Of a DNA stretch of 64,000 nucleotides, positions 1 to 64,000 are shown one piece after another; the first letter of the stretch is position 1, and each line of letters starts with the position of its first letter. Location: the NCBI RefSeq assembly GCF_014651635.1, contig NZ_BMXG01000006.1, forward strand, positions 124,001 through 188,000. Reading direction: 5' to 3'. The stretch is from Cerasicoccus arenae. Lineage in GTDB: Bacteria > Verrucomicrobiota > Verrucomicrobiia > Opitutales > Cerasicoccaceae. The translations under genes and the position numbers were made by a program. The notes under the pieces are model-generated. The model did not search any database and was not told where the DNA came from. It was given only the letters and a program-made list of their open reading frames with translations.

Positions 1-13
1 AGTAGCGTTTTAA

Positions 14-67
14 AAAGTTAAGGGGTCCGGCCAATGCATTTTGGTGCAGTCGCCTAACCTTAACTTT
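14..67 (-). terminator. Possible terminator downstream of the response regulator
   Basis: A perfect 10-bp inverted repeat (14-23 with 58-67, arms AAAGTTAAGG and CCTTAACTTT) lies just past the response-regulator stop. On the minus strand the second arm runs into TTTTTAAAA, giving a short U-rich tail. The loop of 34 nt is long for an intrinsic terminator, so this is tentative. Confidence 0.3.
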
Positions 68-73
68 AATTGC

Positions 74-724
74 TTAATCCAAATTCTGCGGCTGGTTGAT
101 GAGGCCGAAGGCGATTGCTTGGCGGGTGAGGCCGGCAACGTCGTGCACATCCAGCTTCTTCATGAGATTGGCGCGATGGGTGTCGGCGGTTTTCACGGAG
201 ATGTCGAGTTTGGCGGCGATTTCTTTACTCGTGCAGCTTTCGGCGATTAGCTGGAGGATCTGTCGCTCGCGCGGGGTCAGTTCTTCCAGTGAGTCGCTCT
301 GATTGGGGTTAACCATGATTTCGCGCATGATGTCCACAATGCGGAGGCCGAAATGCGTTTGCCCGGCAACGATTTTTTCCACCGCGATTTCGAGGTCAGA
401 CAAGTTGGCGTCTTTTTCGACAAATCCATCAATGCCAGCTTCGAGCAATTTTTTAACGGTGCTTTTGCTGGGGAAGGCGGAGAAGACCAAGACACGCGGT
501 TTATGATCTCCCTTGCGAACCTGACGAAGCAATTCAATGCCGTTCAGGTTGGGGAGCATGATGTCGAGCACCAGAATGTCGGGCATCGTTTTAGTGATCT
601 CATCCACTGCGAGCTGACCGTCTCCGGTGGAGCCCACGATCTCAATATCCGGGTAGGATTCAAGCAGTCGGATAATGAGATCACGCAGGATAGTTTGGTC
701 CTCGACTACATACACGCGCTTCAT
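74..724 (-). CDS. NarL/FixJ-type response regulator
   Basis: A 216-residue cytoplasmic two-component response regulator. The receiver domain (about 1-120) has the acidic pair E8/D9, phosphoacceptor D54 (VLDIMLP), S82 and K104. A LuxR-type helix-turn-helix follows at about 148-205, starting LTPRERQILQLIAE. The ATG at 722-724 was chosen because it opens exactly at the receiver's first beta strand (MKRVYVVEDQ). The frame stays open far upstream, but that stretch is antisense to the MFS gene. The MFS gene ends 68 bp upstream on the same strand, so the two may be co-transcribed. No cognate kinase is adjacent. Family assignment is secure; target genes are unknown. Confidence 0.93.
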   Translation of the reverse strand: MKRVYVVEDQTILRDLIIRLLESYPDIEIVGSTGDGQLAVDEITKTMPDILVLDIMLPNLNGIELLRQVRKGDHKPRVLVFSAFPSKSTVKKLLEAGIDGFVEKDANLSDLEIAVEKIVAGQTHFGLRIVDIMREIMVNPNQSDSLEELTPRERQILQLIAESCTSKEIAAKLDISVKTADTHRANLMKKLDVHDVAGLTRQAIAFGLINQPQNLD

Positions 725-792
725 GTCAATAATTTGTAAGTTGCTTGTAGGGTTTTGCAAATGAAAATCATAAATATTAAGCACTACACAGA

Positions 793-2133
793 CTAGCGTC
801 GCAGTCGGGTATGAGCGAACCAAGAAAGTGCGATAACAGACACTAGAAATAGCATGGGAAATGTATGTAGAAGTTGCGCAAAAACCCAATCGCCCTGCTC
901 GGCTTTTTCCATTGCTGTCAAAGTGCCATCCACAGAGTCGGTTTGCAGACCACTCGTCAGTGCAAAGAAGGCGAGGCCCGCTAGACCGTAAGCAACGTTG
1001 TTGGCCAAGCTCCGAAAGCTTAGCACTGTTGCTCGTCGGCGAGAGTCGGTCACCGCTGCATTCAGATAATGACTCATGAAAAAGTTGAGTAAGAACATCG
1101 CTACGCCGATGCCCATTGCGGGGATAACACCCCACCACGGAATGAGCAGCGCCTGCCCAATCATGCTGATCAGGATGATTATCGCCAATAGGCTGAAGTT
1201 CGTCAGCGCGCTTTTTCGCTCCACTAATCGCCGAGCAAGAATTGGAATAAAGAGTCCCATCAAGCCACCAATTGCTCCCATGATACCCAATGCCGCTTCG
1301 GGGAGCCCAATCATTCGGTAATACTCGCTGTTGATCGTTAACCCGACGCGAACGAGGCTGTCGAAGCAGACCGAGGCCACGATCAACACGAGCACGATCT
1401 GTGTTGTTAAAATCCATTTGCCGGTTAGGCCGACTAGTTTGAATGCCGCTCGGGGGGAGGGGGGGGCATTGTCCACACTGCTTTCGACTGGTGGCTCGAC
1501 CAATTGCCATGCACTGAATAGTGTGATGAGCGACGTTGCCAGCGTCAGGTAAAGCGGGAAGCGAAGTGTGGTTTCGGCGGTCAGCTCGCCAGGCAGGCCA
1601 ACTAACTGAAGGGCGTGGTTGACAAAGGTGTGGTCGTAAACGGCGGCCCCGATCAACATTCCGGCCAGAAAGCCTGCCGACTGAATACGCATTAGCAGGT
1701 CGAGTACACTGGGCCATTCCTTTTCGCGGCCTAGGGCTTTGAGGGAGTCGTAGGCGAGGGCTTCGTCTGCTCCGCTGGCAAAGGCTTCTGCCGCTCCACT
1801 GATGATCCGGTTCACTGCAAAAGCCATTAGCAGCAGCCAATAATGATCCAGTGGCACAAAGGCGATGATCGCCAACTCGACCACCATGCACAGCCCCGCC
1901 AGCCTCACGAGGTTCCGTCGCCCGAACGTATCGGCAAAGGCACCGGAAGGCACTTCGAGCAACACGATCGACGCGGCCCAAAGTACATTGAGGAGGAAGA
2001 AATCTTTGAGCGTTAGCCCAATGTCCAAAAATAAAATGGTGAACACCGGGTAATAAAACCGGGCGTTGAAAAACACCCGGAACGAAATGAACCAACGGAT
2101 ATTGGGAATCGAAAGGACGCCAGTGCTGGCCAT
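793..2133 (-). CDS. Major facilitator superfamily (MFS) permease
   Basis: A 446-residue inner-membrane protein with about 12 hydrophobic segments, the usual MFS length. Between segments 2 and 3 the loop reads GAFADTFGRRNLVRLAG, a good match to the MFS motif-A loop (G-x-x-x-D-x-x-G-R-R). The substrate cannot be told from sequence; such proteins are commonly annotated as drug or metabolite exporters. The central loop contains a run of prolines and alanines coded by a G-rich tract near 1455-1468. It lies upstream of the response regulator on the same strand and could share its transcript. No dedicated partner is visible. Confidence 0.88.
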   Translation of the reverse strand: MASTGVLSIPNIRWFISFRVFFNARFYYPVFTILFLDIGLTLKDFFLLNVLWAASIVLLEVPSGAFADTFGRRNLVRLAGLCMVVELAIIAFVPLDHYWLLLMAFAVNRIISGAAEAFASGADEALAYDSLKALGREKEWPSVLDLLMRIQSAGFLAGMLIGAAVYDHTFVNHALQLVGLPGELTAETTLRFPLYLTLATSLITLFSAWQLVEPPVESSVDNAPPSPRAAFKLVGLTGKWILTTQIVLVLIVASVCFDSLVRVGLTINSEYYRMIGLPEAALGIMGAIGGLMGLFIPILARRLVERKSALTNFSLLAIIILISMIGQALLIPWWGVIPAMGIGVAMFLLNFFMSHYLNAAVTDSRRRATVLSFRSLANNVAYGLAGLAFFALTSGLQTDSVDGTLTAMEKAEQGDWVFAQLLHTFPMLFLVSVIALSWFAHTRLRR

Positions 2134-2503
2134 GGGGGAATGTTATGGAGCGATCCGAAGGATTTCGCAACCAAGGGGTGTGGATTTTTTGAGCGGGGTA
2201 ATTTTTCATTAGGAAAAGGGGTGAAGATAATATTGGGTTGTTGCCCAAGATTTTATCATGACCCCTTCACGTTGGCAATGGCTCCGCTGGCTCAGTTGGT
2301 TGGGTTGGCTCCATTGGCTTGGTTGGGCAATTTTTTTGCCCGTTTTGATGCCTTCGACGTGAAGCGATACGAGTGAGGATTAATAATTAATAGTGAGCAC
2401 GATTTATTGGCTCTAGCTCGTGTCGTTTCAGGGGGCAAGAGGGAGGCATTTTAGCCACGTCACACAAAAAAGGTAGCAACTGTTAAGAGGGGGCAGGAGC
2501 GCC
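2134..2503. other. Intergenic region without a supported gene
   Basis: About 370 bp separate the MFS start from the stop of the AspA-like gene. A short stretch near 2278-2335 repeats GGCT/GGTTGG units several times. No convincing coding sequence, tRNA or strong hairpin was seen. It should contain the MFS promoter and the 3' end of the upstream three-gene operon. Confidence 0.5.
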
Positions 2504-3598
2504 TTAGTCCGGCTGTGTTTCGGCGGGGATTTCTACCTTGGCAATGTTGGTGGCGAGGTCGCGGCGGACGCGGCCAGCGAGACCTTGGTTTTGCTGATTG
2601 CTTTTCCGCATGCCGGGGATGCTGCGTGTGGGTATGGCAATGTGGACAATCGGTTCGCCAGGCTTGACGGCGGGTAGTGTGGCCAAGCTCAAGATAATGC
2701 CGTCTGCTGGGCTGACGAGCGTGTGTTGCGCGTGGCCGAGGATCGTGTAATTTGTGGCAATGGGTTGACCGGCTTCGACCCAGTCACCAGCCCCGATATG
2801 ATAACGCAGAATGCCGCCGACTTCGGCGCGCACCCAAGTGGTTTTCTTGACGCGAATTTGGTAGGCGGGTGTGATCGGCTCGCCGGAGAGCATACCCAGC
2901 TTAATGAGCGTGTTGCGGATGCCACGCACGCCGAGCTCAAGAATGCCACGTTCGATTTTCCAAGGTTCGCCGGCTTCAAGGATGATGGTCGGGCAACCGA
3001 TTTTGCATGCCTCACGGCGGAGGGAACCCTCCGGGCCACGGCCATCGACGATCAACGAGCAACCGAAGGCCAAGGCGAGCTTGCGCGTGTCGGGGTTGCT
3101 AAGGTCGGCGCGGACATTGGGGAAATTCGTTCGTTGAAAAGCGGCGGAATGGAGGTCGAGCCCGTAGTCGCACTGGGAGACAATTTCCCGCATGAAAATG
3201 GCGGCAACGCGTGAGGCCAAGCTGCCGGATTCGTTGCCCGGAAAAGATCGGTTGAGGTCGCGGCGGTCAGGCAAGTAGCGCTCGTGTGTTTCAAAGCCGA
3301 ACACGTTGACGACGGGGATCAAAAACAGCGTGCCGCATTCAATGGCCATCGGCACATCGTAGAGCAAATCGTGGACAATGCCCGTGCCGTTAATTTCATC
3401 ACCATGGATGGCGGCGGAGATGAAGACCTTAGGCCCGGGTTTGGCCGAATGAATGACACGGACTGGCAGAGCAATTTCATCTCCGGTGTAGGTCTCGGAG
3501 ATTTTTAGTCGAACGTCTTTGGCTTCGCCGGGTTGGATGGTTTCGTCACCCAGGCGGATGGGTTTTACTTTGCGGCTGCGTTTGCGCGGGGTCGTCAT
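2504..3598 (-). CDS. Succinylglutamate desuccinylase/aspartoacylase (AspA)-family zinc carboxypeptidase
   Basis: A 364-residue M14-like zinc hydrolase. Zinc ligands are visible in AAIHGDE (H65, E68) and at H150 in GLDLHSA. The substrate-binding DRRDLNRSFPG (about 111-121) and the likely catalytic Glu in ILEAGEPW match the family. The C-terminal 100 residues form the beta-rich lobe typical of AstE/AspA proteins. The family removes acyl or aminoacyl groups from amino acids or peptides; the substrate here is unknown. Its start overlaps the RimK stop by 4 bp (ATGA), so translation is probably coupled. It is the last gene of a retropepsin-RimK-AspA operon, which suggests that the hydrolase trims or recycles the product of the ligase. 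Confidence 0.88.
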   Translation of the reverse strand: MTTPRKRSRKVKPIRLGDETIQPGEAKDVRLKISETYTGDEIALPVRVIHSAKPGPKVFISAAIHGDEINGTGIVHDLLYDVPMAIECGTLFLIPVVNVFGFETHERYLPDRRDLNRSFPGNESGSLASRVAAIFMREIVSQCDYGLDLHSAAFQRTNFPNVRADLSNPDTRKLALAFGCSLIVDGRGPEGSLRREACKIGCPTIILEAGEPWKIERGILELGVRGIRNTLIKLGMLSGEPITPAYQIRVKKTTWVRAEVGGILRYHIGAGDWVEAGQPIATNYTILGHAQHTLVSPADGIILSLATLPAVKPGEPIVHIAIPTRSIPGMRKSNQQNQGLAGRVRRDLATNIAKVEIPAETQPD

Positions 3599-4791
3599 GC
3601 GGTCGGTGGTGTCTTTTTCTTTTTAGCTTTCTTCTTCTCAGGCATTTTGCGAATGGGAAGGAAGTCACGGAGGGTGTTTTTGCGGCCATAGCACAGGAGG
3701 ATGTCTCCCTGCTGAATCATGTCTTGCCCCTTGGGGGCGGCTAGAATTTGCCCGGCGCGGTTGATGCTCATCACAATGACATCACGTTCGCGCAGACCGC
3801 TTTCGCCGATATTGCAACCGGCAAGATTGGATTCGGGGCCGACGGTGAACTCGGCCACTTGGAAACCACGGGCAAGGCTGAGGCGGTGCCGCAAGTCGAG
3901 GTCGTCAAAGCGAAGATTTTCAACGAGGTAATCCACAATCGCGCCTGCTACGTCGATGCCGGTAACGGTCTCAATGCCTTCGAGACCGGGCGAGGAATTT
4001 ACCTCCATAATCACGGGGCCTTCAGCACCCTCCAGCATGTCGACACCCGCTACGCGGAGGCCAAGGATTTGCGCGGCGCGGACGGCGGTGCGTTCGTATT
4101 CCTCAGTTAGCTTGACGACTTCGGTTTCGCCGCCGCGGTGGACGTTACTACGGAACTCAGTGCCCACTGCTTTGCGACGCATGGCGGCGACGACTCGGTC
4201 ACCCACCACAAACGCACGGATGTCTTTGCCGCGGCTTTCGGCCACGAACTTCTGGATGAGCACGTTGAGGGACTTCGACTGAAGCGTTTCAATGATCGCC
4301 TCGGCCATCTTGATTGTGTCGGCCAAAATAACCCCGACGCCCTGGGTGCCTTCCAGTAGTTTGACGATAACTGGCGCGCCACCCACGCGGTCGATTGCGG
4401 GGAGCACGTCTTTGCGGTCACGCACAAAAGCCGACGCTGCAATGCCAAGATCATAACGACTGAGCACCTGCAAAGAGCGGAGTTTATCGCGCGAAATGAT
4501 GATTGATTGTGACGGGTTCGCACTCCAGATGCCCATCTGCTCAAATTGACGGACAACGGCCGCGCCGTAGAAGGTGATTGATGTGCCGATGCGCGGGATG
4601 ACGGCGTCGTAGTGGCTGAGTCGTTTGGAACGGTAGGTGAGCGTCGGGTTTTTGGACTCGACGTAGATGCCGAACTTGAGCGGGTCGAGCACCATGGGTT
4701 TGTGGCCGCGCTGGGCGCACGCCTCCCGGAGTCGCTTGGTACTATAGCAGCGAGGCGCTCGGGAGATAATGGCGATTTTTAACGGGTCCAT
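3595..4791 (-). CDS. rimK: RimK-type ATP-grasp ligase fused to a C-terminal TrkA-C (RCK_C) domain
   Basis: A 398-residue protein. Residues 1-295 are a RimK-like ATP-grasp ligase: an N-terminal pre-ATP domain, the glycine-rich LEGTQGVGVILA loop, and the metal-binding IMEVNSSPGLEGIE. RimK enzymes add glutamate to protein or peptide C-termini using ATP. Residues about 300-380 (LARGFQVAEFTVG to ILLCYGRKNTLRDF) match the TrkA-C/RCK_C fold, a ligand-binding domain better known from K+ channels and transporters. The extreme C-terminus is a Lys-rich tail. Standard E. coli RimK is about 300 residues, so the extra 100 are real domain content. The gene sits between the retropepsin-like gene (22-bp gap) and the AspA-like gene (4-bp overlap). 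Specificity is inferred only. Confidence 0.88.
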   Translation of the reverse strand: MDPLKIAIISRAPRCYSTKRLREACAQRGHKPMVLDPLKFGIYVESKNPTLTYRSKRLSHYDAVIPRIGTSITFYGAAVVRQFEQMGIWSANPSQSIIISRDKLRSLQVLSRYDLGIAASAFVRDRKDVLPAIDRVGGAPVIVKLLEGTQGVGVILADTIKMAEAIIETLQSKSLNVLIQKFVAESRGKDIRAFVVGDRVVAAMRRKAVGTEFRSNVHRGGETEVVKLTEEYERTAVRAAQILGLRVAGVDMLEGAEGPVIMEVNSSPGLEGIETVTGIDVAGAIVDYLVENLRFDDLDLRHRLSLARGFQVAEFTVGPESNLAGCNIGESGLRERDVIVMSINRAGQILAAPKGQDMIQQGDILLCYGRKNTLRDFLPIRKMPEKKKAKKKKTPPTA

Positions 4792-4813
4792 GTGGAAAGT
4801 GATTGGGTGCGAA

Positions 4814-5278
4814 TTATTCGAGAAGTGGTTTTCTACGTTTGCCGTGGAGATATTTCTGAGCGGAGTCCACCACGAAATCGCCCTCTAAGGCTTCACGGCC
4901 TAAAATAGCGCGGCAAATCATGCTCCGCCGGTCGACGAGCGAAAATGTCACCTTCTTTTTATGGCGACCAATTTGCAGGGTGGTGGAGACTTTTACGCGC
5001 TGCTGGAGGATGCCGTTGCTGGAGCGAACTTTGGACTCGGTGACGACGTCGGCTTCAATGATTTGCTTGAGGGATTTGTCTTTGCGATCAGCGGCGATGA
5101 CAAAACGTACGCGACCCTCTGGCAGCATCTCGATACCCCGCACGTCGATGGCGGAGCTTTTGGCACCGGTGTCAGCTTTGGCAACGAGATTGCGGATGCC
5201 CCAATCGGGTAGGTCGATGGTTTCCTTCCAACCGATGAGCGCGGGCTGGTGTTGATTGCGTTTATTAATAGCGGGCAT
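4814..5278 (-). CDS. Retropepsin-like protease of the RimB / 'ATP-dependent zinc protease' family
   Basis: A 154-residue single-domain protein of the PF05618 type. The aspartyl-protease signature appears as AKADTGAKSSAID near residue 36, with the flap and second strand around RRSMICRAILGREALEGDFVVD. Older databases call this family ATP-dependent zinc protease, but the DTGA motif indicates a retropepsin fold. It is the promoter-proximal gene of a three-gene minus-strand operon with a RimK ligase and an AspA-type carboxypeptidase. That known association points to peptide or amide ligation and its reversal. The gene is divergent from the M20 peptidase, with about 100 bp between starts that should hold both promoters. 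Confidence 0.88.
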   Translation of the reverse strand: MPAINKRNQHQPALIGWKETIDLPDWGIRNLVAKADTGAKSSAIDVRGIEMLPEGRVRFVIAADRKDKSLKQIIEADVVTESKVRSSNGILQQRVKVSTTLQIGRHKKKVTFSLVDRRSMICRAILGREALEGDFVVDSAQKYLHGKRRKPLLE

Positions 5279-5379
5279 GCAATGCAGTGATAAATGGATT
5301 TAACAGGCAACTGTTAGCTGGGGCGATAAAAAACGATTGTGCCCGGGCGGGGTCTACCGATAGGTTGATGCTGCCACAT

Positions 5380-6552
5380 ATGACCGAATCTATTAATGAA
5401 CTTATCACCGCCTTGCCGGATCTACGCGAAAGCCTGTCGGCCAAGCGCGAGCTCCTGCTGGCCAATGCAGTGATGTTCAGCGAAATTCCGGCGCCAACGT
5501 TTGAAGAAACCGAACGCGCACGATTCATGATGGACCGCCTGATCGAGGCTGGTTGCCAGAATGTTTCCACGGACGAGCTGGGCAATGCTGTGGGCATCCA
5601 CCCCGGCAAAACCGGTAAACGCAACATCCTCGTTGCTGCCCACCTGGATACGCCGTTCGCCAAGACGGCGGACCACGCTGTGCAAGTCAACCCAAACTCG
5701 ATCACTGGGCCCAGCATTATGGACAATGCGCTGGGTTGCGCGGCAGTCGCAAGCTTGCCGACGCTGTTGTCACAGTTGGGTATCGAGCTTGAGGACAATC
5801 TAGTGCTGCTCGGCAGCGTCCGCAGCATGGGCAAGGGGGACATTGAGGGCATGCGCTTCTTTTTGGAAAACAACCAACTCCCAATGCGCGCCGCGCTGCT
5901 CTGCGAAGGCGGCACGCTCGGGCGTCTGAGCTACAGCTCGCTGGGGGTGGCCCGTGGCACCATTGACTGCGTGACAGTGCGCGGTGCCAATGCCGGGCGG
6001 TTGGCCAGCGGCGGAGCAATTCCTGTGCTCAACCGCGTGCTCACCAAGATGTTGGAAATTCCGTTGCCGACTGACCCCGTGACGCAAGTCATCCTAGGGT
6101 CCGTTATTGCGGGCACCACGTTCAACACGCCCTCCCGCGATGCGCATTTGCGTTTTGAAATCCGGAGCGAAGGCGCGGGTGTCGTCAATGAAGTCCTCGA
6201 GCAAATCGAGGCCGTGGTGGCGGAGGCCAATTCCATCCCCGGAGCAAAGGTGGCGCTCAACATTGTGGGCCGTCGCAAAAATACGGCGATCAGTTTTCAG
6301 CACCCGCTCATTAAATCGGCGCGGCGCATTTTGAAGGAACTCGATATCGAGGACCACACCGCACCTTCCACCGGCGAACTTAGCACGCTGATTGGGCGCG
6401 GAATTCCGTCGCTAGTCCTTGGCCTTACCAATGGCGATCACCGCCACGATTACAACGAAACCATTGAGATCGACCCCATTTTCACTGGACTCGCCCAACT
6501 CATCACCATGCTACAAGCGATAGACGGAGGACTCTGCGATGCCAACGATTGA
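5380..6552 (+). CDS. M20-family metallopeptidase
   Basis: About 390 residues of a di-zinc M20-type peptidase. Metal-site segments are recognisable: AAHLDT, SIMDNALG, LLCEGGTLG and, near the C-terminus, TNGDHRHDYNE. A dimerisation domain lies in the middle (about 185-290). The family includes tripeptide aminopeptidases and deacylases; the exact substrate cannot be assigned. The frame is open to 5287, but residues start looking family-like only after MTESINELIT, so the ATG at 5380 was preferred; an ATG at 5368 is also possible. Its stop overlaps the start of the next gene by 14 bp, which makes co-translation likely although the products seem functionally unrelated. Confidence 0.83.
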   Translation: MTESINELITALPDLRESLSAKRELLLANAVMFSEIPAPTFEETERARFMMDRLIEAGCQNVSTDELGNAVGIHPGKTGKRNILVAAHLDTPFAKTADHAVQVNPNSITGPSIMDNALGCAAVASLPTLLSQLGIELEDNLVLLGSVRSMGKGDIEGMRFFLENNQLPMRAALLCEGGTLGRLSYSSLGVARGTIDCVTVRGANAGRLASGGAIPVLNRVLTKMLEIPLPTDPVTQVILGSVIAGTTFNTPSRDAHLRFEIRSEGAGVVNEVLEQIEAVVAEANSIPGAKVALNIVGRRKNTAISFQHPLIKSARRILKELDIEDHTAPSTGELSTLIGRGIPSLVLGLTNGDHRHDYNETIEIDPIFTGLAQLITMLQAIDGGLCDAND

Positions 6553-7513
6553 AGATTGGATAACACGAAACACGTTTCACCACAGCCAGTTTTTCGACCA
6601 ACTTGAGCTTCTCAAGCAAAAGGAGAAAACCGGGCTAACGATTTCACTGTGCATTCCCACGCTCAACGAGGAAGCTACGATCGGCAAAGAGATCGTTATC
6701 TTCCGCTCAGAGCTGATGGAACGCTACCCGCTGGTTGACGAGATCGCGGTTATTGACTCTGGCTCTACGGATAAAACGTTGGAGGTGGCCGCATCCTTTG
6801 GGGCAGACACCTACTTTGCCGGGGACATCTTGCCCGAACAGGGCCATAAACGTGGCAAGGGAGAAAATCTTTGGAAGGCGATCCACCAGCTCAAGGGTGA
6901 CATCATATGCTACGTCGACGCGGACATTAAGAACATCCACCCGCGTTTCTGCTATGGCCTCATTGCACCGTTGCTTTATCGGCCTGAAATGAGCTACGTG
7001 AAGGCTTTTTACGACCGGCCACTGGCCTTCTCGCAAGGCGTCCGCCCGAGTGGTGGTGGCCGCGTGACGGAGATTCTGGTGCGTCCGCTTTTCTCGCTGT
7101 TTTACCCAGAACTGAGTGCGCTCATGCAGCCGCTCTCTGGTGAATACGCCGTGCGGCGCCATGTGTTGGAGCGTCTGCCGTTTCCGATTGGCTACGGTGT
7201 CGAAACCTCACACATCATGGACGTCTATAAAGAGTGGGGGATGGAAGCCTTTGGCCAGACCGACCTCGACAAGCGCGTCCATCGCAACCAGGAAACGCTG
7301 TCTCTCGGCAAGATGAGCTTCGGCATTTTGCAAAGCTTCCTCGGCCGGATGCAGGGCATGGGGATGGAGGGCGCATTGCCCGAGATGCACAACATCCTTC
7401 GCCAGTTCCAGGCCCAAGATCAAACCTACGAGCAAATCTGCTACGACATTGTCGAAGAAGAACGTCCGCCGATGATCGAGATCCCGGAATACCGCGAAAA
7501 AATGGGATATTAA
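6539..7513 (+). CDS. gpgS: Glucosyl-3-phosphoglycerate synthase (GT81)
   Basis: A 324-residue GT-A glycosyltransferase. It should transfer glucose from an NDP-glucose to 3-phosphoglycerate, the first step to the compatible solute glucosylglycerate and to derived oligosaccharides. Visible features are the nucleotide-binding start ISLCIPTLNEEATIG, the metal-binding YVDADIKNIHP (DxD), and the acceptor segment GVRPSGGGRVTEILVRPL, which is very characteristic of GpgS. The usual family length matches. The start ATG lies inside the end of the M20 gene (14-bp overlap). No GpgP-type phosphatase is visible in the window; a GT4 enzyme follows 150 bp downstream and may extend the product. Confidence 0.85.
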   Translation: MPTIEDWITRNTFHHSQFFDQLELLKQKEKTGLTISLCIPTLNEEATIGKEIVIFRSELMERYPLVDEIAVIDSGSTDKTLEVAASFGADTYFAGDILPEQGHKRGKGENLWKAIHQLKGDIICYVDADIKNIHPRFCYGLIAPLLYRPEMSYVKAFYDRPLAFSQGVRPSGGGRVTEILVRPLFSLFYPELSALMQPLSGEYAVRRHVLERLPFPIGYGVETSHIMDVYKEWGMEAFGQTDLDKRVHRNQETLSLGKMSFGILQSFLGRMQGMGMEGALPEMHNILRQFQAQDQTYEQICYDIVEEERPPMIEIPEYREKMGY

Positions 7514-7530
7514 GGTGTATTCCTTAGTGT

Positions 7531-7631
7531 TTGGTGTCGAGTGCTTGGCCTAGAAAAAGTTGGGCTGTGAGTCTTGCGTAAAAAACTGCCGCAATGTCGT
7601 TAATGTTTGCGAATCAAGCACTCATAACCAA
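7531..7631. repeat. Long-range inverted repeat in the leader of the GT4 gene
   Basis: GAGTGCTTG (7539-7547) pairs perfectly with CAAGCACTC (7615-7623). Outside it, TTGGT (7531-7535) pairs with ACCAA (7627-7631) across a 3x3 internal loop. The enclosed 67 nt could form further structure. It lies in the 150-bp gap between gpgS and the GT4 gene and ends 32 bp before the GT4 start. It could be a structured leader; it matches no RNA family known to me. Confidence 0.4.
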
Positions 7632-7663
7632 GAACTAATACACACGCCTGTGCTTGCTGTCCC

Positions 7664-9097
7664 ATGAAAGTTGCCACTGTCCATTATCATTTGCGTCCCG
7701 GCGGGGTGACCCGAGTCGTGGAAAACGCTTTTGCCTCGCTTGAGGGCAAAGGGGTCAATTTCGTGGCCTTGTCAGGCGAAGCTTACACGGGCGACACCCG
7801 TTTGCCAACCGTGGTTGTGCCGGGCTTGGGCTATACGCATTCCAATGAAAAAGCCGATCCCGGCGCATTGTGGTTCTCCATTCGCAAGGCTGCACGAGAC
7901 GCCTTGGGTGGTGATCCTGATGTCTGGCACGTGCACAATCATTGCTTGGGTAAGAACGCCGCCATGCCGCAAGTCGTCGAGCGGCTTGCCGCAGAAACAC
8001 CGGTCTTGCTGCAAATCCATGACTTTGCTGAGGATGGGCGCCCGGCCAACTACGCGGCGATGTCTACGCTGATCCCCAATCTGGACTCCATGTATCCGCA
8101 GGCTTCGCAGGTACACTATGGGTTGCTGAATTCGCGTGACTTGAACTTTCTGTCGCAAAGTAACTTTTCATCGCAAAGTTTGCACCTGCTCCCCAATCCG
8201 GTCGCGGTGCCAGCCTTAGCTGAAGAACGCGCTGCGCTGCAGGGCTTTGGAAGTCGGCGGTTGATTCTCTACCCGACGCGCGCCATTCGCCGCAAAAACC
8301 TCGGCGAGATGCTGCTGTGGTCTGCACTGGCGGACAATGATACTGTTTTCGCAACCACGCTCACGCCTGCCAATCCGACCGCATTACCGATTTACGAACG
8401 CTGGATGGAGTTTGCACAGGAACTGGAGTTGCCAATGCGATTCGCTCTCGGTGAACAGGTATCGCTGAGCTTTTCCGAGCTGATGTCTGCGAGTGATGCG
8501 ATCGTGACGACCAGTGTTGCGGAGGGCTTTGGCTTGGCTTTTCTAGAGCCTTATCTGTTCGGCAAGCCACTGGTGGGCCGCGATCTTCCAGACATCACGC
8601 GCGACTTTACCAACACCGGCGTTCGTCTCGATTCACTTTATGACGAACTCATGGTTCCGTTGTCTTGGGTTGGCAAAGACCTCGTTCGAGAGACGCTTGC
8701 CACTGCGCTAGAAGATTATTACACCGCTTATAACCGCACGCTGCCAGAGCATGCGGTGGACATCGCATTAGCCTCCATGACAGCAGGTGATTACGTGGAA
8801 TTTGGCCGTCTTTCGGAGGTGTTACAGGAAAAAGTTATTCGCTGCCTGACAACCAACCCTGCTTCTCGCGAAGAAATTCGCCCGGCTCAGTTATGCACCG
8901 ATTCGGCCAGCGAAAGTGTGACCCTCAACCGTCAGTTGATCGCAGATAATTTCAGTCTGAAGAGCTATGGTGAAAACTTGGCCGCTGTCTATGGCAAGGT
9001 CGCTGCTTCGCCCGTGGAGCCATTGGGGCATGGTTCGCACTCGGTCGTTCTGGATCAGTTTTTGGACCCGAAACGTTTCAATTTGCTGCGCACATAG
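7664..9097 (+). CDS. GT4-family glycosyltransferase
   Basis: A 477-residue GT-B glycosyltransferase. The N-terminus VHYHLRPGGVTRVVENAF is the typical acceptor-side start of GT4 retaining enzymes. The donor-site region includes LYPTRAIRRKNL and TTSVAEGFGLAFLEPYLFGKPLVGRDL, the E-x7-E-like motif. About 100 extra residues follow the usual C-terminal helix. Position right after gpgS on the same strand suggests, but does not prove, that it adds a second sugar to glucosyl(3-phospho)glycerate, as known for mannosylglucosylglycerate pathways. Donor and acceptor are otherwise unknown. The 150-bp leader contains a large inverted repeat. Confidence 0.8.
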   Translation: MKVATVHYHLRPGGVTRVVENAFASLEGKGVNFVALSGEAYTGDTRLPTVVVPGLGYTHSNEKADPGALWFSIRKAARDALGGDPDVWHVHNHCLGKNAAMPQVVERLAAETPVLLQIHDFAEDGRPANYAAMSTLIPNLDSMYPQASQVHYGLLNSRDLNFLSQSNFSSQSLHLLPNPVAVPALAEERAALQGFGSRRLILYPTRAIRRKNLGEMLLWSALADNDTVFATTLTPANPTALPIYERWMEFAQELELPMRFALGEQVSLSFSELMSASDAIVTTSVAEGFGLAFLEPYLFGKPLVGRDLPDITRDFTNTGVRLDSLYDELMVPLSWVGKDLVRETLATALEDYYTAYNRTLPEHAVDIALASMTAGDYVEFGRLSEVLQEKVIRCLTTNPASREEIRPAQLCTDSASESVTLNRQLIADNFSLKSYGENLAAVYGKVAASPVEPLGHGSHSVVLDQFLDPKRFNLLRT

Positions 9098-9190
9098 CGC
9101 CTCAGGCGTTTTGTCGGTGGTTGTTCGTCGCCAGGGAGTAGCTCGCGCAAGTGGCTTGCCATGAGCGGCTGGTTGGTAGATGCTGACGGG

Positions 9191-9757
9191 ATGAATCACT
9201 TTCTCCGTTTCTTTTCCCTGAGCGCACTGATGTTGGCTTCGCTGTCTGCGCAAGCGTTGGACAGCATCGACAAGCAGGTGGTAGTAGATTTTCTGAATGC
9301 GCGACGCACAGCCTACCTGTCGGGAGATCCCGCGGTAATCATCCAGGCAGCGGCGCCCGACATCACCGTGACCATGATTTCCTCTGTTGTGGAAGGCCCC
9401 GCGGGCACTCGAAGCATGCGCTTGCCGCAGTATGTGCCGTTTTTAAAGGAAGCCTTTGCGAACACCGAGTATTACGGCTATGACTTCAAGGGAGTGAAAG
9501 CGCAGATGGCTGATGACGGCCAATCCGCCAAGGTGTTTGTTGATGTTGAAGAGGACGCCCGTATCCAAGGCTTGCCCGTTAAGGCGAGCAAGGCACTTAT
9601 CTTTACGCTGGTGATCAACAATGGCGTGCTTCAGGTGACCTCGCTCACTGAGCAAATCGGAAAGGTCGATGCGGGCATTCAGATAAGCAAGAAGGCTCCG
9701 ACTGCGGGCGAATCGACAAGTGGTAGCGGTCAAAGCGCGGTCAAGATCGGCAAATAG
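9191..9757 (+). CDS. Secreted NTF2/SnoaL-like hypothetical protein
   Basis: A 188-residue protein with a clear Sec signal peptide: MNHFLRFFSLSALMLASLSA followed by QALDS. The ATG at 9191 was chosen because it places this signal at the N-terminus; an in-frame start at 9161 would add ten unrelated residues. The mature part begins with a helix (DKQVVVDFLNARRTAYLSGD) and continues with alternating strands, resembling the NTF2/SnoaL cone fold, with a low-complexity Ser/Gly tail. No catalytic residues can be proposed. It lies 93 bp after the GT4 gene and may be an independent periplasmic protein. Confidence 0.7.
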   Translation: MNHFLRFFSLSALMLASLSAQALDSIDKQVVVDFLNARRTAYLSGDPAVIIQAAAPDITVTMISSVVEGPAGTRSMRLPQYVPFLKEAFANTEYYGYDFKGVKAQMADDGQSAKVFVDVEEDARIQGLPVKASKALIFTLVINNGVLQVTSLTEQIGKVDAGIQISKKAPTAGESTSGSGQSAVKIGK

Positions 9758-9820
9758 CTGTCCTTTTAGTGATCCGTTGCTGGTCTGGGGCTTGTGTTAA
9801 CGATTTAAGCGGCGTAACCT

Positions 9821-10210
9821 TTACCCTCCAACACGCACGACCCGGTAGCCACGCTGGATCAGCTCGGGTTCGACGGCGTCGCGAACATCGCCTTGAAGCT
9901 CCACGGTTTTGCCCTGTACCTTGCCACCGCAGCCGAGACGGGTCTTGAAGTGCTTCAGCATGGCGTCCAGCTCTTGGGGGCCAGTGTGGAGCATGCCTTC
10001 GCCGGAAATCATGGTGACTATTTTGCCGCCGCGACCGCCTTTCTGTCGTTGCAGGTCTATGCGCCCCCGCTTTTTCGGTGCTGTTTGTTTTTTGGGGGGC
10101 TTGGGCACGGATTGCTTGGGGGTGTTGGGTAGATTATCACCACTCAGTGCGGCAAAGGGATTTGCGCCGAGCTCGTCACCGCCATCGGTTGAAATACGTT
10201 TTTTGGACAT
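9821..10210 (-). CDS. SUI1/YciH-family translation initiation factor homologue
   Basis: A 129-residue protein. The C-terminal 80 residues are an eIF1/SUI1 domain: GRGGKIVTMISGE, the loop FKTRLGCGGKVQGKTVELQGD, and the end IQRGYRVVRVGG. Bacterial SUI1 proteins (YciH) bind the small ribosomal subunit and affect start-codon fidelity. The N-terminal 50 residues are a disordered linker rich in Pro and Lys. The ATG at 10210 was preferred to an upstream in-frame start at 10249, because it opens with MSKKRIST and the earlier stretch lies within the end of the next small gene. That gene lies upstream on the same strand, so the two probably form an operon. Confidence 0.88.
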   Translation of the reverse strand: MSKKRISTDGGDELGANPFAALSGDNLPNTPKQSVPKPPKKQTAPKKRGRIDLQRQKGGRGGKIVTMISGEGMLHTGPQELDAMLKHFKTRLGCGGKVQGKTVELQGDVRDAVEPELIQRGYRVVRVGG

Positions 10211-10230
10211 TTCAGAAAAAAGGGGATGAG

Positions 10231-10458
10231 CTAGGATTTTGAAGAACACCCGCCTGGAGGCATGTTTTCGGCGTCGCCGCGGAGGAAGGCCGTGGCCTTG
10301 CCGTAGCTGCGGCGCTCTAGGAAGTGCGCGAGGCGTGGGGGGAGGGCTGCGGCGTGGTCTTGGTGGTAGGCGTCGAGGTCGCGGATCACGTCAGCCACGG
10401 GGCGGCTACGGGATTCCAGTGATTCAAGATGCTTAAGGAGTGTATCAAATTCGCTCAT
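10231..10458 (-). CDS. Small hypothetical protein
   Basis: A 75-residue, mostly helical, cytoplasmic protein beginning MSEFDTLLKHLESLESR, with a Pro/Gly/Cys tail. No family is recognised. It is placed 20 bp upstream of the SUI1/YciH gene on the same strand, with a clean ATG and no overlap with the preferred YciH start. The arrangement and the absence of a competing gene support coding. There is no signal peptide or membrane segment. Confidence 0.6.
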   Translation of the reverse strand: MSEFDTLLKHLESLESRSRPVADVIRDLDAYHQDHAAALPPRLAHFLERRSYGKATAFLRGDAENMPPGGCSSKS

Positions 10459-10628
10459 GCTTTTTGTTCTTCTATGCTTGCGACAATTTGGTCAAAAGTC
10501 TATTTCTTCGTGTTCTAAAACCGAATAAAAGCCAATATTTAAGACGAACACCGCTCATTTAAGACATTTTTTGGACGCCTGTGCATTTTTTGACGGTCGT
10601 TCGATCTTAGCCCCGGAATCCCCGAACA

Positions 10629-13391
10629 ATGAAGAATCTCGGCATCGCCAATCGTTGGAACGCAGACCTGATTGACCAGAACTACGAGCAGTGGCTTGAC
10701 AGCCCGGACTCGCTGGATGATCACTGGCGTGCATTCTTTGAGGGTTTTGAGTTGGCCCAGCAGCTTGGAAGCTCCGGTGTCTCAGCTGCGAGTTCCACGA
10801 CTCCAGAGTCATTGGAGGGCTTGGACGCGATTGTTCAGTCTCGCGTGATCGGTGCGGTGTATGCGTATCGCTCGATTGGCCACACGCAGGCACACTTTAA
10901 TCCGCTCGTGCCGAATCCAGTGCCGAACCCGCGTCTTTCGCTGGAGCGCTTGGGGTTAGATCACGTGGACACCTCGCGGGAGTATCACACGGGCAATTAT
11001 TTGGGCGGTGTTTTCATGCCGGTGTCCACGTTGTTGGAACGCCTCAGCGAGACTTATTGCGCCCACGTTGGCTGCGAGTATATCCACATCCAGGAGACCC
11101 CGAAGCGCCGCTGGATTCAGTCTGCGATCGAGCCTACCAATTTTCATCCGGAGTTTACCCGAGAGGAAAAGCTCCGCATGCTCGACAAGGTCATGCAGGG
11201 AGAAATCTTTGAGCGTTTCTTGCATACCCGTTACGTTGGCCAGAAGCGATTCTCTCTCGAAGGTGCGGAAACGCTGATTGCTGCGCTTGACTTGCTGATT
11301 CAGGACTGCCCGAAGAACGGCGTCGAAGAGATCGTCATGGGCATGGCTCACCGTGGCCGACTCAATGTGTTGGCGAATATCCTTGGTAAGTCTTACCAAT
11401 ATCTTTTCCGCGAATTTTCGGAGAACTATATTCCTGAGTCCATTCATGGCGACGGTGACGTTAAATATCATCTTGGTTTTGAGTCCACGCTCAAGACTTT
11501 GGCTGGGCCGGAAATCGAGCTGCGCCTTGCCGCTAACCCGAGCCACTTGGAAGCCGTCGACCCGGTTGTCGAGGGCAAGGCTCGCGCCCGTCAGCGCATT
11601 CGGGGCGACCTTGAGCGCAAGCGCGTGCTCCCGCTCCTCATTCATGGTGACGCGGCTTTTGCCGGCCAGGGTGTCGTTGCGGAAACGTTCAACCTTGCGA
11701 AGCTCAAGGGCTATCGCACCGGTGGCACGATTCACGTGGTTATCAATAACCAGATTGGTTTCACGACGGATCCGCGCGACTCGCGCTCCAGCCGTTATTG
11801 CACCGACATCGCCAAGATGATCGACGTGCCGATTTTCCACGTCAATGGCGACGACCCGCTAGCGGTTTGCTCTGTGATGCGCCTCGCTGCGAAATACCGC
11901 CAGGAGTTCGCCGACGATGTCGTCATCGACATGTATTGCTACCGCCGTCATGGCCACAACGAGAGTGACGAGCCCGGCTTCACCCAGCCCGACCTTTACC
12001 AGCGCCTCTCCAAGCATCCGGCCATCAGTGAGGCGCTCAAGCAGCGTTTGATTTCCGAGCAAGTTATTTCCGAGCAAGAGGCCGATCAGCTCACCGAAGC
12101 TTATCAGAAGGACCTCAACGACGCCTTCCTCGATGTGAAGAAGGAAGAAGAAAAGAACAGTAATGGAAACGGCAAGGCCACCAAATTGCATGGTTCTTCA
12201 GGCACAATTCAGCCACCCTACGATTTTAAGCCCGCCAAGACTGGTTTAAAAGTGAAGGACCTACGCCAAATTGCGCGTCGCCTTACGGACATCCCTGGCA
12301 ACTTCAAGGCGAACTCCAAGATCGCTCGCCAGCTTGCGCAGAAATGGAAGAATTTTGAGAAGGGCGAAGGCATTGACTGGTCATTTGCGGAATCGCTCGC
12401 CTTTGGTGCCCTGCTCATGGACGGCACCCCTGTCCGCCTTTCTGGACAGGACAGTGAGCGCGGTACTTTCAGCCAGCGCCACACCGCTTGGTATGATAGC
12501 GAGACTCGTACCCGCTACGTGCCATTGGTCAATCTGGACCCGAATCAGGCGACGTTCTGCGTGCACAATTCAAGTTTGTCCGAGGCGGCAATTTTGGGCT
12601 TCGATTACGGCTACTCAATTGACTACCCAGACATGCTTGCCATTTGGGAAGCGCAATTTGGTGACTTCGCCAACGGTGCGCAAGTGCACTTCGACCAATT
12701 TATTGCGAGCAGCGAATCCAAATGGGGCCGCATGAGCGGGCTCGTTATGCTGTTACCTCATGGCTATGAAGGGCAGGGCCCAGAGCACTCTAGCGCCCGC
12801 CTTGAGCGCTATCTCCAAGCCTGTGCGGAGAACAATATACAAGTCGCGATGATGACTACGCCCGCGCAGTATTTTCACATCATTCGTCGCCAGAAGATGC
12901 GCACGTTCCAGAAGCCGCTCATCATCATGGCACCGAAGAGCCTGCTTCGTCACAAGCTGTGCGTCTCCACCGTTGAGGAATTGACCGATGGCGTCTTCCA
13001 CGAAATTCTCGACGACAATGCGCCGCCGAAGAAGGCCGAGCGTGTTGTCTTCTGCTCGGGCAAGGTCTACTACGACCTGATCGCCTACCGCGAAGAAAAC
13101 GCAATCACCAACACCGCCATTGTCCGTGTGGAGCAGTTGTATCCGTTCAACGAAAAAGTGTGCGGTGAGATACTGGCCAAATACAAAGGCTATAAGCAAC
13201 TGGTTTGGTGTCAGGAAGAGCCACAGAACATGGGCGCTTGGAACTTCATTTACCACTACCTCAAAAAGGTTGCTGGCGTGGATCCGATCTTTGCCGGTCG
13301 TTACGCTGCCGCCAGCCCCGCACCCGGATCGCTCGCGATTCACAAAATCGAGCAGCAGACGCTGGTCGAGGAGGCGTTTGGTAAGGCGTAA
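10629..13391 (+). CDS. sucA: 2-oxoglutarate dehydrogenase E1 component
   Basis: A 920-residue thiamine-diphosphate enzyme that decarboxylates 2-oxoglutarate and transfers succinyl to lipoyl-E2 in the TCA cycle. The N-terminal peripheral helix motif ([20 protein letters not shown]) is typical of OdhA/SucA and thought to contact the partner subunits. [14 protein letters not shown] lies at about 237. The ThDP/Mg site is [17 protein letters not shown] (about 339) through [10 protein letters not shown]. The C-terminal transketolase-like part contains [17 protein letters not shown] and ends with VEEAFGKA. Length is normal. The E2 and E3 genes follow on the same strand after 187 and 53 bp, giving a full complex in one locus. 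Confidence 0.97.
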
Positions 13392-13578
13392 ACTGTGCGA
13401 TCAGCGAAGTTTTTTGCAAGTTTTTCGCACTGGCGGAGCTTTGATTTTTCAAAAAATCTGAAGCATGAAAATGACGGATCCGCTTCAACCCTAATCTATA
13501 CTGCTTTTTTCACCGACCCGAACTCTTCTTCCGCGTCTCGTTGGTTTTCATCCTTCACCTTTCATTATTTCTTCCATC

Positions 13579-14811
13579 ATGGCCGTTGACATCAAAATTC
13601 CCGCCCTCGGTGAGTCCATCACCTCGGGTATCATTGCCGCCTGGCACGTTAAAGAAGGCGACTTCGTTGAAAAAGACCAAGTCATCTTCGAACTCGAAAC
13701 TGACAAGATCACCTCGGAAGGCCTCGCCGAATCCGCTGGTAAAATCAGCCTTAAGGCCGAAGAAGGTGATGAGGTCGAAATTGGCCAAGTCGTCGCAGTG
13801 ATCGATGACTCCGCCGCAGCGCCCGCAGCTTCCGGTAAGACCGAAGAAAAGGCAGAGGTTTCGAAGGAAGAAGCCAAGGCAGAGCCTGCGCCCGCCAAGA
13901 CAGACAAGGCTACGCCTGATGAGACACAATCGCCTGCCGTGCGCCGCCTTGCTGCTGAGACCGGCATCGACCCCGCTAAGGTTGATGGCTCCGGTAAAGG
14001 TGGCCGTGTGACCAAAGGTGACATGCTTGCCGCTGGTGAAAAGCCTGCCGCTGCGCCTGCTCCTTCTGCTTCCACACCTGCGGCTCCAGCAACTGCGCCA
14101 GCGAGCGACGAGGGTCGGACATCGCGCAAAAAGCTGACGCCGCTGCGCAAGAAAATCGCCGAGCGCCTTGTGGCTGCGACGAATGAGGCTGCCCTGCTCA
14201 CCACGTTTAACGAGGTGGACATGAGCGCGGTGATGAATCTTCGCAAGCAGCATCAAGAAAAATTTGTCGAACGCTATGGCGTCAAATTGGGTTTCATGTC
14301 CTTCTTCGTGAAGGCCGTGGTCAATGCCCTGCAAGCGGTGCCAGATCTTAACACCCAGCTCGATGGCGACTACGTTATCCAGAACCACTTCTACGACATT
14401 GGCGTGGCGGTTGGTTCGGACAAGGGCCTCATGGTTCCTGTAGTCCGTGATTGTGATGAAAAGAATTTTGCCACGATTGAGCAGGATATCATCGGCTACG
14501 CCAAGGCAGCGCGCTCGGGCAAGATCAAGCTGGAAGATATTAGCGGCGGCGTCTTCACGATTTCCAACGGTGGTATCTACGGCAGCATGCTTTCGACGCC
14601 ACTGCTCAATATGCCACAGACAGGCATCCTCGGACTGCACAACATCACTGAGCGAGCGGTTGTTATTAACGGCGAAATTGTTGCACGCCCAATGATGTAT
14701 CTGGCTTTGAGCTACGACCACCGCGTGGTCGACGGCAAGGGCGCAGTCACGTTCCTGGTCAAGGTCAAGGAAGCGATCGAAGATCCGACCAAGTTGCTCT
14801 TCGGCGTTTAA
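13579..14811 (+). CDS. sucB: 2-oxoglutarate dehydrogenase E2 (dihydrolipoyl succinyltransferase)
   Basis: A 410-residue core enzyme of the complex. The N-terminal lipoyl domain carries the lipoylation lysine K43 in [10 protein letters not shown]. Pro/Ala-rich linkers flank the small peripheral-subunit-binding domain ([20 protein letters not shown], about 117-150). The catalytic domain ends with [16 protein letters not shown] (about 377), carrying the active-site His and Asp. A single lipoyl domain is usual for SucB. It is placed between sucA and lpdA, so the three should assemble together. The 187-bp gap after sucA could hold its own promoter. Confidence 0.96.
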
Positions 14812-14864
14812 TGATATCTTTGTGCCTTCGTGCCTTTGTGAGAAATTCCTTACGTTTTTAAGTT

Positions 14865-16262
14865 ATGGCAGATTACGATTTATTGGTTATTGGCTCTGGC
14901 CCTGGCGGCTATGTTGCCGCGATTCGCGGTGCTCAGCTTGGGATGAAAACCGCGCTTGTCGAAAAGGATTCGCACCTTGGCGGCACCTGCCTGAACGTCG
15001 GCTGTATTCCCAGCAAGGCGCTCCTGCACTCCACGGAAATTTACCACTTTCTGCATGAGCGCGGCGACGCGCACGGCATCAAAGTTGGCAAGCTGACCAG
15101 CGACATCCCTGCGCTCATGAAGCGCAAGGACGGCGTGGTGGACCAACTGCGCAATGGTGTGACCTCGCTTATTAAGGCGCGCAAAATCGATGTGCTCAAG
15201 GGTATCGGCTCGTTCCAGGGCGAGGGTAAGGTGAATGTCGAAGGTGCCGAGGGTGGCAAGACCGTCACCGCGACGAACATCATCATTGCGACGGGATCCG
15301 TGCCCGTGGAATTGCCCTTCATGAAGTTTGACGGCGATGTGATCGTCTCCAGCACCGAGGGCATTGCCTTTGACAAGATTCCAAAGAAGCTCGTCGTCGT
15401 TGGCGGTGGTGCAATTGGGTTGGAGCTTGGTAGCGTCTGGTCGCGCCTTGGCAGCGAAGTGACCATCGTTGAAATGCTTCCGCAAATCGCGGGTGCTGTA
15501 GACAAGGATGTTTCCAAACTCGCCGAGCGCCTCTTCAAAAAGCAAGGGATGAAATTCGAACTTGGTGCCAAGGTGACTGGTGTCGTGAAGGAGGGGAAGA
15601 AGTCATTCCTCACCGCGGAAAAGAATGGCAAGGAACTTAAATTTGAAGCGGACAAAATCTTGGTCGCCGTGGGTCGCAAACCAACCACTGCCGGCCTTCA
15701 TGCCGACAAAGGAGGCATCGAACTCGACGAAAAAGGTCGCGTGAAAATTGACAGCCATTTCCGCACCAGCGCGAAGGGCGTTTATGCGATTGGCGATGTA
15801 GTCAGTGGCCCAATGCTCGCCCACAAGGCTGAGGAAGAAGGTGTGGCCTGTGTTGAGCTGATTGCTGGCAAGGGCGGCCATGTCAACTATGACGTGATTC
15901 CGAACGTTGTTTACACCGAGCCGGAAATTGCATCGGTTGGGATTGGCGAAGACCTCGCCAAAGAGCAAGACATCGAGGTGAACGTTGGCAAGTTCCCGCT
16001 CATCGCCAACGGACGTGCTATTGCCACCGACGCGACCGACGGCTTCGTGAAAGTCATTGCTGACAAGAAAACCGACAAGCTTCTCGGCGTGCAAATCATC
16101 GCCAAGGGCGCGAGCGAACTCATCGCTGCTGCCGTCACTCACATGGAATATGGGGGTAGTGCCGAAGACTTGGGCCGCACGATCCATGCACACCCGACAA
16201 TGGCGGAATCGATGAAAGAGGCTGGCCTCAGCGTCAGCAAAACAGCAATTCATTCGATGTAG
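14865..16262 (+). CDS. lpdA: Dihydrolipoyl dehydrogenase (E3)
   Basis: A 465-residue FAD-dependent disulfide oxidoreductase that re-oxidises the dihydrolipoyl group of E2 and reduces NAD+. The N-terminal FAD motif is [12 protein letters not shown]. The redox disulfide is C42/C47 in [16 protein letters not shown]. The NAD motif is [20 protein letters not shown], and the C-terminal active-site His-Glu lies in AHPTMAES (about 443-450). Length and motifs are complete. It follows sucB by 53 bp; the spacing and shared strand suggest a sucA-sucB-lpd transcription unit. It may also serve other lipoyl complexes of the cell. Confidence 0.97.
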
Positions 16263-16366
16263 TGTCTCAGGACGCTCGAAGACCGCATTTGAAGACCATG
16301 CCAAGTGTTTCGATTGCGAATGGCGCGGCTTCGGCTGTCGCGAAATAGTGATAGGAGGAATTCAAA

Positions 16367-17053
16367 ATGCGCGCTCATTACCTACAGCACGTGCCCTTTG
16401 AGGGGCTTGGCAGCATTGAGCGCTGGCTCCAAAAAGCCAGCTATGAAATCACATGCACCAAGCTGTATGATAATGAAGCGCTGCCGCCGCTTGATGGGAT
16501 TGATCTGCTCATCGTGATGGGCGGGCCCATGAGCGTGAACGACGAGCCCAAATATCCGTGGCTGGTTTCGGAGAAAGCGTTTGTCCGGGGTGCCATTGCG
16601 GCAGGCAAAGCGACACTGGGTATTTGTCTGGGCGCTCAGTTAATCGCCAGTGCACTGGGCAGCGAAGTCAAAGCCAATCCCGTGAAAGAAATTGGTTGGT
16701 TGCCGATCGAAGCAGCCAACATTGATCGCCCCGATGTCTTTCAATTTCCACCGGTGGTAGGTGTCTTTCATTGGCACGGCGAAACGTTTTCGCTGCCCGA
16801 GGGGGCCACACTAACCGCTTCCAGCCAAGGCTGTGTGAATCAGGCCTTTCAGATTGGTGCCAATGTGATCGGGCTACAGTTTCACCTTGAGACAACCTCA
16901 GCCACCGCTCAGGCCATTGTCGAAAACTGTCGCGATGAACTGGTGGATGGGCCTTATGTGCAAAGCGAGGAGCGAATCCTTCAAGTGCCGCCCGAGCGCT
17001 ATTTAGCCATCAACAGTCTCATGGCGAACATCCTGTCATACTTGCAACAGTGA
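16367..17053 (+). CDS. Class I glutamine amidotransferase-like protein
   Basis: A 228-residue GATase1 domain. The nucleophile C87 sits in TLGICLGAQLIA; the His and Glu of the triad lie in GLQFHLETT (about 171-173). IVMGGPMSVND forms the oxyanion region. It resembles the stand-alone GMP-synthase-like amidotransferases, which often act on glutamine or gamma-glutamyl compounds; no synthetase domain is attached. The start has one of the few strong Shine-Dalgarno sites of the window, AGGAGG at 16353-16358, 8 bp before the ATG. It lies 104 bp after lpdA and probably has its own role. Substrate unknown. Confidence 0.85.
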   Translation: MRAHYLQHVPFEGLGSIERWLQKASYEITCTKLYDNEALPPLDGIDLLIVMGGPMSVNDEPKYPWLVSEKAFVRGAIAAGKATLGICLGAQLIASALGSEVKANPVKEIGWLPIEAANIDRPDVFQFPPVVGVFHWHGETFSLPEGATLTASSQGCVNQAFQIGANVIGLQFHLETTSATAQAIVENCRDELVDGPYVQSEERILQVPPERYLAINSLMANILSYLQQ

Positions 17054-17116
17054 TTGGCCGTGACCGTTGATTCTGCCGTGCCCAAAACTGATGGTCCGGC
17101 AGGTTTCGGACGCATG

Positions 17117-18385
17117 TTAGAATTCCTTCTCGTAGGTCACGTTATTGGCGTCTTGGAAATACAAGAGTTTTAGCCGTGGGTCTTCCTTTAGCCAGCGGAC
17201 ATTTAGCGTGGGATTGACTACGGCACCTTCTTTGTAGAGTTGGCCGTTGAGGATCAATTTGCCACGTCCGACCTGATAGCCTTCGAGGGACTCTACCCAT
17301 TTTAAAATAGTAGGATCTTGTTGGCCGTAGGTAACTACTGAGGGCCCCTCAACAACTGGTTCTTCCACTAGGACAGTGGTAATTGGGATCGCTGTTATTG
17401 GTGTTGGTTTGGAGGATCCTCCAAGTATTTCATCAGTATTGGACGCAGCGTTAACGGCTGCAACGGTTTCTTTTGCCTTATCGATTGATTGCTTGGGGAT
17501 TTTGGCAATGGATGAAGGCTCTTTAGCGGACGCTTTCGTATCTTCCGCAATTGGCGCTTCCTCCTTATCTCCGCCCATCATGCCCATGAGTAGATAGCCA
17601 ACTCCGCCAATCGCGGCAAGGAGTGCTACAAGAATCACGATTGCGACTATGATGTGTTTCGCGTGGCTCGGTTTCTTGTCCAATGCCTCACCCATCAGGT
17701 CATTCCCAGCAGGGGACTGAGCGAGTGGTGGCGGCGGTGGCATGGAGCCTGGTGGCGGTGGTGCGTCGTTCGTTGTGCCACTTGTCAGCGGAGGTGGCAT
17801 GGAGGCTGATGGCGGTGGTGGCGGTGGTGGTGGTGCCATTGGACCAGCTTGCTGAATGCCATGGCTGGAAAAATCATCGTCGTCTGACTGGTTCTCATCG
17901 CCAAGGCCTAAATCCATGTCGCCCTTGGGCGCGCCAGAGGGAGGCGAGGCGCTGGCATCCGAGTCATCACTCGGTCTTTTCAGGCCTAGTCGCACCTTTG
18001 GTGCCTCGTCTTCAGCCACCGTATGCTGTGAAGGTGGCGGTGTTGGTGGTGCACTTTCTTGAGCAGTTTGATCAGGGGTTGAGCTTCGCTTCAGGCCCAT
18101 GCGCATTTTAGGCCTTTCCGGCTCGGTGTGCGCTGGCTCAGGCGGTGTGGCAGGGGTCGTTGCTGGCGGCGGCGTAATAGGCGGCAGCGGTGCTTCGGGC
18201 GGCAGTTCTGCTGGCGTATCTTCGCTTGGGCGCTTCAGGCTCATGCGCATCGGTTTTTTCTCCGCCGCAGATACATCCGCGGGCGTGGCCTTTTTAGCAT
18301 CGGTAGGCGCTGATTCCCCTTTTTTACGGAGGATTAGCTTTTTCTTACCGCTGGAACTGTTTCCGGTATTCGACTCCTGACTCAT
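17117..18385 (-). CDS. Pro-rich single-pass membrane protein with GspB-like C-terminus
   Basis: A 422-residue protein. A charged, Pro/Ser/Asp-rich cytoplasmic part (1-238) contains three copies of a short basic motif: RMSLKRPSED (about 47-56), RMGLKRSSTPD (95-105) and RLGLKRPSDD (132-141). One transmembrane segment follows (about 242-268). The last 70 residues (ILKWVESLEGYQVGRGKLIL onward) align by eye with the C-terminus of the neighbouring GspB-like protein, so the two look like paralogues. Its start lies 41 bp inside the end of that gene; the next in-frame Met is 46 residues later. A role in a type II secretion-like assembly step is inferred from the neighbouring GspA- and GspB-like genes. 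Confidence 0.7.
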   Translation of the reverse strand: MSQESNTGNSSSGKKKLILRKKGESAPTDAKKATPADVSAAEKKPMRMSLKRPSEDTPAELPPEAPLPPITPPPATTPATPPEPAHTEPERPKMRMGLKRSSTPDQTAQESAPPTPPPSQHTVAEDEAPKVRLGLKRPSDDSDASASPPSGAPKGDMDLGLGDENQSDDDDFSSHGIQQAGPMAPPPPPPPPSASMPPPLTSGTTNDAPPPPGSMPPPPPLAQSPAGNDLMGEALDKKPSHAKHIIVAIVILVALLAAIGGVGYLLMGMMGGDKEEAPIAEDTKASAKEPSSIAKIPKQSIDKAKETVAAVNAASNTDEILGGSSKPTPITAIPITTVLVEEPVVEGPSVVTYGQQDPTILKWVESLEGYQVGRGKLILNGQLYKEGAVVNPTLNVRWLKEDPRLKLLYFQDANNVTYEKEF

Positions 18386-19340
18386 CGACGAATTGGATTT
18401 CGTTGGATTGGATGAAGGTGATTTTCAGCTGGCTGGTGGCCTGGACAATCGAGCCAACTTTGAAGACTTGATTGTTCATCAGAACACGACTTTTCCCCCC
18501 AGCAACCTTGATGCCTGTTATGCGTGATGCTTCCAAGAACGCAATGATTTTCGGGTCAGGTTCTTGATTGGCGGTTACAGCAGGTGCGGGCGCAGGAGCT
18601 TCCGCCTCGGTGCCAGTGGTTACTGGTTGCTGGGGCAAAGGTTGGATGTCGGGCGCGGGTCCTTGTGTGCCTACAGCATTCGCGGCAACTGGTTCAGCCG
18701 GAATGATGACAGGTGCGGGCGCAATGGGTGCTGGTGGAGTCTCTGCTGCGCGTGAAGGAGGCAGAACCGTCGCGGGTTTGGGCGTTGGTACCGTAGCAAC
18801 TGAGGCAACTGCTGCAGGCTTGACTGGAGCAGACGGTATGGCGGCAATTTGGGCAGGTTGAACCGTGGTTGTTGTTGCCGGCGGAGCAGATTTCACTGGG
18901 GGTGAAATGGGTGCTTTTGGCGCAGGCGCAGGCGTTGGAATTGAAGCTTGTGGAGCGGGAGGAGTGATGACTGGCGCTTCAATACGCACGATTGGCGTGG
19001 GGACGGGTTCAATTCGATTTGCCGTGTGCTGTGGTGTTGACGGTGCCGTTGCGGCGCTCTCAGAGGGGCGAATCGTGACGGGGACCTCGGTGATGACCGG
19101 TGCTGGGGCCGGAGGGTCCTTCTTCACTGCGGTAATCAACAGGCCGATGGCAGCGATGAGCAGAGACAGCACGATCACGCCGACGGTTACCGTGCGCAAC
19201 AGCTTGAAGCTGGTCTTGTCCGCGGGATTGCCACGGCGTGGGTGTGAACCGCCGACCGTGGGGATATTCTGCTTGGCTGGCGTGTCGCCGCCTTCGCGTT
19301 CCCGTTGGGCCTTTTTCAGTGCGTCGTTAATTAATGACAT
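18345..19340 (-). CDS. GspB-like general secretion pathway protein
   Basis: A 331-residue inner-membrane protein. It starts MSLINDALKKAQRERE, a hallmark of GspB/ExeB-like proteins. A single transmembrane segment (about 47-70) leads into a long Pro/Ala/Val-rich periplasmic linker. The C-terminal domain is about 70 residues (IIAFLEASRITGIKVAGGKS to EYRKQFQR) and matches the T2SSB fold. In other Gram-negatives GspA/GspB help insert the secretin through peptidoglycan. The GspA-like ATPase gene lies 7 bp upstream, so the two are co-transcribed. Core T2SS genes are not in the window. The Pro/Ala linker makes length variable, so similarity elsewhere is weak. Confidence 0.8.
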   Translation of the reverse strand: MSLINDALKKAQREREGGDTPAKQNIPTVGGSHPRRGNPADKTSFKLLRTVTVGVIVLSLLIAAIGLLITAVKKDPPAPAPVITEVPVTIRPSESAATAPSTPQHTANRIEPVPTPIVRIEAPVITPPAPQASIPTPAPAPKAPISPPVKSAPPATTTTVQPAQIAAIPSAPVKPAAVASVATVPTPKPATVLPPSRAAETPPAPIAPAPVIIPAEPVAANAVGTQGPAPDIQPLPQQPVTTGTEAEAPAPAPAVTANQEPDPKIIAFLEASRITGIKVAGGKSRVLMNNQVFKVGSIVQATSQLKITFIQSNEIQFVDESGVEYRKQFQR

Positions 19341-19347
19341 GGCGGTG

Positions 19348-20163
19348 TTAGCCGAGGCGTTTTAGATCTTTGATTGCGCGGGAGATGTCGCTGAATGCAA
19401 TTTCTTCAGAATCGCGAATATAGGCAGCCAGAAGCGCTTTGTCACACAGATTGTTGATTAAGCGTGGTGTGCCCTGAGTCCACCGATGGATGCGCCATTG
19501 TGCCCACCAAGTGAAGCGTGGGCACCCGTTGCTGCCTGCGGTGGTTAGGCGATGTTGGATGTAGCTCGCGGTTTCTGCCCGGTTGAGTGCAGACAGGTCG
19601 TAGTAAACCAGCACGCGTTGGCGGAATTGACGAAGGCGTTTCTCGCGTAGCCGGTCGTTGAGCTCGGGTTGCCCCATTAAAATGATCTGCAACAGCTTCT
19701 GGTCGTGCGTCTCCAAATTGGACAACAACCGTAGTTGCTCCATGACCTCGAATGAGAGATTTTGCGCCTCATCGATGATCATTACGATCTCCTTGCCGGC
19801 ATGGATGCGGGCTAGCAGGGCACCGTTGAGGCGGGCGGTCAGGTCAATGTGGCTGGCTTCGGGAACATCTTCACCCAGTTCGTGCAGGATATTGAAGAGC
19901 AGCTGCTGTTCGGAAATACGCGGGTTGAGTATGAGGATGGTCTCAATTTGCGGCTGTTCGTCCAGCTCGCCCAGCAGTGTACGGCAGAGCGTGGTCTTAC
20001 CGCAGCCGACTTCGCCCGTGAGCACGATGAATCCCTTCTTCTCTTTAATGCCGTAGCGTAGGTGTGCGAGCGCGTCTTGGTGCGTGGGACTTAAGAAGAG
20101 AAACTTCGGGTCCGGCGTCACGTTGAACGGCATTTCGCTGAGTCCGAAAAATTCCTTATACAT
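19348..20163 (-). CDS. GspA/ExeA-like AAA+ ATPase
   Basis: A 271-residue ATPase of the ExeA/GspA type. MYKEFFGLSEMPFNVTPDPKF is the canonical family start. Walker A is GEVGCGKTT (50-58) and Walker B is EIVMIIDEAQNLS (about 120). The sensor/arginine region includes LRQFRQRVLVYYDLSAL, and GTPRLINNLCDKALLAAY closes the lid. Aeromonas ExeA is about twice as long because of a transmembrane segment and a peptidoglycan-binding domain; both are missing here, so this is a soluble ATPase-only form. It leads an operon with two GspB-like proteins and presumably acts with them. The ftsB gene is divergent, 137 bp away. Confidence 0.88.
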   Translation of the reverse strand: MYKEFFGLSEMPFNVTPDPKFLFLSPTHQDALAHLRYGIKEKKGFIVLTGEVGCGKTTLCRTLLGELDEQPQIETILILNPRISEQQLLFNILHELGEDVPEASHIDLTARLNGALLARIHAGKEIVMIIDEAQNLSFEVMEQLRLLSNLETHDQKLLQIILMGQPELNDRLREKRLRQFRQRVLVYYDLSALNRAETASYIQHRLTTAGSNGCPRFTWWAQWRIHRWTQGTPRLINNLCDKALLAAYIRDSEEIAFSDISRAIKDLKRLG

Positions 20164-20300
20164 AACGTCGATAGCGGGCGCTGGTGGTCAGCGCAGGGAG
20201 ATATCTACCCCTAGGCAAACTCGATGTAAAGGCGAGGGTTTTTTCCTTTGCAATTTGAGCTTTGTTTTACAGAGTTTGTTTGTCGGCAATTACTTCCGCA

Positions 20301-20591
20301 ATGAGCAGCACCAGAAAATATCAGTTCATTTTGCCCGCCATGGCAGTGGCATTGGCCTGCGCATGCGCGGTATTTGGCGTGGTCTTGACGCAGAGCTGGC
20401 GCGAATACAACGCCTTCAACGAGCGTCGTGTCTCCGCCGATGCACACTTGCAGGCGCTGCAACAGCAGAATGCAGAACAACAGACCTACCTCACGGAATT
20501 GCTCAACAATCCGGATATGATCGAACGCGCTACGCGCGAACGTTTAGGCTACTCCCGAGAGGGCGAATTGATCTTCAAATTCCGAGAGTAA
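20301..20591 (+). CDS. ftsB: FtsB/DivIC-like septum formation initiator
   Basis: A 96-residue bitopic membrane protein. The N-terminal transmembrane segment (about 9-31, FILPAMAVALACACAVFGVV) is followed by a coiled coil (RVSADAHLQALQQQNAEQQTY). The C-terminal motif MIERATRERLGYSREGELIFKF is diagnostic of FtsB/DivIC. These proteins bridge FtsQ and FtsL and activate septal peptidoglycan synthesis. The ATG at 20301 (MSSTRKYQF) was chosen over an in-frame start 39 bp earlier, because it leaves a normal short cytoplasmic tail. No other division gene is beside it. Confidence 0.85.
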   Translation: MSSTRKYQFILPAMAVALACACAVFGVVLTQSWREYNAFNERRVSADAHLQALQQQNAEQQTYLTELLNNPDMIERATRERLGYSREGELIFKFRE

Positions 20592-20700
20592 TCCACGACT
20601 TATCGGTCCATTTTGGGGGTTGTTAAGGCTCGGTAAAAAGCGTTTCGATCCCCGAAGTCGTATTGCTGAGACAGGGGTAGCTGAGTAGCTTATCTACATC

Positions 20701-21066
20701 ATGTTGCGGGAGTTTAAAGCCGTGAAACAAGAGCCAGGGCCAGGCAGTCGGCGCTGGTGGGATGGCGATGGCCTGGAATTTGTGGTGTGGTATGATGGGG
20801 CTGACAATTTTACCGGCTTCCAACTTTGCTACCGTGGCTGTGCGCTTACTTGGAAAACCACGGGCTATTGGTCGCACGTGCGGGTTGGCTCAGGCATTAG
20901 CCAAGTCGATTCTCGTGGCTACAGCTCGCCGATTCTTCAGGCCAATGGCGCTCCAACACGTCCTCCGTTCAAGCTGCTGACCGATTTCGAACGCTCCTCC
21001 AAAGCCAGCGTTGGCGATCAAATTCGGGATTTGGTGACAGGCGTTTTGAGTATTGTTGCCCGTTAA
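20701..21066 (+). CDS. Hypothetical protein
   Basis: A 121-residue cytoplasmic protein of no recognised family. The N-terminal half is rich in Trp and aromatic residues (RRWWDGDGLEFVVWYDG, GFQLCYRGCALTWK) and looks like a small beta-sheet domain. The C-terminal part is helical (SSKASVGDQIRDLVTGVLSIV). A clean ATG and absence of a competing gene support coding. The neighbours ftsB and the porin give no functional hint. Confidence 0.6.
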   Translation: MLREFKAVKQEPGPGSRRWWDGDGLEFVVWYDGADNFTGFQLCYRGCALTWKTTGYWSHVRVGSGISQVDSRGYSSPILQANGAPTRPPFKLLTDFERSSKASVGDQIRDLVTGVLSIVAR

Positions 21067-21111
21067 GACAGCCAGTGTTAGTAAGGGACCTGCTTAAGGC
21101 TATCAGCATTT

Positions 21112-21140
21112 CTGCAATCCATTCGATAAGTAAATATAAT
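21112..21140 (+). promoter_or_regulatory. Candidate sigma70-type promoter of the porin gene
   Basis: A perfect -10 hexamer TATAAT (21135-21140) stands 17 bp after CTGCAA (21112-21117), a weak -35. Initiation near 21147 would give a leader of about 30 nt before the GTG start of the porin. The region is AT-rich compared with its surroundings. Confidence 0.4.
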
Positions 21141-21175
21141 CTTCAACCGTAATTAAATAAGAATATATTCTCAAT

Positions 21176-22564
21176 GTGCTTTCAAAATCAATCAACTGGA
21201 TCTTGCTTTGGGCGCTCTCTGGCGTCGTCCTGACGCCTTGCGTATGGGCTGAGCCGATGGCCTCCGGCATATCTGGCGAGTTAGCAGAACTCCGGGCGAT
21301 GTTGAAAGCGCAGCAAGAAGTCATTGGCGAATTGCAGCAGGAGGTTCTTGGTTTGCGGGGTGAACTGGATAACGTCCGTGCCTCCTACGTAGCAATTACT
21401 CCACCGCAGGTAATGAATATTGAGCAGGGTGCTAACCAGCAGTTGCCGGCACCTGAGCCTCCTCCTCCCGCAAGCTTGAGCCCGGATTTGAGTTTCAAGC
21501 ATCGTGATTGGTCGTTTGAGGTCTACGGTTTCGTGAAGCTCGACGCCTCCTACGACACACATCGGGTCTACAACGGTGATTTCGTCCGCTACGTCTACCC
21601 CGAGGCTGGCAGTGACGACAATCAACTAAGCATTACGGCGCGCGAGACTCGGCTGGGCCTGAAAATTAACGGGCCTGAGTGGGAAGGCTGGCACCCAAGC
21701 GCACGCATCGAGACGGATTTTTACGGTAATGCCAACAGCAGCACACCGGCTTTGCGAATGCGTCTAGCCTACGCCCAGATGGAGAGAGGAGATTGGCAAT
21801 TTCGCGCGGGGCAGGATTGGGATGCCCTGACGGTTGCCCTGCCGCGCACTGTCAATTGTGGGAGCTATGCCTACCAAGGCGCGTTGTGGTCCCGGCGGCC
21901 ACTCGTCAAGGCGACTTGGCGCAAAGACACTGGAGGCGGTGAATTGCGTGTGATTGGCGCGATTGCCAGCGCCGTGAGCGCGGACATTGATGGCGGTGGA
22001 CAACCGGATGGCAATGACTCTGGCGTGCCCAATTGCGAATTAACCGCTGTCTGTGACTGGCGTTTGGCCGAGGATTGGACTTTGACTACGGCTCTCGGCG
22101 GTGAATGGGGACAGGAAGCATTTGATCGGCCTACTGGCGGGGAATCCGTCTACGACTCCTATGCAGGAATGTTGACGATGGTGCTCAATTGGAAAGATCG
22201 CGCCAAGTTGATGGGGGCGGCATGGGTCGGGTCGGACTTGGGGAGCTTTAACGGTGGCATTGGCCAGACGGTCAACCTAGCGAAGAGTGAGTCCATTAAG
22301 TCGCGCGGTGGGTGGATTCAGTTGCAGACGTTCCCATGGGAGGATTTTAATTGGAACATGGCACTTGGTGTTGATGATCCCGAGGACTCTGACTTGAGCG
22401 TGGGCATGCGGCGCTTCAACGTGAACGCCTCGACGTCTGTTTTTTACAAGTTCACCTCTTACCTGACATTGGCTGCTGAATACAGTTTTCTCCAGACGGG
22501 CTACGTCGGACTACCCACTGCAAATAGCAACCGCATTCAGACTTCGGTGATTGTGGAATTCTAG
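21176..22564 (+). CDS. DcaP-like outer-membrane porin
   Basis: A 462-residue outer-membrane protein. The signal peptide (about 1-25, ending CVWA) precedes a short coiled coil (GELAELRAMLKAQQEVIGELQQEVLGLRGE, split here only by prediction). The strand WSFEVYGFVKLDASYDTHRVY, typical of DcaP-type trimeric porins, follows. The rest alternates amphipathic strands and ends with a Phe (VIVEF), as expected for BAM-inserted barrels. Such porins take up dicarboxylates or other small anions. The start is GTG at 21176, since the ATG two bases earlier is in another frame. The stop codon overlaps that of the convergent neighbour within the palindrome CTAG. Confidence 0.82.
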   Translation: MLSKSINWILLWALSGVVLTPCVWAEPMASGISGELAELRAMLKAQQEVIGELQQEVLGLRGELDNVRASYVAITPPQVMNIEQGANQQLPAPEPPPPASLSPDLSFKHRDWSFEVYGFVKLDASYDTHRVYNGDFVRYVYPEAGSDDNQLSITARETRLGLKINGPEWEGWHPSARIETDFYGNANSSTPALRMRLAYAQMERGDWQFRAGQDWDALTVALPRTVNCGSYAYQGALWSRRPLVKATWRKDTGGGELRVIGAIASAVSADIDGGGQPDGNDSGVPNCELTAVCDWRLAEDWTLTTALGGEWGQEAFDRPTGGESVYDSYAGMLTMVLNWKDRAKLMGAAWVGSDLGSFNGGIGQTVNLAKSESIKSRGGWIQLQTFPWEDFNWNMALGVDDPEDSDLSVGMRRFNVNASTSVFYKFTSYLTLAAEYSFLQTGYVGLPTANSNRIQTSVIVEF

Positions 22565-22971
22565 GCTCGAGCTGAACAGCCGGATAGAGCGAGTTTAGGC
22601 TCTTCGCACCAGCGGCGTGCTTCGCCCATATCCTCAAACAAACGGACTTCCCAAGTGGTGTTACAGCTGGCCAAGATTTTGCGGTATAGTTCGCAGCCTT
22701 CCCTTACTTTGGGTTCTCTTACCACGAATGCGATTTTGAAGTTTTTAATGCTTTTGCTCGCGCCGATATCGTAACCAGCAGCTACCGAAATATCGATTTG
22801 ATCGAAGGTGTGGTCGGTGACTTCGAGAAAGTCTGTGAGCATAAACTTGCAATTATCCGAGCGAGAATCGCCGTAAAACTGCGAATTGAATTCATCTAAC
22901 TCTTGCGGGTGGAGCACTCCCCAATGACGTTGGATAACGCCTTGGGGCTCCCATATAATCTCAAAGGGCAT
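22561..22971 (-). CDS. Hypothetical protein with STAS/SpoIIAA-like look
   Basis: A 136-residue soluble protein. The pattern MPFEIIWEPQGVIQRHWG, then FMLTDFLEVTDHTF, FKIAFVV, and a C-terminal ARRWCEE helix resembles the alpha/beta SpoIIAA-like (STAS) fold found in many small bacterial proteins. No phospho-acceptor serine in the classical DSSG context is seen, so regulatory function is not assured. The start at MPFE (22971) is preferred; a start four codons upstream is possible. It converges on the porin gene, sharing the CTAG stop. Confidence 0.6.
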   Translation of the reverse strand: MPFEIIWEPQGVIQRHWGVLHPQELDEFNSQFYGDSRSDNCKFMLTDFLEVTDHTFDQIDISVAAGYDIGASKSIKNFKIAFVVREPKVREGCELYRKILASCNTTWEVRLFEDMGEARRWCEEPKLALSGCSARA

Positions 22972-23145
22972 AACGAGAAGCAAAGAAAGGGGTGTTTTTA
23001 ACTGCTAGATGCCGATTTTAACGCAAGATTGTATTTGCACAATTTCCATAAGCAGTAATATATGCGTGCATTATTTTTGCTTATTTGCCTTGTTCTGCAT
23101 TACCCAGATTGACCTGTGGGGCAGGTATTTACAAAAATAGGATAC

Positions 23146-23412
23146 ATGGCTCTCATGATTCGCATTTTCGCTTCACCGAAAGCTTCGCGTACTGAAATCG
23201 CCGGTTGGCAAGAAGATACTTTGAAAGTGCGAATTGCCGCTCCGCCCGTTGATGGGCAGGCCAACACTGAATTGGTCAAGTTTCTTGCCAAGCATTTGGG
23301 TTTACCCAAGCGCGCGGTAACGATTGTCTCTGGCGAAGGTGGCCGCCGAAAAGTGATTGCGGTGGAGGAGATGAGCACAACTGAACTCATGGCCAAATTA
23401 CCTCCTCGGTAA
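23146..23412 (+). CDS. DUF167 (YggU) family protein
   Basis: An 88-residue protein of the compact YggU fold. Conserved segments are IRIFASPKASRTEIAGW, LKVRIAAPPVDGQANTELVKFLA and KRAVTIVSGEGGRRKVIAV. Function is unknown across the family. The ATG at 23146 is close to the domain start; an in-frame start at 23116 would add ten residues. It is followed immediately by a strong hairpin terminator shared with the convergent chaperone gene. Confidence 0.85.
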   Translation: MALMIRIFASPKASRTEIAGWQEDTLKVRIAAPPVDGQANTELVKFLAKHLGLPKRAVTIVSGEGGRRKVIAVEEMSTTELMAKLPPR

Positions 23413-23416
23413 ACAA

Positions 23417-23444
23417 AAAGGCCCGCTCAATAGAACGGGCCTTT
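23417..23444. terminator. Bidirectional intrinsic terminator
   Basis: AAAGGCCCG (23417-23425) pairs with CGGGCCTTT (23436-23444), with a 10-nt loop that can pair further (CTC/GA). The stem is flanked by A-rich and T-rich sides, so it should work for both the DUF167 gene (+) and the SurA/PpiD-like gene (-), whose stops lie 4 and 22 bp away. Confidence 0.85.
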
Positions 23445-23466
23445 CGTGAATAAAATCAAAGACAGC

Positions 23467-25110
23467 TTAGAGCGCTTCTTCGGTGGCCTCAAGCTTTTGG
23501 CTGCCGATAGCAATGAGCTCGTTGAGGATGCTGGACTCGGTCGCTTGGGCGATACGTCCGGTGAGCTGCGACATTTCTGCGACAACGTCCGGCGATTCTG
23601 CCGTGACTTCGGGCACCTCTAATTTTTTCACATAGATTACGGTGCCGATGTCACCAAAGCCGACCATGTTGGAGACTTCACCCTGGCTCATGTCATTGAT
23701 TGTGCTGAGCTCGAAATTGTCGAGACCTTCGGGTGGAGCAGCCATGGTGAAGTCGGCGTAGCTTTCGACTACCAAGCCGAGAGAATCTGCTGTTTCCGCA
23801 AAATTTTTGTCTTCTTTGACTGCGGCTTGGAGCTCTTTTTGCAGCGACTGGCCCTTTTGGTTAAACTGGCGCTGTTCTTCTTCCTTCGAGTAATCGGCAA
23901 CGACCTGTGCGCGGACCTCAGCGAGAGGGGGGATGGTTGTGCCTGATTTTTCCTTGAGGAAGATGATAGCACCACCGTCGGCCGTGACTAGGCCATCGGA
24001 ATAAAAACGCTTTTCGTCAAGTGAAAGAGCCTGTTGGAGAGCGGCGGGGGGGATGGGGGTATTGCCCGGTAGGTTGTCCGAGCTGAAGGCTGGCAATGGG
24101 GCTAAAGTCAGCCCTAGGTCGCTGATGAAGGTGGCGAGGGATTCGTCACCCTGTTTCACTTTACCTTCATAGGTGGCGTCATACAGCGCAACAGCGAGCT
24201 TATTGGCTTCATCGATTGCGATCTGCTGGGCTTGCTTGGCCTTCCATTTGGCAATGACTTCATCTTTGATCTCATCCAATGGCTTCGTAGCACCTTCTTC
24301 GTTCTTGGGCCACTGTGCGCGTTGGGAATTGTAGAACTTGAGAATATCTGCTTCGGTTGGTTCGCCGACTTGGTCGAGGAAGTCTGCTCCAGAAAATGAG
24401 ACGAACTCGGTGAGGAACTGAGGCTTGGTTTCGTAGCGGAACTTGTTCTGCTGGTAATACGTATCCAGCGCCTCATCGGTGATGTTGATTTCCGGCTTGA
24501 AGGTGCTGCGCTCAAGCGTAGCCAAGTCGACAGACCAAACCGAGTCGCGGCGCTTGATTTCTTCTACTGCAAGGTAGGGCATAACGTAGCCTGGGCCGCC
24601 AATGGCGTTACCCACTTGTTCCATGCGAAAGTTCTGTGAGAGCGCAATTACGAGGGTGTCCTCGTTCATGTTGGGGTTGTTCTTAAAGCCATCAATGAAG
24701 CGCGTATACATGTCCTGGCTGAACTCACCGGTCCGAAAGTCCTTAAAGGCCATACACTCACGGACATACTCTTGGAACTGCTGTTGAGTGGGCTCGGGGA
24801 TCTGGAGTTCGTTGGCCAAGTAAAGCATGACGGCGCGTTGCATGGCACCATACTGAATGGCTTCGTCACTGGTGCGCTGGCGGTTGAGTGCGAGCGTGAT
24901 CAACGTCCACTGCTCCAGTGCGGTTCTGTCGCGATTGGAGTTGAGGTTGAATCCGTAGAATTCGCGTGGCCCGTTGTTTTGGTTGGTTGGGTTGCCGAAG
25001 CCCCCGAAGTTGCCAATGGTAAAAACAAACGATATGATAATCACCACAAGAATCACGCCAAAGATGATTTTATGGTGCCTCTGAATATGGGTCTGGAGCC
25101 AGGTGAACAT
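23467..25110 (-). CDS. SurA/PpiD-like periplasmic chaperone (peptidylprolyl isomerase family)
   Basis: A 547-residue inner-membrane-anchored protein. It begins MFTWLQTHIQRHHKIIFGVI, with one transmembrane segment (about 15-33), as in PpiD. A long helical SurA-N-like region (about 60-230) carries the family-type sequence YVRECMAFKDFRTGEFSQD. The second half holds a weak parvulin-like segment (ITFLKE-like IIFLKEKSGTTIPPLAEVR). The conserved isomerase residues are not obvious, so activity is doubtful; the chaperone role in folding exported proteins is inferred from the family. It is transcribed alone and ends at a shared terminator. Confidence 0.8.
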   Translation of the reverse strand: MFTWLQTHIQRHHKIIFGVILVVIIISFVFTIGNFGGFGNPTNQNNGPREFYGFNLNSNRDRTALEQWTLITLALNRQRTSDEAIQYGAMQRAVMLYLANELQIPEPTQQQFQEYVRECMAFKDFRTGEFSQDMYTRFIDGFKNNPNMNEDTLVIALSQNFRMEQVGNAIGGPGYVMPYLAVEEIKRRDSVWSVDLATLERSTFKPEINITDEALDTYYQQNKFRYETKPQFLTEFVSFSGADFLDQVGEPTEADILKFYNSQRAQWPKNEEGATKPLDEIKDEVIAKWKAKQAQQIAIDEANKLAVALYDATYEGKVKQGDESLATFISDLGLTLAPLPAFSSDNLPGNTPIPPAALQQALSLDEKRFYSDGLVTADGGAIIFLKEKSGTTIPPLAEVRAQVVADYSKEEEQRQFNQKGQSLQKELQAAVKEDKNFAETADSLGLVVESYADFTMAAPPEGLDNFELSTINDMSQGEVSNMVGFGDIGTVIYVKKLEVPEVTAESPDVVAEMSQLTGRIAQATESSILNELIAIGSQKLEATEEAL

Positions 25111-25261
25111 GGGTGTGTTAAAAACGAAACCGGCAGAGTGCCGATAGCTGACAGACCTGTCAATCTTTCCATTCGTCCGCTATTAGAGTTTTTATTTTGA
25201 TAATAACCAATTGCTCGGGATACGAATTGACCATGTGGTGGATTTGAGTGAAAACCTGTCT

Positions 25262-26713
25262 ATGACTGCTCTTACCATGCTAAAGGCTTTTATTGTTAGC
25301 TGCATATCCGTTTATTTACTCGGATGTAGCGGAACGAAAGATTCTGTAGGATCATCTTTTCCATCGATGCCGTATCAATCTAGCATCACCAACTACGAGA
25401 ATAGGGTAAGTTTTCAATCGGATGTTTATGAGTTCCTGGCTTCATTGGAGCTTCTGATAGATGAGCAGAAATCGATGGGCATGGAGTCCTCGGGCGCATT
25501 GATTCAACACTTCGAGGAACTGAAAGATGAAGTGACAGCGATGAGGATTGACGGAGGTCAAGGTAGGAAAATGTCGGAGACCCAATTTGAGGCACTGAAT
25601 TTTCAGCTTTATAGCCTCAGCCGTTCGCTGGATGACTTGCTCAGTCAAAGCCAATCAGATCGAGAAGCTAACGGAAAATTAACTCCATCACTGATGCATA
25701 TTAACGCTGATTTGGCTAGGCTTCAAGCGCTTTTGGCGGCTATGACGCAACGGTCGGTTGAAGAACCAACCATCAAAATGTTTGATTTAAAAATCACACT
25801 TTCGGATTTTTTAGGGGTCATCGTTCTCATTGTAACTTTTGTGGGGGTATTTGTAACGGGCGTTGGGGCAGTCATTGCTTTAAATCAGTGGTTTCGTTCG
25901 CTCAAGTTTAAGGAAATGATCAATGAGCGGGTATCTGTGGCGGTCACTGAGGTTCATATCAGCGCTTACACGATTACGTTGGAATCGCTTGAGTATAGTA
26001 AGGCTTATGGGGCTGGAACTCGAGCCATTATATGGGCGCACCAAGGCTGGAATTTGAATCCTGAATTGCTTTTGATGCCAGGGCGAGAGCATCAATACCT
26101 TTTACCCCGCCATTTGGGTGATGCTAGCAATATTATCGCTTGTCGACGAGCGGTGGAGCTATGTGCCGAATCTTTGAATAGGTGGGAGGAAATCAGCTGT
26201 ATTGCTAATCTAATATCGAATAGTAAAGGGAGTGGGCTAGGGGATGTAACCGATCAAGAGAAAATGAGTGATGTTGTGAAGAACGAATTAAAGGAAAAGA
26301 TTAATGATTTTGAGAAAACTGCACGTGAATCCTATAAGGCTATACTTAATAATTACTTGTTTTACTGCTCTATTTTCCCCTCGGAAAATAAGGATTTTCC
26401 TGATGTTAAGTGTCGAACGGTCCCTATATTGGATGACTTAACAAAGCTTGAGGTATTCGTTCGAGAAAAACCAACTTTTCAGCGAATTATTACGCTCGCG
26501 CGTTACTCTATCCGGTTCAGTGAGAAAGAGTTTGGTTCGACTCAACACTCGTACGAATGGGATCGATTGAAGGCCCTTGCATCTGAAATGATTTCAATGG
26601 CTCACTCTAATTGTCCACGAGTCAACCATCAAAACGTACGTTGGCAAATAAACGTAGCATTGATTCAAGGTCTTAGGTCCGAATACACAAAAAAATTCGG
26701 CCAGCGTATTTAA
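25262..26713 (+). CDS. Putative lipoprotein with an internal membrane segment, unknown function
   Basis: A 483-residue protein from the ATG at 25262. The N-terminus has a lipoprotein signal (AFIVSCISVYLLGCSG, lipobox LLGC). Residues about 40-165 are helical and possibly coiled-coil. A strongly hydrophobic stretch (about 182-210, DFLGVIVLIVTFVGVFVTGVGAVIAL) follows, then about 270 residues of soluble helical sequence. A lipid anchor combined with a later membrane span is unusual and would put the C-terminus in the cytoplasm if both are used. An ATG at 25277 is also possible. The gene is noticeably richer in A/T than its neighbours, which may mean recent acquisition. No family is recognised. 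Confidence 0.65.
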   Translation: MTALTMLKAFIVSCISVYLLGCSGTKDSVGSSFPSMPYQSSITNYENRVSFQSDVYEFLASLELLIDEQKSMGMESSGALIQHFEELKDEVTAMRIDGGQGRKMSETQFEALNFQLYSLSRSLDDLLSQSQSDREANGKLTPSLMHINADLARLQALLAAMTQRSVEEPTIKMFDLKITLSDFLGVIVLIVTFVGVFVTGVGAVIALNQWFRSLKFKEMINERVSVAVTEVHISAYTITLESLEYSKAYGAGTRAIIWAHQGWNLNPELLLMPGREHQYLLPRHLGDASNIIACRRAVELCAESLNRWEEISCIANLISNSKGSGLGDVTDQEKMSDVVKNELKEKINDFEKTARESYKAILNNYLFYCSIFPSENKDFPDVKCRTVPILDDLTKLEVFVREKPTFQRIITLARYSIRFSEKEFGSTQHSYEWDRLKALASEMISMAHSNCPRVNHQNVRWQINVALIQGLRSEYTKKFGQRI

Positions 26714-26817
26714 GGCTGGTGACCCAGCTTAGAAGTCTTCTTCGTCGTTAAACATAGTAATTATATGACACGCCATAAAGACGTTTATTCCGTGGAATAA
26801 TGAATTTTTATACATTT

Positions 26818-27561
26818 CTAGGCCTGCATTAAGGCGTCGTCAATGTCATAATTGGACCAGACTGCCTTGACATCTTCGAGGTCGTCGAGGGTTTCGGTGA
26901 GGCGGAGGACCTGCTTGACGACATCGGGATCGGTGACGGTGACGAGGGTGTTGGGAATATAGGCCAGCTCGGAGCTATCCGGCTCGATGTTCTTTTCGTT
27001 GAGAGCAGAAGAGACGGAGTCGAATTCGGTGATTTCGCAAACGACTTCGAAGTGGTCGCCTTCATTGAGGATGTCTTCGGCACCAGCTTCGATTGCGACG
27101 TCCATCAACGTTTCTTCGTCGGTTTTTTCTGAATCGATGATAAACTGGCCCTTGCGCTGGAAATTGAACGCGAGTGCACCGGGTCCGGCAAGGTTACCAC
27201 CACACTTGGTGAAGGTGCTGCGTACTTCCGAGGCTGAGCGGTTCTTGTTGTCCGTGGTGACTTCGACCATGATGCCGACGCCGCCTGGGCCGTAGCCTTC
27301 GTAGACCAATTCCTCATAAACCACACCGGGCAGCTCGCCGGTGCCCTTCTTGATGGCGCGGTCCACATTATCGGCTGGCATGTTGGAAGCCTTGGCCTTT
27401 TGCATGACCATGCGCAGGCGCGGGTTAAACAACGGGTCGCCGCCGCCGTCGCGCGCAGCAATGGTCAGCTCCTTGGAGATGACACTAAAGATTTTGCCAC
27501 GTTTGGCGTCGATGGCCGCTTTGTGGCGCTTGATGGTGGCCCATTTGGAATGTCCGGACAT
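26818..27561 (-). CDS. yebC: YebC/PmpR-family regulatory or translation factor
   Basis: A 247-residue protein of the normal YebC length. The family start MSGHSKWATIKRHKAAIDAK is intact. Further conserved segments are NPRLRMVMQKAKASNMPADN, YEGYGPGGVGIMVEVTTDN and GCVKWG-like FTKCGGNLAGPGALAF. YebC proteins are DNA-binding regulators in some bacteria and have recently been linked to translation of proline-rich stretches. The window contains several polyproline proteins, so that role is plausible here. The next gene upstream on the same strand is yidC, 66 bp away. Confidence 0.94.
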   Translation of the reverse strand: MSGHSKWATIKRHKAAIDAKRGKIFSVISKELTIAARDGGGDPLFNPRLRMVMQKAKASNMPADNVDRAIKKGTGELPGVVYEELVYEGYGPGGVGIMVEVTTDNKNRSASEVRSTFTKCGGNLAGPGALAFNFQRKGQFIIDSEKTDEETLMDVAIEAGAEDILNEGDHFEVVCEITEFDSVSSALNEKNIEPDSSELAYIPNTLVTVTDPDVVKQVLRLTETLDDLEDVKAVWSNYDIDDALMQA

Positions 27562-27627
27562 GGTATCTACGGGGTTTTCTGGTTTTCTCTGATAACTTTA
27601 GCGTGCGACTTTCAATGAAAAAAGATT

Positions 27628-29541
27628 TTAGCGCTTCTTCTTACCGCCTTTTTTCGGAGAGTTGGCGTTCGCTGCCTTCTTTTTAGCAGGTTCCTTGGCG
27701 GGAGTTACGTCGATGACGCCGTCTTTGGGGGCGTCGTCGCGCTTGCGGTTGGTCAGCCATTGCTGGAGGATGGAAATACAGTTCTGGACGGTCCAGTAAA
27801 GGACGAGGCCGGAAGGAAACTTATAACAGAAGGCCAGGAAGATCAGCGGCATGAACTGGAAGATCTTCCGTTGCATGTTGTCCGTGGTCGGAGTAGGGGT
27901 CATCCGCATTTGGACAACCATGGCTGCGCCCATGAGCAGCGGCATCAGGTGGAACCAGTCCGGCATGAAGGGCAGGGTGTCCGGCACGGATAGGTCCTTG
28001 ATCCACAAGAACGGCGAAAAACGCAGGTCCGACGAAGTCCGCAGCATGTAGAACAGTGCGAAAAAGATCGGGATTTGGAGGACAATGGGCAGACAGCCAG
28101 CGGCTGGATTGACCTTGTTCTCCTTGAAGAGCTTCATGGTCTCCTGCTGGAGCTTGGTTGGGTTGTCTTTGTATTTCTCCTGTAGCTCCTTCATCGGGGC
28201 TTGGATTTTGCCCATGGCCTTGGCAGACTTTACCTGCACTTGCGTGAGCGGCCACAGGAGTGCCTTGATGAAACAGGTCAGCAGGATGATCGAAAAGCCC
28301 CAGCCCCAAGTCGGTGCGACGTGGACAAGTATGCCGTGGATGCCTACCAGCGCCCAGAGCAGGATCTTGCTGATGCCGCCGAAGAAGCCGAACTGCATGA
28401 TCTCGTCTTGGTTTTGGCCCAGTGTGTTGAGGCGAAAATATTCCTTGGGGCCAACGTAATAAGAGGCGCGGATCGATTTTTGCTCGCCGACTGGAACGCT
28501 GCCCAGATCGAATTCCATGGCACCGGTCATGCCCATTTGCAGGTCTGGGTCTTCAATGCTTTCACCTAAGTCGATCGGTTTGGCGAAGATGCCCGATCCA
28601 AGGGCGTCGGTTGGGGTGAGCACCGAAGTGAAAAACTGGTTCTTAATAGAAACCCAGACGATTTCTCCGCCAGCATTGTCCATACCTTCGTAGAAGGCGT
28701 CGCGTTCCGGGCTGGCACCCATGCCCATAAAGCCTTTGGAGCCAGTGAACTTGGACATCTTGATGAACTCGGCGTCGCCAGCCGCGTAATAACCGAAGTT
28801 CAGGAATTCTTTGCGGACATCGCCCTTGGTCGGAGGCGCCGAGCCGACGTTGAGGAACATCGCTTCCAGCGGGAGGGGTTTGTCGCTCTTATTAATGAAA
28901 TGCGTGTCGTGCTGGATGACGTAGGGGTCTTGCTCTCCGCCTTCCTTGGTCAGCACGTAATTACGGACGATCGCGCCGCCACTGGCATCTTGATAGGCAA
29001 ACTGGATGACACCAGCTACTTTATCGATTTTGGTGACGGTGAAGTCGGGCGCAAACTCGTCGGGTACGCCATCACTATCGAGGTTCATGCTGATGGCCAA
29101 GGCTGGCTTTTCAGAGCCAGCACCAAAAATGTAAGGCTCCTCGCTGTTGAGGGTGGCGGGGTATTTCAACCGGCCGTCGGGCATCGTGTCGGTAAAGGCC
29201 ACGTGCTTGATCGCGCCGCCCTTGCTGGTAAAGGTCACACGAATGTGCTCATTGGCCAAGTCGTAGGTTTGCTCGGGCAGATCGGATTCTGGAGCTGCCA
29301 CAATGGCTGGCTCGGGGAGATCTGCGGCGGCAAAGACGCTGCGTGTTTCGCCACCAGTCGCCTCAGCAACAGACGTCGGCAATGCTTCAGGGTTGGATAC
29401 AGCTTCCTTGACCTGCTCGGTTTGCGTCAGTTGCTTGCGTTGTTCCTCGGCCGCGCGCTGCTTCGTGCGCATGTCCTGGCTCATCAGGAAGATTGCCGCC
29501 CCTATGAGCAGTACTCCGAAAATGGTGTTCTTTTTATCCAT
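27628..29541 (-). CDS. yidC: Membrane protein insertase YidC
   Basis: A 637-residue inner-membrane insertase. The N-terminal transmembrane anchor (MDKKNTIFGVLLIGAAIFLM) is followed by a large periplasmic beta-supersandwich domain (about 90-370) typical of Gram-negative YidC. The conserved 60K core with five membrane segments includes WGWGFSIILLTCFIKALLWPL, the cytoplasmic AMGKIQAPMKELQEKYKD hairpin and GCLPIVLQIPIFFALFYML. The tail is Lys-rich. It inserts and folds membrane proteins with or without SecYEG. rnpA and yidD lie upstream on the same strand, the usual linkage, though 269 bp separate yidD from yidC. Confidence 0.96.
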   Translation of the reverse strand: MDKKNTIFGVLLIGAAIFLMSQDMRTKQRAAEEQRKQLTQTEQVKEAVSNPEALPTSVAEATGGETRSVFAAADLPEPAIVAAPESDLPEQTYDLANEHIRVTFTSKGGAIKHVAFTDTMPDGRLKYPATLNSEEPYIFGAGSEKPALAISMNLDSDGVPDEFAPDFTVTKIDKVAGVIQFAYQDASGGAIVRNYVLTKEGGEQDPYVIQHDTHFINKSDKPLPLEAMFLNVGSAPPTKGDVRKEFLNFGYYAAGDAEFIKMSKFTGSKGFMGMGASPERDAFYEGMDNAGGEIVWVSIKNQFFTSVLTPTDALGSGIFAKPIDLGESIEDPDLQMGMTGAMEFDLGSVPVGEQKSIRASYYVGPKEYFRLNTLGQNQDEIMQFGFFGGISKILLWALVGIHGILVHVAPTWGWGFSIILLTCFIKALLWPLTQVQVKSAKAMGKIQAPMKELQEKYKDNPTKLQQETMKLFKENKVNPAAGCLPIVLQIPIFFALFYMLRTSSDLRFSPFLWIKDLSVPDTLPFMPDWFHLMPLLMGAAMVVQMRMTPTPTTDNMQRKIFQFMPLIFLAFCYKFPSGLVLYWTVQNCISILQQWLTNRKRDDAPKDGVIDVTPAKEPAKKKAANANSPKKGGKKKR

Positions 29542-29810
29542 GAGAAAATGCGCCGGAAAACCGGCGCTGGTGAAAACGGACTAGGGAAACGCTTTCCTGC
29601 CTAGCTTCAATGCTTATTTTTGTGCCGTTTTTGCCGTAGAGCGGGCATTTGGGTGGTGAAAGTAACTGGCTCTCTTGCAGGCGCAGAGCCACAGGGCCAT
29701 GATGAGTGGTGTCTGGAAGGTAGATTTAATCGCTGAAAAGATGAAATTTATTCTACAGACAGACGGTTGTGAGCTTTGTGCCTCTGCCGATAAATAATTG
29801 GGTTTGGCAG

Positions 29811-30065
29811 CTACTCGGGGGCAGGGTCGTGGCCACCGGGGTGCCAAGGGCCACACTTGAGGATGCGTTTTGTTGCGAGCCAACTACCTTTTATAAAGCC
29901 GTGACGCAGAAGGACGATTCGTGCGTATTCAGAGCAAGTGGGCGAAAAACGACATCCACCCGTTGGGCCGAACAAGAGGCGTTTCAGTGGGGAAAGGGTC
30001 AATTGGTAAAGCCGGATGAGTGCGGCGGCGAACCGGGCTGGCAGGCTGGCAGGGGGGGGGGTCAC
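29811..30065 (-). CDS. yidD: Membrane protein insertion efficiency factor YidD
   Basis: An 84-residue protein with the diagnostic core [33 protein letters not shown] and [15 protein letters not shown]. YidD assists insertion by YidC. The start is a GTG at 30063-30065 that overlaps the rnpA stop (GTGA, 30062-30065), so translation is coupled. Immediately after the start codon the coding strand has a run of ten C residues (complement of G 30052-30061), read as Pro codons. Slippage in this run would destroy the yidD frame. Confidence 0.9.
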
Positions 30066-30463
30066 GGGGAGGCTTCTTGCTTGGCCCAGCGTTTCACTGC
30101 ACGCGCGGCAGCGTCCCGCACACGTACTTCCAGTTCGGGCAAAGTCTGGGTGAGTAGCTCTTTACGTGCGACAAAGAGGACATCGCAGTGGGCCGGTAAA
30201 TGGGTTTGGTTTAGGCGGAAGGCCTCTCGTAGTAAGCGTTTGGAGCGATTGCGCTGGACTGCGCCACCCACTCGGCGGGACGCAATGACGCCCAAGCGGC
30301 GACAGGGGCGTGCGAGCGGGTCCATTGGCGGTAGCACGCGGCACAGGAAGGCTGGGCACTCATAGCGAAGGCCAATTCCACGTTCACGGTCAAATTCTCG
30401 CCGTTTGCGCATACGTTGCCACGGGCGAAGCCGGAAGTCCTGATTATCTGCAGGGGAGGTCAT
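30062..30463 (-). CDS. rnpA: Ribonuclease P protein component
   Basis: A 133-residue basic protein that binds RNase P RNA for tRNA 5' processing. The signature region [29 protein letters not shown] is present, preceded by [18 protein letters not shown]. It overlaps yidD by 4 bp. The ribosomal protein L34 gene (rpmH), normally just upstream, is absent here: only 55 bp separate rnpA from a tRNA-Leu gene. The N-terminus (about 17 residues before the first typical Arg cluster) could be shorter if an internal Met is used. Confidence 0.93.
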
Positions 30464-30518
30464 TGGAAAGAATTGGCGGTAGCCGCATCAAATGCGTCAG
30501 CCTTCTTTAAATGAAAGC

Positions 30519-30603
30519 TGGTACTCGGGACAGGGGTCGAACCTGCACGTCCTAAGACACTGGAACCTAAACCCAGCGCGTCTGCCAATTCCGCCACCCG
30601 AGC
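30519..30603 (-). tRNA. tRNA-Leu (anticodon UAG)
   Basis: An 85-nt class II tRNA. The acceptor arms GCTCGGG (5') and CCCGAGT (3') pair, with discriminator A and an encoded CCA. The D arm is GGCGGAATTGGCAGACGC. The anticodon stem-loop is CTGGG TTTAGGT TCCAG, giving UAG. A long variable arm and T arm (GCAGG TTCGACC CCTGT) follow. It lies 55 bp upstream of rnpA. Confidence 0.95.
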
Positions 30604-30664
30604 AGTCAGAAAGAGAAGTGTTTTAGTCGTTGAAACGAGTTTGTCAATACGGGCTTCGCACGTA

Positions 30665-31405
30665 TTAAGGCTGAATTTTCGGCGAATCTGGCTCGTCTAC
30701 GTATGGCTGGCTGATCTGGGCTAGCGTTGTGCGGCCCGCTCGCTTCGCAATGCGGAGCAGCTTAATGAAGATTTGTGCGGTGATAAAGGCGTCTCCGGCG
30801 GCAGTATGCCGGTCATGCGGGTCCACACCAAAACGACGGCAGAGGCCATCGAGGGAGAAATCCCGCGAACGAGCGAAATCGGCGGAGGCGTCCATTGTTC
30901 GCTTGAAGGGGACATTGGTTTCTCCGGCATCGAACATGCCATCACGCTCCAAGTGGAGGGTGAGGTCCATGGTATCGAGCCAGCGGTTGTGGAAATCCAG
31001 GCCGAAGCGACGCAGGCAAGCCTGGCGGATAACTTCCACGTCAAAACCAATATGGTGCCCAACGATGACGCCGTCTCCCAGGTATTTGAGTAATCCAATC
31101 AGTGCCTCGGCTTCGTCCAACCCGTTTTCGGCCGCTTCTTCGGCAGTGATGCCGTGGATGACGACCGAGGAGGTGTTGTAAGCGATTTTGAGCAGGGCCT
31201 CGTATTGGTCCTCAATAATGATCTGACCATCTTCCACGGCGACGGCACCGATGGTGATGATGGAGTCTTTTTGGGGGTTCAGCCCGGTGGTTTCGCAATC
31301 AAGCGACACAAAGCGGACTCGGCTGACGAGGGAATCGTCGGTCCAGGTTGTGGTGAAGGCTTCGCGATAGCCTTGGATTTCGTCTTCGTCTCCGAACAGG
31401 CTCAT
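30665..31405 (-). CDS. DnaQ-like DEDDh 3'-5' exonuclease
   Basis: A 246-residue exonuclease domain related to the epsilon subunit of DNA polymerase III. Exo I is FVSLDCETTGLNP, Exo II is VGHHIGFDVEVIRQ, and Exo III ends HDRHTAAGDAFITAQ (DEDDh His and Asp). The metal-binding acidic residues are all visible. The insert between Exo II and III is somewhat longer than in DnaQ. It overlaps by 4 bp the upstream gene for a CNMP/CBS/DUF294 protein, a pairing seen in many bacteria, so the two are co-translated and probably act together. Whether it proofreads or degrades a signalling nucleic acid is unknown. Confidence 0.88.
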   Translation of the reverse strand: MSLFGDEDEIQGYREAFTTTWTDDSLVSRVRFVSLDCETTGLNPQKDSIITIGAVAVEDGQIIIEDQYEALLKIAYNTSSVVIHGITAEEAAENGLDEAEALIGLLKYLGDGVIVGHHIGFDVEVIRQACLRRFGLDFHNRWLDTMDLTLHLERDGMFDAGETNVPFKRTMDASADFARSRDFSLDGLCRRFGVDPHDRHTAAGDAFITAQIFIKLLRIAKRAGRTTLAQISQPYVDEPDSPKIQP

Positions 31406-33348
31406 GAAAGTGTCTTCCCTTCGAGGTGAAAGTATTCCGTGGCGAATTCCATCAGGCGAACCACGGTTTTAAAGATAGCTTTGCAGCGCTGCACTTCGCC
31501 GCGGGGTAGTTCATCGGGTTTCACATATTGTCCGTCGTCTCCCCGGCGTAGGCCCATACGGGTTTGCAGGCGGATGGCGTGGCTGAACGCTTCGGCGGCT
31601 TCCTCAAAGAGCTCACGGTGTTCGATCAGGTGACGGCCAACGCGCTTAAAACGTAGTGGGGTAAAGGTGGAGTCTTCGAGATTCAGCTTGAGCGCAAAGA
31701 CGCGGGCCGTGTCGACCAAGGGCAGTAGGGCGTGGAGTTTGGTGTCGATGCTGCTCCAGAGGGTGCCGGATTGGTCCATCACCGAGTCACGGAAGATCGT
31801 GATCGGGGGAAGGTTGTCCAGGGCATCATTTGCCAGCAACGGCATGAAATTGGGATTATCATGAATGCAGGCCTGAATGTGGGTGCGCAGTTCATCAAGC
31901 AAGCTGGAGTCGCCATAAACGCATCGGGCGTCAAAGTAGGGCGTTAGCGCTAAAATGTTATTTTCGACTGGGTAGGCAATCCACTGATGATAGCGCTCTT
32001 TCCAGACGCTGAGCGTTCCGCGCCATTGTGGGTTGGTGGCCATGCGGCCATTGGGATCGAGCGAGAAACCACACGGGGCGAGCATGGCGGTGATCTCGGT
32101 CGCCAAGCGGGCGAACCAGATTTCTGCATCATCGCCTTCCGCTCCGGCGGGCAATTCATCGTAGACCATAGCGCTGCGCTGAGGGGAGCGGAGCAGACGT
32201 TCTTTGCGGCCCTCACTGTGCATGGCCAGCCAGCACCATTTGGCCTTGGGTTCGATCATGCCTTCGGCCAGTAGTTTTTTGCGCGAGAGGCGTACGGCTT
32301 GTTCCAAAACGGCACCATCGACTTCGGCAATGAAATCCGCCAGCCAGTAAACTTGGGCATCACCTTCGATATAGTGCAAGAGCAGTTCGTCGGCGCGGTC
32401 GCGCAAAATGGCCAGCGAGTGGGCGTTTTCGGCTACGGATATTTCTTTGGCTAGAAAAGTAGGGATGCTCCCGTGGAGCATTTGGATGGAGCGGTCGCTG
32501 ATAATGCCTACCACGGGCGTATTTGTCGTGCCATCCTCCGTCACGATGAGGTGATGGAGGCGGTGGTGGAGCATTTCCAGGATGAGCTGCCCGGCGCTCA
32601 TTCCAGGGCGCACTGTAATGAGTGAGGTGGTGGTGATCGCGCTGGCAGCGGCGTCAACGGGCACGGCACCAGTGGCGACGCGGGCTGACAGGTCGGATTC
32701 AGTAATGATACCCAACGGGCGCATTTGATTGTCTACTGCAACAATCGCTTCTTGTAGGCCAGGGGCGAGCCGCTTGGCCACGATGTGGATGGGCTCGTCT
32801 AGCCGGAAGGTGAGCAGTCGGTTGGAAGCGCGCTCATTGACTGGGCCGGACTTCTGGAGCCAGTGGGCTGGGCGTTCGTCAATGCCTCGCGCATTATCTG
32901 GCGTGGAGGAGGTGTTGCGTCGTGGCTTAAAGCCTTCGCCAAAGTATTCGCGGAAGTAATCACCAACTTCTTCGTATTTTTCGCCGACTTCGCGCAGCAG
33001 ATTCTGGGGAATCGCGTAGATAATGGTGTCTCCAGCCGTTTTAACGGTGCAGCGATAGGGGGTGTCAGGCGAGTCAAAGAGGAAGCCCAGCAAATCGCCT
33101 TCCACGCGCACATCGATGAGGTCTTCGCCACGAACTGAGCGGCGGAAGAGGTTCACGGTGCCCTTTTGGATAACGAAGGCGTAGCGCCCGCGCTCTTCCC
33201 CTTCGGTGTAGACGATTTCTCCGCCTTCGTGAAATTTTACCCGTCCAGTGCCTGCCAGTCTCAGAAGATCGTCCACAGCAATCATGTCAAAGGGTGGGTG
33301 TCCTTTCAGGAAATCCGCGACTCGGAGTGAAATGCTGGATGTTTTCAT
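31402..33348 (-). CDS. CNMP-binding, CBS-pair and DUF294 nucleotidyltransferase-like protein
   Basis: A 648-residue multidomain cytoplasmic protein. A cyclic-nucleotide-binding-like domain (about 15-135, GGEIVYTEGEERGRYAFVIQKG) is followed by two CBS modules (about 180-310). Next come a DUF294 nucleotidyltransferase-like domain (about 335-470) and the DUF294 C-terminal helical domain. In active relatives the motif resembles GSEGR...DQDNA; here it reads HSEGRKERLLRSPQRSAMVYD, so the expected acidic residues seem lost. It may sense nucleotides and control the coupled exonuclease (4-bp overlap). The start ATG at 33348 is followed directly by the sensor domain. Confidence 0.85.
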   Translation of the reverse strand: MKTSSISLRVADFLKGHPPFDMIAVDDLLRLAGTGRVKFHEGGEIVYTEGEERGRYAFVIQKGTVNLFRRSVRGEDLIDVRVEGDLLGFLFDSPDTPYRCTVKTAGDTIIYAIPQNLLREVGEKYEEVGDYFREYFGEGFKPRRNTSSTPDNARGIDERPAHWLQKSGPVNERASNRLLTFRLDEPIHIVAKRLAPGLQEAIVAVDNQMRPLGIITESDLSARVATGAVPVDAAASAITTTSLITVRPGMSAGQLILEMLHHRLHHLIVTEDGTTNTPVVGIISDRSIQMLHGSIPTFLAKEISVAENAHSLAILRDRADELLLHYIEGDAQVYWLADFIAEVDGAVLEQAVRLSRKKLLAEGMIEPKAKWCWLAMHSEGRKERLLRSPQRSAMVYDELPAGAEGDDAEIWFARLATEITAMLAPCGFSLDPNGRMATNPQWRGTLSVWKERYHQWIAYPVENNILALTPYFDARCVYGDSSLLDELRTHIQACIHDNPNFMPLLANDALDNLPPITIFRDSVMDQSGTLWSSIDTKLHALLPLVDTARVFALKLNLEDSTFTPLRFKRVGRHLIEHRELFEEAAEAFSHAIRLQTRMGLRRGDDGQYVKPDELPRGEVQRCKAIFKTVVRLMEFATEYFHLEGKTLS

Positions 33349-33646
33349 GCGTTGGAAAGGGGCGGTGCGTCAGAGCTTTGGGCGCGAATGTATCCTAAGA
33401 GAATTGATGAAACTTACGTGATGAACGTTTGTAAATCGAATTAAAACATAATCACAGCAGTGCATTGGATACAGGACTATTTGCGCAGTCTATTCGAACC
33501 TTTTCAGGCGCTTTCAACGTTTATTCTGAACAAGGTACGATAGGGATTAATTAGGGGGTTTCCCGCTGCTGACGGCAGTTTTTTTTGGTGCCAATTGCAT
33601 AAATGACTATATGTTGGTGCATTTAAACCGATAACCACGGATTGCT
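33349..33646. other. Divergent intergenic region, no gene seen
   Basis: About 298 bp between the divergent DUF294 and mscS starts. It is AT-rich and contains no open frame longer than a few codons and no tRNA. It must contain promoters for both genes, but no hexamer pair stands out clearly. Confidence 0.5.
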
Positions 33647-34468
33647 ATGGAAACTGAAACTCAAGATATCTTCATCATCCTACAGGGATACGCCTTTAAC
33701 GTTCTTTGGGCGCTCCTTACTTTTTTTGTTGGCAAGTTTGTCGCTAAATTGGCGACGACCATTGCCCGTAAAACCTTGGAGGCTAGGAAAGTTGACGCGA
33801 CAATCGTCAGTTTCCTGAGCAATGTTCTCTATGCCATTTTAATGGTCATCGTTATCCTGATGGCAGGTGACGAACTGGGCATTGAAACCACGAGCTTAAT
33901 CGCTGTTTTGGGTGCCAGCACCTTGGCCATTGGCTTAGCTCTTCAGGGCTCGCTGGCCAACTTTGCTGCTGGTTTCATGCTGGTCTTGTTCCGCCATTTC
34001 CGAGTTGGTGACTTTATCGAAGCAGGTGGTGTGGCCGGTATCGTGCTAGAAATCAAAATCTTCGACACAAAGATGCGCACCGGAGACAACAAGGTTATCA
34101 TTGTGCCTAACGGCCAAATCCTTGGCGGCCCGATTACGAACTATTCGGCGATGGAAACGCGTCGTTTGGACCTCGTGGTGGGCGTCAGCTACGATGACGA
34201 CATCCGCAAGGTGAAGGAAGTGCTTACGGACATCGTTGCCAGCGACCCTGGAACACTCGCTGAGCCTGAGCCTACCATTGGTCTGCTTGAAATGGCCGAT
34301 AGCTCGGTCAACTTCGCGGTCCGTCCATGGGTCAATACCGGTGATTACTGGGTTGTCTTTTTCCGTCTCCAAGAGTCGATCAAGCTTCGTCTGGACGAGG
34401 AAGGCATCTCGATCCCTTATCCGCAGCGCGACGTCCACATGCTCACGACAGAGAAAAAGCCCGCCTAA
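33647..34468 (+). CDS. mscS: Small-conductance mechanosensitive channel (MscS family)
   Basis: A 273-residue inner-membrane channel of the E. coli MscS type. Three transmembrane segments (about 10-35, 55-80, 85-115) end in the pore helix IAVLGASTLAIGLALQGSLANFAAG, with the Ala/Gly packing pattern. The beta domain (FIEAGGVAGIVLEIKIFDTKM, NGQILGGPITNYS) and the alpha/beta cytoplasmic vestibule follow. It opens under hypo-osmotic shock to release solutes, which fits a cell that makes glucosylglycerate. A strong terminator follows 28 bp after the stop. Confidence 0.94.
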   Translation: METETQDIFIILQGYAFNVLWALLTFFVGKFVAKLATTIARKTLEARKVDATIVSFLSNVLYAILMVIVILMAGDELGIETTSLIAVLGASTLAIGLALQGSLANFAAGFMLVLFRHFRVGDFIEAGGVAGIVLEIKIFDTKMRTGDNKVIIVPNGQILGGPITNYSAMETRRLDLVVGVSYDDDIRKVKEVLTDIVASDPGTLAEPEPTIGLLEMADSSVNFAVRPWVNTGDYWVVFFRLQESIKLRLDEEGISIPYPQRDVHMLTTEKKPA

Positions 34469-34496
34469 GGCGTTGGCCATTCTTTTACTTTCAATC

Positions 34497-34527
34497 AGCG
34501 GTTCCGGAAACGGAGCCGCTTTTTTTG
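34497..34527 (+). terminator. Intrinsic terminator of mscS
   Basis: A perfect 10-bp stem AGCGGTTCCG/CGGAGCCGCT with a GAAA tetraloop (34507-34510) is followed by seven T residues (34521-34527). This is textbook form. Confidence 0.92.
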
Positions 34528-34552
34528 GCCAACTTACGCCAGTCAGTCAGGA

Positions 34553-35002
34553 TTATGGCGACTTTTTTTCTGGGGCTTTTTCCTTTTCACTGGTTTCTGA
34601 GAGCTGATGAAGCGCATCTGCGGAGGAGAAAAAGCCTTTCAGCTCTTCCGAATCAGTGAAGCCAGTCGATGGGTTTGAACTCGATGTGACCGTTGCTTGA
34701 TAGTCATGGATTGCATTTACCAACTCAGATGATGGCGTAAGGGACTTGGTGGGCGTATCGACAGGCTTCTCCGAATGATAATACTCCAGAACGTCCGATT
34801 CGACGAGGTCGGGGTTGCCAACCAGTCGGATGCTTTCGCTGTTACTGATTGAGATATCACTCAGCTGGGAGGTGGCTGTTTTAGCTTTATCCCGCTGGCT
34901 CTGGGCTTGTTCGTGCCAAATGTAGCTGCCGCCAAGCACGATGACAATGGCCAGTGTGGCCAGCTTCAGTGGGAGAGGGAAGGAAGAAACATGATCAGCC
35001 AT
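34553..35002 (-). CDS. Hypothetical single-pass membrane protein
   Basis: A 149-residue protein. A transmembrane segment at about 12-30 (LKLATLAIVIVLGGSYIW) is followed by a Ser/Thr/Glu-rich, probably disordered, periplasmic part and a Lys/Glu tail (KEKAPEKKSP). No family is recognised. It converges on mscS across the terminator. The CtaG gene upstream on the same strand is 159 bp away, so co-transcription is possible. Confidence 0.6.
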   Translation of the reverse strand: MADHVSSFPLPLKLATLAIVIVLGGSYIWHEQAQSQRDKAKTATSQLSDISISNSESIRLVGNPDLVESDVLEYYHSEKPVDTPTKSLTPSSELVNAIHDYQATVTSSSNPSTGFTDSEELKGFFSSADALHQLSETSEKEKAPEKKSP

Positions 35003-35161
35003 TGGGTACGCACAGATCGTAATAAATAGTCACCCAGTCGAAAAGAAAAATCATACCGGGTTATTCCTTCGGTTGCGAGTAGCAGCATCGTCGGAGCATG
35101 GGTAGGTTGACACGTGTGATTGTGACCGGTTCCCATTAATGTGATGTCCAACTTCGGTTGA

Positions 35162-35950
35162 CTAAGCCTCGGCCTCGGCGGTGTCTTGTCTATGCCAGGC
35201 ATAAAAGCACCACGCCAGCAGACTCAGGGAGACACCCATGTTGACCACTTTCATGATCAGTCCGCCCAAAATCTGATCTTGCAGCGGATCGAGATCGATC
35301 ACCCGCGGAGCCCATTCGTACGTCGGGTAGAGCACCGTTTCAGACAAAGTCAGGAACCCAAATACGGGTAGTTGCCCGATCATCAGCAAAAACAAATACA
35401 GCATGCGCGGCCCGTAGCCAATCGGTGGTACGCGGGTCGAGGGGCTGATTATCGGCCACCACATCATCAGTGCGGGGATGAACATGCACCAGTGCTCCAG
35501 CACGTGGACGTCTTTTTGCTGCAAGGCCAGCTCGTAGAGCGACGGGATGTGCCACAAAGTATAGAGAAACGTAAACGTTAGCCACGCGGTGAAGGGGTTA
35601 ACGAGCACCTTGATCGGCTTGCGGATGATCGCCGGGGCGAGCAGCCAGTCCGCCAGCCACGTCGGCAACCCCCGGATCAGCAGAGGTGGCACGAGATAGA
35701 TCAACAGCATGTGCTGCACCATGTGGGCGGAAAACAGAAAGCTCTCGCCCCATTGGTCGAGCGGCGAGCCCACCGTCAGGTAGCCAGCGCCCAGACCGAG
35801 GTAAAACCAGATGGATTGCCGCATGGGGAATCGCTCACCCGGTGCAATACGGTCACGCCACGGCCCCGTCGCTAGGGCATAAAGCCAGCCAGCGCCAATA
35901 ATGAGCAGGAGCAGAAAGGGCTCCGTGTGCCAATGCAGCGGAATGGGCAT
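35162..35950 (-). CDS. ctaG: CtaG-like cytochrome c oxidase assembly protein (caa3 type)
   Basis: A 262-residue polytopic membrane protein of the PF09678 family, with about seven membrane segments. Conserved His-containing segments are visible: [22 protein letters not shown] and [11 protein letters not shown], plus [13 protein letters not shown]. The Bacillus homologue is needed for caa3 oxidase assembly, probably copper handling. This is not the Cox11-type CtaG. No oxidase subunit genes are in the window. The start ATG at 35950 gives [12 protein letters not shown], which is normal for the family. Confidence 0.87.
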
Positions 35951-36148
35951 AAAAGCGGAATCTCACGCCTTTTTCATGGAACGTCAAACTTTGGCGTGAT
36001 GGTATTCGATCTAGATAATATACGCCTCAGACTCCATTGACTTAATCCATCTGCAAAGCACATGCTTTAATCTTTCATTTTTTAATCTTTAATCTTTCGG
36101 CATCAGCGCCAACACTCCGCGAAATTTTTTGAATTTTAGAACCCGACC

Positions 36149-39100
36149 ATGCCTAAGCGTACCGACTTAAAAACCATCCTGATCATTGGCTCCGGCCCCA
36201 TTGTAATTGGCCAGGCCTGTGAATTTGACTACTCTGGTGCTCAAGCCTGCAAAGCTCTGAGAGAGGAGGGCTACCGTGTTGTGCTGGTAAACTCCAATCC
36301 GGCCACGATCATGACCGATCCAGACTTTGCCGATGCGACCTATGTTGAGCCGCTGACGCCACAAATTCTGGAGAAGATTATCGAGCGCGAAAAGCCCGAT
36401 GCACTGCTGCCGACTCTTGGAGGCCAGACTGGGCTCAACCTTTCGCTCCAGTTGGCTAAGCTGGGCATCCTAGAGAAATACGGTGTCGAGCTGATCGGTG
36501 CCAAAGAAGAGGCCATCAACCGCGGCGAAAACCGCAAGTTGTTCCGCCAGATCATGCTCGATATCGGCTTGGATATTCCCCAGAGCCAGACGGTTGAAAC
36601 ACTGGAAGAAGCGCGTACCGCAGCATCGGAGATTGGTGCATTCCCGCTCATTATCCGCCCTAGCTTTACTCTGGGTGGTACTGGCGGTGGCATTGCCTAT
36701 AATCGTGAGGAATTCGACCGCATGGTCGCCTATGGCCTCGATGCATCCCCCGTCACCGAAGTCCTGATCGAAGAGTGCCTTCTTGGCTGGAAGGAATTCG
36801 AGATGGAAGTCATGCGTGACCACAAGGACCAGTGCGTCGTCATTTGCTCCATTGAAAACTTTGACCCGATGGGCGTCCACACGGGGGATTCCATTACCGT
36901 CGCCCCGGCGATGACCCTTTCCGACAAGGAATACCAGCTCATGCGTGACGCGTCGTTCGCAGTCATCCGCGCCATTGGCGTGGAAACGGGTGGCTCGAAT
37001 ATCCAGTTCGCCATCAATCCCGAGAATGGCCGGATGATCGTTATCGAGATGAATCCCCGCGTGTCGCGTTCCTCGGCGCTGGCGTCCAAGGCCACGGGCT
37101 TCCCCATCGCCAAAATCGCCGCCAAGCTCGCGGTCGGCTATTCAATGGATGAGCTGCGCAATGACATTACGCGGGAAACTCCGGCCAGCTTCGAGCCTAC
37201 CATTGACTACGTGGTCACCAAAATGCCGCGTTTCGCCTTCGAGAAGTTCGTTGGTGCTGACCAAACGCTGACGTCTTCCATGAAGTCAGTCGGTGAGGCG
37301 ATGGCCATTGGCCGCACATTCAAGGAAAGCTTCCAGAAGGCCCTCCGCTCATTGGAAATCGGCTCGCGCGGCTTTGGCGGCGGCGGCAAATACGGTATCG
37401 GAGATCTGCCGAGCGACATCGAGATCCGCGCTGGTCTGGCCAAGCCTACCATGGAGCGCGTGTTCTACATTCGCTACGCCATGCTCGCGGGCTTCTCGAT
37501 GGAGGAGATTTTCAACTTCACCAAGATCGACCCGTGGTTCCTGCATCAGCTCCGCGAAATCGTGGATATTGAGAACGCACTATTCGTCGCCAAGCTCTCC
37601 GGGATGACTCCTGAGCTGCTCCGTAAGGCCAAGGAAAGCGGCTTTAGCGACGTGCAGCTCGCCCACATCCTCAATACCAAGATTCGCAACGTCAAAAAGC
37701 TCCGTGAGGATTGGGACGTTAAGACGGTCTATCGCCTGGTTGATACCTGTGCGGCGGAGTTCGAGGCTTACACCCCTTATTATTATTCCACCTACGGCCT
37801 CGAAAATGAGATCGTTAAGTCTGACACCAAAAAGGTAATGATCATCGGCGGCGGGCCGAATCGGATCGGGCAGGGGATCGAGTTTGACTACTGCTGCGTC
37901 CATGCCAGCTACGCCCTGCGCGAAGCCGGCTACGAGACCGTCATGATTAATTCCAACCCGGAAACCGTCTCCACGGACTATGATACCTCCGACCGCCTGT
38001 TCTTCGAGCCGCTGACGCTGGAAGACGTGCTTGAGGTCTATCATCAGGAAGGTTGCATGGCTGCCATCGTGCAGTTCGGGGGGCAGACGCCGCTTAATCT
38101 CGCGACGCAGCTCAAGGAAAATGGCGTGAACATCATCGGCACCTCGCCGGAGATGATTGACGCCGCCGAAGATCGCGAGCGTTTTAAGCAAATTTTGGAC
38201 CGTGTCGGCCTGAAGCAACCGCGCAATGCGACCGCCCTCGCGCCTGAGCAGGCTTACGAGTTGGCTGGCGAGATTGGTTTCCCGATTCTCCTTCGTCCGA
38301 GCTTCGTCCTTGGCGGTCGCGGCATGTTCATCGTGTATGACACCGACGAGCTCAAGCGCGTCATCCGCGAAGCCTTTGACGCTGCGCCGGGTCATCCCGT
38401 CCTCATCGATAAGTTCCTCGAAGATGCGATTGAGCTGGACGTGGACGCCATCAGTGACGGCGAAACCGTTGTCATCGGTGGCATGTTGGAGCACATTGAA
38501 TACGCTGGCGTGCACAGTGGTGACGCCGCCATGGTCATGCCGCCTCATACGCTCTCCAAGGAGATGCTGGACACCGTCCGCACCGCGACCTTCGCCTTGG
38601 CTCGCGAGCTGGAAGTCATCGGCCTGATGAACGTCCAATACGCGATTAAGGACGACGAGCTGTACATCCTTGAGGTCAACCCGCGCGCCTCGCGCACGGC
38701 ACCCTTTATTTCCAAGGCAATCGGCAAGCCGCTGGCAAAATATGCTGCGCGCGTAATGGCGGGTGAGAAGTTGACGGACATTGGTTTTACCGAGGAAATC
38801 GTGCCTCATTTCTGGGCAGTCAAGGAGTCGGTGTTCCCGTTCATCCGTTTCCCCGGCGCCCCAATTACGCTGTCGCCGGAAATGCGCTCCACTGGAGAAG
38901 TCATGGGGCTGGACCACAATCTCGGCTTGGCGATTGCCAAGAGCCAAATGGCCGCGCAGCCTGCATTGCCAACCGAAGGCAACGTGTTCCTCTCTGTTCG
39001 CGACAAGGATAAGCCTCGTGCGATTGAGTTGGCTAAAGAACTCGTGGCCCTCGGTTTCAAATTGCATTCGACATCGGGCACCGCGAAAGTGCTCGAAGAA

Positions 39101-39379
39101 GCAGGCCTCCCCGTGAAGCGCTTGTTCAAGCTGAGTGAGGGTGCCCGCCCCAATGTGATTGACATGCTCAAGAACAATCAGATGAGCCTGATCATCAACA
39201 CGCCCAGTGGCCAGACTCCGCGTCTCGACGAAAATCAGATTCGCGAAGAGGCCGTGCTGCGCAAAGTTTGTATCATGACGACGCTCAGCTTCGCCGAAGG
39301 TGCCCTCAACGGCATTAAGGCTCTGAAGGAAGTTCCGCTCTCAGTCCGTTCGCTGCAAGAATTCGCCCAAGAGCTTTAG
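36149..39379 (+). CDS. carB: Carbamoyl-phosphate synthase large subunit
   Basis: A 1076-residue synthetase making carbamoyl phosphate for pyrimidine and arginine synthesis. Two homologous ATP-grasp halves are evident: the first opens [22 protein letters not shown], the second [20 protein letters not shown] (about 560). Each has an ATP-grasp loop ([24 protein letters not shown]). The C-terminal MGS-like allosteric domain (about 940-1076) includes [15 protein letters not shown]. Length is normal and no domain is lost. The small subunit carA is not adjacent. The leader contains three copies of TTTAATCTTT (36066-36097). Confidence 0.97.
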
Positions 39380-39420
39380 CTCACGCCCTTGGCGGAGTAG
39401 TTAAATATTCGTCGTTCAAG

Positions 39421-39447
39421 TCCTGGCAGTGCACAGCCCTGCCAGGA
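39421..39447. terminator. Terminator-like hairpin between carB and the convergent gene
   Basis: A perfect 9-bp stem TCCTGGCAG/CTGCCAGGA with a 9-nt loop. It lies 42 bp after carB and 43 bp after the end of the convergent secreted-protein gene. No real T tract follows on either strand, so termination efficiency is uncertain. Confidence 0.5.
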
Positions 39448-39489
39448 TGTTGTCGGGTTACTTGAAAGTTCTGCCTCCCAATGGCAGCG

Positions 39490-40245
39490 CTATTCGCGCT
39501 CCATGGAGGTGATGACCTTGGTCTTGTCCTCGATCGATGTGATGATGGGCTTGCCGCCAATCGTTAAGGCCATCTCCATGTGTTGCTCTTGCTTGACCGT
39601 GCCAATGCCAGGTGCCAGCCAGTTGGTTTCCTTGATCTTACCGTCTTGAATGTTGAGGGTCTGCGAGCCGCTGTTGATCACGCCTGTAATGGTGCCCGTA
39701 ACCTTGTAGCGCAGCACATTTTCCAGCTTGCCCAATGCGGTGTCGAGGGTGACGTATTCATAATCCGAACTGGTGGTGCTGATCTTCATGCCTTTCATGG
39801 ACATGGTTGATTGGAAAGGCTCACCCGCTTTGACCTTGTTGAAGTCAATCAATACGGAGGGGTCAGAATACAGCGCGTCTTTGTTAAAGGGTACACCGTC
39901 TGGAAGCTGGCCATAATTTAAAACGGTTTGGCCTTTTTCCGAAAAGAGAATGTTCAGGCTGTCGTGAGATTCGCCGCCAGACATCTTGCTCTTTTGGGAC
40001 ACATTCTGTTGAAGAATCAAGGCACCTTCCGTCGTGAACTCCGGGTAGATATTATCCACGATAGTCTCGGATGATGTCCCGCTGATTTCGTCGACCTGTT
40101 CGCCTTCGAGCAGGACGAAGCGCCGCGTTTTCTCAATCTGGTAATTCCAGACGACTCCCTTTTCAATCGGGAAGTATTTCTCGATTTGAGCGTTCAGAGA
40201 GACGACGAATGGTAATAGCCCCAGCAGAGCCAAGCAGGATTTCAT
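39490..40245 (-). CDS. Secreted hypothetical protein
   Basis: A 251-residue protein with a signal peptide (MKSCLALLGLLPFVVSLNA, then QIEKYFP). The start of the mature part, YFPIEKGVVWNYQIEK, recurs in many secreted beta-sandwich proteins of unknown role. The rest is a series of beta strands with no Cys pairs or catalytic signature. It is monocistronic, with ftsH about 200 bp downstream of its start on the same strand but separated by a hairpin. Function unknown. Confidence 0.7.
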   Translation of the reverse strand: MKSCLALLGLLPFVVSLNAQIEKYFPIEKGVVWNYQIEKTRRFVLLEGEQVDEISGTSSETIVDNIYPEFTTEGALILQQNVSQKSKMSGGESHDSLNILFSEKGQTVLNYGQLPDGVPFNKDALYSDPSVLIDFNKVKAGEPFQSTMSMKGMKISTTSSDYEYVTLDTALGKLENVLRYKVTGTITGVINSGSQTLNIQDGKIKETNWLAPGIGTVKQEQHMEMALTIGGKPIITSIEDKTKVITSMERE

Positions 40246-40391
40246 TTATCAAAGGTAAGCGTAGGCGCGTACGTTTAGCAAGGCCAGAGGCGGGTACAAA
40301 AAAGGGGTGGATTGATTGACTCGCTGATTCAGTCATTAGCTGGGTCAAGAGTAAGCCGAGCGTCGGTTAAACCCTGTCTCTGGGCACAACA

Positions 40392-40420
40392 ACGGCGTAG
40401 TTGGCAGGCAACTACGCCGT
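40392..40420. terminator. Hairpin terminator downstream of ftsH
   Basis: A perfect 12-bp stem ACGGCGTAGTTG/CAACTACGCCGT with a 5-nt loop. It starts 31 bp after the ftsH stop on the minus strand. The plus side is followed by GTTTT and the minus side by TGTTGTG, so it lacks a strong U run but is very stable. Confidence 0.65.
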
Positions 40421-40450
40421 GTTTTCGGCAAAAGAATTGTTGGGTGATGT

Positions 40451-42568
40451 TTACGCAGGGATGCCAGCTGGCGCAGCCCCGGGCAGGCCGTCATTATCGT
40501 CATCTTCCTCTGCCTTCTTACCCTTGACCGGAGGTTTTTCCTCGGCAGGTTCTTCGCTGGGCGGGGAGATGTTGTTAATGACGGGTGAGCGGATTTCCCC
40601 GAATTTTAGAATCTCATGAACGTGCTTGCCTTCGATGGTCTCGAATTCCAGCAGAGCTTCACCGATCGTTTCCAACTGTTTGCGGTATTCCTCGACGATC
40701 TGCGCAGCGCGCTTGTATTGCGTGTTCAGGATCTTCTGAATTTCGTAGTCGATCTTGCGCGCGGTTTCTTCGGAATAATTCTGGTTCCGGGTAATTTCTT
40801 TGGCCAAGAAAATATGGTCTTGGTTGTCGCCGAGAGCCACCGGGCCGATGTCGCTCATGCCCCAGTCACAGACCATTTGGCGGGCAATTTGCGTCGCCTG
40901 CTTGATGTCACTGGAGGCACCGTTGGAGAAGTCGCCGGTTTCGAGTTCTTCCCCAATACGGCCCGCCATGGCAGAGCAAATCATATTGAGCAAATCGTTT
41001 TTGGAATGCCCAAGGATTTCCTTGATCGGCGTGTACATTGCCATACCGAGTGCGCGACCACGCGGAAGAATGGTTACCTTGTGCAGCTCGACATTTTTGT
41101 CCTTGAGGACGGCTTGCACGAGGGCGTGCCCTGCTTCGTGGAATGCGATTGAGCGCTTGTCCGCCTCATCCATGACCTTGCGGCGCTCGCGGCCGTAGGC
41201 AATTTTGTCGCGCGCCTCTTCGATGTCAGCAGAGTCGACTTCAGACTTATCACGACGGGCAGCCACCAAGGCACCTTCATTAAGCAGGTTGGCAAGGTCG
41301 GCACCTGAAAAACCAGCGGTGCTGCGGGCGACGCGGGTCATGTCAACATCGCGGCTCATCTTAATCTTCTTGGCGTGAACCTTGAGGATTTCTTCGCGGC
41401 CACGGAGGTCGGGCAGGTCGATCAACACTTGGCGGTCGAAACGGCCAGGGCGAAGGAGCGCCTTGTCGAGCACGTCGGGGCGGTTTGTTGCCGCGATGAT
41501 GATGACGCCTTCGTGGCCGTCAAAGCCATCCATCTCAACCAGCAGCGAGTTGAGCGTTTGTTCGCGCTCGTCGTTGCCACCACCGAGACCGGCACCACGT
41601 TGGCGACCAACGGCGTCGATTTCGTCAATAAAGACAATACAAGGGGCGTTTTTGCGGCCTTGCTCAAACATGTCGCGGACACGGGCAGCGCCTACGCCAA
41701 CAAACATTTCCACGAAATCCGAGCCGCTAATGGAAAAGAAAGGCACGTCTGCTTCGCCAGCAACTGCCTTAGCAAGAAGCGTTTTACCAGTGCCGGGAGG
41801 GCCAACCATCAGCACGCCCTTGGGCACTTTACCACCGATCTTCTGGAATTTCTTGGGATCGCGGAGGAAGTCCACCACTTCGGCAACTTCTTCCTTGGCC
41901 TCATCACAACCAGCCACGTCCTTGAAGAGGAAACGGTCCTTGTCGCGGGTAAGCAGCTTGGCGCGGCTCTTGCCGAAGGACATTGCACCCTTGCCGGCCA
42001 TCTTGAGCTGGCGCACAAACAGGAAGTAAATCAGGCCAATGATGATCAGGAAGGGTAGCAGGTTGACGAGGATTTCCATCATCACCGTGCTCGCTGGCTT
42101 CGGGAAAACTTTATAAGGTGCGTCTGGCCGGGTCAGTTGGTCGTAGGACTCATCCGTCAGACGACCAGCACACGTAAATGGAAGGAGCTCAGGATTATCT
42201 GTCTGTTGTGGGATTTTATCGACCTTGGAAGAGGTTGACGTCGACTCGCTTTTCGCTTCGGCGTCTGCTTTGGTTGGCTCTGGTGCCTTATAGTCAGGGT
42301 TTTTCAGCTTACCCCACATGGCATACCACTGCGGGCCGCCGCTGGGGTCAGACTTTAAATACAGCTCTGCCAACTCGCCAGAATCTGCTTTTTTCATCAA
42401 CTCGGTCACGGTCAGGTTCTCGGAACCTGTCGGTTGGCCGGGTGACAGCTTCCAAAGCATCACGATCGCTGAAATGACCACCAGCCAGATGATGATCATT
42501 TTTGGATGAAATGATCCTGGTGGCGGATTTTTTGTCGCGTCGTCGCGGTTGTCGTCTTTATCGCTCAT
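40451..42568 (-). CDS. ftsH: ATP-dependent zinc metalloprotease FtsH
   Basis: A 705-residue membrane-anchored AAA+ protease that degrades misfolded membrane proteins and regulators. Two transmembrane segments (about 24-42 and 165-185) frame a periplasmic domain with a Ser/Thr/Lys-rich insert. Walker A is [18 protein letters not shown], Walker [17 protein letters not shown], and the arginine-finger region [20 protein letters not shown]. The zinc site is HEAGHALV. The C-terminal tail is acidic and Pro-rich. tilS ends 29 bp upstream on the same strand, giving the widespread tilS-ftsH operon. Confidence 0.96.
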
Positions 42569-42597
42569 TATTAGGTAAAAAGAAAGTTAATCATCCG

Positions 42598-44040
42598 TTA
42601 GAATGCTCGGTAAGTCAACCACAGAGCCGATTTGCATTCAGAACCTACCCGGCAGGACTCGCTGGGTGGCAATCCAGGGACCCAAAGTATGTCCCCGCCG
42701 CCATCACAGACCACTGGAAGCCGTTTTCGTTCCCTTTCGGGGATTTTGCGGTCGGTAAAACAATCCTGCAGTTTGCGCGAGCCGGGACAGCCGAGCGGTC
42801 GGTAACGATCACCGGGTTGCCAGAGACGGACTTGTAGTTGCATGGCTTCGGCGACTGCGCCGCCTAGGTAGACGCTTTCGGTCTCCGGAAAATTTCCTGC
42901 GCGAATGGCTGTCCGGAGCGTTGGGTTAAGTTTAGCAGTGCGGAGCTGGAGCCAACGGCGGGCTGGCAAGGCCAAGGCGCTGTCTAAGGTCAAGGTGTGG
43001 GGCGTCCAACTGGGCGCGCGGTGGTCGACGATTAATTTGATCACGCCCCGGTCGTCGGCGACGAGAAAACGCGCGTGCCCAATGCTGAAGCGGAGCGGGG
43101 CCAGCTCGATCCAGTTATCCAGCAGGTCATCCAATCCATTGGCGGACAAATTTTGGAGTAAATCCTGTCGAGCCAGCCAGCGCAGGAGGGCCCGGCGCCA
43201 AAGGGCGCGTGGTTTCCCGCGTAGTGTGAGGGAGCTGAGTGTGTCTTCTTGGGTATCGGCGGGGAAAACGGTTTCCAGCCAAAGGTCGAGTGCTTCGGCA
43301 TCTTCTTCCAGAAGTTGTCGAGTGCGGGTCGTACCGGCTAAGGCAGTGCCGGGGCTGGCTGCGCTCAGCACTGGCCAAACCTGATGCCGCACGCGGTTGC
43401 GGAAAAAGTTGGTTGAGTGGTTGGTCGCGTCCTCCCGCCACTCAATGCCGATTGTGCGGAGGCCTTCCTCGATGAGAGCACGGGGCCAGTTCAGCATGGG
43501 CCGAATGTGGACGGGGCTCTTGCTGGTTGGTTGGCTAACGGGCCGTGGCGCGGCGAGGCCCTCCGTCCCGGACCCACGGCAGATGCGCATGAGCAGGGTT
43601 TCGGCAATGTCGTTGGCGTGCTGGCCCAGACAGATGAACGAGCAGCCGGATTCGGCAAAAAAATTCAGACGGGCGTTGCGGAGTTCATTTTCGCCAACGT
43701 TGGCGTCGGGCGCGGGTGGGGCAGCTTGGCCGGCGTGAAACGCTAAGCCCAATGCTTGGGCAACTTCGCGCACGAATTCAGCATCGGCTGCCGCCGCTTC
43801 TCCACGTACTCCGTGATTAAAGTGCAAGACACGCAATTGGCTACGGCGCTTGGGGTAGCGAGCCCACAGAAGCAGTAGCAGGGCGAGGGAGTCTGCCCCA
43901 CCCGAGCAGGCAACGCCCCAGCTCACAGCGAATTGATTGAGCACGTGGGTGGTAGCGGGGTGCAGGGATTCTGTTTGCCAGTGTTCCGCTAGCCGCTGGG
44001 CCTGTTGATACCAATCGGGCACGATCTTCAAACTATACAC
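42598..44040 (-). CDS. tilS: tRNA(Ile)-lysidine synthetase
   Basis: A 480-residue N-type ATP pyrophosphatase that converts C34 of tRNA-Ile(CAU) to lysidine. The P-loop is SGGADS (46-51) in WGVACSGGADSLALLLLLW, and further motifs are LHFNHGVRGEAAAADAEFV and LGQHANDIAETLLMRICRGS. The C-terminal TilS domains (about 250-480) bind tRNA, ending with LQVRLWQPGDRYRPLG and CFTDRKIPERERKRLPVV. Length is typical. It lies directly upstream of ftsH. Confidence 0.94.
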   Translation of the reverse strand: MYSLKIVPDWYQQAQRLAEHWQTESLHPATTHVLNQFAVSWGVACSGGADSLALLLLLWARYPKRRSQLRVLHFNHGVRGEAAAADAEFVREVAQALGLAFHAGQAAPPAPDANVGENELRNARLNFFAESGCSFICLGQHANDIAETLLMRICRGSGTEGLAAPRPVSQPTSKSPVHIRPMLNWPRALIEEGLRTIGIEWREDATNHSTNFFRNRVRHQVWPVLSAASPGTALAGTTRTRQLLEEDAEALDLWLETVFPADTQEDTLSSLTLRGKPRALWRRALLRWLARQDLLQNLSANGLDDLLDNWIELAPLRFSIGHARFLVADDRGVIKLIVDHRAPSWTPHTLTLDSALALPARRWLQLRTAKLNPTLRTAIRAGNFPETESVYLGGAVAEAMQLQVRLWQPGDRYRPLGCPGSRKLQDCFTDRKIPERERKRLPVVCDGGGDILWVPGLPPSESCRVGSECKSALWLTYRAF

Positions 44041-44124
44041 GAATACAGGATGCGCGCCGCAAAAAGTGACGCTTCGCAGTGGTTTGGCGAAAATTTAACA
44101 AGCTGGCTTGCCAGCGGGTGGTGC

Positions 44125-44772
44125 TTAGTCGGCTGCCAAATCGAGCAATTCCTTGTCCCGGGCTGCCCGAACGGCGTCCACAATGGCGATGCCAACGAGG
44201 TCCATGCCAGCTAGTTGTTGGAAGCGGCTTTCAAACTCATCACGCTCTTCTTCGGTGAAAATCTTACGCTGGAGCCGGCAGGCCAAGACCAGAGCGAGTA
44301 AAGCGGCTTCTTCAGGCGCGGGGATGGCTTCCGGGTCCAAAACGAGGTCGCGGATCTGTTTAACCACGTCTTGGCGGAGGCGATCGTCAGCCTGTGGATA
44401 GATGGGGGAGTCGCGGCGGATGAAGAATATCTTATCCTTACGGTCCAGCACTTCTTCGTCTACCAAATGCTCTAAGGTTTTACTAACCAATAGCTTGCCT
44501 TGTAGGGCGAGGCGTCCAATCGCTTTGCGAAATGGGATTTCTTTGTCCCCTTCGCGCACGACTTGGAGCGCGGAGTTGAGCAGCGGCCGTTGCGGGTACT
44601 GTTCCTTAAGAATGATGATGCTGTTTGCGTCAGAATCGATGACATTGCGGAAAGTCAGCTCCAGAAGGAAGGCACCAGCCAAGCCAATCTCCAGCGACTT
44701 GCGCGGAAGGGCGTGAAATTTCCCCGTTTTGGGGTCCAGGGCGAGGATGATTAACTGCTCGGCAAATGTCAT
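44125..44772 (-). CDS. GPP34 (GOLPH3/Vps74-like) family protein
   Basis: A 215-residue all-helical protein. MTFAEQLIILALDPKTGKF, then AGAFLLELTFRNVIDSD and the C-terminal AALLALVLACRLQRKIFTEEE match the GPP34 domain of eukaryotic GOLPH3/Vps74, which binds phosphatidylinositol-4-phosphate and Golgi glycosyltransferases. Bacterial members are known, mainly from actinobacteria and some others, and their role is not established. No membrane segment is present. It lies 84 bp upstream of tilS on the same strand. Residues forming the PI4P pocket cannot be confirmed by eye. Confidence 0.82.
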   Translation of the reverse strand: MTFAEQLIILALDPKTGKFHALPRKSLEIGLAGAFLLELTFRNVIDSDANSIIILKEQYPQRPLLNSALQVVREGDKEIPFRKAIGRLALQGKLLVSKTLEHLVDEEVLDRKDKIFFIRRDSPIYPQADDRLRQDVVKQIRDLVLDPEAIPAPEEAALLALVLACRLQRKIFTEEERDEFESRFQQLAGMDLVGIAIVDAVRAARDKELLDLAAD

Positions 44773-45036
44773 GGAGGCAGTGAAGCGGTTTTCGGGCAGC
44801 GCGGAAAGACAAAATCCATTTCATCGATACTAAATGAATAATGCAGTTCTTACTTGCCTGTTGTCATTAAATATCTCATACATGCCCTGTTTTTACTGAG
44901 AAAAAGCGTCCGGACCAACATCTTCGGGGGCGGCTTTTCAGTTAAGACTGGGCGTTTAGCCCGCAGTGAACTTGGTTCGGGGCGCCGGAATCCAGTTCGT
45001 TATCCTCCGGCGCTGAACAAGAAAAGAATTAAGACA

Positions 45037-45456
45037 GTGGACATATACGTTGGGAACATTCCCTACGATCTATCTGACGAAGAGCTGATGAGCCTTTTTG
45101 GCCCACACGGCGAAGTTACGTCAGCTAAAGTCATCATCGACCGCGAAACCGGTCGTTCCAAGGGCTTCGCATTCGTCACCATGACGAATGAAGACGAAGC
45201 AAACGCAGCAGTGGAGGCCGTAAATGGAGTAGACATCGGCGGCCGGCCTGCAAAGGTCAACATCGCGCGTCCGCGTGAAGAACGACCTCCTCGTCGCGAC
45301 TTCGGTGGCGGCGGTGGCGGCGGTCGCAGCTTCGGCGGCGGCGGCGGCGGCGGTCGTAGCTTCGGCGGCGGCGGCGGCGGTGGTCGCGGCGGCTTCGGCG
45401 GCGGCGGTGATCGTCGTGGCGGCGGTGGCGGCGGTCGCGATCGTCGTCCTTACTAA
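45037..45456 (+). CDS. RRM-domain RNA-binding protein with Gly/Arg-rich tail
   Basis: A 139-residue protein. The single RRM (about 1-80) has RNP2 as DIYVGNIPYDL and RNP1 as SKGFAFVTM, both with the aromatic residues that stack on RNA. The tail (about 90-139) is built of GGGG-R-SFGGGG repeats with RGG-like and DRR units ending in RPY, similar to cyanobacterial and plant glycine-rich RNA-binding proteins. The start is taken as GTG at 45037 (VDIYVGN); an upstream in-frame extension of 61 residues does not look like protein. The 264-bp leader may carry cold-shock-type control, which is only a guess. Confidence 0.9.
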   Translation: MDIYVGNIPYDLSDEELMSLFGPHGEVTSAKVIIDRETGRSKGFAFVTMTNEDEANAAVEAVNGVDIGGRPAKVNIARPREERPPRRDFGGGGGGGRSFGGGGGGGRSFGGGGGGGRGGFGGGGDRRGGGGGGRDRRPY

Positions 45457-45544
45457 TCCCCTTGGGCTTACTCCAGCTCAAGTAGCTGTTTACGAGGCGG
45501 ACAGCCGTTTAAAAGGCTGATCCGCCAATCCATCATTTCAGGAA

Positions 45545-45571
45545 TAACGCCGGCCACACTGGTCGGCGTTA
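45545..45571 (+). terminator. Hairpin terminator of the RRM gene
   Basis: An 11-bp stem TAACGCCGGCC/GGTCGGCGTTA (one G-U pair) has the loop ACACT. It lies about 90 bp after the RRM stop; a second imperfect hairpin (GGCGGACAGCC with GGCTGATCCGCC, about 45497-45527) precedes it. T content downstream is modest. Confidence 0.55.
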
Positions 45572-45677
45572 ATTGCGTACACATTTCTGCAGGGCCTTGA
45601 CCAAGAATTCCCGTGTTTGGTCATCAATCAGCCCGTCCGCCCGCTCCGTTCAAGACGGCCCTGGGCAAAATCGCGGC

Positions 45678-46757
45678 TCACTCATAGCGGAACTCGCCGC
45701 TGAACAGGTCGGTGTCCTCTACAATGGGGCCGTGCGATGTATCGATGAACTGAGCTTCTTTGCTCAGGAGCTGGGTGTAGAGCTCGGGGCGACGATCCTT
45801 TAAATAGTGATAGGCTGGGGCAGGGTGGGTGCGGCCATAGTAGGCCGGGACGCAGTCCGCGACCAGCAGCGTATCCTGCTCATTGTGTGCGGCGACGAGG
45901 ATTTCGCCGTGGGGCGAGCAGACCATCGAGTTGCCCCGATAATGCCAGGAATCGCCGTCGCGCGTCTCATAGCCGCAGCGATTCACATAGGCGAAGAACA
46001 GATTGTTAGAGTAGGCGTGCGCGGGGAATTGCACTTTGGCCACGTCGGGGTAGGGGACTGCGCTCATACGGCCGTCTGGCAGCCGGTAAAAGGTGTCCGC
46101 CGCCGTGGGGCCGGCAATGAGCTTGGCACCTTTCAACGCGAGAATGCGCATCAGCTCGGGGAACTCGCACTCGTAGCAATTGACCACGCCAACCGGGAAA
46201 TCGTGGATGCGGTGGACGGGGTAATCGCTGTCGCCAACGTCCCAATTGTCGCGCTCCTGCTGGCCGTAAAGGTGGCACTTCTGGTAGCTGTCAAGTAGCT
46301 TGCCATGTTCGTCGATCACGGCGATCGAGTCGTAATAATACGCGCGATCCGGGCGGTCGATGCGTTCACCGTAGGAGACGACGATCCCCATCTTCGCGGC
46401 CTTGGCAAGCTCGCGGATACGGGTGATGCTCGGTCCGTCGCTGGTCTCGGCGGTCGCGTGTGCCGTCTCGGGATTGTGCGTGTAGCCCTGTAAATAAAGC
46501 TCCGGAAACGAGATCAACTGCGCACCATATTGCTTGGCCTTATCCACGGCCATTTCGAGGCGGCGGAGGTTGGCGTCCGTCGCATCGTCGCCGCACGCGC
46601 CTTGCGCCTGATAAATCGCCAATCGGATGCCTGCGCCACGCTTGGGCAGCTCATCATAGATCGACGTGCGGACTTGGAGTTTGCGGTACGATGCCTCGAC
46701 GGTTGGTCCGTGGTTCGGCGTGCCGTCGTTGACGAGGAAACTGGATACATCGGGCAT
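45678..46757 (-). CDS. Carbon-nitrogen hydrolase (nitrilase superfamily amidase)
   Basis: A 359-residue cytoplasmic enzyme. The Glu-Lys-Cys triad is visible: Glu in ISFPELYLQGY, Lys in YQKCHLYGQQE and Cys in VVNCYECEFPELMR. The superfamily hydrolyses amides, ureido groups or nitriles. The N-terminus carries about 45 residues before the first core strand (IRLAIYQAQGACGDD), and the C-terminus is extended (HYLKDRRPELYTQLL), a length seen in aliphatic amidase-like and carbamoylputrescine-amidase-like enzymes. The substrate cannot be assigned. It lies 17 bp downstream of the lipoprotein gene on the same strand, which suggests an operon. Confidence 0.87.
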   Translation of the reverse strand: MPDVSSFLVNDGTPNHGPTVEASYRKLQVRTSIYDELPKRGAGIRLAIYQAQGACGDDATDANLRRLEMAVDKAKQYGAQLISFPELYLQGYTHNPETAHATAETSDGPSITRIRELAKAAKMGIVVSYGERIDRPDRAYYYDSIAVIDEHGKLLDSYQKCHLYGQQERDNWDVGDSDYPVHRIHDFPVGVVNCYECEFPELMRILALKGAKLIAGPTAADTFYRLPDGRMSAVPYPDVAKVQFPAHAYSNNLFFAYVNRCGYETRDGDSWHYRGNSMVCSPHGEILVAAHNEQDTLLVADCVPAYYGRTHPAPAYHYLKDRRPELYTQLLSKEAQFIDTSHGPIVEDTDLFSGEFRYE

Positions 46758-46774
46758 AAGTGAGCGTGCAGGCG

Positions 46775-47380
46775 TTAATTTACCTTCGTTTTGGATGAGG
46801 TAATGTTGTCGACGACGCCATCACGGTCAAAGCCGATGAGGGTCTTTTCTGCAATTGTGGAGTTGTCTTCCTTCCGGGTGTCCTGGTTGTAAATCCAGAT
46901 TTCCTCGCCAGAGCCTTCGTCAAAGATTTGCAGCGTGGTCGTATAGTAGGCCTTGCCATCGGGCTGGCCCATTTCGCGGATGACGTCGTTGTGGGCGGAT
47001 GACTGACGGTTGATGCGCTTGCGGCCGCCAAGATTACGTGTGCCCAGATCGCCCTCGTAAGTCGCGCTATAGTAGTAGCCGTTGAGCTTCTCGTCGACGA
47101 ACTCCAAAGTCATTAAGCGGGCACCGGAGTCCTGTGGGCGGGCGCTGTTAATCTCGACGAAAATGTATTGGAATAGCGTGAAATCGTTGAAGTCGTTGGT
47201 GACTTCTTTTTCCACCTTAGGCTCGCCGAACATTTCGAGAGCCTGCTGCTTAGTCGTCTGTCCAAGCTGAAGCGAATTGACGTGCGCGAAGTTGAAGTTG
47301 CGGCCCTTGGTCGTTACGCAACCCACCAAAATAGTGAGCAGACTAAGGCTAAGCATTCCCATTAACCAGTGCTTGTTCAT
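46775..47380 (-). CDS. SmpA/OmlA-like outer-membrane lipoprotein, hypothetical
   Basis: A 201-residue lipoprotein. The signal is MNKHWLMGMLSLSLLTILVG with the lipobox ILVGC. After it, FAHVNSLQLGQTTKQQALEMFGEPK is the SmpA/BamE-like pattern (helix followed by GEP), and the remaining part forms strands with a second GxPDGK turn. BamE helps assemble beta-barrels; many relatives are of unknown function. The ATG at 47380 was chosen because it starts the signal; the frame is open further upstream but encodes nothing recognisable. The nitrilase-family gene follows closely. Confidence 0.75.
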   Translation of the reverse strand: MNKHWLMGMLSLSLLTILVGCVTTKGRNFNFAHVNSLQLGQTTKQQALEMFGEPKVEKEVTNDFNDFTLFQYIFVEINSARPQDSGARLMTLEFVDEKLNGYYYSATYEGDLGTRNLGGRKRINRQSSAHNDVIREMGQPDGKAYYTTTLQIFDEGSGEEIWIYNQDTRKEDNSTIAEKTLIGFDRDGVVDNITSSKTKVN

Positions 47381-47775
47381 GGGACGCAATTTGGCACCCG
47401 TTCGAGGACCCGTCGATCTTTTCTTCCAATTAGCACAAGTGCGCCGTGCCCCCCTAACAGGGCACAGCATTGCCCCACCGCCAACAGGATGAAACGGCAC
47501 CGGGGCAGGTTCATTCTTTGCCGCCGAAAAGTGTATTTTGCCGCCGCCACAATAGGCAGCCAAAAGGTTGCGAAAACCCGGTCTGTGCGGATGACGAATC
47601 GCCAAACTTTGCTGTAGTTTCCATTTTTAGGCCCATTTTTCCCAAAAAAGAGCATAAAAGTATCAGTTTTGTTTTCGAGGAATTCGCGGCTAAATCGACG
47701 GAATCGCTGACCACAATTGGGCTGGAAGACGTTTTTGGAGAAAAAACCGCGTTTACCCCCCCTTCGCACCAAAAA
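47381..47775. other. Intergenic region without a supported gene
   Basis: About 395 bp between the lipoprotein start and the uracil-DNA glycosylase stop. Several open frames cross it, but none has a recognisable motif or a natural start. A run of seven C at 47756-47762 is present. It probably holds the promoter of the lipoprotein-nitrilase operon. Confidence 0.5.
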
Positions 47776-48507
47776 CTACTCCCAGATTCCTTGAGCAAGG
47801 AGTTGCTTGGTGGCAGCTTCGGCCCACCCGCGATTGGCTGCTGGACTGGCCGGACTGGGGTGGAGGACCTTGCCGACTTGGTGCGGCTGGTCCCAATTGA
47901 GGTCCTTGAGCTTTTGCTCCGCAAAGCCACCCACACCCACTAACCATGCGGGCTGTAGGGCGTCCAAGGCGGCGCGTAGGTGCGCATCACAGGCGGCGTA
48001 AAGCGCGTTCGTAGCCTCGGCCTTGAACTTGTCCGGGGTCAGATTACGGCACTTGCCATCGGCCCCATCCAGGAAGAGCAAAGGGCAATAATTAAGCACA
48101 TAATGCTCGGCAAAAAAGTCATCCGCCGCCCCAAAGCGCTCCATCATAAGCCCCCACAAACGGCGCCCGCTAACCTCGCTTTTGGGACAGGCAAAGCCGT
48201 CTACAGGCCGCTTGGGGTGCTCGATTGGGGGCTTGCCCACAGGTGCCTCAATGCCCATCCAGTCACGCACTGCGGCCACTTCACCAAAGGGGGCACCGGT
48301 CTGCGCCATGCCGAAAGGGCCGGGATTCATGCCCATCAACACAACGCGTTTTTTCGTCGCCCCAAAGCGCTGAATATACTGTTTATGCGGCTTCCAGGCG
48401 TAGTTGAGGGGATTGTAAACGTGCGTTACCGGGGCCTCAAAAGTGATTTGGTCGACGGAATCGCGCAGTGCGATCGCGGCATTTTCCAGTTGTTTGACGA
48501 TGGTCAT
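47776..48507 (-). CDS. SMUG1-like uracil-DNA glycosylase
   Basis: A 243-residue base-excision repair enzyme of the SMUG1 family, more often discussed in animals but present in some bacteria. The active-site segment is LMGMNPGPFGMAQTGAPFG, and the DNA-intercalating motif is LHPSPASPAANRGW. FEAPVTHVYNPLNYAW is the conserved start of the domain. It removes uracil and oxidised pyrimidines from DNA. ATG at 48507 is preferred to a GTG at 48513. The start lies only six bases from the divergent amidase start, so the promoter must lie inside the neighbour's coding sequence. Confidence 0.88.
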   Translation of the reverse strand: MTIVKQLENAAIALRDSVDQITFEAPVTHVYNPLNYAWKPHKQYIQRFGATKKRVVLMGMNPGPFGMAQTGAPFGEVAAVRDWMGIEAPVGKPPIEHPKRPVDGFACPKSEVSGRRLWGLMMERFGAADDFFAEHYVLNYCPLLFLDGADGKCRNLTPDKFKAEATNALYAACDAHLRAALDALQPAWLVGVGGFAEQKLKDLNWDQPHQVGKVLHPSPASPAANRGWAEAATKQLLAQGIWE

Positions 48508-48513
48508 GGTCAC

Positions 48514-49716
48514 ATGTTGATCGCCATGCGAATGTTGGCGATGGTAGGAATGTTGTGGACGGGCAGCCTGCTGGCAGCAGCAAAGCTGACCTCGATGGGT
48601 GATGCCCCAGACTGGTCACGGCTCGATGAATATCAAGCCCAAGTCACCGCCAGTGATTTTCGTTGGCTGCTCGACAGCCATTTTGCCCCTGATGACGCCG
48701 CTAAGGACTGGATTACGATCGAGCCCGGTCAGGCCTTAATCAAGCGAGACGCAGGCGATGAAGCCCCTGCCGTGCTCAAATTCCGTGCCTTTGAGGAGAC
48801 GCCTCCCCCCGTGGGCCGCTACTGGCGAACCCGCACCGAATGGGCCGCTGACAAGGCTGAACTGCCGCTGGCAGGCTTGAAAATCGCGCTCGATCCCGGC
48901 CACATTGGCGGCGATTTTGCAGTAATGGAGTTCCGCAGTTGGAAGGTCGGCGATGGGCCTTTGTTTCGCGAAGGAGACTTCGTGCTAGCGGTCGCTCAAA
49001 GCTTGAAACCTAGGCTGGAAGCCCTTGGCGCGGTGGTCACGCTGGTTCGCGACACACCTGCCCCGGTGACCACAGATACGCCCGAGAGCCTCCGCCCAGT
49101 TGCCGCTGAACTCATCGCCGAACGCGAGCTGACACCCGGCTTAGAGATCGACGTGAAGGACCTTCAGCGGCGTATTGATGCACTCGCCCGGCTGCTTTTT
49201 TACCGCGTTAGTGAGATCAAGGCTCGCGCCGAGCGGGTCAATGAATCCATCCAGCCGGACATTGTTATTTGCCTCCATGTGGACGGCGCATCCTTGCCAG
49301 AGGGCGTCGAATTGGCGGATTTCGGGCACGCGCATTTTCTGATCAATGGGGCCTACAGCGCAGATGAGATCAGCTATGACGACCAACGCTTGGCCATGCT
49401 GGAGAAACTCCTCAGTGGGTCTTGGCGTGAAGAGCGCGGATTGGCCGCAGCAATGTCTGAGAGCTTCGCCGCCGTCAATCCACTGCCTCCCTATGTTTAC
49501 ACCGGAGACAACGCTATACGTATCAATGAGAACCCTTATCTGTGGGCGCGAAACTTGATGGCTAACCGCCTGTATGCCTGCCCAACGGTATTCCTCGAGC
49601 CTTACGTGGCCAATACCAAGGAATTCTATGGGCGTTTTACCAAGTCGCCAGCAGGCTTAGTCGATGAGTATGCCGATGCGGTCGCAGTTGCGTTAACGAC
49701 CTTCTATGGCGAGTAA
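48514..49716 (+). CDS. N-acetylmuramoyl-L-alanine amidase (Amidase_3), secreted
   Basis: A periplasmic zinc amidase of about 400 residues. The signal peptide is MRMLAMVGMLWTGSLLAAA; ATGs at 48514, 48526 and 48532 are all possible. The Amidase_3 part begins LKIALDPGHIGGD (first His ligand), continues with the Glu ligand in REGDFVLAVAQ, the third His in VICLHVDGA, and ends with the catalytic Glu in VFLEPYVAN. The family cuts the amide bond between muramic acid and L-Ala in peptidoglycan. An N-terminal region of about 100 residues precedes the catalytic domain. It is divergent from the SMUG1-like gene with almost no spacer; the GH1 gene follows 93 bp downstream. Confidence 0.85.
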   Translation: MLIAMRMLAMVGMLWTGSLLAAAKLTSMGDAPDWSRLDEYQAQVTASDFRWLLDSHFAPDDAAKDWITIEPGQALIKRDAGDEAPAVLKFRAFEETPPPVGRYWRTRTEWAADKAELPLAGLKIALDPGHIGGDFAVMEFRSWKVGDGPLFREGDFVLAVAQSLKPRLEALGAVVTLVRDTPAPVTTDTPESLRPVAAELIAERELTPGLEIDVKDLQRRIDALARLLFYRVSEIKARAERVNESIQPDIVICLHVDGASLPEGVELADFGHAHFLINGAYSADEISYDDQRLAMLEKLLSGSWREERGLAAAMSESFAAVNPLPPYVYTGDNAIRINENPYLWARNLMANRLYACPTVFLEPYVANTKEFYGRFTKSPAGLVDEYADAVAVALTTFYGE

Positions 49717-49809
49717 TAATGGTTGTGAGCCTTAGGGGGGGGCTGTCCGGATCATTAGCGCATTTCGTTGTTGTTCTAAGGCCGAGTGAGCACACAAGAT
49801 ACGGCCACA

Positions 49810-51168
49810 ATGTCGATAAATACGAAACCACTTACATTTCCTAAAAATTTCATTTGGGGTTACGCTGCAGCCGCTGCTCAAATTGAGGGCGCGGCCTTCA
49901 CGGACGGCAAGGGCTGGTCTATATGGGACACATTTGCCCGCGAGCCAGGTAAAGTACACAATGGCGATACCCTCGACGTCGCCTGCAATCACTATAAGCT
50001 GTTTAAAAAGGATTTCGCTTTGATGGCGAAGCTTGGCGCGAAGAACTACCGGCTCTCTATTTCTTGGCCTCGCATCTATCCCAATGGTACTGGTGAGATC
50101 AATCAAAAGGGCGTGGACTTCTACAATCGCCTAATCGACGCCTGCATTGATGCGGGCATCACGCCTTGGGTCACGATGTTCCACTGGGACTTACCGCAGC
50201 AGCTCGAAACGGACTTTGGCGGCTGGCGTGATCGACGCACTGCTGACGCCTTTGCGACTTATGCCGACACGATTGTGCAGGCCTATGGCGATCGCGTGAA
50301 AAATTGGATTACGCTCAACGAAATTGTTTGTTTTACCCGACTTGGTTACGGTAACGGCCAGAAGGCTCCGGGTCTCAAGTTGTCCGATCAAGTGGTTAAT
50401 CAGACTTTTCACACGGCCCTGCTTGCGCATGGTCATGGTATTCGTGCGGTACGGGAGTTTGGCGGAAAGGGTGCCCGCGTCGGGTTGACGGATAACTCGG
50501 AAATTTACATTCCGCTGACCGAAACCCCTGCGGACATCGAGGCGGCAAAGCAGGCTTTTGTGACTGCTAACGCTCGGGTGCTTGAGCCGATCTATCGCGG
50601 CAAGTATTCGTCCGAATATCTTCGCGAGGCGGGTAGTGATGCGCCGGTGTTTGAGCCAGGTGATTTGGAGCACATCAGCCGCCCAACAGACTTCCTTGGG
50701 ATGAATGTCTACAACGGACAGTTCGTGCGTGCAGGCAAGCGGGGACGGCCTGAAGTGCTGCCCTATCCGCCCTCATTTCCTACGGCAGATGCGGCGTGGT
50801 TGCGTCATACTCCGCAGGCTCTTTACTGGGGGCCACGTTCCGTAGCCGAGATCTACGGGGTGAAGGCTGTTTACATTACGGAGAACGGCGCTGGTTACTT
50901 TGATGAACCTGAAGAAAATGGCGAAGTGCTCGACTTGCATCGTCGTGATTATGTGCGCAATTATCTGTGCGAGCTTCATCGCAGCATCCGTGATGGTGTG
51001 CCCGTCAAAGGCTACTTCCTGTGGTCGTTTATGGACAACTACGAATGGGAAGATGGCTATCGCTGCCGCTTTGGCGTTGTTTACACCGACTATGCCACTC
51101 AGAAACGCACGCCCAAAGCGAGCGCGCACTGGTATACTGAGGTAATGAAGCAGAACGCGATTGTTTAA
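49810..51168 (+). CDS. GH1 family beta-glycosidase
   Basis: A 452-residue TIM-barrel glycosidase acting on beta-glucosides or beta-galactosides. The family start FPKNFIWGYAAAAAQIEGA is present. The acid/base Glu is in WITLNEIV (about 169), where the usual NEP reads NEI. The nucleophile is in ITENGAGYF (about 358). The C-terminal FLWSFMDNYEWEDGYRCRFG matches the aglycone-site region. Start: ATG at 49810; a GTG at 49786 would add eight residues. No signal peptide, so it is cytoplasmic and would need imported disaccharides. No transporter is adjacent. Confidence 0.93.
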   Translation: MSINTKPLTFPKNFIWGYAAAAAQIEGAAFTDGKGWSIWDTFAREPGKVHNGDTLDVACNHYKLFKKDFALMAKLGAKNYRLSISWPRIYPNGTGEINQKGVDFYNRLIDACIDAGITPWVTMFHWDLPQQLETDFGGWRDRRTADAFATYADTIVQAYGDRVKNWITLNEIVCFTRLGYGNGQKAPGLKLSDQVVNQTFHTALLAHGHGIRAVREFGGKGARVGLTDNSEIYIPLTETPADIEAAKQAFVTANARVLEPIYRGKYSSEYLREAGSDAPVFEPGDLEHISRPTDFLGMNVYNGQFVRAGKRGRPEVLPYPPSFPTADAAWLRHTPQALYWGPRSVAEIYGVKAVYITENGAGYFDEPEENGEVLDLHRRDYVRNYLCELHRSIRDGVPVKGYFLWSFMDNYEWEDGYRCRFGVVYTDYATQKRTPKASAHWYTEVMKQNAIV

Positions 51169-51183
51169 CGGGGGGGAGTGAAC

Positions 51184-51612
51184 TCAGCCCGTTTCTTCAT
51201 TTGCACGATAGATTCGTTCGCGCATTTTTCCCTGAGCGTCGATGGTTTCAATCCATGAGATCATCGACGTTTCCGTTGTGGCCTGAAACACGGATTCGAT
51301 GGATTTACGGTCCACATGGACCTCGTCCAATACGCCGTTATCCTGAATAAAGCGTATGCGATAAGCGGCTTCGTCGTTGGTCAATGGCCTTAGCCGAAAC
51401 GTCGTTTTATCGGTTTTGCCCGCCCGCTTTTTCTTCGGATGTGCCTTGGGCGATGACCCTGTTACCACGGGTTCGGGTGGCGGGGGAAACGGATAAGTAT
51501 CGCCGAATATCGTTTTAATCTGTGACTCGAGTTCATGCACACGCACATAGGCCGCCTCCCGCTGTAGCAGGAGGTGTTCGACTTGGATGCGTTTCTGTGT
51601 GGTTAACGCCAT
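51184..51612 (-). CDS. Hypothetical protein, paralogue of the next gene
   Basis: A 142-residue protein. A short coiled coil (VEHLLLQREAAYVRVHELES) leads to a Pro-rich stretch (YPFPPPPEPV), a basic linker and a C-terminal alpha/beta segment (FRLRPLTNDEAAYRIRFIQD). The coiled coil plus Pro-rich block matches the gene 25 bp upstream, so the pair arose by duplication. It is the last gene of the ftsK operon. No family is recognised; the role is inferred to be tied to that operon. Confidence 0.65.
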   Translation of the reverse strand: MALTTQKRIQVEHLLLQREAAYVRVHELESQIKTIFGDTYPFPPPPEPVVTGSSPKAHPKKKRAGKTDKTTFRLRPLTNDEAAYRIRFIQDNGVLDEVHVDRKSIESVFQATTETSMISWIETIDAQGKMRERIYRANEETG

Positions 51613-51636
51613 GCGTGTAACTCGAAAGAGGGCGAA

Positions 51637-52011
51637 TTAAGACTCGCTGGATTCCTTGTCTGATTCTGGTTCGGACTTGGGCTCGGCGTCGGTCTTTGGT
51701 TCGTCAGTGGTCACTTCGACTACCGGCTGTGGCTTTGGCTTCGGTGCGGGTGCTTTCTTAGGTTTTGGCAGCGCTGTAAAGCTTGCAACAGGCAGTTCGG
51801 GTTCAGGGAACGGGAATTCATCATCGTCATCGAGGAGCGCATCAATCTGGGTTTCCAGTTCCGCAATCTTGCGATAGGCCTCGGCGCGTTCTGCCAAGAG
51901 GCTGTCGATTTGCTCACGTGCCTCGAGCGCCGCCCGGATGGTTTCGGCATCGGCACCCAGAATGATTGCATTCCGGTTCAGCTGGGTGAGTTTCGTTGGT
52001 TTTTTCGCCAT
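51637..52011 (-). CDS. Hypothetical coiled-coil protein with Pro/Glu-rich tail
   Basis: A 124-residue protein. A helical N-terminus (MAKKPTKLTQLNRNAIILGA) leads into a coiled coil (IDSLLAERAEAYRKIAELET), an acidic stretch (DDDDEFPFPEPELPV) and a Lys/Pro/Glu tail ending DKESSES. It shares the pattern L-x-ER-x-AY...ELE-x-QI...FPFP-x-PE with the downstream gene. It is placed between the repeat protein and its paralogue with gaps of 32 and 24 bp, so one transcript is likely. No known domain. Confidence 0.65.
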   Translation of the reverse strand: MAKKPTKLTQLNRNAIILGADAETIRAALEAREQIDSLLAERAEAYRKIAELETQIDALLDDDDEFPFPEPELPVASFTALPKPKKAPAPKPKPQPVVEVTTDEPKTDAEPKSEPESDKESSES

Positions 52012-52043
52012 AGTTTTTATTCGTTAATGGATTTCGTGTTTCG

Positions 52044-53450
52044 CTATAAATTGGCTGTGCTGGACGGTTCGGAATCAATGCCGTTTACGATGGCGGTCAG
52101 TTCGTTGAGGCATTGCTGGATCTTCGCCTTGGGGACGTGGTCTTCTTCATCTACCGGTGGCGGCGTGACTTCGTAGGCCAGCGTGCGCACAAAGTCTGCG
52201 GGGTCATCGCGTAAGTGATTCCTCGCTTTGGCCGGCAGCAATTGAGAAGACGCGGCGAGGGCGCGGATCGACGGTGATGCATGCTGAGCCAGGGCTTCCG
52301 CTAAGCTAGGTCGTAGCCAGCTTGCCGAGCGTCGGCAGGCGGCCATGTGAGCTAGTGCAGTGGCGGAAAGGCGTTCATTGGCTAGGTATTGTAAGACTTC
52401 TTCCGGCGTTTCCTGATGGCTTGCCAAGGCCGCTGTTACGCTTGCGTGATTCATCCAGGCCAGCTCAAGAAAAAGCGCGGGCGGCATGGCTGGATTATCC
52501 AGTAAGGACAGGCAAGCAGATGTGTCTTCGCCGGTGACAAAGAACTCGGCCATTTCGGGCCAGATTGCGGGATTCGCAGCTAGGGCATTGCGGATGTCCG
52601 TTTCGGGGTCCTGCGCAAGCTCGTGCTGCAGACCGGGGGGAATGCCTTGGTGCGCGGCAACGAACTCGCGGTCTTCATTGGTCTCGGAACGGCTTAGGTA
52701 CAGCAATTCGATTTCATCGAGCTCTCGATGCATACGCACAGCTTTGCGGACGGATGCATGAGGCGAGAATAGCAGCGTGCGCAAGATTTTTTTCGGGAGC
52801 GACGTACGTGTTAGCAGGGCAATTTGAATTTCCTCACGATCGCTGTCTGCCCAAAAGAGAAGGACGTCGTCGGGAGCTGCAACGGAGGCAACCAACGTGC
52901 AGCGGACCAGCGGACTGGGGTCGGCGGAAAGCGCGATGAGCAAGTCGGGGTGCAGGCTCTTGTTATGGACTAGCTCCAAGCGGACGGAGGCGTCTCCCCG
53001 TGCAGCGAGAACAGCCTGCGATTTGAGCTTCAAGGCAGGATTGGCCGCAAGGGAACGCCAGAGACGCTGATCTTTTTCCGTGAGGATGCTATCGGCATCT
53101 CGCGGCGGAAGGTTTGGATTGGTGAGAGCAGCGGCGCGGACCGATGACTCATCGTGCTGAACGAGGATCGAAAGGGCACCAGGAGGAGTGCGTGGGTTTT
53201 GCGCCAACGGAATTAATACGCTGGAAGGATAGTCAGCCTGGTGGGCACCTATTTCTTCTAATAAACTGCTAGGCGTGAGCGCATAAGATGTCAGGAAAAT
53301 CCAAGCTTCCTCGGGCGGATTCTCCTGACTGATAGTACGTAGCAATTGGCTGGAGATTGGAGGCTTACGAAAGCGCCGCGCAATTGCCTGAGGACCATGC
53401 TCATGAATGAGAGCGAGGAGCTCGTTCGTTGTTTGCGGAAGCTGCATCAC
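52044..53450 (-). CDS. Alpha-helical repeat protein (LRV/HEAT-like)
   Basis: A 468-residue protein formed almost wholly of about 20-25-residue helical repeats. Typical units are LAQNPRTPPGALSILVQHD, AALTNPNLPPRDADSIL, LAANPAIWPEMAEFFVTGE and SLLDNPAMPPALFLELAWM; the (N-P)-(x)-(P/T)-P pattern is that of leucine-rich repeat variants. Such proteins are scaffolds for protein binding. There is no signal peptide. Its start overlaps the FtsK stop by 4 bp, so the two are translationally coupled and probably physically associated. Confidence 0.75.
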   Translation of the reverse strand: MMQLPQTTNELLALIHEHGPQAIARRFRKPPISSQLLRTISQENPPEEAWIFLTSYALTPSSLLEEIGAHQADYPSSVLIPLAQNPRTPPGALSILVQHDESSVRAAALTNPNLPPRDADSILTEKDQRLWRSLAANPALKLKSQAVLAARGDASVRLELVHNKSLHPDLLIALSADPSPLVRCTLVASVAAPDDVLLFWADSDREEIQIALLTRTSLPKKILRTLLFSPHASVRKAVRMHRELDEIELLYLSRSETNEDREFVAAHQGIPPGLQHELAQDPETDIRNALAANPAIWPEMAEFFVTGEDTSACLSLLDNPAMPPALFLELAWMNHASVTAALASHQETPEEVLQYLANERLSATALAHMAACRRSASWLRPSLAEALAQHASPSIRALAASSQLLPAKARNHLRDDPADFVRTLAYEVTPPPVDEEDHVPKAKIQQCLNELTAIVNGIDSEPSSTANL

Positions 53451-55387
53451 CGTGGCAATTCACTGGGGGTGACAAAGACTTCGCGGGGGGAACTGCCCAC
53501 CTGTGGGCCGATATGGCCACGGACTTCTAGCTCTTCCACCAACGTGGCGGCGCGGTTATAACCGATCTTAAGCTTTCGCTGCAAAAAGCTGGTACTGGCT
53601 TTGCCTGTCGTCGCGACAATGGCGAGGGCATCCATGAGGAGCGAGTCCGCGCCTTCGTTTTGGTCGCCATCGTCTTCTCCACTTCCGCCTGGGGCGTCTT
53701 CTGCGGCTAGTTCAACACGATAGCGTGGCGGGGCTTGTTCGCGCAGATGGTCGGTGATGCGGAGGATTTCGTCGTCGTCGACAAATGGACTTTGCAGGCG
53801 TTTCAGGCGCGACTGGCCTGGCGGCGTATAAAGCATGTCACCTTTGCCTTGCAGGGTTTCCGCGCCTTTACCATCCAAGATGGTACGGCTGTCAATTTGT
53901 GAAGATACCTTGAACGCGACGCGTGTAGGGAAGTTTGCCTTAATGACGCCGGTAATGACGTTTACGCTGGGGCGTTGCGTTGCGAGGATCGCATGAATGC
54001 CAACGGCGCGCGACATTTGGGCCAAACGGGCCAGAGGCGTTTCTACGTCGTCTTTGGCGGTCATCATCAGGTCAGCCATTTCGTCAATGATGAGCACGAT
54101 AAATGGCATGGGCGCAAAGCCTTCGGCCCGGGCTTTTTCGTTATAACCCGCAAGGTTCCGGACCCGACGTTCGGCCATGATTTCATAGCGGGTCTCCATT
54201 TCTCGAACGAGCCACTTGAGTGCTTGGCAGGCTTGCTTAGCGTCATCTACCACTGGATGAATCAGATGGGGAAGCCCGCGATACATTGCAAACTCGACTC
54301 GCTTAGGGTCGACGAGAACCAGCTCCAACTCGCCCGGTTTGAACCGATAGAGGAGGGACAAGACAATGTTGTTAATGCAGACTGATTTACCACTGCCGGT
54401 CGAGCCCGCGATCAAAAGATGTGGTGCCTTGGCCAAGTCGCAAAGCTGTATTTGACCGGAGATATCCATGCCGAGCACGACGGGTAAGGAGGCAGTGCTC
54501 TCGTGCCAAGTGGCAGACATCATTGCTTCACGCAGTGCGATTGTGCGGCTACGTGGGTTGGGTGCCTCGACGCCGACGTAAGGCTCACCCGGGATAGGTG
54601 CCTGAATGCGAACTGCATTCGCCTTGAGGGCAAGCGCGATGTTGTTGTCCAATCCGGCAATGGTTTCCACCCGCACGCCATAGCCGGGCTTTACGCGGTA
54701 CTGGGTGACGCGTGGGCCGACGGTGGCGTCACAGACTAAGGCGTCGACGGCGAAATTATCAAAGGTTTCCTGTAAGCGTTCGCGTTGCTCGGTTAGCTCT
54801 TCTTCGCTCATCGAAGCGTCATCATAGTCATCGGATGTGCGTAAGAATTCCAGAGAGGGGGGGGTATAGCTGTCTAAATCGCCACTGCGATAGCCTTCGA
54901 TCGGTTCGACGGTGTTCGTCGTTGAAGGGGGGGGGGCGGTATCGGGCTCAGGTGTGCTTTCTTCGATGACTGGCAAGTCGTCTTGTTGAGGCATCATCAG
55001 CACGGCTTCAATGCGGTAATGGCTCTCGGCCATTCGCTTGGCGTGCATTTTCTTGCGTTGTTCCCGCGCAGCAATGCGTTCAGCTAGCACTTCATTCCAG
55101 TCCGCGATTTTCTCCCATTCATGAGCCCATATCGATTCGCGGTCTTCGATGGGGTCATTCGGCTCTGCTTGTTCAGTAGCTACTGCAATTTTTTGCGAAG
55201 GAACAACTTCGTCAGGAGGCATTTTTTTTGCCTCTGGAGGGGGGGCAATTTCGGGGTCAATTCCTTCATCTCGGGCAAAAGAGGTCACCCACTGCTTGAG
55301 GCGATCAGTGAGCTTGGATTGACTGAGTGAACCGGTGAATGAACGAAACATTTTAGAATCAACCAAAGCGGTCGAGGAAGCCGACAT
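53447..55387 (-). CDS. ftsK: FtsK/SpoIIIE-type DNA translocase lacking membrane segments
   Basis: A 646-residue translocase. Residues 1-210 are charged and Pro-rich with no transmembrane span, whereas standard FtsK has four. An alpha domain (about 205-290) is followed by the RecA-like motor: Walker A LIAGSTGSGKS, Walker B FIVLIIDEMADLM, then LARLAQMSRAVGIHAILATQRPS. The C-terminal winged-helix gamma domain (ASTSFLQRKLKIGYNRAATLVEELEVRG) should read polar DNA sequences. The N-terminal linker is coded by G/C homopolymers (54927-54936, 54857-54864, 55239-55245), giving polyproline. It heads an operon with a repeat protein and two small paralogues. Confidence 0.92.
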   Translation of the reverse strand: MSASSTALVDSKMFRSFTGSLSQSKLTDRLKQWVTSFARDEGIDPEIAPPPEAKKMPPDEVVPSQKIAVATEQAEPNDPIEDRESIWAHEWEKIADWNEVLAERIAAREQRKKMHAKRMAESHYRIEAVLMMPQQDDLPVIEESTPEPDTAPPPSTTNTVEPIEGYRSGDLDSYTPPSLEFLRTSDDYDDASMSEEELTEQRERLQETFDNFAVDALVCDATVGPRVTQYRVKPGYGVRVETIAGLDNNIALALKANAVRIQAPIPGEPYVGVEAPNPRSRTIALREAMMSATWHESTASLPVVLGMDISGQIQLCDLAKAPHLLIAGSTGSGKSVCINNIVLSLLYRFKPGELELVLVDPKRVEFAMYRGLPHLIHPVVDDAKQACQALKWLVREMETRYEIMAERRVRNLAGYNEKARAEGFAPMPFIVLIIDEMADLMMTAKDDVETPLARLAQMSRAVGIHAILATQRPSVNVITGVIKANFPTRVAFKVSSQIDSRTILDGKGAETLQGKGDMLYTPPGQSRLKRLQSPFVDDDEILRITDHLREQAPPRYRVELAAEDAPGGSGEDDGDQNEGADSLLMDALAIVATTGKASTSFLQRKLKIGYNRAATLVEELEVRGHIGPQVGSSPREVFVTPSELPR

Positions 55388-55557
55388 TAGCCAATTCTCG
55401 CAAGCACCTTCTTGTTAAATATTTCTTTAATGGCAGTATTGCCTGGTGGGATTGCACGCGAGCAAACCAATTGCGCAACATCTACTGACGACGTTTCAAT
55501 GGGCATGCATGAAAAATGCCGCCATACCGCCAAGGTGGGGTGCGATTGGCATCAATA

Positions 55558-55593
55558 GCAACGCCTTGCGATGTAGAGCCCGCAAGGCGTTGC
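55558..55593. repeat. Perfect 13-bp inverted repeat
   Basis: GCAACGCCTTGCG (55558-55570) and CGCAAGGCGTTGC (55581-55593) are perfect complements with a 10-nt loop. It lies between the ftsK start and the RHH gene. It may be a terminator for the RHH gene or a protein-binding palindrome. No T tract follows on either strand. Confidence 0.6.
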
Positions 55594-55629
55594 TTAAAAA
55601 GTGCTGCTAGTCGTTGGCAGCGGCGTAAT

Positions 55630-55647
55630 GGGATGCCCTTGCATCCC
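55630..55647 (-). terminator. Short hairpin after the RHH gene
   Basis: GGGATGC/GCATCCC, a perfect 7-bp stem with a 4-nt loop, lies 17 bp past the RHH stop on the minus strand. No U tract follows, so termination is uncertain; together with the 13-bp repeat it separates the RHH gene from ftsK. Confidence 0.45.
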
Positions 55648-55663
55648 GGTGGTCTTAATTTCT

Positions 55664-55834
55664 TTAGTTAGAAATATTTGTGAGGACGGTAGTGATGTAA
55701 TTGGAACGGTTGCGATTCTCGTTCTCTGCTAATACATCAATACGGTTCACTAGGTCCTGTGGGAGGCTGATCGAGATTTGGGTTTTTCCTTTTGCTCGAA
55801 TGGTCTTCTTTTCGGATTTTTTTCGCTTATTCAT
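55664..55834 (-). CDS. Small ribbon-helix-helix (CopG/Arc-like) protein
   Basis: A 56-residue DNA-binding protein. A Lys/Arg-rich N-terminus (MNKRKKSEKK) leads into the RHH core: a beta strand (KTQISISLP), helix 1 (QDLVNRIDVLAENE), a turn and helix 2 (RNRSNYITTVLTN). Such proteins dimerise and repress by inserting the strand in the major groove; many are antitoxins or plasmid copy regulators. No toxin gene is next to it: downstream are hairpins and ftsK, upstream a PAS-like protein in the opposite direction. A good promoter precedes it. Its target is unknown. Confidence 0.85.
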   Translation of the reverse strand: MNKRKKSEKKTIRAKGKTQISISLPQDLVNRIDVLAENENRNRSNYITTVLTNISN

Positions 55835-55887
55835 TGATGTTATTTGTTTTGTATTGTTTTAAGTGGTCTTTACTTGATAATTAGGCA

Positions 55888-55915
55888 TTAATATCTCGGA
55901 TCGTTAGTATGTCAA
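55888..55915 (-). promoter_or_regulatory. Sigma70-type promoter of the RHH gene
   Basis: On the minus strand TTGACA (complement of 55910-55915) stands 16 bp before TATTAA (complement of 55888-55893). The -35 is perfect consensus. Initiation near 55881 would give a leader of about 47 nt. No Shine-Dalgarno site is seen before the RHH ATG. Confidence 0.65.
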
Positions 55916-56010
55916 ATAAAAAATTCATAATAAAGCAATACAATTGAGGGGCTTTGATGGTTTGCTCTGTAATAGTGAAATTTTATCTATGAAGGTAATA
56001 ACTCAAGAAA

Positions 56011-56409
56011 ATGTATACACGGGGCATATCAATTCGTTATTTATCTGGGGTCCGTGAGGCCTTTGAATACAAAATATTCTCGGGTTCGAAGGGGTATAGT
56101 CGGAGGTTTTTTTTTGATTATGGTAAACGTTCCTTAAATACCGTTATTCCATATTTAGAAAATGTGGAAGAGTGGCTAGGGCTAATCATACCTAGTGACC
56201 GTGAGCGTTATTTGCTGAATCTTGAGCGCGCTGACGAAGTGGACCACTTGGTGACCGCTTATCGAATCAATTTAAATGGTGCCCCCGAGCAGTGGGTTGT
56301 TGATTACGGCAGGTGTGATGAGGAATTGGATTCGTTGGTTTCTGGAACTATCTTGATTTTGGATACGCTTGATGATGCTGCCCGTTTAATGAAACGTTTT
56401 ATAGTATAG
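56011..56409 (+). CDS. Stand-alone PAS-like domain protein
   Basis: A 132-residue protein that looks like one PAS_3-type fold. The pattern AFEYKIFSGSKGYSRRFFFDY, a helix, then VEEWLGLIIPSDRERYLLNL, then HLVTAYRINLNGAPEQWVVDYGR follows the W...I.P.DR and terminal strand arrangement of PAS sensors. A C-terminal helix (DTLDDAARLMKRFI) is left without any output domain. It is convergent with the hybrid kinase (15 bp apart), so it could be a separate ligand sensor or a detached part of a larger kinase. Base composition is A/T-rich. Identification is by pattern only. Confidence 0.6.
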   Translation: MYTRGISIRYLSGVREAFEYKIFSGSKGYSRRFFFDYGKRSLNTVIPYLENVEEWLGLIIPSDRERYLLNLERADEVDHLVTAYRINLNGAPEQWVVDYGRCDEELDSLVSGTILILDTLDDAARLMKRFIV

Positions 56410-56424
56410 ATCCATTTTATTTCG

Positions 56425-59400
56425 TTAATGACGAACGAAGGATCGAATCTCATTTAGGACATTTTTTGCCTCTGTGGAATTATAGTCATTGATGCAGTCT
56501 TGAAGTTTAAGAAAGCTTTTTGACGCATCTGGGTTCTGTAGGATTAGTAACGATGGGGTTAATTGATGGAGCAGTGAACTGATCTCTTCTTGATTAATTT
56601 CACCTAGTTTTAATTCTATTCTGTCACAAAAGTCGTTGACTGTTGCCCAGAGCTCCTCGGTTAATTCCTGTAATTTGGCTGAGTCGTTGCCGGCCATGTA
56701 TTTAAGGGCATTCCATTCTGAATTACTCTCCTTTTTCTTGGTTGGCTCCAGCGATTTAGAGTGAATTGCTGACATTAGTTGCAGCGGGCTAAAGGGCTTG
56801 GGAACAAACTCGTTGACGCCTGCTTCCATGATGCTGCCTCGATGCTCATCTTCGACGTGTGCGCTCATCGCAATAATAGGCACGGTTTTGCCGTTGGGTA
56901 GTTGGCGAATTGCTCTCGCTAATTCGATACCGCTTATGCCTGGGAGATTGATGTCGAGGAGAACGAAGTCCCATGATTCATTATTCCATTGTGCGAGGGC
57001 TGCTTCGCCGGAAGAAACTGTCGTTGCGATGACCCCCATTTTTTCAAGTATGCCCTGAATGACGATTTGGTTGTAGTGCTCATCTTCGACAACTAAGACA
57101 TGGGCGTTGGTTAATGATTGTTCGAAATCGGCCTCAACCGGTTCATCGGTTGGAATGGATTCTGGGTCCAACTTTATTGGAATCTCGACAGAAAAGCAGG
57201 TTCCTTCTGGGCCAGTGGATAGCAGATCAAGTTTTCCATTCAGCAGTTTGGTCAAGCGGTCGGCAATGTTTAGGCCAAGTCCGATTCCTTTGTTTACGTT
57301 GCTGGTGTTTGAAGCTTGGTGAAATTGGTCGAAAATTTTCTGGCGATCATCATCCGGAATTCCGCGACCAGTGTCTTGCACGAGAAAGGTGAGGGTAAGG
57401 GCATCATCTGAATCGTTCTGAGAATATTGTGCAGAGACGGCAACCTCTCCCGTGTCGGTGAACTTTATCGCATTGGTGGTCAGATTAAAAAGGATTTGTT
57501 TAAGCTTACCCGCATCGCCGCACAGGCTTGGGCAGGTAGGCTTGGGGCGCTCAATTCGGAGTGTGAGGCCTTTTTCTTGGGCAAGCCGTCGATGGAGTGA
57601 CTCCAGTTCATCGAGTAATACATCCAGTTTGAAGGTTACTACGACCATTCGTAGATGGCCGTTTTCGATCGCAGCGAAATCGAGCATGCCGTCTAGAAGT
57701 ATCTTCAATTGCTCGGCAGTAGAAAGCAGGTGGCCCAGGCGTTTGTCTCCGGCGTAGGCTTGCTCTTCCATCATGAGGTGTGCCAGTCCGACGATGCCAT
57801 TCATCGGATTGCGTATTTCGTGGCTGACTTGCGCAAGAAAGCGGTTTTTGGAGGTGTTTGCCAGTGCCAGTTTGACGTTCGTTTTCTCGAGTTCAATCGT
57901 GCGGGTTCGCACGGCATTTTCCAGAGCTAGATTTGCCATCCTAAGCCGTTGGGTTCTCCAATGAATGAACGCGTAGATGGCTCCCGAGCCTGCGATGATA
58001 AAGGCGATGTATGCGCCGATGGTGCGGTACCAGGGAGGGAGAACCGTAAACTGATATCTGGAAATCGGGCTGTATGGACGACCCTCAATGATGGCTTGGA
58101 CCTCAAAGACATAAATGCCTTCCTGTAAGTTGGTATATTCCTTGAGGATTGCTGGGTAGGGGTCGCTCCAGTTTTCGCCTAATCCACGAAGCCGGGTTCT
58201 GAATTTAACGGACTCATCGCCATAGTATGGAAGGGCAAACTCAAAGCTGCATTCTTTGACTGGAAAGCTCACGTCATGGTTGGCGCTTTGCTTGGCTGGC
58301 CCATTGCCATTGGAAAACATGGTGGAAGAAATAATTGGCGCGCTGAGTGGCTTGGGCTTTTGCTCTAAGAGTTGGTCTCGGACAATGCCTCCATTGCCGC
58401 CGAACCATGCGATTTGTTTCTCATCCTCAATGAGTAGGCCATGAATCGACCCCAGCACATTGAGGCCCAGTGATGGAATTCGCTGATATTGCGGTTCGTC
58501 CTCGTTTGCAGGCCAAGTGATTTTAACCAATTCCCTGCGGACAACTCCAACCGATTGCAGTGTGAGCCAGTACGCATCGTCAGTGGAGAAGAAATTAATG
58601 GAGTATGGGTCCAGTCCTAATTCGGCGGGGGTGTTTCTTATCCGCTTCCATTGTCCATTGCGTGGATTGCGCTGGAAGCATCCATCGTTTGTGATGGCAA
58701 TGATACCGCCGCCTGCGAAACCGCTGGTGTAGGCCCACATAAAAGGGGCTCCGGTTTCGGGGTTCAGAATAGTATCGTAGTGTGGCTCATATGCATTGTC
58801 GAAGAGTGCATCTCGTTTAACGTACAGTAGGCCGGTATCGACTGAACCAAGATAAATACCTCCATCATTATCGAAGGCCATCGTCCACATGATACCAGGA
58901 AAGCTATTCTTTCGCATAACCTCCAAAATACCCTGATTCCATTTTGCGATTAGAATTTCTTTGAAACTGGACAGGTAAATGACTTCCGAAGTCGGATCAC
59001 TTTGTGCGTATACAATGTCCTGCGTCGTCTCCAATATGGTGCGGGTACCTTCGGGGTCGGCAGCGATTACGCCGTTTTGATAGCAAAAAAGTGGGCCTTG
59101 GCTATGGTGGAGGCCATGCCAGATGTTTTGGCTGTTTTCTCCAATTTTCACCCATTCATAGTTATTGAATGTGGTATTTTGGCTTAAGCGGTAGACTCCC
59201 ATGATCGTGCCGCAATATAGCTCGTCGTCCCATTTAACAAAGCTGTAAACGATGTCGGGGATTTCGTCATGGGCGGTGCTGAACATCGTCCACGAATTTT
59301 CCATGTTAATGCAGCTAATGCCATTTTCGTGACATGCCCATAAATTGCCGTCACGGTCTTGGAACAGGCTGAACACGGTATCGCTCAGTAGGCCTTGCTG

Positions 59401-60291
59401 TTTGCCAATTTGGCCTGCGAGGCGGCCATCTGGATGCATTAACAATATGCCGTGGGTATGGGTGCCCACTGCAATGTCCCCATTGTTCAGTTGGACAATC
59501 TGATAGGCAATCGAGTCGGTTAGGTAGGAATCCAGCTCAGTTGGGAAATTCGTCCACACGTCGGATTCAAATGAATAGAATCCGCTTCGAAATGTGCCAT
59601 AAAGCCTTGGCTGACTGGATTTAGAAATAAAATTAATCGCGTCACCATTGATCGCTTCGTTGCTGATCAATGGAATATATTCTCCACCAACTTCTTCTAG
59701 GACGCCAGCTCCGCGTTGGCTGACTAATACGCTGTCTTGTGCTTGGTAGAGCGTCAGTCGCCGAGGTGTTGTTAGGTGCTCTACCTCGATTTTTACCCCA
59801 TCCCAGCGGATCAGGTGCTGCTCGGCTACGAAGTAAATGACATCGTTGATTTTACTTATTTGCCAGATGTCTCCGGGCATCAGGGAGTTGTCAGGGAGCT
59901 GATCGATGAGAGAGTGATATTTGACGACCTTGCTTCCGCTTACTTCAAAAAAGCCAAATTCATTGGTGCCCGCGGCCCAAATGACACCATCATCGGTGAG
60001 GATTGACTGGAATGTCGCGCCAATTGGGTAGACTGTCCAGTGGGCCCCGTCAAATTGGAGCAGCCCCCGGTGGTTGGCAAAGTACATTTGCCCGTAAGAA
60101 TCTTGTGCAGCCAGCCAGTTTCTTCCGTCAGCATCATAATCCTCTGGCCCGTAGGTCTTTAGCGGAGGGGTCCCGATCATTTCAGCGAGACCTGTGCCCA
60201 GCATCAAGAAATATAACCCCGCAATAAATAGGGATAACCTTACTTTGTTGAGGGATGGTCCTCTGCTATGATGAATCAGTAATCGCACCAC
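56425..60291 (-). CDS. Hybrid sensor histidine kinase with propeller sensor, receiver and Hpt-like tail
   Basis: A 1288-residue membrane sensor. A signal/anchor segment (about 18-36) is followed by a large periplasmic two-component-regulator propeller (about 40-640; repeats such as QGLLSDTVFSLFQDRDGNLWACHENGI) and a Y_Y_Y-like domain (about 670-755). A transmembrane segment (about 765-785) follows. The kinase has phospho-His in QVSHEIRNPMNG (about 825) and the ATP site NAIKF, DTGRGIPDD, GIGLGLNIAD. The receiver Asp lies in FVLLDINLPG (about 1112). The tail (about 1195-1288) resembles an Hpt domain but reads LHQLTPSL instead of HxxKG. No DNA-binding output domain is attached, unlike Bacteroides HTCS. 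Start is GTG at 60291. It is divergent from the small peptide and YcaO genes. Confidence 0.9.
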   Translation of the reverse strand: MVRLLIHHSRGPSLNKVRLSLFIAGLYFLMLGTGLAEMIGTPPLKTYGPEDYDADGRNWLAAQDSYGQMYFANHRGLLQFDGAHWTVYPIGATFQSILTDDGVIWAAGTNEFGFFEVSGSKVVKYHSLIDQLPDNSLMPGDIWQISKINDVIYFVAEQHLIRWDGVKIEVEHLTTPRRLTLYQAQDSVLVSQRGAGVLEEVGGEYIPLISNEAINGDAINFISKSSQPRLYGTFRSGFYSFESDVWTNFPTELDSYLTDSIAYQIVQLNNGDIAVGTHTHGILLMHPDGRLAGQIGKQQGLLSDTVFSLFQDRDGNLWACHENGISCINMENSWTMFSTAHDEIPDIVYSFVKWDDELYCGTIMGVYRLSQNTTFNNYEWVKIGENSQNIWHGLHHSQGPLFCYQNGVIAADPEGTRTILETTQDIVYAQSDPTSEVIYLSSFKEILIAKWNQGILEVMRKNSFPGIMWTMAFDNDGGIYLGSVDTGLLYVKRDALFDNAYEPHYDTILNPETGAPFMWAYTSGFAGGGIIAITNDGCFQRNPRNGQWKRIRNTPAELGLDPYSINFFSTDDAYWLTLQSVGVVRRELVKITWPANEDEPQYQRIPSLGLNVLGSIHGLLIEDEKQIAWFGGNGGIVRDQLLEQKPKPLSAPIISSTMFSNGNGPAKQSANHDVSFPVKECSFEFALPYYGDESVKFRTRLRGLGENWSDPYPAILKEYTNLQEGIYVFEVQAIIEGRPYSPISRYQFTVLPPWYRTIGAYIAFIIAGSGAIYAFIHWRTQRLRMANLALENAVRTRTIELEKTNVKLALANTSKNRFLAQVSHEIRNPMNGIVGLAHLMMEEQAYAGDKRLGHLLSTAEQLKILLDGMLDFAAIENGHLRMVVVTFKLDVLLDELESLHRRLAQEKGLTLRIERPKPTCPSLCGDAGKLKQILFNLTTNAIKFTDTGEVAVSAQYSQNDSDDALTLTFLVQDTGRGIPDDDRQKIFDQFHQASNTSNVNKGIGLGLNIADRLTKLLNGKLDLLSTGPEGTCFSVEIPIKLDPESIPTDEPVEADFEQSLTNAHVLVVEDEHYNQIVIQGILEKMGVIATTVSSGEAALAQWNNESWDFVLLDINLPGISGIELARAIRQLPNGKTVPIIAMSAHVEDEHRGSIMEAGVNEFVPKPFSPLQLMSAIHSKSLEPTKKKESNSEWNALKYMAGNDSAKLQELTEELWATVNDFCDRIELKLGEINQEEISSLLHQLTPSLLILQNPDASKSFLKLQDCINDYNSTEAKNVLNEIRSFVRH
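60245..60272 (+). promoter_or_regulatory. Candidate promoter for the small peptide/YcaO unit
   Basis: TTGTTG (60245-60250), 16-bp spacer, TATGAT (60267-60272). Both hexamers are near sigma70 consensus. It lies inside the N-terminal coding part of the divergent kinase gene. A start near 60279 would leave a leader of about 55 nt before the 39-codon frame. Not verified. Confidence 0.35.
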
Positions 60292-60333
60292 TAGATTATA
60301 TAAACAGATAATCCATAAACAAGGTAGATATAA

Positions 60334-60453
60334 ATGAAAAAGTTATTCCGCACAGTATTATTCACAGTGAAATACAATTGTGGCGTTCGGTCAAAACCAA
60401 GCATGCCCACATTGGAAACAAAAGCCCCGCCTACTTATCCAACGGAAGTATAA
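60334..60453 (+). CDS. Candidate 39-residue peptide, possible RiPP precursor
   Basis: A short open frame with AAGG (60321-60324) nine bases before its ATG. The peptide starts MKKLFRTVLFTVKYNCG and ends TKAPPTYPTEV. It has one Cys (C16), two Ser (20, 23) and six Thr (7, 11, 26, 29, 34, 37). The C-terminal half is rich in Pro, Thr and Ser; the N-terminal half is basic and hydrophobic. It lies directly upstream of a YcaO gene on the same strand, with a strong hairpin between them. YcaO enzymes modify backbone amides next to Cys, Ser or Thr, so this could be the substrate. Short frames occur by chance, no homologue is known to me, and it may be non-coding. Confidence 0.45.
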   Translation: MKKLFRTVLFTVKYNCGVRSKPSMPTLETKAPPTYPTEV

Positions 60454-60480
60454 CTGATTCAACTACCATTACTGCTAGCG

Positions 60481-60508
60481 GCGCCGCTGTCCAACCGGGC
60501 AGCGGCGC
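60481..60508 (+). terminator. 12-bp hairpin between the peptide frame and the YcaO gene
   Basis: GCGCCGCTGTCC (60481-60492) pairs over 12 bp with GGGCAGCGGCGC (60497-60508), one G-U pair, loop AACC. It is followed by TTGCTCTATCTC, a weakly T-rich tail. It lies 27 bp past the peptide stop and 18 bp before the YcaO ATG. Such partial terminators in RiPP operons yield excess precursor mRNA; that use here is inferred. Confidence 0.65.
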
Positions 60509-60526
60509 TTGCTCTATCTCACGCAC

Positions 60527-61432
60527 ATGAATTTAGCTCCCATTAAATTTCGAGACATCTTGGTGGCGGATGGCGGCCCGATCCGGACGGTCGACATTGG
60601 GAGTGAAATGTTTCTGGGCCGAGAGCATTACAGTGCTCACGCCTACCTGCGCGACGATCTTCGAACCCGTCGCACGATGCACACGATACCGGATATGCCC
60701 GATGGCGTCGGTTCGGGCAAGGATCCTTCTACCGCTCATTTTCGTGCGGTGTCAGAAGCTTTAGAGAGGTGGGCCTTTCGGCACTGTTCCTTGGATGATC
60801 GCTCGCATTTTGAATACGGTTTTGACTATGATCCGACTACAAATGGCATGGCGGCCTATCCAGGCTTGTTTGACAGCGCTGCACGAATGTCCGCGCGTCG
60901 CGAAGCCATTGAGCGCCATTGCCTGATTCTTTGGTGGGAGGGCTTTCTAGGGATCACCAGCATTGCTGACCCTTTTGAGGGCGTTCGCGCTGTTCGCATT
61001 GATAATCCATTTTCCGACGATGTCGTTGTCCTGCTTTGGCAGTTTGTCGACGAGCGATTTTACACTTATGGATTCGGCTTGGGGGCCTCGGTTGACAAGG
61101 CCTGTTGGCGTGCAGGTATTGAGCTTAGCCGCACTGCAGGCATCGTAAAAACCTACTACGAATTCAATAATTGCCCTGATCGGCGGACAATTGAGGAGCT
61201 TGATCACCCTTTTGAGCGGAGAATCCTATATTTCAGCCGACCAGAAGGCTTCTTGGATGTCATTAAAAAAATGGAATCCAGCCCCCAGCATGAGCCACCG
61301 CAAACTCCTTTGGTGATCGTTGACCGCAAGCTTGTTGGCCCTTGGAGCAAGTATGCGACGGTTTGGAGAGTGGTTATTGAACAGCCAAGTCGTGAATTTG
61401 CAGGTAAAAACGCGGATTATTTCTTCTGGTGA
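60527..61432 (+). CDS. YcaO-family ATP-dependent enzyme (possible azoline/thioamide-type peptide modifier)
   Basis: A 301-residue protein, short for the family (often 400 or more). The ATP/Mg-binding clusters are recognisable: GVGSGKDPSTAHFRAVSEAL followed by ERWAFRHC; then ARREAIERHCLILWWEGF; then FGLGASVDKACWRAGIELSR. These match the ExxxER-type signatures of YcaO. YcaO enzymes phosphorylate backbone amides to form azolines, thioamides or amidines, or act on ribosomal protein S12. The C-terminus (NADYFFW) lacks the PxPxP end of cyclodehydratases. No E1-like, RRE or TfuA partner gene is visible. ATG 60527 was chosen; the upstream TTG at 60509 lies at the hairpin. It ends 2 bp before the convergent TonB receptor gene. 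Confidence 0.82.
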   Translation: MNLAPIKFRDILVADGGPIRTVDIGSEMFLGREHYSAHAYLRDDLRTRRTMHTIPDMPDGVGSGKDPSTAHFRAVSEALERWAFRHCSLDDRSHFEYGFDYDPTTNGMAAYPGLFDSAARMSARREAIERHCLILWWEGFLGITSIADPFEGVRAVRIDNPFSDDVVVLLWQFVDERFYTYGFGLGASVDKACWRAGIELSRTAGIVKTYYEFNNCPDRRTIEELDHPFERRILYFSRPEGFLDVIKKMESSPQHEPPQTPLVIVDRKLVGPWSKYATVWRVVIEQPSREFAGKNADYFFW

Positions 61433-61434
61433 AA

Positions 61435-64000
61435 CTAGAATTTTTTGCTGATTGAGCCATAAACAAAGCGGTTCTCAATCGAATACAACGAGGTGTCATA
61501 CCCGTCGGCAAAGGCACCCGCAGCAAAAGGTGGCTCGGTGTTAAAGACATTGTCGACCCCGACCATGATTTTCGTGCCGTTCAGCAACTGATATTGCGTG
61601 TTTTCGAATTCATATCCGGCAACGAGATTCACTTTGGTATAGCTCTCGACGGTTCGGTTCATGCCGCCCAAGGTGAAGCTGGGATCATCTTCGTATGAGC
61701 CGATGTATTGCACAGTTGCTCCGATCATGGCCTGATGTACGAACAGATTGGCGCTCGCCAATCCTTTCCACCGCGGCACAGCGCCGGGGCTCAAATTATT
61801 TGAGCGTTTATCGACGTAGCGCCCGGCAAATGAGACATCGCCTGTGCCTGGCACATCCGCCTCAAAGCTGATCACTTGATTGACGCCCATTGAAAGACGC
61901 ATGCGAATGTCTTCCGTAAGTTTACGATCATAGCTTGCTTCATAATCCATACCTTGAGTTGTCAGGCTGGAAACATTAAAGAAGCGTGAAGTGACAAAAA
62001 CGACGGGTCCATTGGGCCCAGCACGGATGACATCAGCGGGGTTGTTTTGATCGAGGGTGTATTGCGCGCCATTGGCGATAGCGTCATCGACTCTAATATA
62101 GTAATAGCTGGCGCGCAGGGTCAGGCCTTCGGCGAAATCAGGTTCCCAAATGGCGCTGGCGGAGAAGTTGTTCGATGTTTCAGGGTCGAGCGAAGGATTA
62201 CCGCGCACGAGGGTTGGAATCGGTGTACCGGGCGGGGTGGCTCCTGTTGAGTCGACTAGAATTGGGTAATCATAGATTTCGCCCGCATAAGATTCATACA
62301 GGGTAGGGGCGCGGAATCCTGTGCTGTAAGCGGCTCGCAGTGTGACTGACTCGACAGGCTTCAGGCTGATTGCGGCCTTCCAAGAAAGATTTCGATATCC
62401 ATTGGGGGCCGAGATTCCGGTAATCGGATCATTGCCTGTGTCGGAAAAATTTTCAAAGCGTAGGCCGAGACTGAGGTCAAGTCGGTTGACGGCGGTAATT
62501 GATTGCTTGGGGGAAATCAGCGGAATATTGATTTCACTAAAGAGTGCAGCTACGTTGCGTTGCCCGCTGTAGTTTTGGGTAAAGCCACCTCCGCCTAGGT
62601 TTTGGCCACTGGCCCAGAGGGAGTCGGGTGTGGCGTCAATGGATTCATAGCGATACTCAAGCCCGAATGCACCTTCCAGGTCGCCCGCAGGCAGCTTAAC
62701 CAGATCGCCGGACACTTTAGCGTCGTAGGAAAACATGTTTTCGTAGAACTGGTCTTTCGCGTCAACAGAAGCGGCATTTAAGGCCACATAGTTGTTGAAT
62801 GGGACGCCGGCATTATTACCTGCAACCGCGCGTGCGAAGGGGTTGAATAAGCCTGAATTGATGTGTGGAATGAGTAGTCGGGCATCCGCAATTCCGGATA
62901 CTTCATTGGTCAGTTCCGTCTGGGTATAGAGCACAGCCGTATCCCATTCCCAGCGATCATCGACTAAGCCTCGTGCCCCCCCGACCAGTCGAAACGCATT
63001 GCGTTCAAAGCGCGTGTTGAGTGTGCCGAGCTCAAAATTGCGATAAGTGACTGAAAATAAGTCCGCTGCCGGAACAGGATTATGCGGGCTATTTTGTGCG
63101 GCGGTAAAAATTGGCGTTCCTGGATAGGCACCCCATGGGGCCGAGGCCAAGCCATTGGCTTGGTTTTGATAGGAAAACAGCGCCTCGCCATACAGCGTTA
63201 CTTGGTCGGTCAAGTTATGCTCGATTGCGGCAAAAATGCTGGCGATGCGCAGGGCGGGAATGTCTGGTGCTTGATTGTTATAATTTAATGCATCGGTGTT
63301 TTGATTGTAGGGAACATAGTCGGCTCCAGTCGTGGGGAAGGGGATTCCGGGGGCCAGGACGCCGTTTACGTTGGAGCCGCCAAACAAGAAATTTGCCCGC
63401 CCGGGAAAAGTGGAACTTCCACGGTTGGTACCGCCGAGGGGGATGAAGTTCGTGGTGGCGGATAAATCCCGATCACGCGCCCAAACAACCTGCTGATCAA
63501 AGTAACTGCCCAATAGTGTTAAGTGCGTATCTTCGTCCAGATTGAACCCGGCGATCATGGAGTATTGCTGTAATTGACCACCTCCGTCTGTTGTGTTCCC
63601 GTAAAGCCCATCCAGTCGGACGCCTTGAAAGCGATTATCCAGACCGATATTCACGACGCCGCCAATCGCGTCTGAGCCATAGGTTGTGCTCGCGGTTTCC
63701 TGCAGGATGTCAATCTCGCGTATGGCTGCTTGGGGAATGAGGTTCAGATTGGCGAAACCACCAGGGTCCAAACCCAGAGCGCTATTGCCGCCAGCACGTC
63801 GTCCGTTGATGAGATTCAATGTGCGCAGCGTGCCCAAGGCATGTATGTTGGGTGAGGATGCGCCCGTGCCACCATTGCTGTCATTCTCAGTGTTCATCGC
63901 ACCGTAAAACGAGGGTAACATGCGGAGGCTTTCAATGGGCATTTGATTGCCCATGAGGATCAGATCCTCATATTTTAGCGTTGTAAACGTTTCATTCGGA
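61435..64000 (-). CDS. TonB-dependent receptor (partial, 5' end beyond the window)
   Basis: At least 850 residues of an outer-membrane TonB-dependent transporter; the frame is still open at base 64000, so the signal peptide and TonB box are missing. The plug domain is present (LRTLNLINGRRAGGNSALGL, IDILQETASTTYGSDAIGGV). The beta-barrel follows with family-typical strands such as LRAAYSTGFRAPTLYESY. The C-terminus ends in FVYGSISKKF, with the terminal Phe needed for BAM insertion. The ligand is unknown. It converges on the YcaO gene with a 2-bp gap. Import of a peptide or metal complex made by the neighbouring genes is possible but not shown. Confidence 0.9.
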   Translation of the reverse strand, partial: PNETFTTLKYEDLILMGNQMPIESLRMLPSFYGAMNTENDSNGGTGASSPNIHALGTLRTLNLINGRRAGGNSALGLDPGGFANLNLIPQAAIREIDILQETASTTYGSDAIGGVVNIGLDNRFQGVRLDGLYGNTTDGGGQLQQYSMIAGFNLDEDTHLTLLGSYFDQQVVWARDRDLSATTNFIPLGGTNRGSSTFPGRANFLFGGSNVNGVLAPGIPFPTTGADYVPYNQNTDALNYNNQAPDIPALRIASIFAAIEHNLTDQVTLYGEALFSYQNQANGLASAPWGAYPGTPIFTAAQNSPHNPVPAADLFSVTYRNFELGTLNTRFERNAFRLVGGARGLVDDRWEWDTAVLYTQTELTNEVSGIADARLLIPHINSGLFNPFARAVAGNNAGVPFNNYVALNAASVDAKDQFYENMFSYDAKVSGDLVKLPAGDLEGAFGLEYRYESIDATPDSLWASGQNLGGGGFTQNYSGQRNVAALFSEINIPLISPKQSITAVNRLDLSLGLRFENFSDTGNDPITGISAPNGYRNLSWKAAISLKPVESVTLRAAYSTGFRAPTLYESYAGEIYDYPILVDSTGATPPGTPIPTLVRGNPSLDPETSNNFSASAIWEPDFAEGLTLRASYYYIRVDDAIANGAQYTLDQNNPADVIRAGPNGPVVFVTSRFFNVSSLTTQGMDYEASYDRKLTEDIRMRLSMGVNQVISFEADVPGTGDVSFAGRYVDKRSNNLSPGAVPRWKGLASANLFVHQAMIGATVQYIGSYEDDPSFTLGGMNRTVESYTKVNLVAGYEFENTQYQLLNGTKIMVGVDNVFNTEPPFAAGAFADGYDTSLYSIENRFVYGSISKKF

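Follow-up and report, generated by a model that had tools for sequence, protein, structure and literature searches.

The YcaO fold is common to the microcin B17 synthetase McbD and the cyanobactin heterocyclases LynD and TruD, and the enzyme described here shares it with both. Linear azol(in)e peptides made by YcaO enzymes carry Cys, Ser or Thr in a C-terminal core, repeats of which occur, and the cassette that we describe resembles them in these respects. It differs from the azol(in)e systems in that its YcaO is about 300 aa long and ends in Phe-Phe-Trp (FFW), where azol(in)e-type YcaO enzymes presumably end in a PxPxP tail, in that no partner or dehydrogenase family recurs among ORFs of at least 90 aa in 24 loci, and in having a hydrophobic leader and a kinase. 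Stand-alone amidine-forming YcaO enzymes, ItfB and that of BGC8 from Bacteroidales, act near the precursor C terminus (PMC10352776), and the cassette YcaO would likewise act there. BGC8 combines a GG-leader with a PCAT exporter, whereas the cassette has a signal-peptide-like leader, no recurring exporter and varied core ends.

RiPPs with Sec leaders are described as rare among bacterial RiPPs, with experimental proof in the natural host for bufferins only (PMC12452194). Bufferins and other MNIO RiPPs share with the cassette a signal-peptide-type leader and a Cys core. The difference lies in the enzyme: bufferins are made by an MNIO enzyme, whereas the cassette has a YcaO and an attached kinase.

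On the receiving side, the Bacteroides HTCS proteins BT4663, BT3049 and BT4673 combine a double propeller with Y_Y_Y, HisKA, HATPase and receiver domains in one protein, as does the kinase at our locus. HTCS sensors with the double-propeller fold are known for glycan sensing, and HTCS proteins presumably carry an AraC-type DNA-binding domain in the same protein; in the cassette, by contrast, the regulator is a separate REC-LuxR protein and the kinase is linked to a RiPP pair. In agr and nisin NisRK, too, the gene of a modified peptide is linked with a sensor kinase and a response regulator; these systems are Gram-positive and rely on other enzymes and dedicated exporters, whereas the cassette belongs to a Gram-negative group and carries a YcaO. 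No published description of a peptide-YcaO-kinase system was found in the open-access literature, most subscription journals lying outside the search, and what looks to be undescribed is a class of YcaO RiPPs that has a leader type of its own and is partnered by a kinase. The same peptide-YcaO-sensor layout is present in dozens of Opitutae bacteria.

A compact YcaO enzyme of Opitutae

The window, that is, the whole 64,000-nucleotide stretch of DNA that was analysed, contains the following features.

56425..60291, minus strand: hybrid sensor histidine kinase, divergent, 1288 aa from the longest start
60282..60333, no strand assigned: divergent promoter region, 42 bp from the longest kinase start to the precursor start
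60334..60453, plus strand: precursor peptide gene, 39 aa, MKKLFRTVLFTVKYNCGVRSKPSMPTLETKAPPTYPTEV
about 60477..60513, plus strand: RNA hairpin between precursor and YcaO, with a 12-bp GC-rich inner stem
60527..61432, plus strand: compact stand-alone YcaO, 301 aa, ATG at 60527, C-terminal Phe-Phe-Trp

The original prediction rested on the 39-codon ORF, a strong hairpin and the 301-aa YcaO, all of which were confirmed. A TTG at 60509 was rejected as the YcaO start because the alignment with homologues begins at (M/V)NLAP or the corresponding residues. The protein matches Pfam YcaO with an E value of 1.5e-6 and 28.2 bits (cut-off 25.7), and the same family is matched in 75 of 80 members at E≤0.01. 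The window YcaO is divergent, since a first whole-genome Pfam YcaO search of its own genome gave no match at E≤0.001; a later protein scan and further searches recovered it. In the alignment of 80 rows, which leaves out the partial L122, acidic residues are conserved at E77 (80/80), E80 (79/80), E126 (80/80), E129 (78/80) and E199 (79/80); these are candidate Mg-ATP ligands. The C-terminal end is mostly FFW, with W301 present in 69 of the 80 rows, and is missing from a four-member subclade of the first set (G146b, G088b, G156 and G061). Loci L044, L045, L046 and L047 hold a YcaO subclade lacking the FFW end, with the response regulator on the kinase's strand, and in three of these the long YcaO ORF begins about 100 nt upstream of the usual start.

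An AlphaFold2 model of the enzyme (pLDDT 94.0, pTM 0.91) adopts the YcaO fold, and its 14 best structural rows are all YcaO enzymes, with Z scores of 17.1 to 9.3 (next row 6.1). They include the microcin B17 synthetase chain 6gos_D, which we take to be McbD (Z 17.1, rmsd 4.2, 264 residues aligned), the archaeal YcaO 6ci7_B (Z 16.0, rmsd 3.8, 247 aligned) and the heterocyclase 4v1t_A, presumably LynD (Z 15.7, rmsd 4.3, 268 aligned). Foldseek alone returned only 6ci7 at E≤0.001, and sequence searches of the PDB with the single YcaO and with the family profile found no YcaO, the profile giving no chain at E≤1. By fold and by sequence family the window protein belongs to the YcaO superfamily. The SagD-type model TIGR03604 gives the window protein 15.6 bits, below its cut-off of 219.25, and matches 60 of the 80 members, the best at E 8e-8. 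YcaO enzymes of the S12 (RimO-linked) type are, we assume, long and equipped with an extra C-terminal domain; no such domain was found in the 301-aa window protein, the model of which is covered by YcaO-domain matches, and its size and neighbours speak against the S12 clade. TfuA, of which the original prediction had seen no recognisable gene at the locus, was absent from all 9 genomes searched while its positive control matched. For ocin-ThiF the result was also 0 of 9 genomes, with a positive control likewise unmatched.

By protein search, 6 of 10 genomes in the family and 21 of 177 in the order have the YcaO; a profile search of 387 genomes of the phylum found it in 14, which all belong to one order, in our reading Opitutales. 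A single-sequence scan of genome contigs gave no YcaO relatives, and from an alignment query the best 80 of 100 relatives were kept; the contig scan used two patterns, which limit what could be found. These best 80 of 100 are labelled Opitutae, Opitutia, Opitutales or member genera, or else Verrucomicrobia, Verrucomicrobiia or Verrucomicrobiota, apart from L054, which is labelled 'bacterium'.

The precursor peptide family

The locus set comprises 104 loci, or 94 distinct loci after removal of 10 duplicates; a 97-locus set has only 7 duplicates removed. The window had been predicted to hold a RiPP operon, with conservation of the small ORF next to YcaO homologues as the proposed check. A leader profile built from 22 of the first 24 loci matches upstream of YcaO in 88 of the 94 distinct loci at E≤10, the 22 seeds being counted among the 88, and this pairing supports the RiPP reading: the sender pair of precursor and YcaO very probably constitutes a RiPP system. 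Free of seeds, 65 of 68 named loci match at E≤10 and 58 of 68 at E≤1e-3. Among 19,197 small ORFs of the 97 loci, the profile matches 85 upstream of YcaO and 1 elsewhere at E≤0.01, and 91 upstream and 6 elsewhere at E≤10. Six distinct loci escaped the profile: L084 and L122 have at most 10 bp of upstream DNA, L043, L110 and L123 have signal-like ORFs by eye, and in L126 no precursor-like ORF was recognised upstream. Inspected by eye, all 24 first loci show, ahead of the YcaO, a short ORF that begins in a hydrophobic or signal-like manner. The profile replaced an earlier regex test for the leader (76 of 104 loci, 0.023 expected per locus) because the regex missed the window and its congeners.

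The leader is conserved and hydrophobic, with Gly-Phe/Leu followed by Ala-Ala-x-x-Leu-Asp-Pro, and the C-terminal core is variable. In an alignment of 36 precursors the hydrophobic stretch is followed by an invariant Gly, then by an AA..LDP region and a free linker, and the end is of the CxxPC type; NCBIfam and Pfam gave no convincing family for these 36 (best E 0.021 and 0.046, respectively). The core motif [C/S/T]-x(1-3)-Pro-[C/S/T], defined like the leader pattern after some members had been seen, occurs in 58 of 91 precursors, and in its stricter [CT] form in 48. Cys is present in the C-terminal part of 84 of the 91 and preceded by Pro at the last Cys in 51 of these 84; the remaining 7 lack a Cys in the core half. 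Internal core repeats were found in 7 of the 91, with SSAFSELPCQF occurring five times in L127. Core counts were made on untrimmed ORFs; automatic start trimming over-shortened several leaders (e.g. L040, L041, L064 and L127). An order-wide precursor profile (156 genomes, E≤0.01) gave 13 matches, 11 directly upstream of YcaO and 2 marginal ones elsewhere, and since it missed the known precursors of G000, G001, G002, G003 and G005 it says little against precursors without a YcaO.

Tandem precursor genes stand upstream of the YcaO in L062, L063 and L065, and the second lacks Cys in L063 and L065. In L051 a second leader-profile match (E 4.5e-11, 41 aa) lies downstream of the YcaO, at +1005 to +1131 from the YcaO match start; this peptide has the leader and no Cys core.

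The window precursor divides into a leader of approximately residues 1-30 and a C-terminal core, APPTYPTEV, at residues 31-39. The window is from the genus Cerasicoccus (family Cerasicoccaceae in the NCBI taxonomy). In each of three congeneric genomes a 39-codon homologue is present that has no indels, and the window and C. maritimus precursors differ at 16, 11 and 31 sites at codon positions 1, 2 and 3, respectively, over the 39 codons. Given the indel-free homologues and the third-position excess of differences, the frame is a real coding sequence. Within the genus the core ends in [PYW]-P-[TS]-aromatic-P-[TC]-E-V, and window Thr37 aligns with Cys of two congeneric species (PTEV/PCEV), which makes Thr37, and perhaps Thr34, the best candidate sites. 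In the window and its family relatives G003 and G005 the core Cys is replaced by Thr, and such an exchange of Thr and Cys at one core position is as expected if a beta-nucleophile is needed. The original prediction had drawn attention to the single Cys of the peptide; this residue, Cys16, was rejected as the substrate because it is an unconserved leader residue; conservation is seen instead at the C-terminal Pro-Thr. The hydrophobic segment of the window precursor is weak (best 12-residue mean 0.93 against a median of 2.41 for the 91 precursors, of which 71 reach 1.8). Sec export is thus doubtful for the window peptide and its genus; for many other members of the family it is likely.

The 88-nt stretch that holds the hairpin folds at -31.6 kcal/mol (z -3.5), a value equalled by none of 200 dinucleotide shuffles, and the scan found no terminator-type T run at the window hairpin. 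The gap between precursor and YcaO is at most 60 nt in 66 of 88 loci (median 30). Where the gap is at least 60 nt, the minimum-energy fold contains an uninterrupted helix of at least 10 bp in 13 of 22 loci, namely all 6 of the window's family, two G041 loci, L056 and four others, and the idea that the hairpin is confined to the window's family was rejected on these grounds. The hairpin is a recurring, not a general, feature of long-gap loci. It probably lowers expression of the YcaO relative to the precursor, which would fit attenuation.

The divergent kinase, its regulator and the promoter region

The original prediction described a minimal locus and missed half of the system. When ORFs of at least 90 aa from 24 loci were clustered, though not annotated singly, no family besides the YcaO and the kinase/receiver occurred in more than 5 loci, so that no partner family of that size recurs. 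The locus is not isolated, for a kinase/regulator pair belongs to the system. A kinase lies on the opposite strand within 5.5 kb upstream in 83 of the 84 loci with at least 3 kb of upstream DNA (10 of the 94 were set aside as shorter), the exception being L054, and some of these 83 kinases are split ORFs. In total, 2 other ORFs of at least 600 aa across the 94 loci match the kinase domain. Comparison of the loci gives good support to a conserved precursor-YcaO-kinase gene pairing.

The window kinase has Reg_prop, Y_Y_Y (25.1 bits, cut-off 26.6), HisKA, HATPase_c and receiver domains, and none of the 5 families matched in it at E≤0.01 is a DNA-binding one. Its unassigned C-terminal tail is possibly an Hpt domain, which is a guess. 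Transmembrane-like segments at approximately 17-39 and 757-776 enclose the sensor domain, which was modelled as a double beta-propeller (pLDDT 88.9). The best matches of the sensor are HTCS periplasmic domains, with BT4673 first by E-value (TM 0.43) and BT4663 (4a2l) best by TM (0.73); PDB titles of the matched sensors name heparin and heparan sulphate. A full-length REC-LuxR regulator is present in 63 of the 83 kinase loci, in 55 of them convergent beyond the kinase, and was not found within the fetched flank in the other 20. The window's own REC-LuxR regulator lies 162 bp past the window end (L048:8163-8876).

Across 76 loci the kinase sensors are on average 21% identical and the YcaO proteins 43%, as averages taken without a control set. 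YcaO and kinase distances correlate (Spearman 0.63) and agree on the nearest neighbour in 42 of 76 cases, a correlation that can be attributed to shared ancestry. Kinase relatives also occur in genomes G043, G056 and G127, where no YcaO was found, and the kinase family is therefore wider than the peptide-YcaO system; where a kinase relative has no YcaO next to it, the leader profile gave no matches (6 regions). In G056 (L152, G056:C100, 4900-9639) the kinase, the regulator and a TonB-dependent receptor are kept, while the precursor and YcaO between them are missing. Its proteins are 53% (kinase), 90% (regulator) and 73% (TonB receptor) identical to those of G041b, a locus with the same gene order in G041, a genome of the same genus. 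Such an arrangement may be that of a listener-only genome or of a kinase that has another ligand, or it may be ancestral.

In the window the true kinase start may lie further inside the kinase ORF. An ATC-N9-GAT element at 60282-60296, which by eye recurs at a similar place in three congeneric loci, is a candidate operator on its sequence; the pattern was built from the window and two relatives, and the window matches it by construction. Elsewhere a subset of loci carries an operator-like palindrome, CTACCGGAATTCCGGTAG, found with up to 4 mismatches in the 350 bp before the precursor of 18 of 90 loci, where 0.0016 would be expected per locus; 4 of the 94 loci are set aside here for short upstream DNA, and two of the 18 are those in which the palindrome was first noticed. 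Counted from trimmed precursor starts, 12 of the 18 sites lie at -64 to -66, and L077, L091 and L103 join them if longer precursor starts are used. The palindrome has 6 other places in 1.36 Mb. More generally, 21 of 86 loci have an 18-bp palindrome in which 8 or all 9 pairs match (2.2 expected). A genome-wide search allowing up to 3 mismatches gave 8 sites in G022, 4 in G072 and none in G135, against 2 per genome for the letter-reversed control.

A universal TACC-N8-GGTA operator was rejected because no copy of the palindrome was found in 72 of 90 loci, among them the window locus. Copies of the same type also stand upstream of other receiver or kinase genes (L144, L148 and, at +2946, L113), which suggests a signalling regulon. 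Given these copies and the absence from 72 loci, the palindrome may belong to another regulator.

Peptide signal or peptide product

As the best explanation we propose that the locus is a minimal RiPP signalling cassette, a proposal in which we infer the chemistry, the export, the identity of the ligand and the autoregulation, and to which, with all steps taken jointly, we give an even chance. The short precursor would be made in the cytoplasm with its conserved, membrane-targeting, signal-peptide-like leader. The stand-alone YcaO would use ATP to activate a backbone amide of the core, most likely at the Cys or Thr after Pro, and an azoline would result, with a thioamide or an amidine as alternatives; the azoline guess is made because Cys and Thr exchange at the site and because the microcin B17 enzyme is the nearest fold, by about 1 Z unit over the archaeal YcaO. 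Guided by its leader, the modified peptide would cross the inner membrane, probably through Sec and with the leader cut off by signal peptidase. The periplasmic double-propeller domain of the divergent hybrid kinase would then sense the core, and a phosphorelay may lead to the LuxR-type regulator, which would control the precursor operon and other signalling genes in the manner of peptide autoinduction. Of the single accounts, peptide reading by the kinase explains best why the layout is fixed head to head, why the sensor is periplasmic and why sensor identity is low. A broader claim, of a class of YcaO-made pheromones in Gram-negative Opitutae with a two-gene sender, housekeeping export, a private receiver, co-diversification of core and receptor, and listener-only genomes, is tentative, and we rate it a little below evens.

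A serious rival, to which we give appreciable if lower credence, is that the RiPP is an output directed against competitors or serving another external role, and that the kinase and regulator sense an environmental ligand such as a glycan and switch the operon on. The sensor fold is that of the Bacteroides HTCS glycan sensors, and a TonB-dependent receptor family is found close to the YcaO in 5 of 24 loci, in 4 of them downstream. G056, which keeps kinase, regulator and TonB receptor without precursor or YcaO, would mean that the kinase is useful without a peptide of its own, as would the other kinase relatives in YcaO-less genomes; yet G056 can equally be read as a listener that has lost its sender, and no glycan-utilisation, immunity or exporter set is conserved in the 24 loci (ORFs of at least 90 aa). 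We consider it improbable that an exported Cys peptide binds periplasmic metal in the manner of bufferins while the kinase senses metal or envelope stress. Signal-peptide-like leaders and CxxPC-type cores would suit such a role, and it is for MNIO products that RiPP precursors with Sec leaders have otherwise been described (PMC12452194), but the core Cys is replaced by Thr in the window, G003 and G005, and 7 of 91 precursors have no core Cys at all. Least probable, and very unlikely, is that the small ORF is a regulatory leader ORF only and that the YcaO acts on another target such as a ribosomal protein: the attenuator-like hairpin after the ORF in the window and 12 other long-gap loci agrees with this, but the amino-acid sequence is conserved across the order, differences within the genus are in excess at third codon positions, cores are repeated in 7 precursors, precursor genes are in tandem in L062, L063 and L065, and the gap is at most 60 nt in 66 of 88 loci.

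If the signalling reading is true, the cassette would be about the smallest RiPP system imaginable, consisting of one precursor and one enzyme, beside which no partner, exporter or protease family recurs. A further type of ligand would be added for double-propeller hybrid kinases, of which the crystallised example, a heparin sensor, reads glycans, and a group of Verrucomicrobiota would gain a means of communicating by peptide. Since the sequences of cores, leaders and receptors are at hand for dozens of genomes, every step is open to testing in marine species that can be cultured.

Two further neighbours were seen in the window. A TonB-dependent receptor at 61435-63999 on the minus strand is convergent with the YcaO and continues past the window end; as a component of the system the receptor was rejected, being present in 5 of 24 loci only, and in the window it possibly serves peptide uptake or stands there by chance. 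On the far side of the kinase, a 56-aa ORF at 55664-55834 on the minus strand has, by eye, the look of a ribbon-helix-helix DNA-binding protein.
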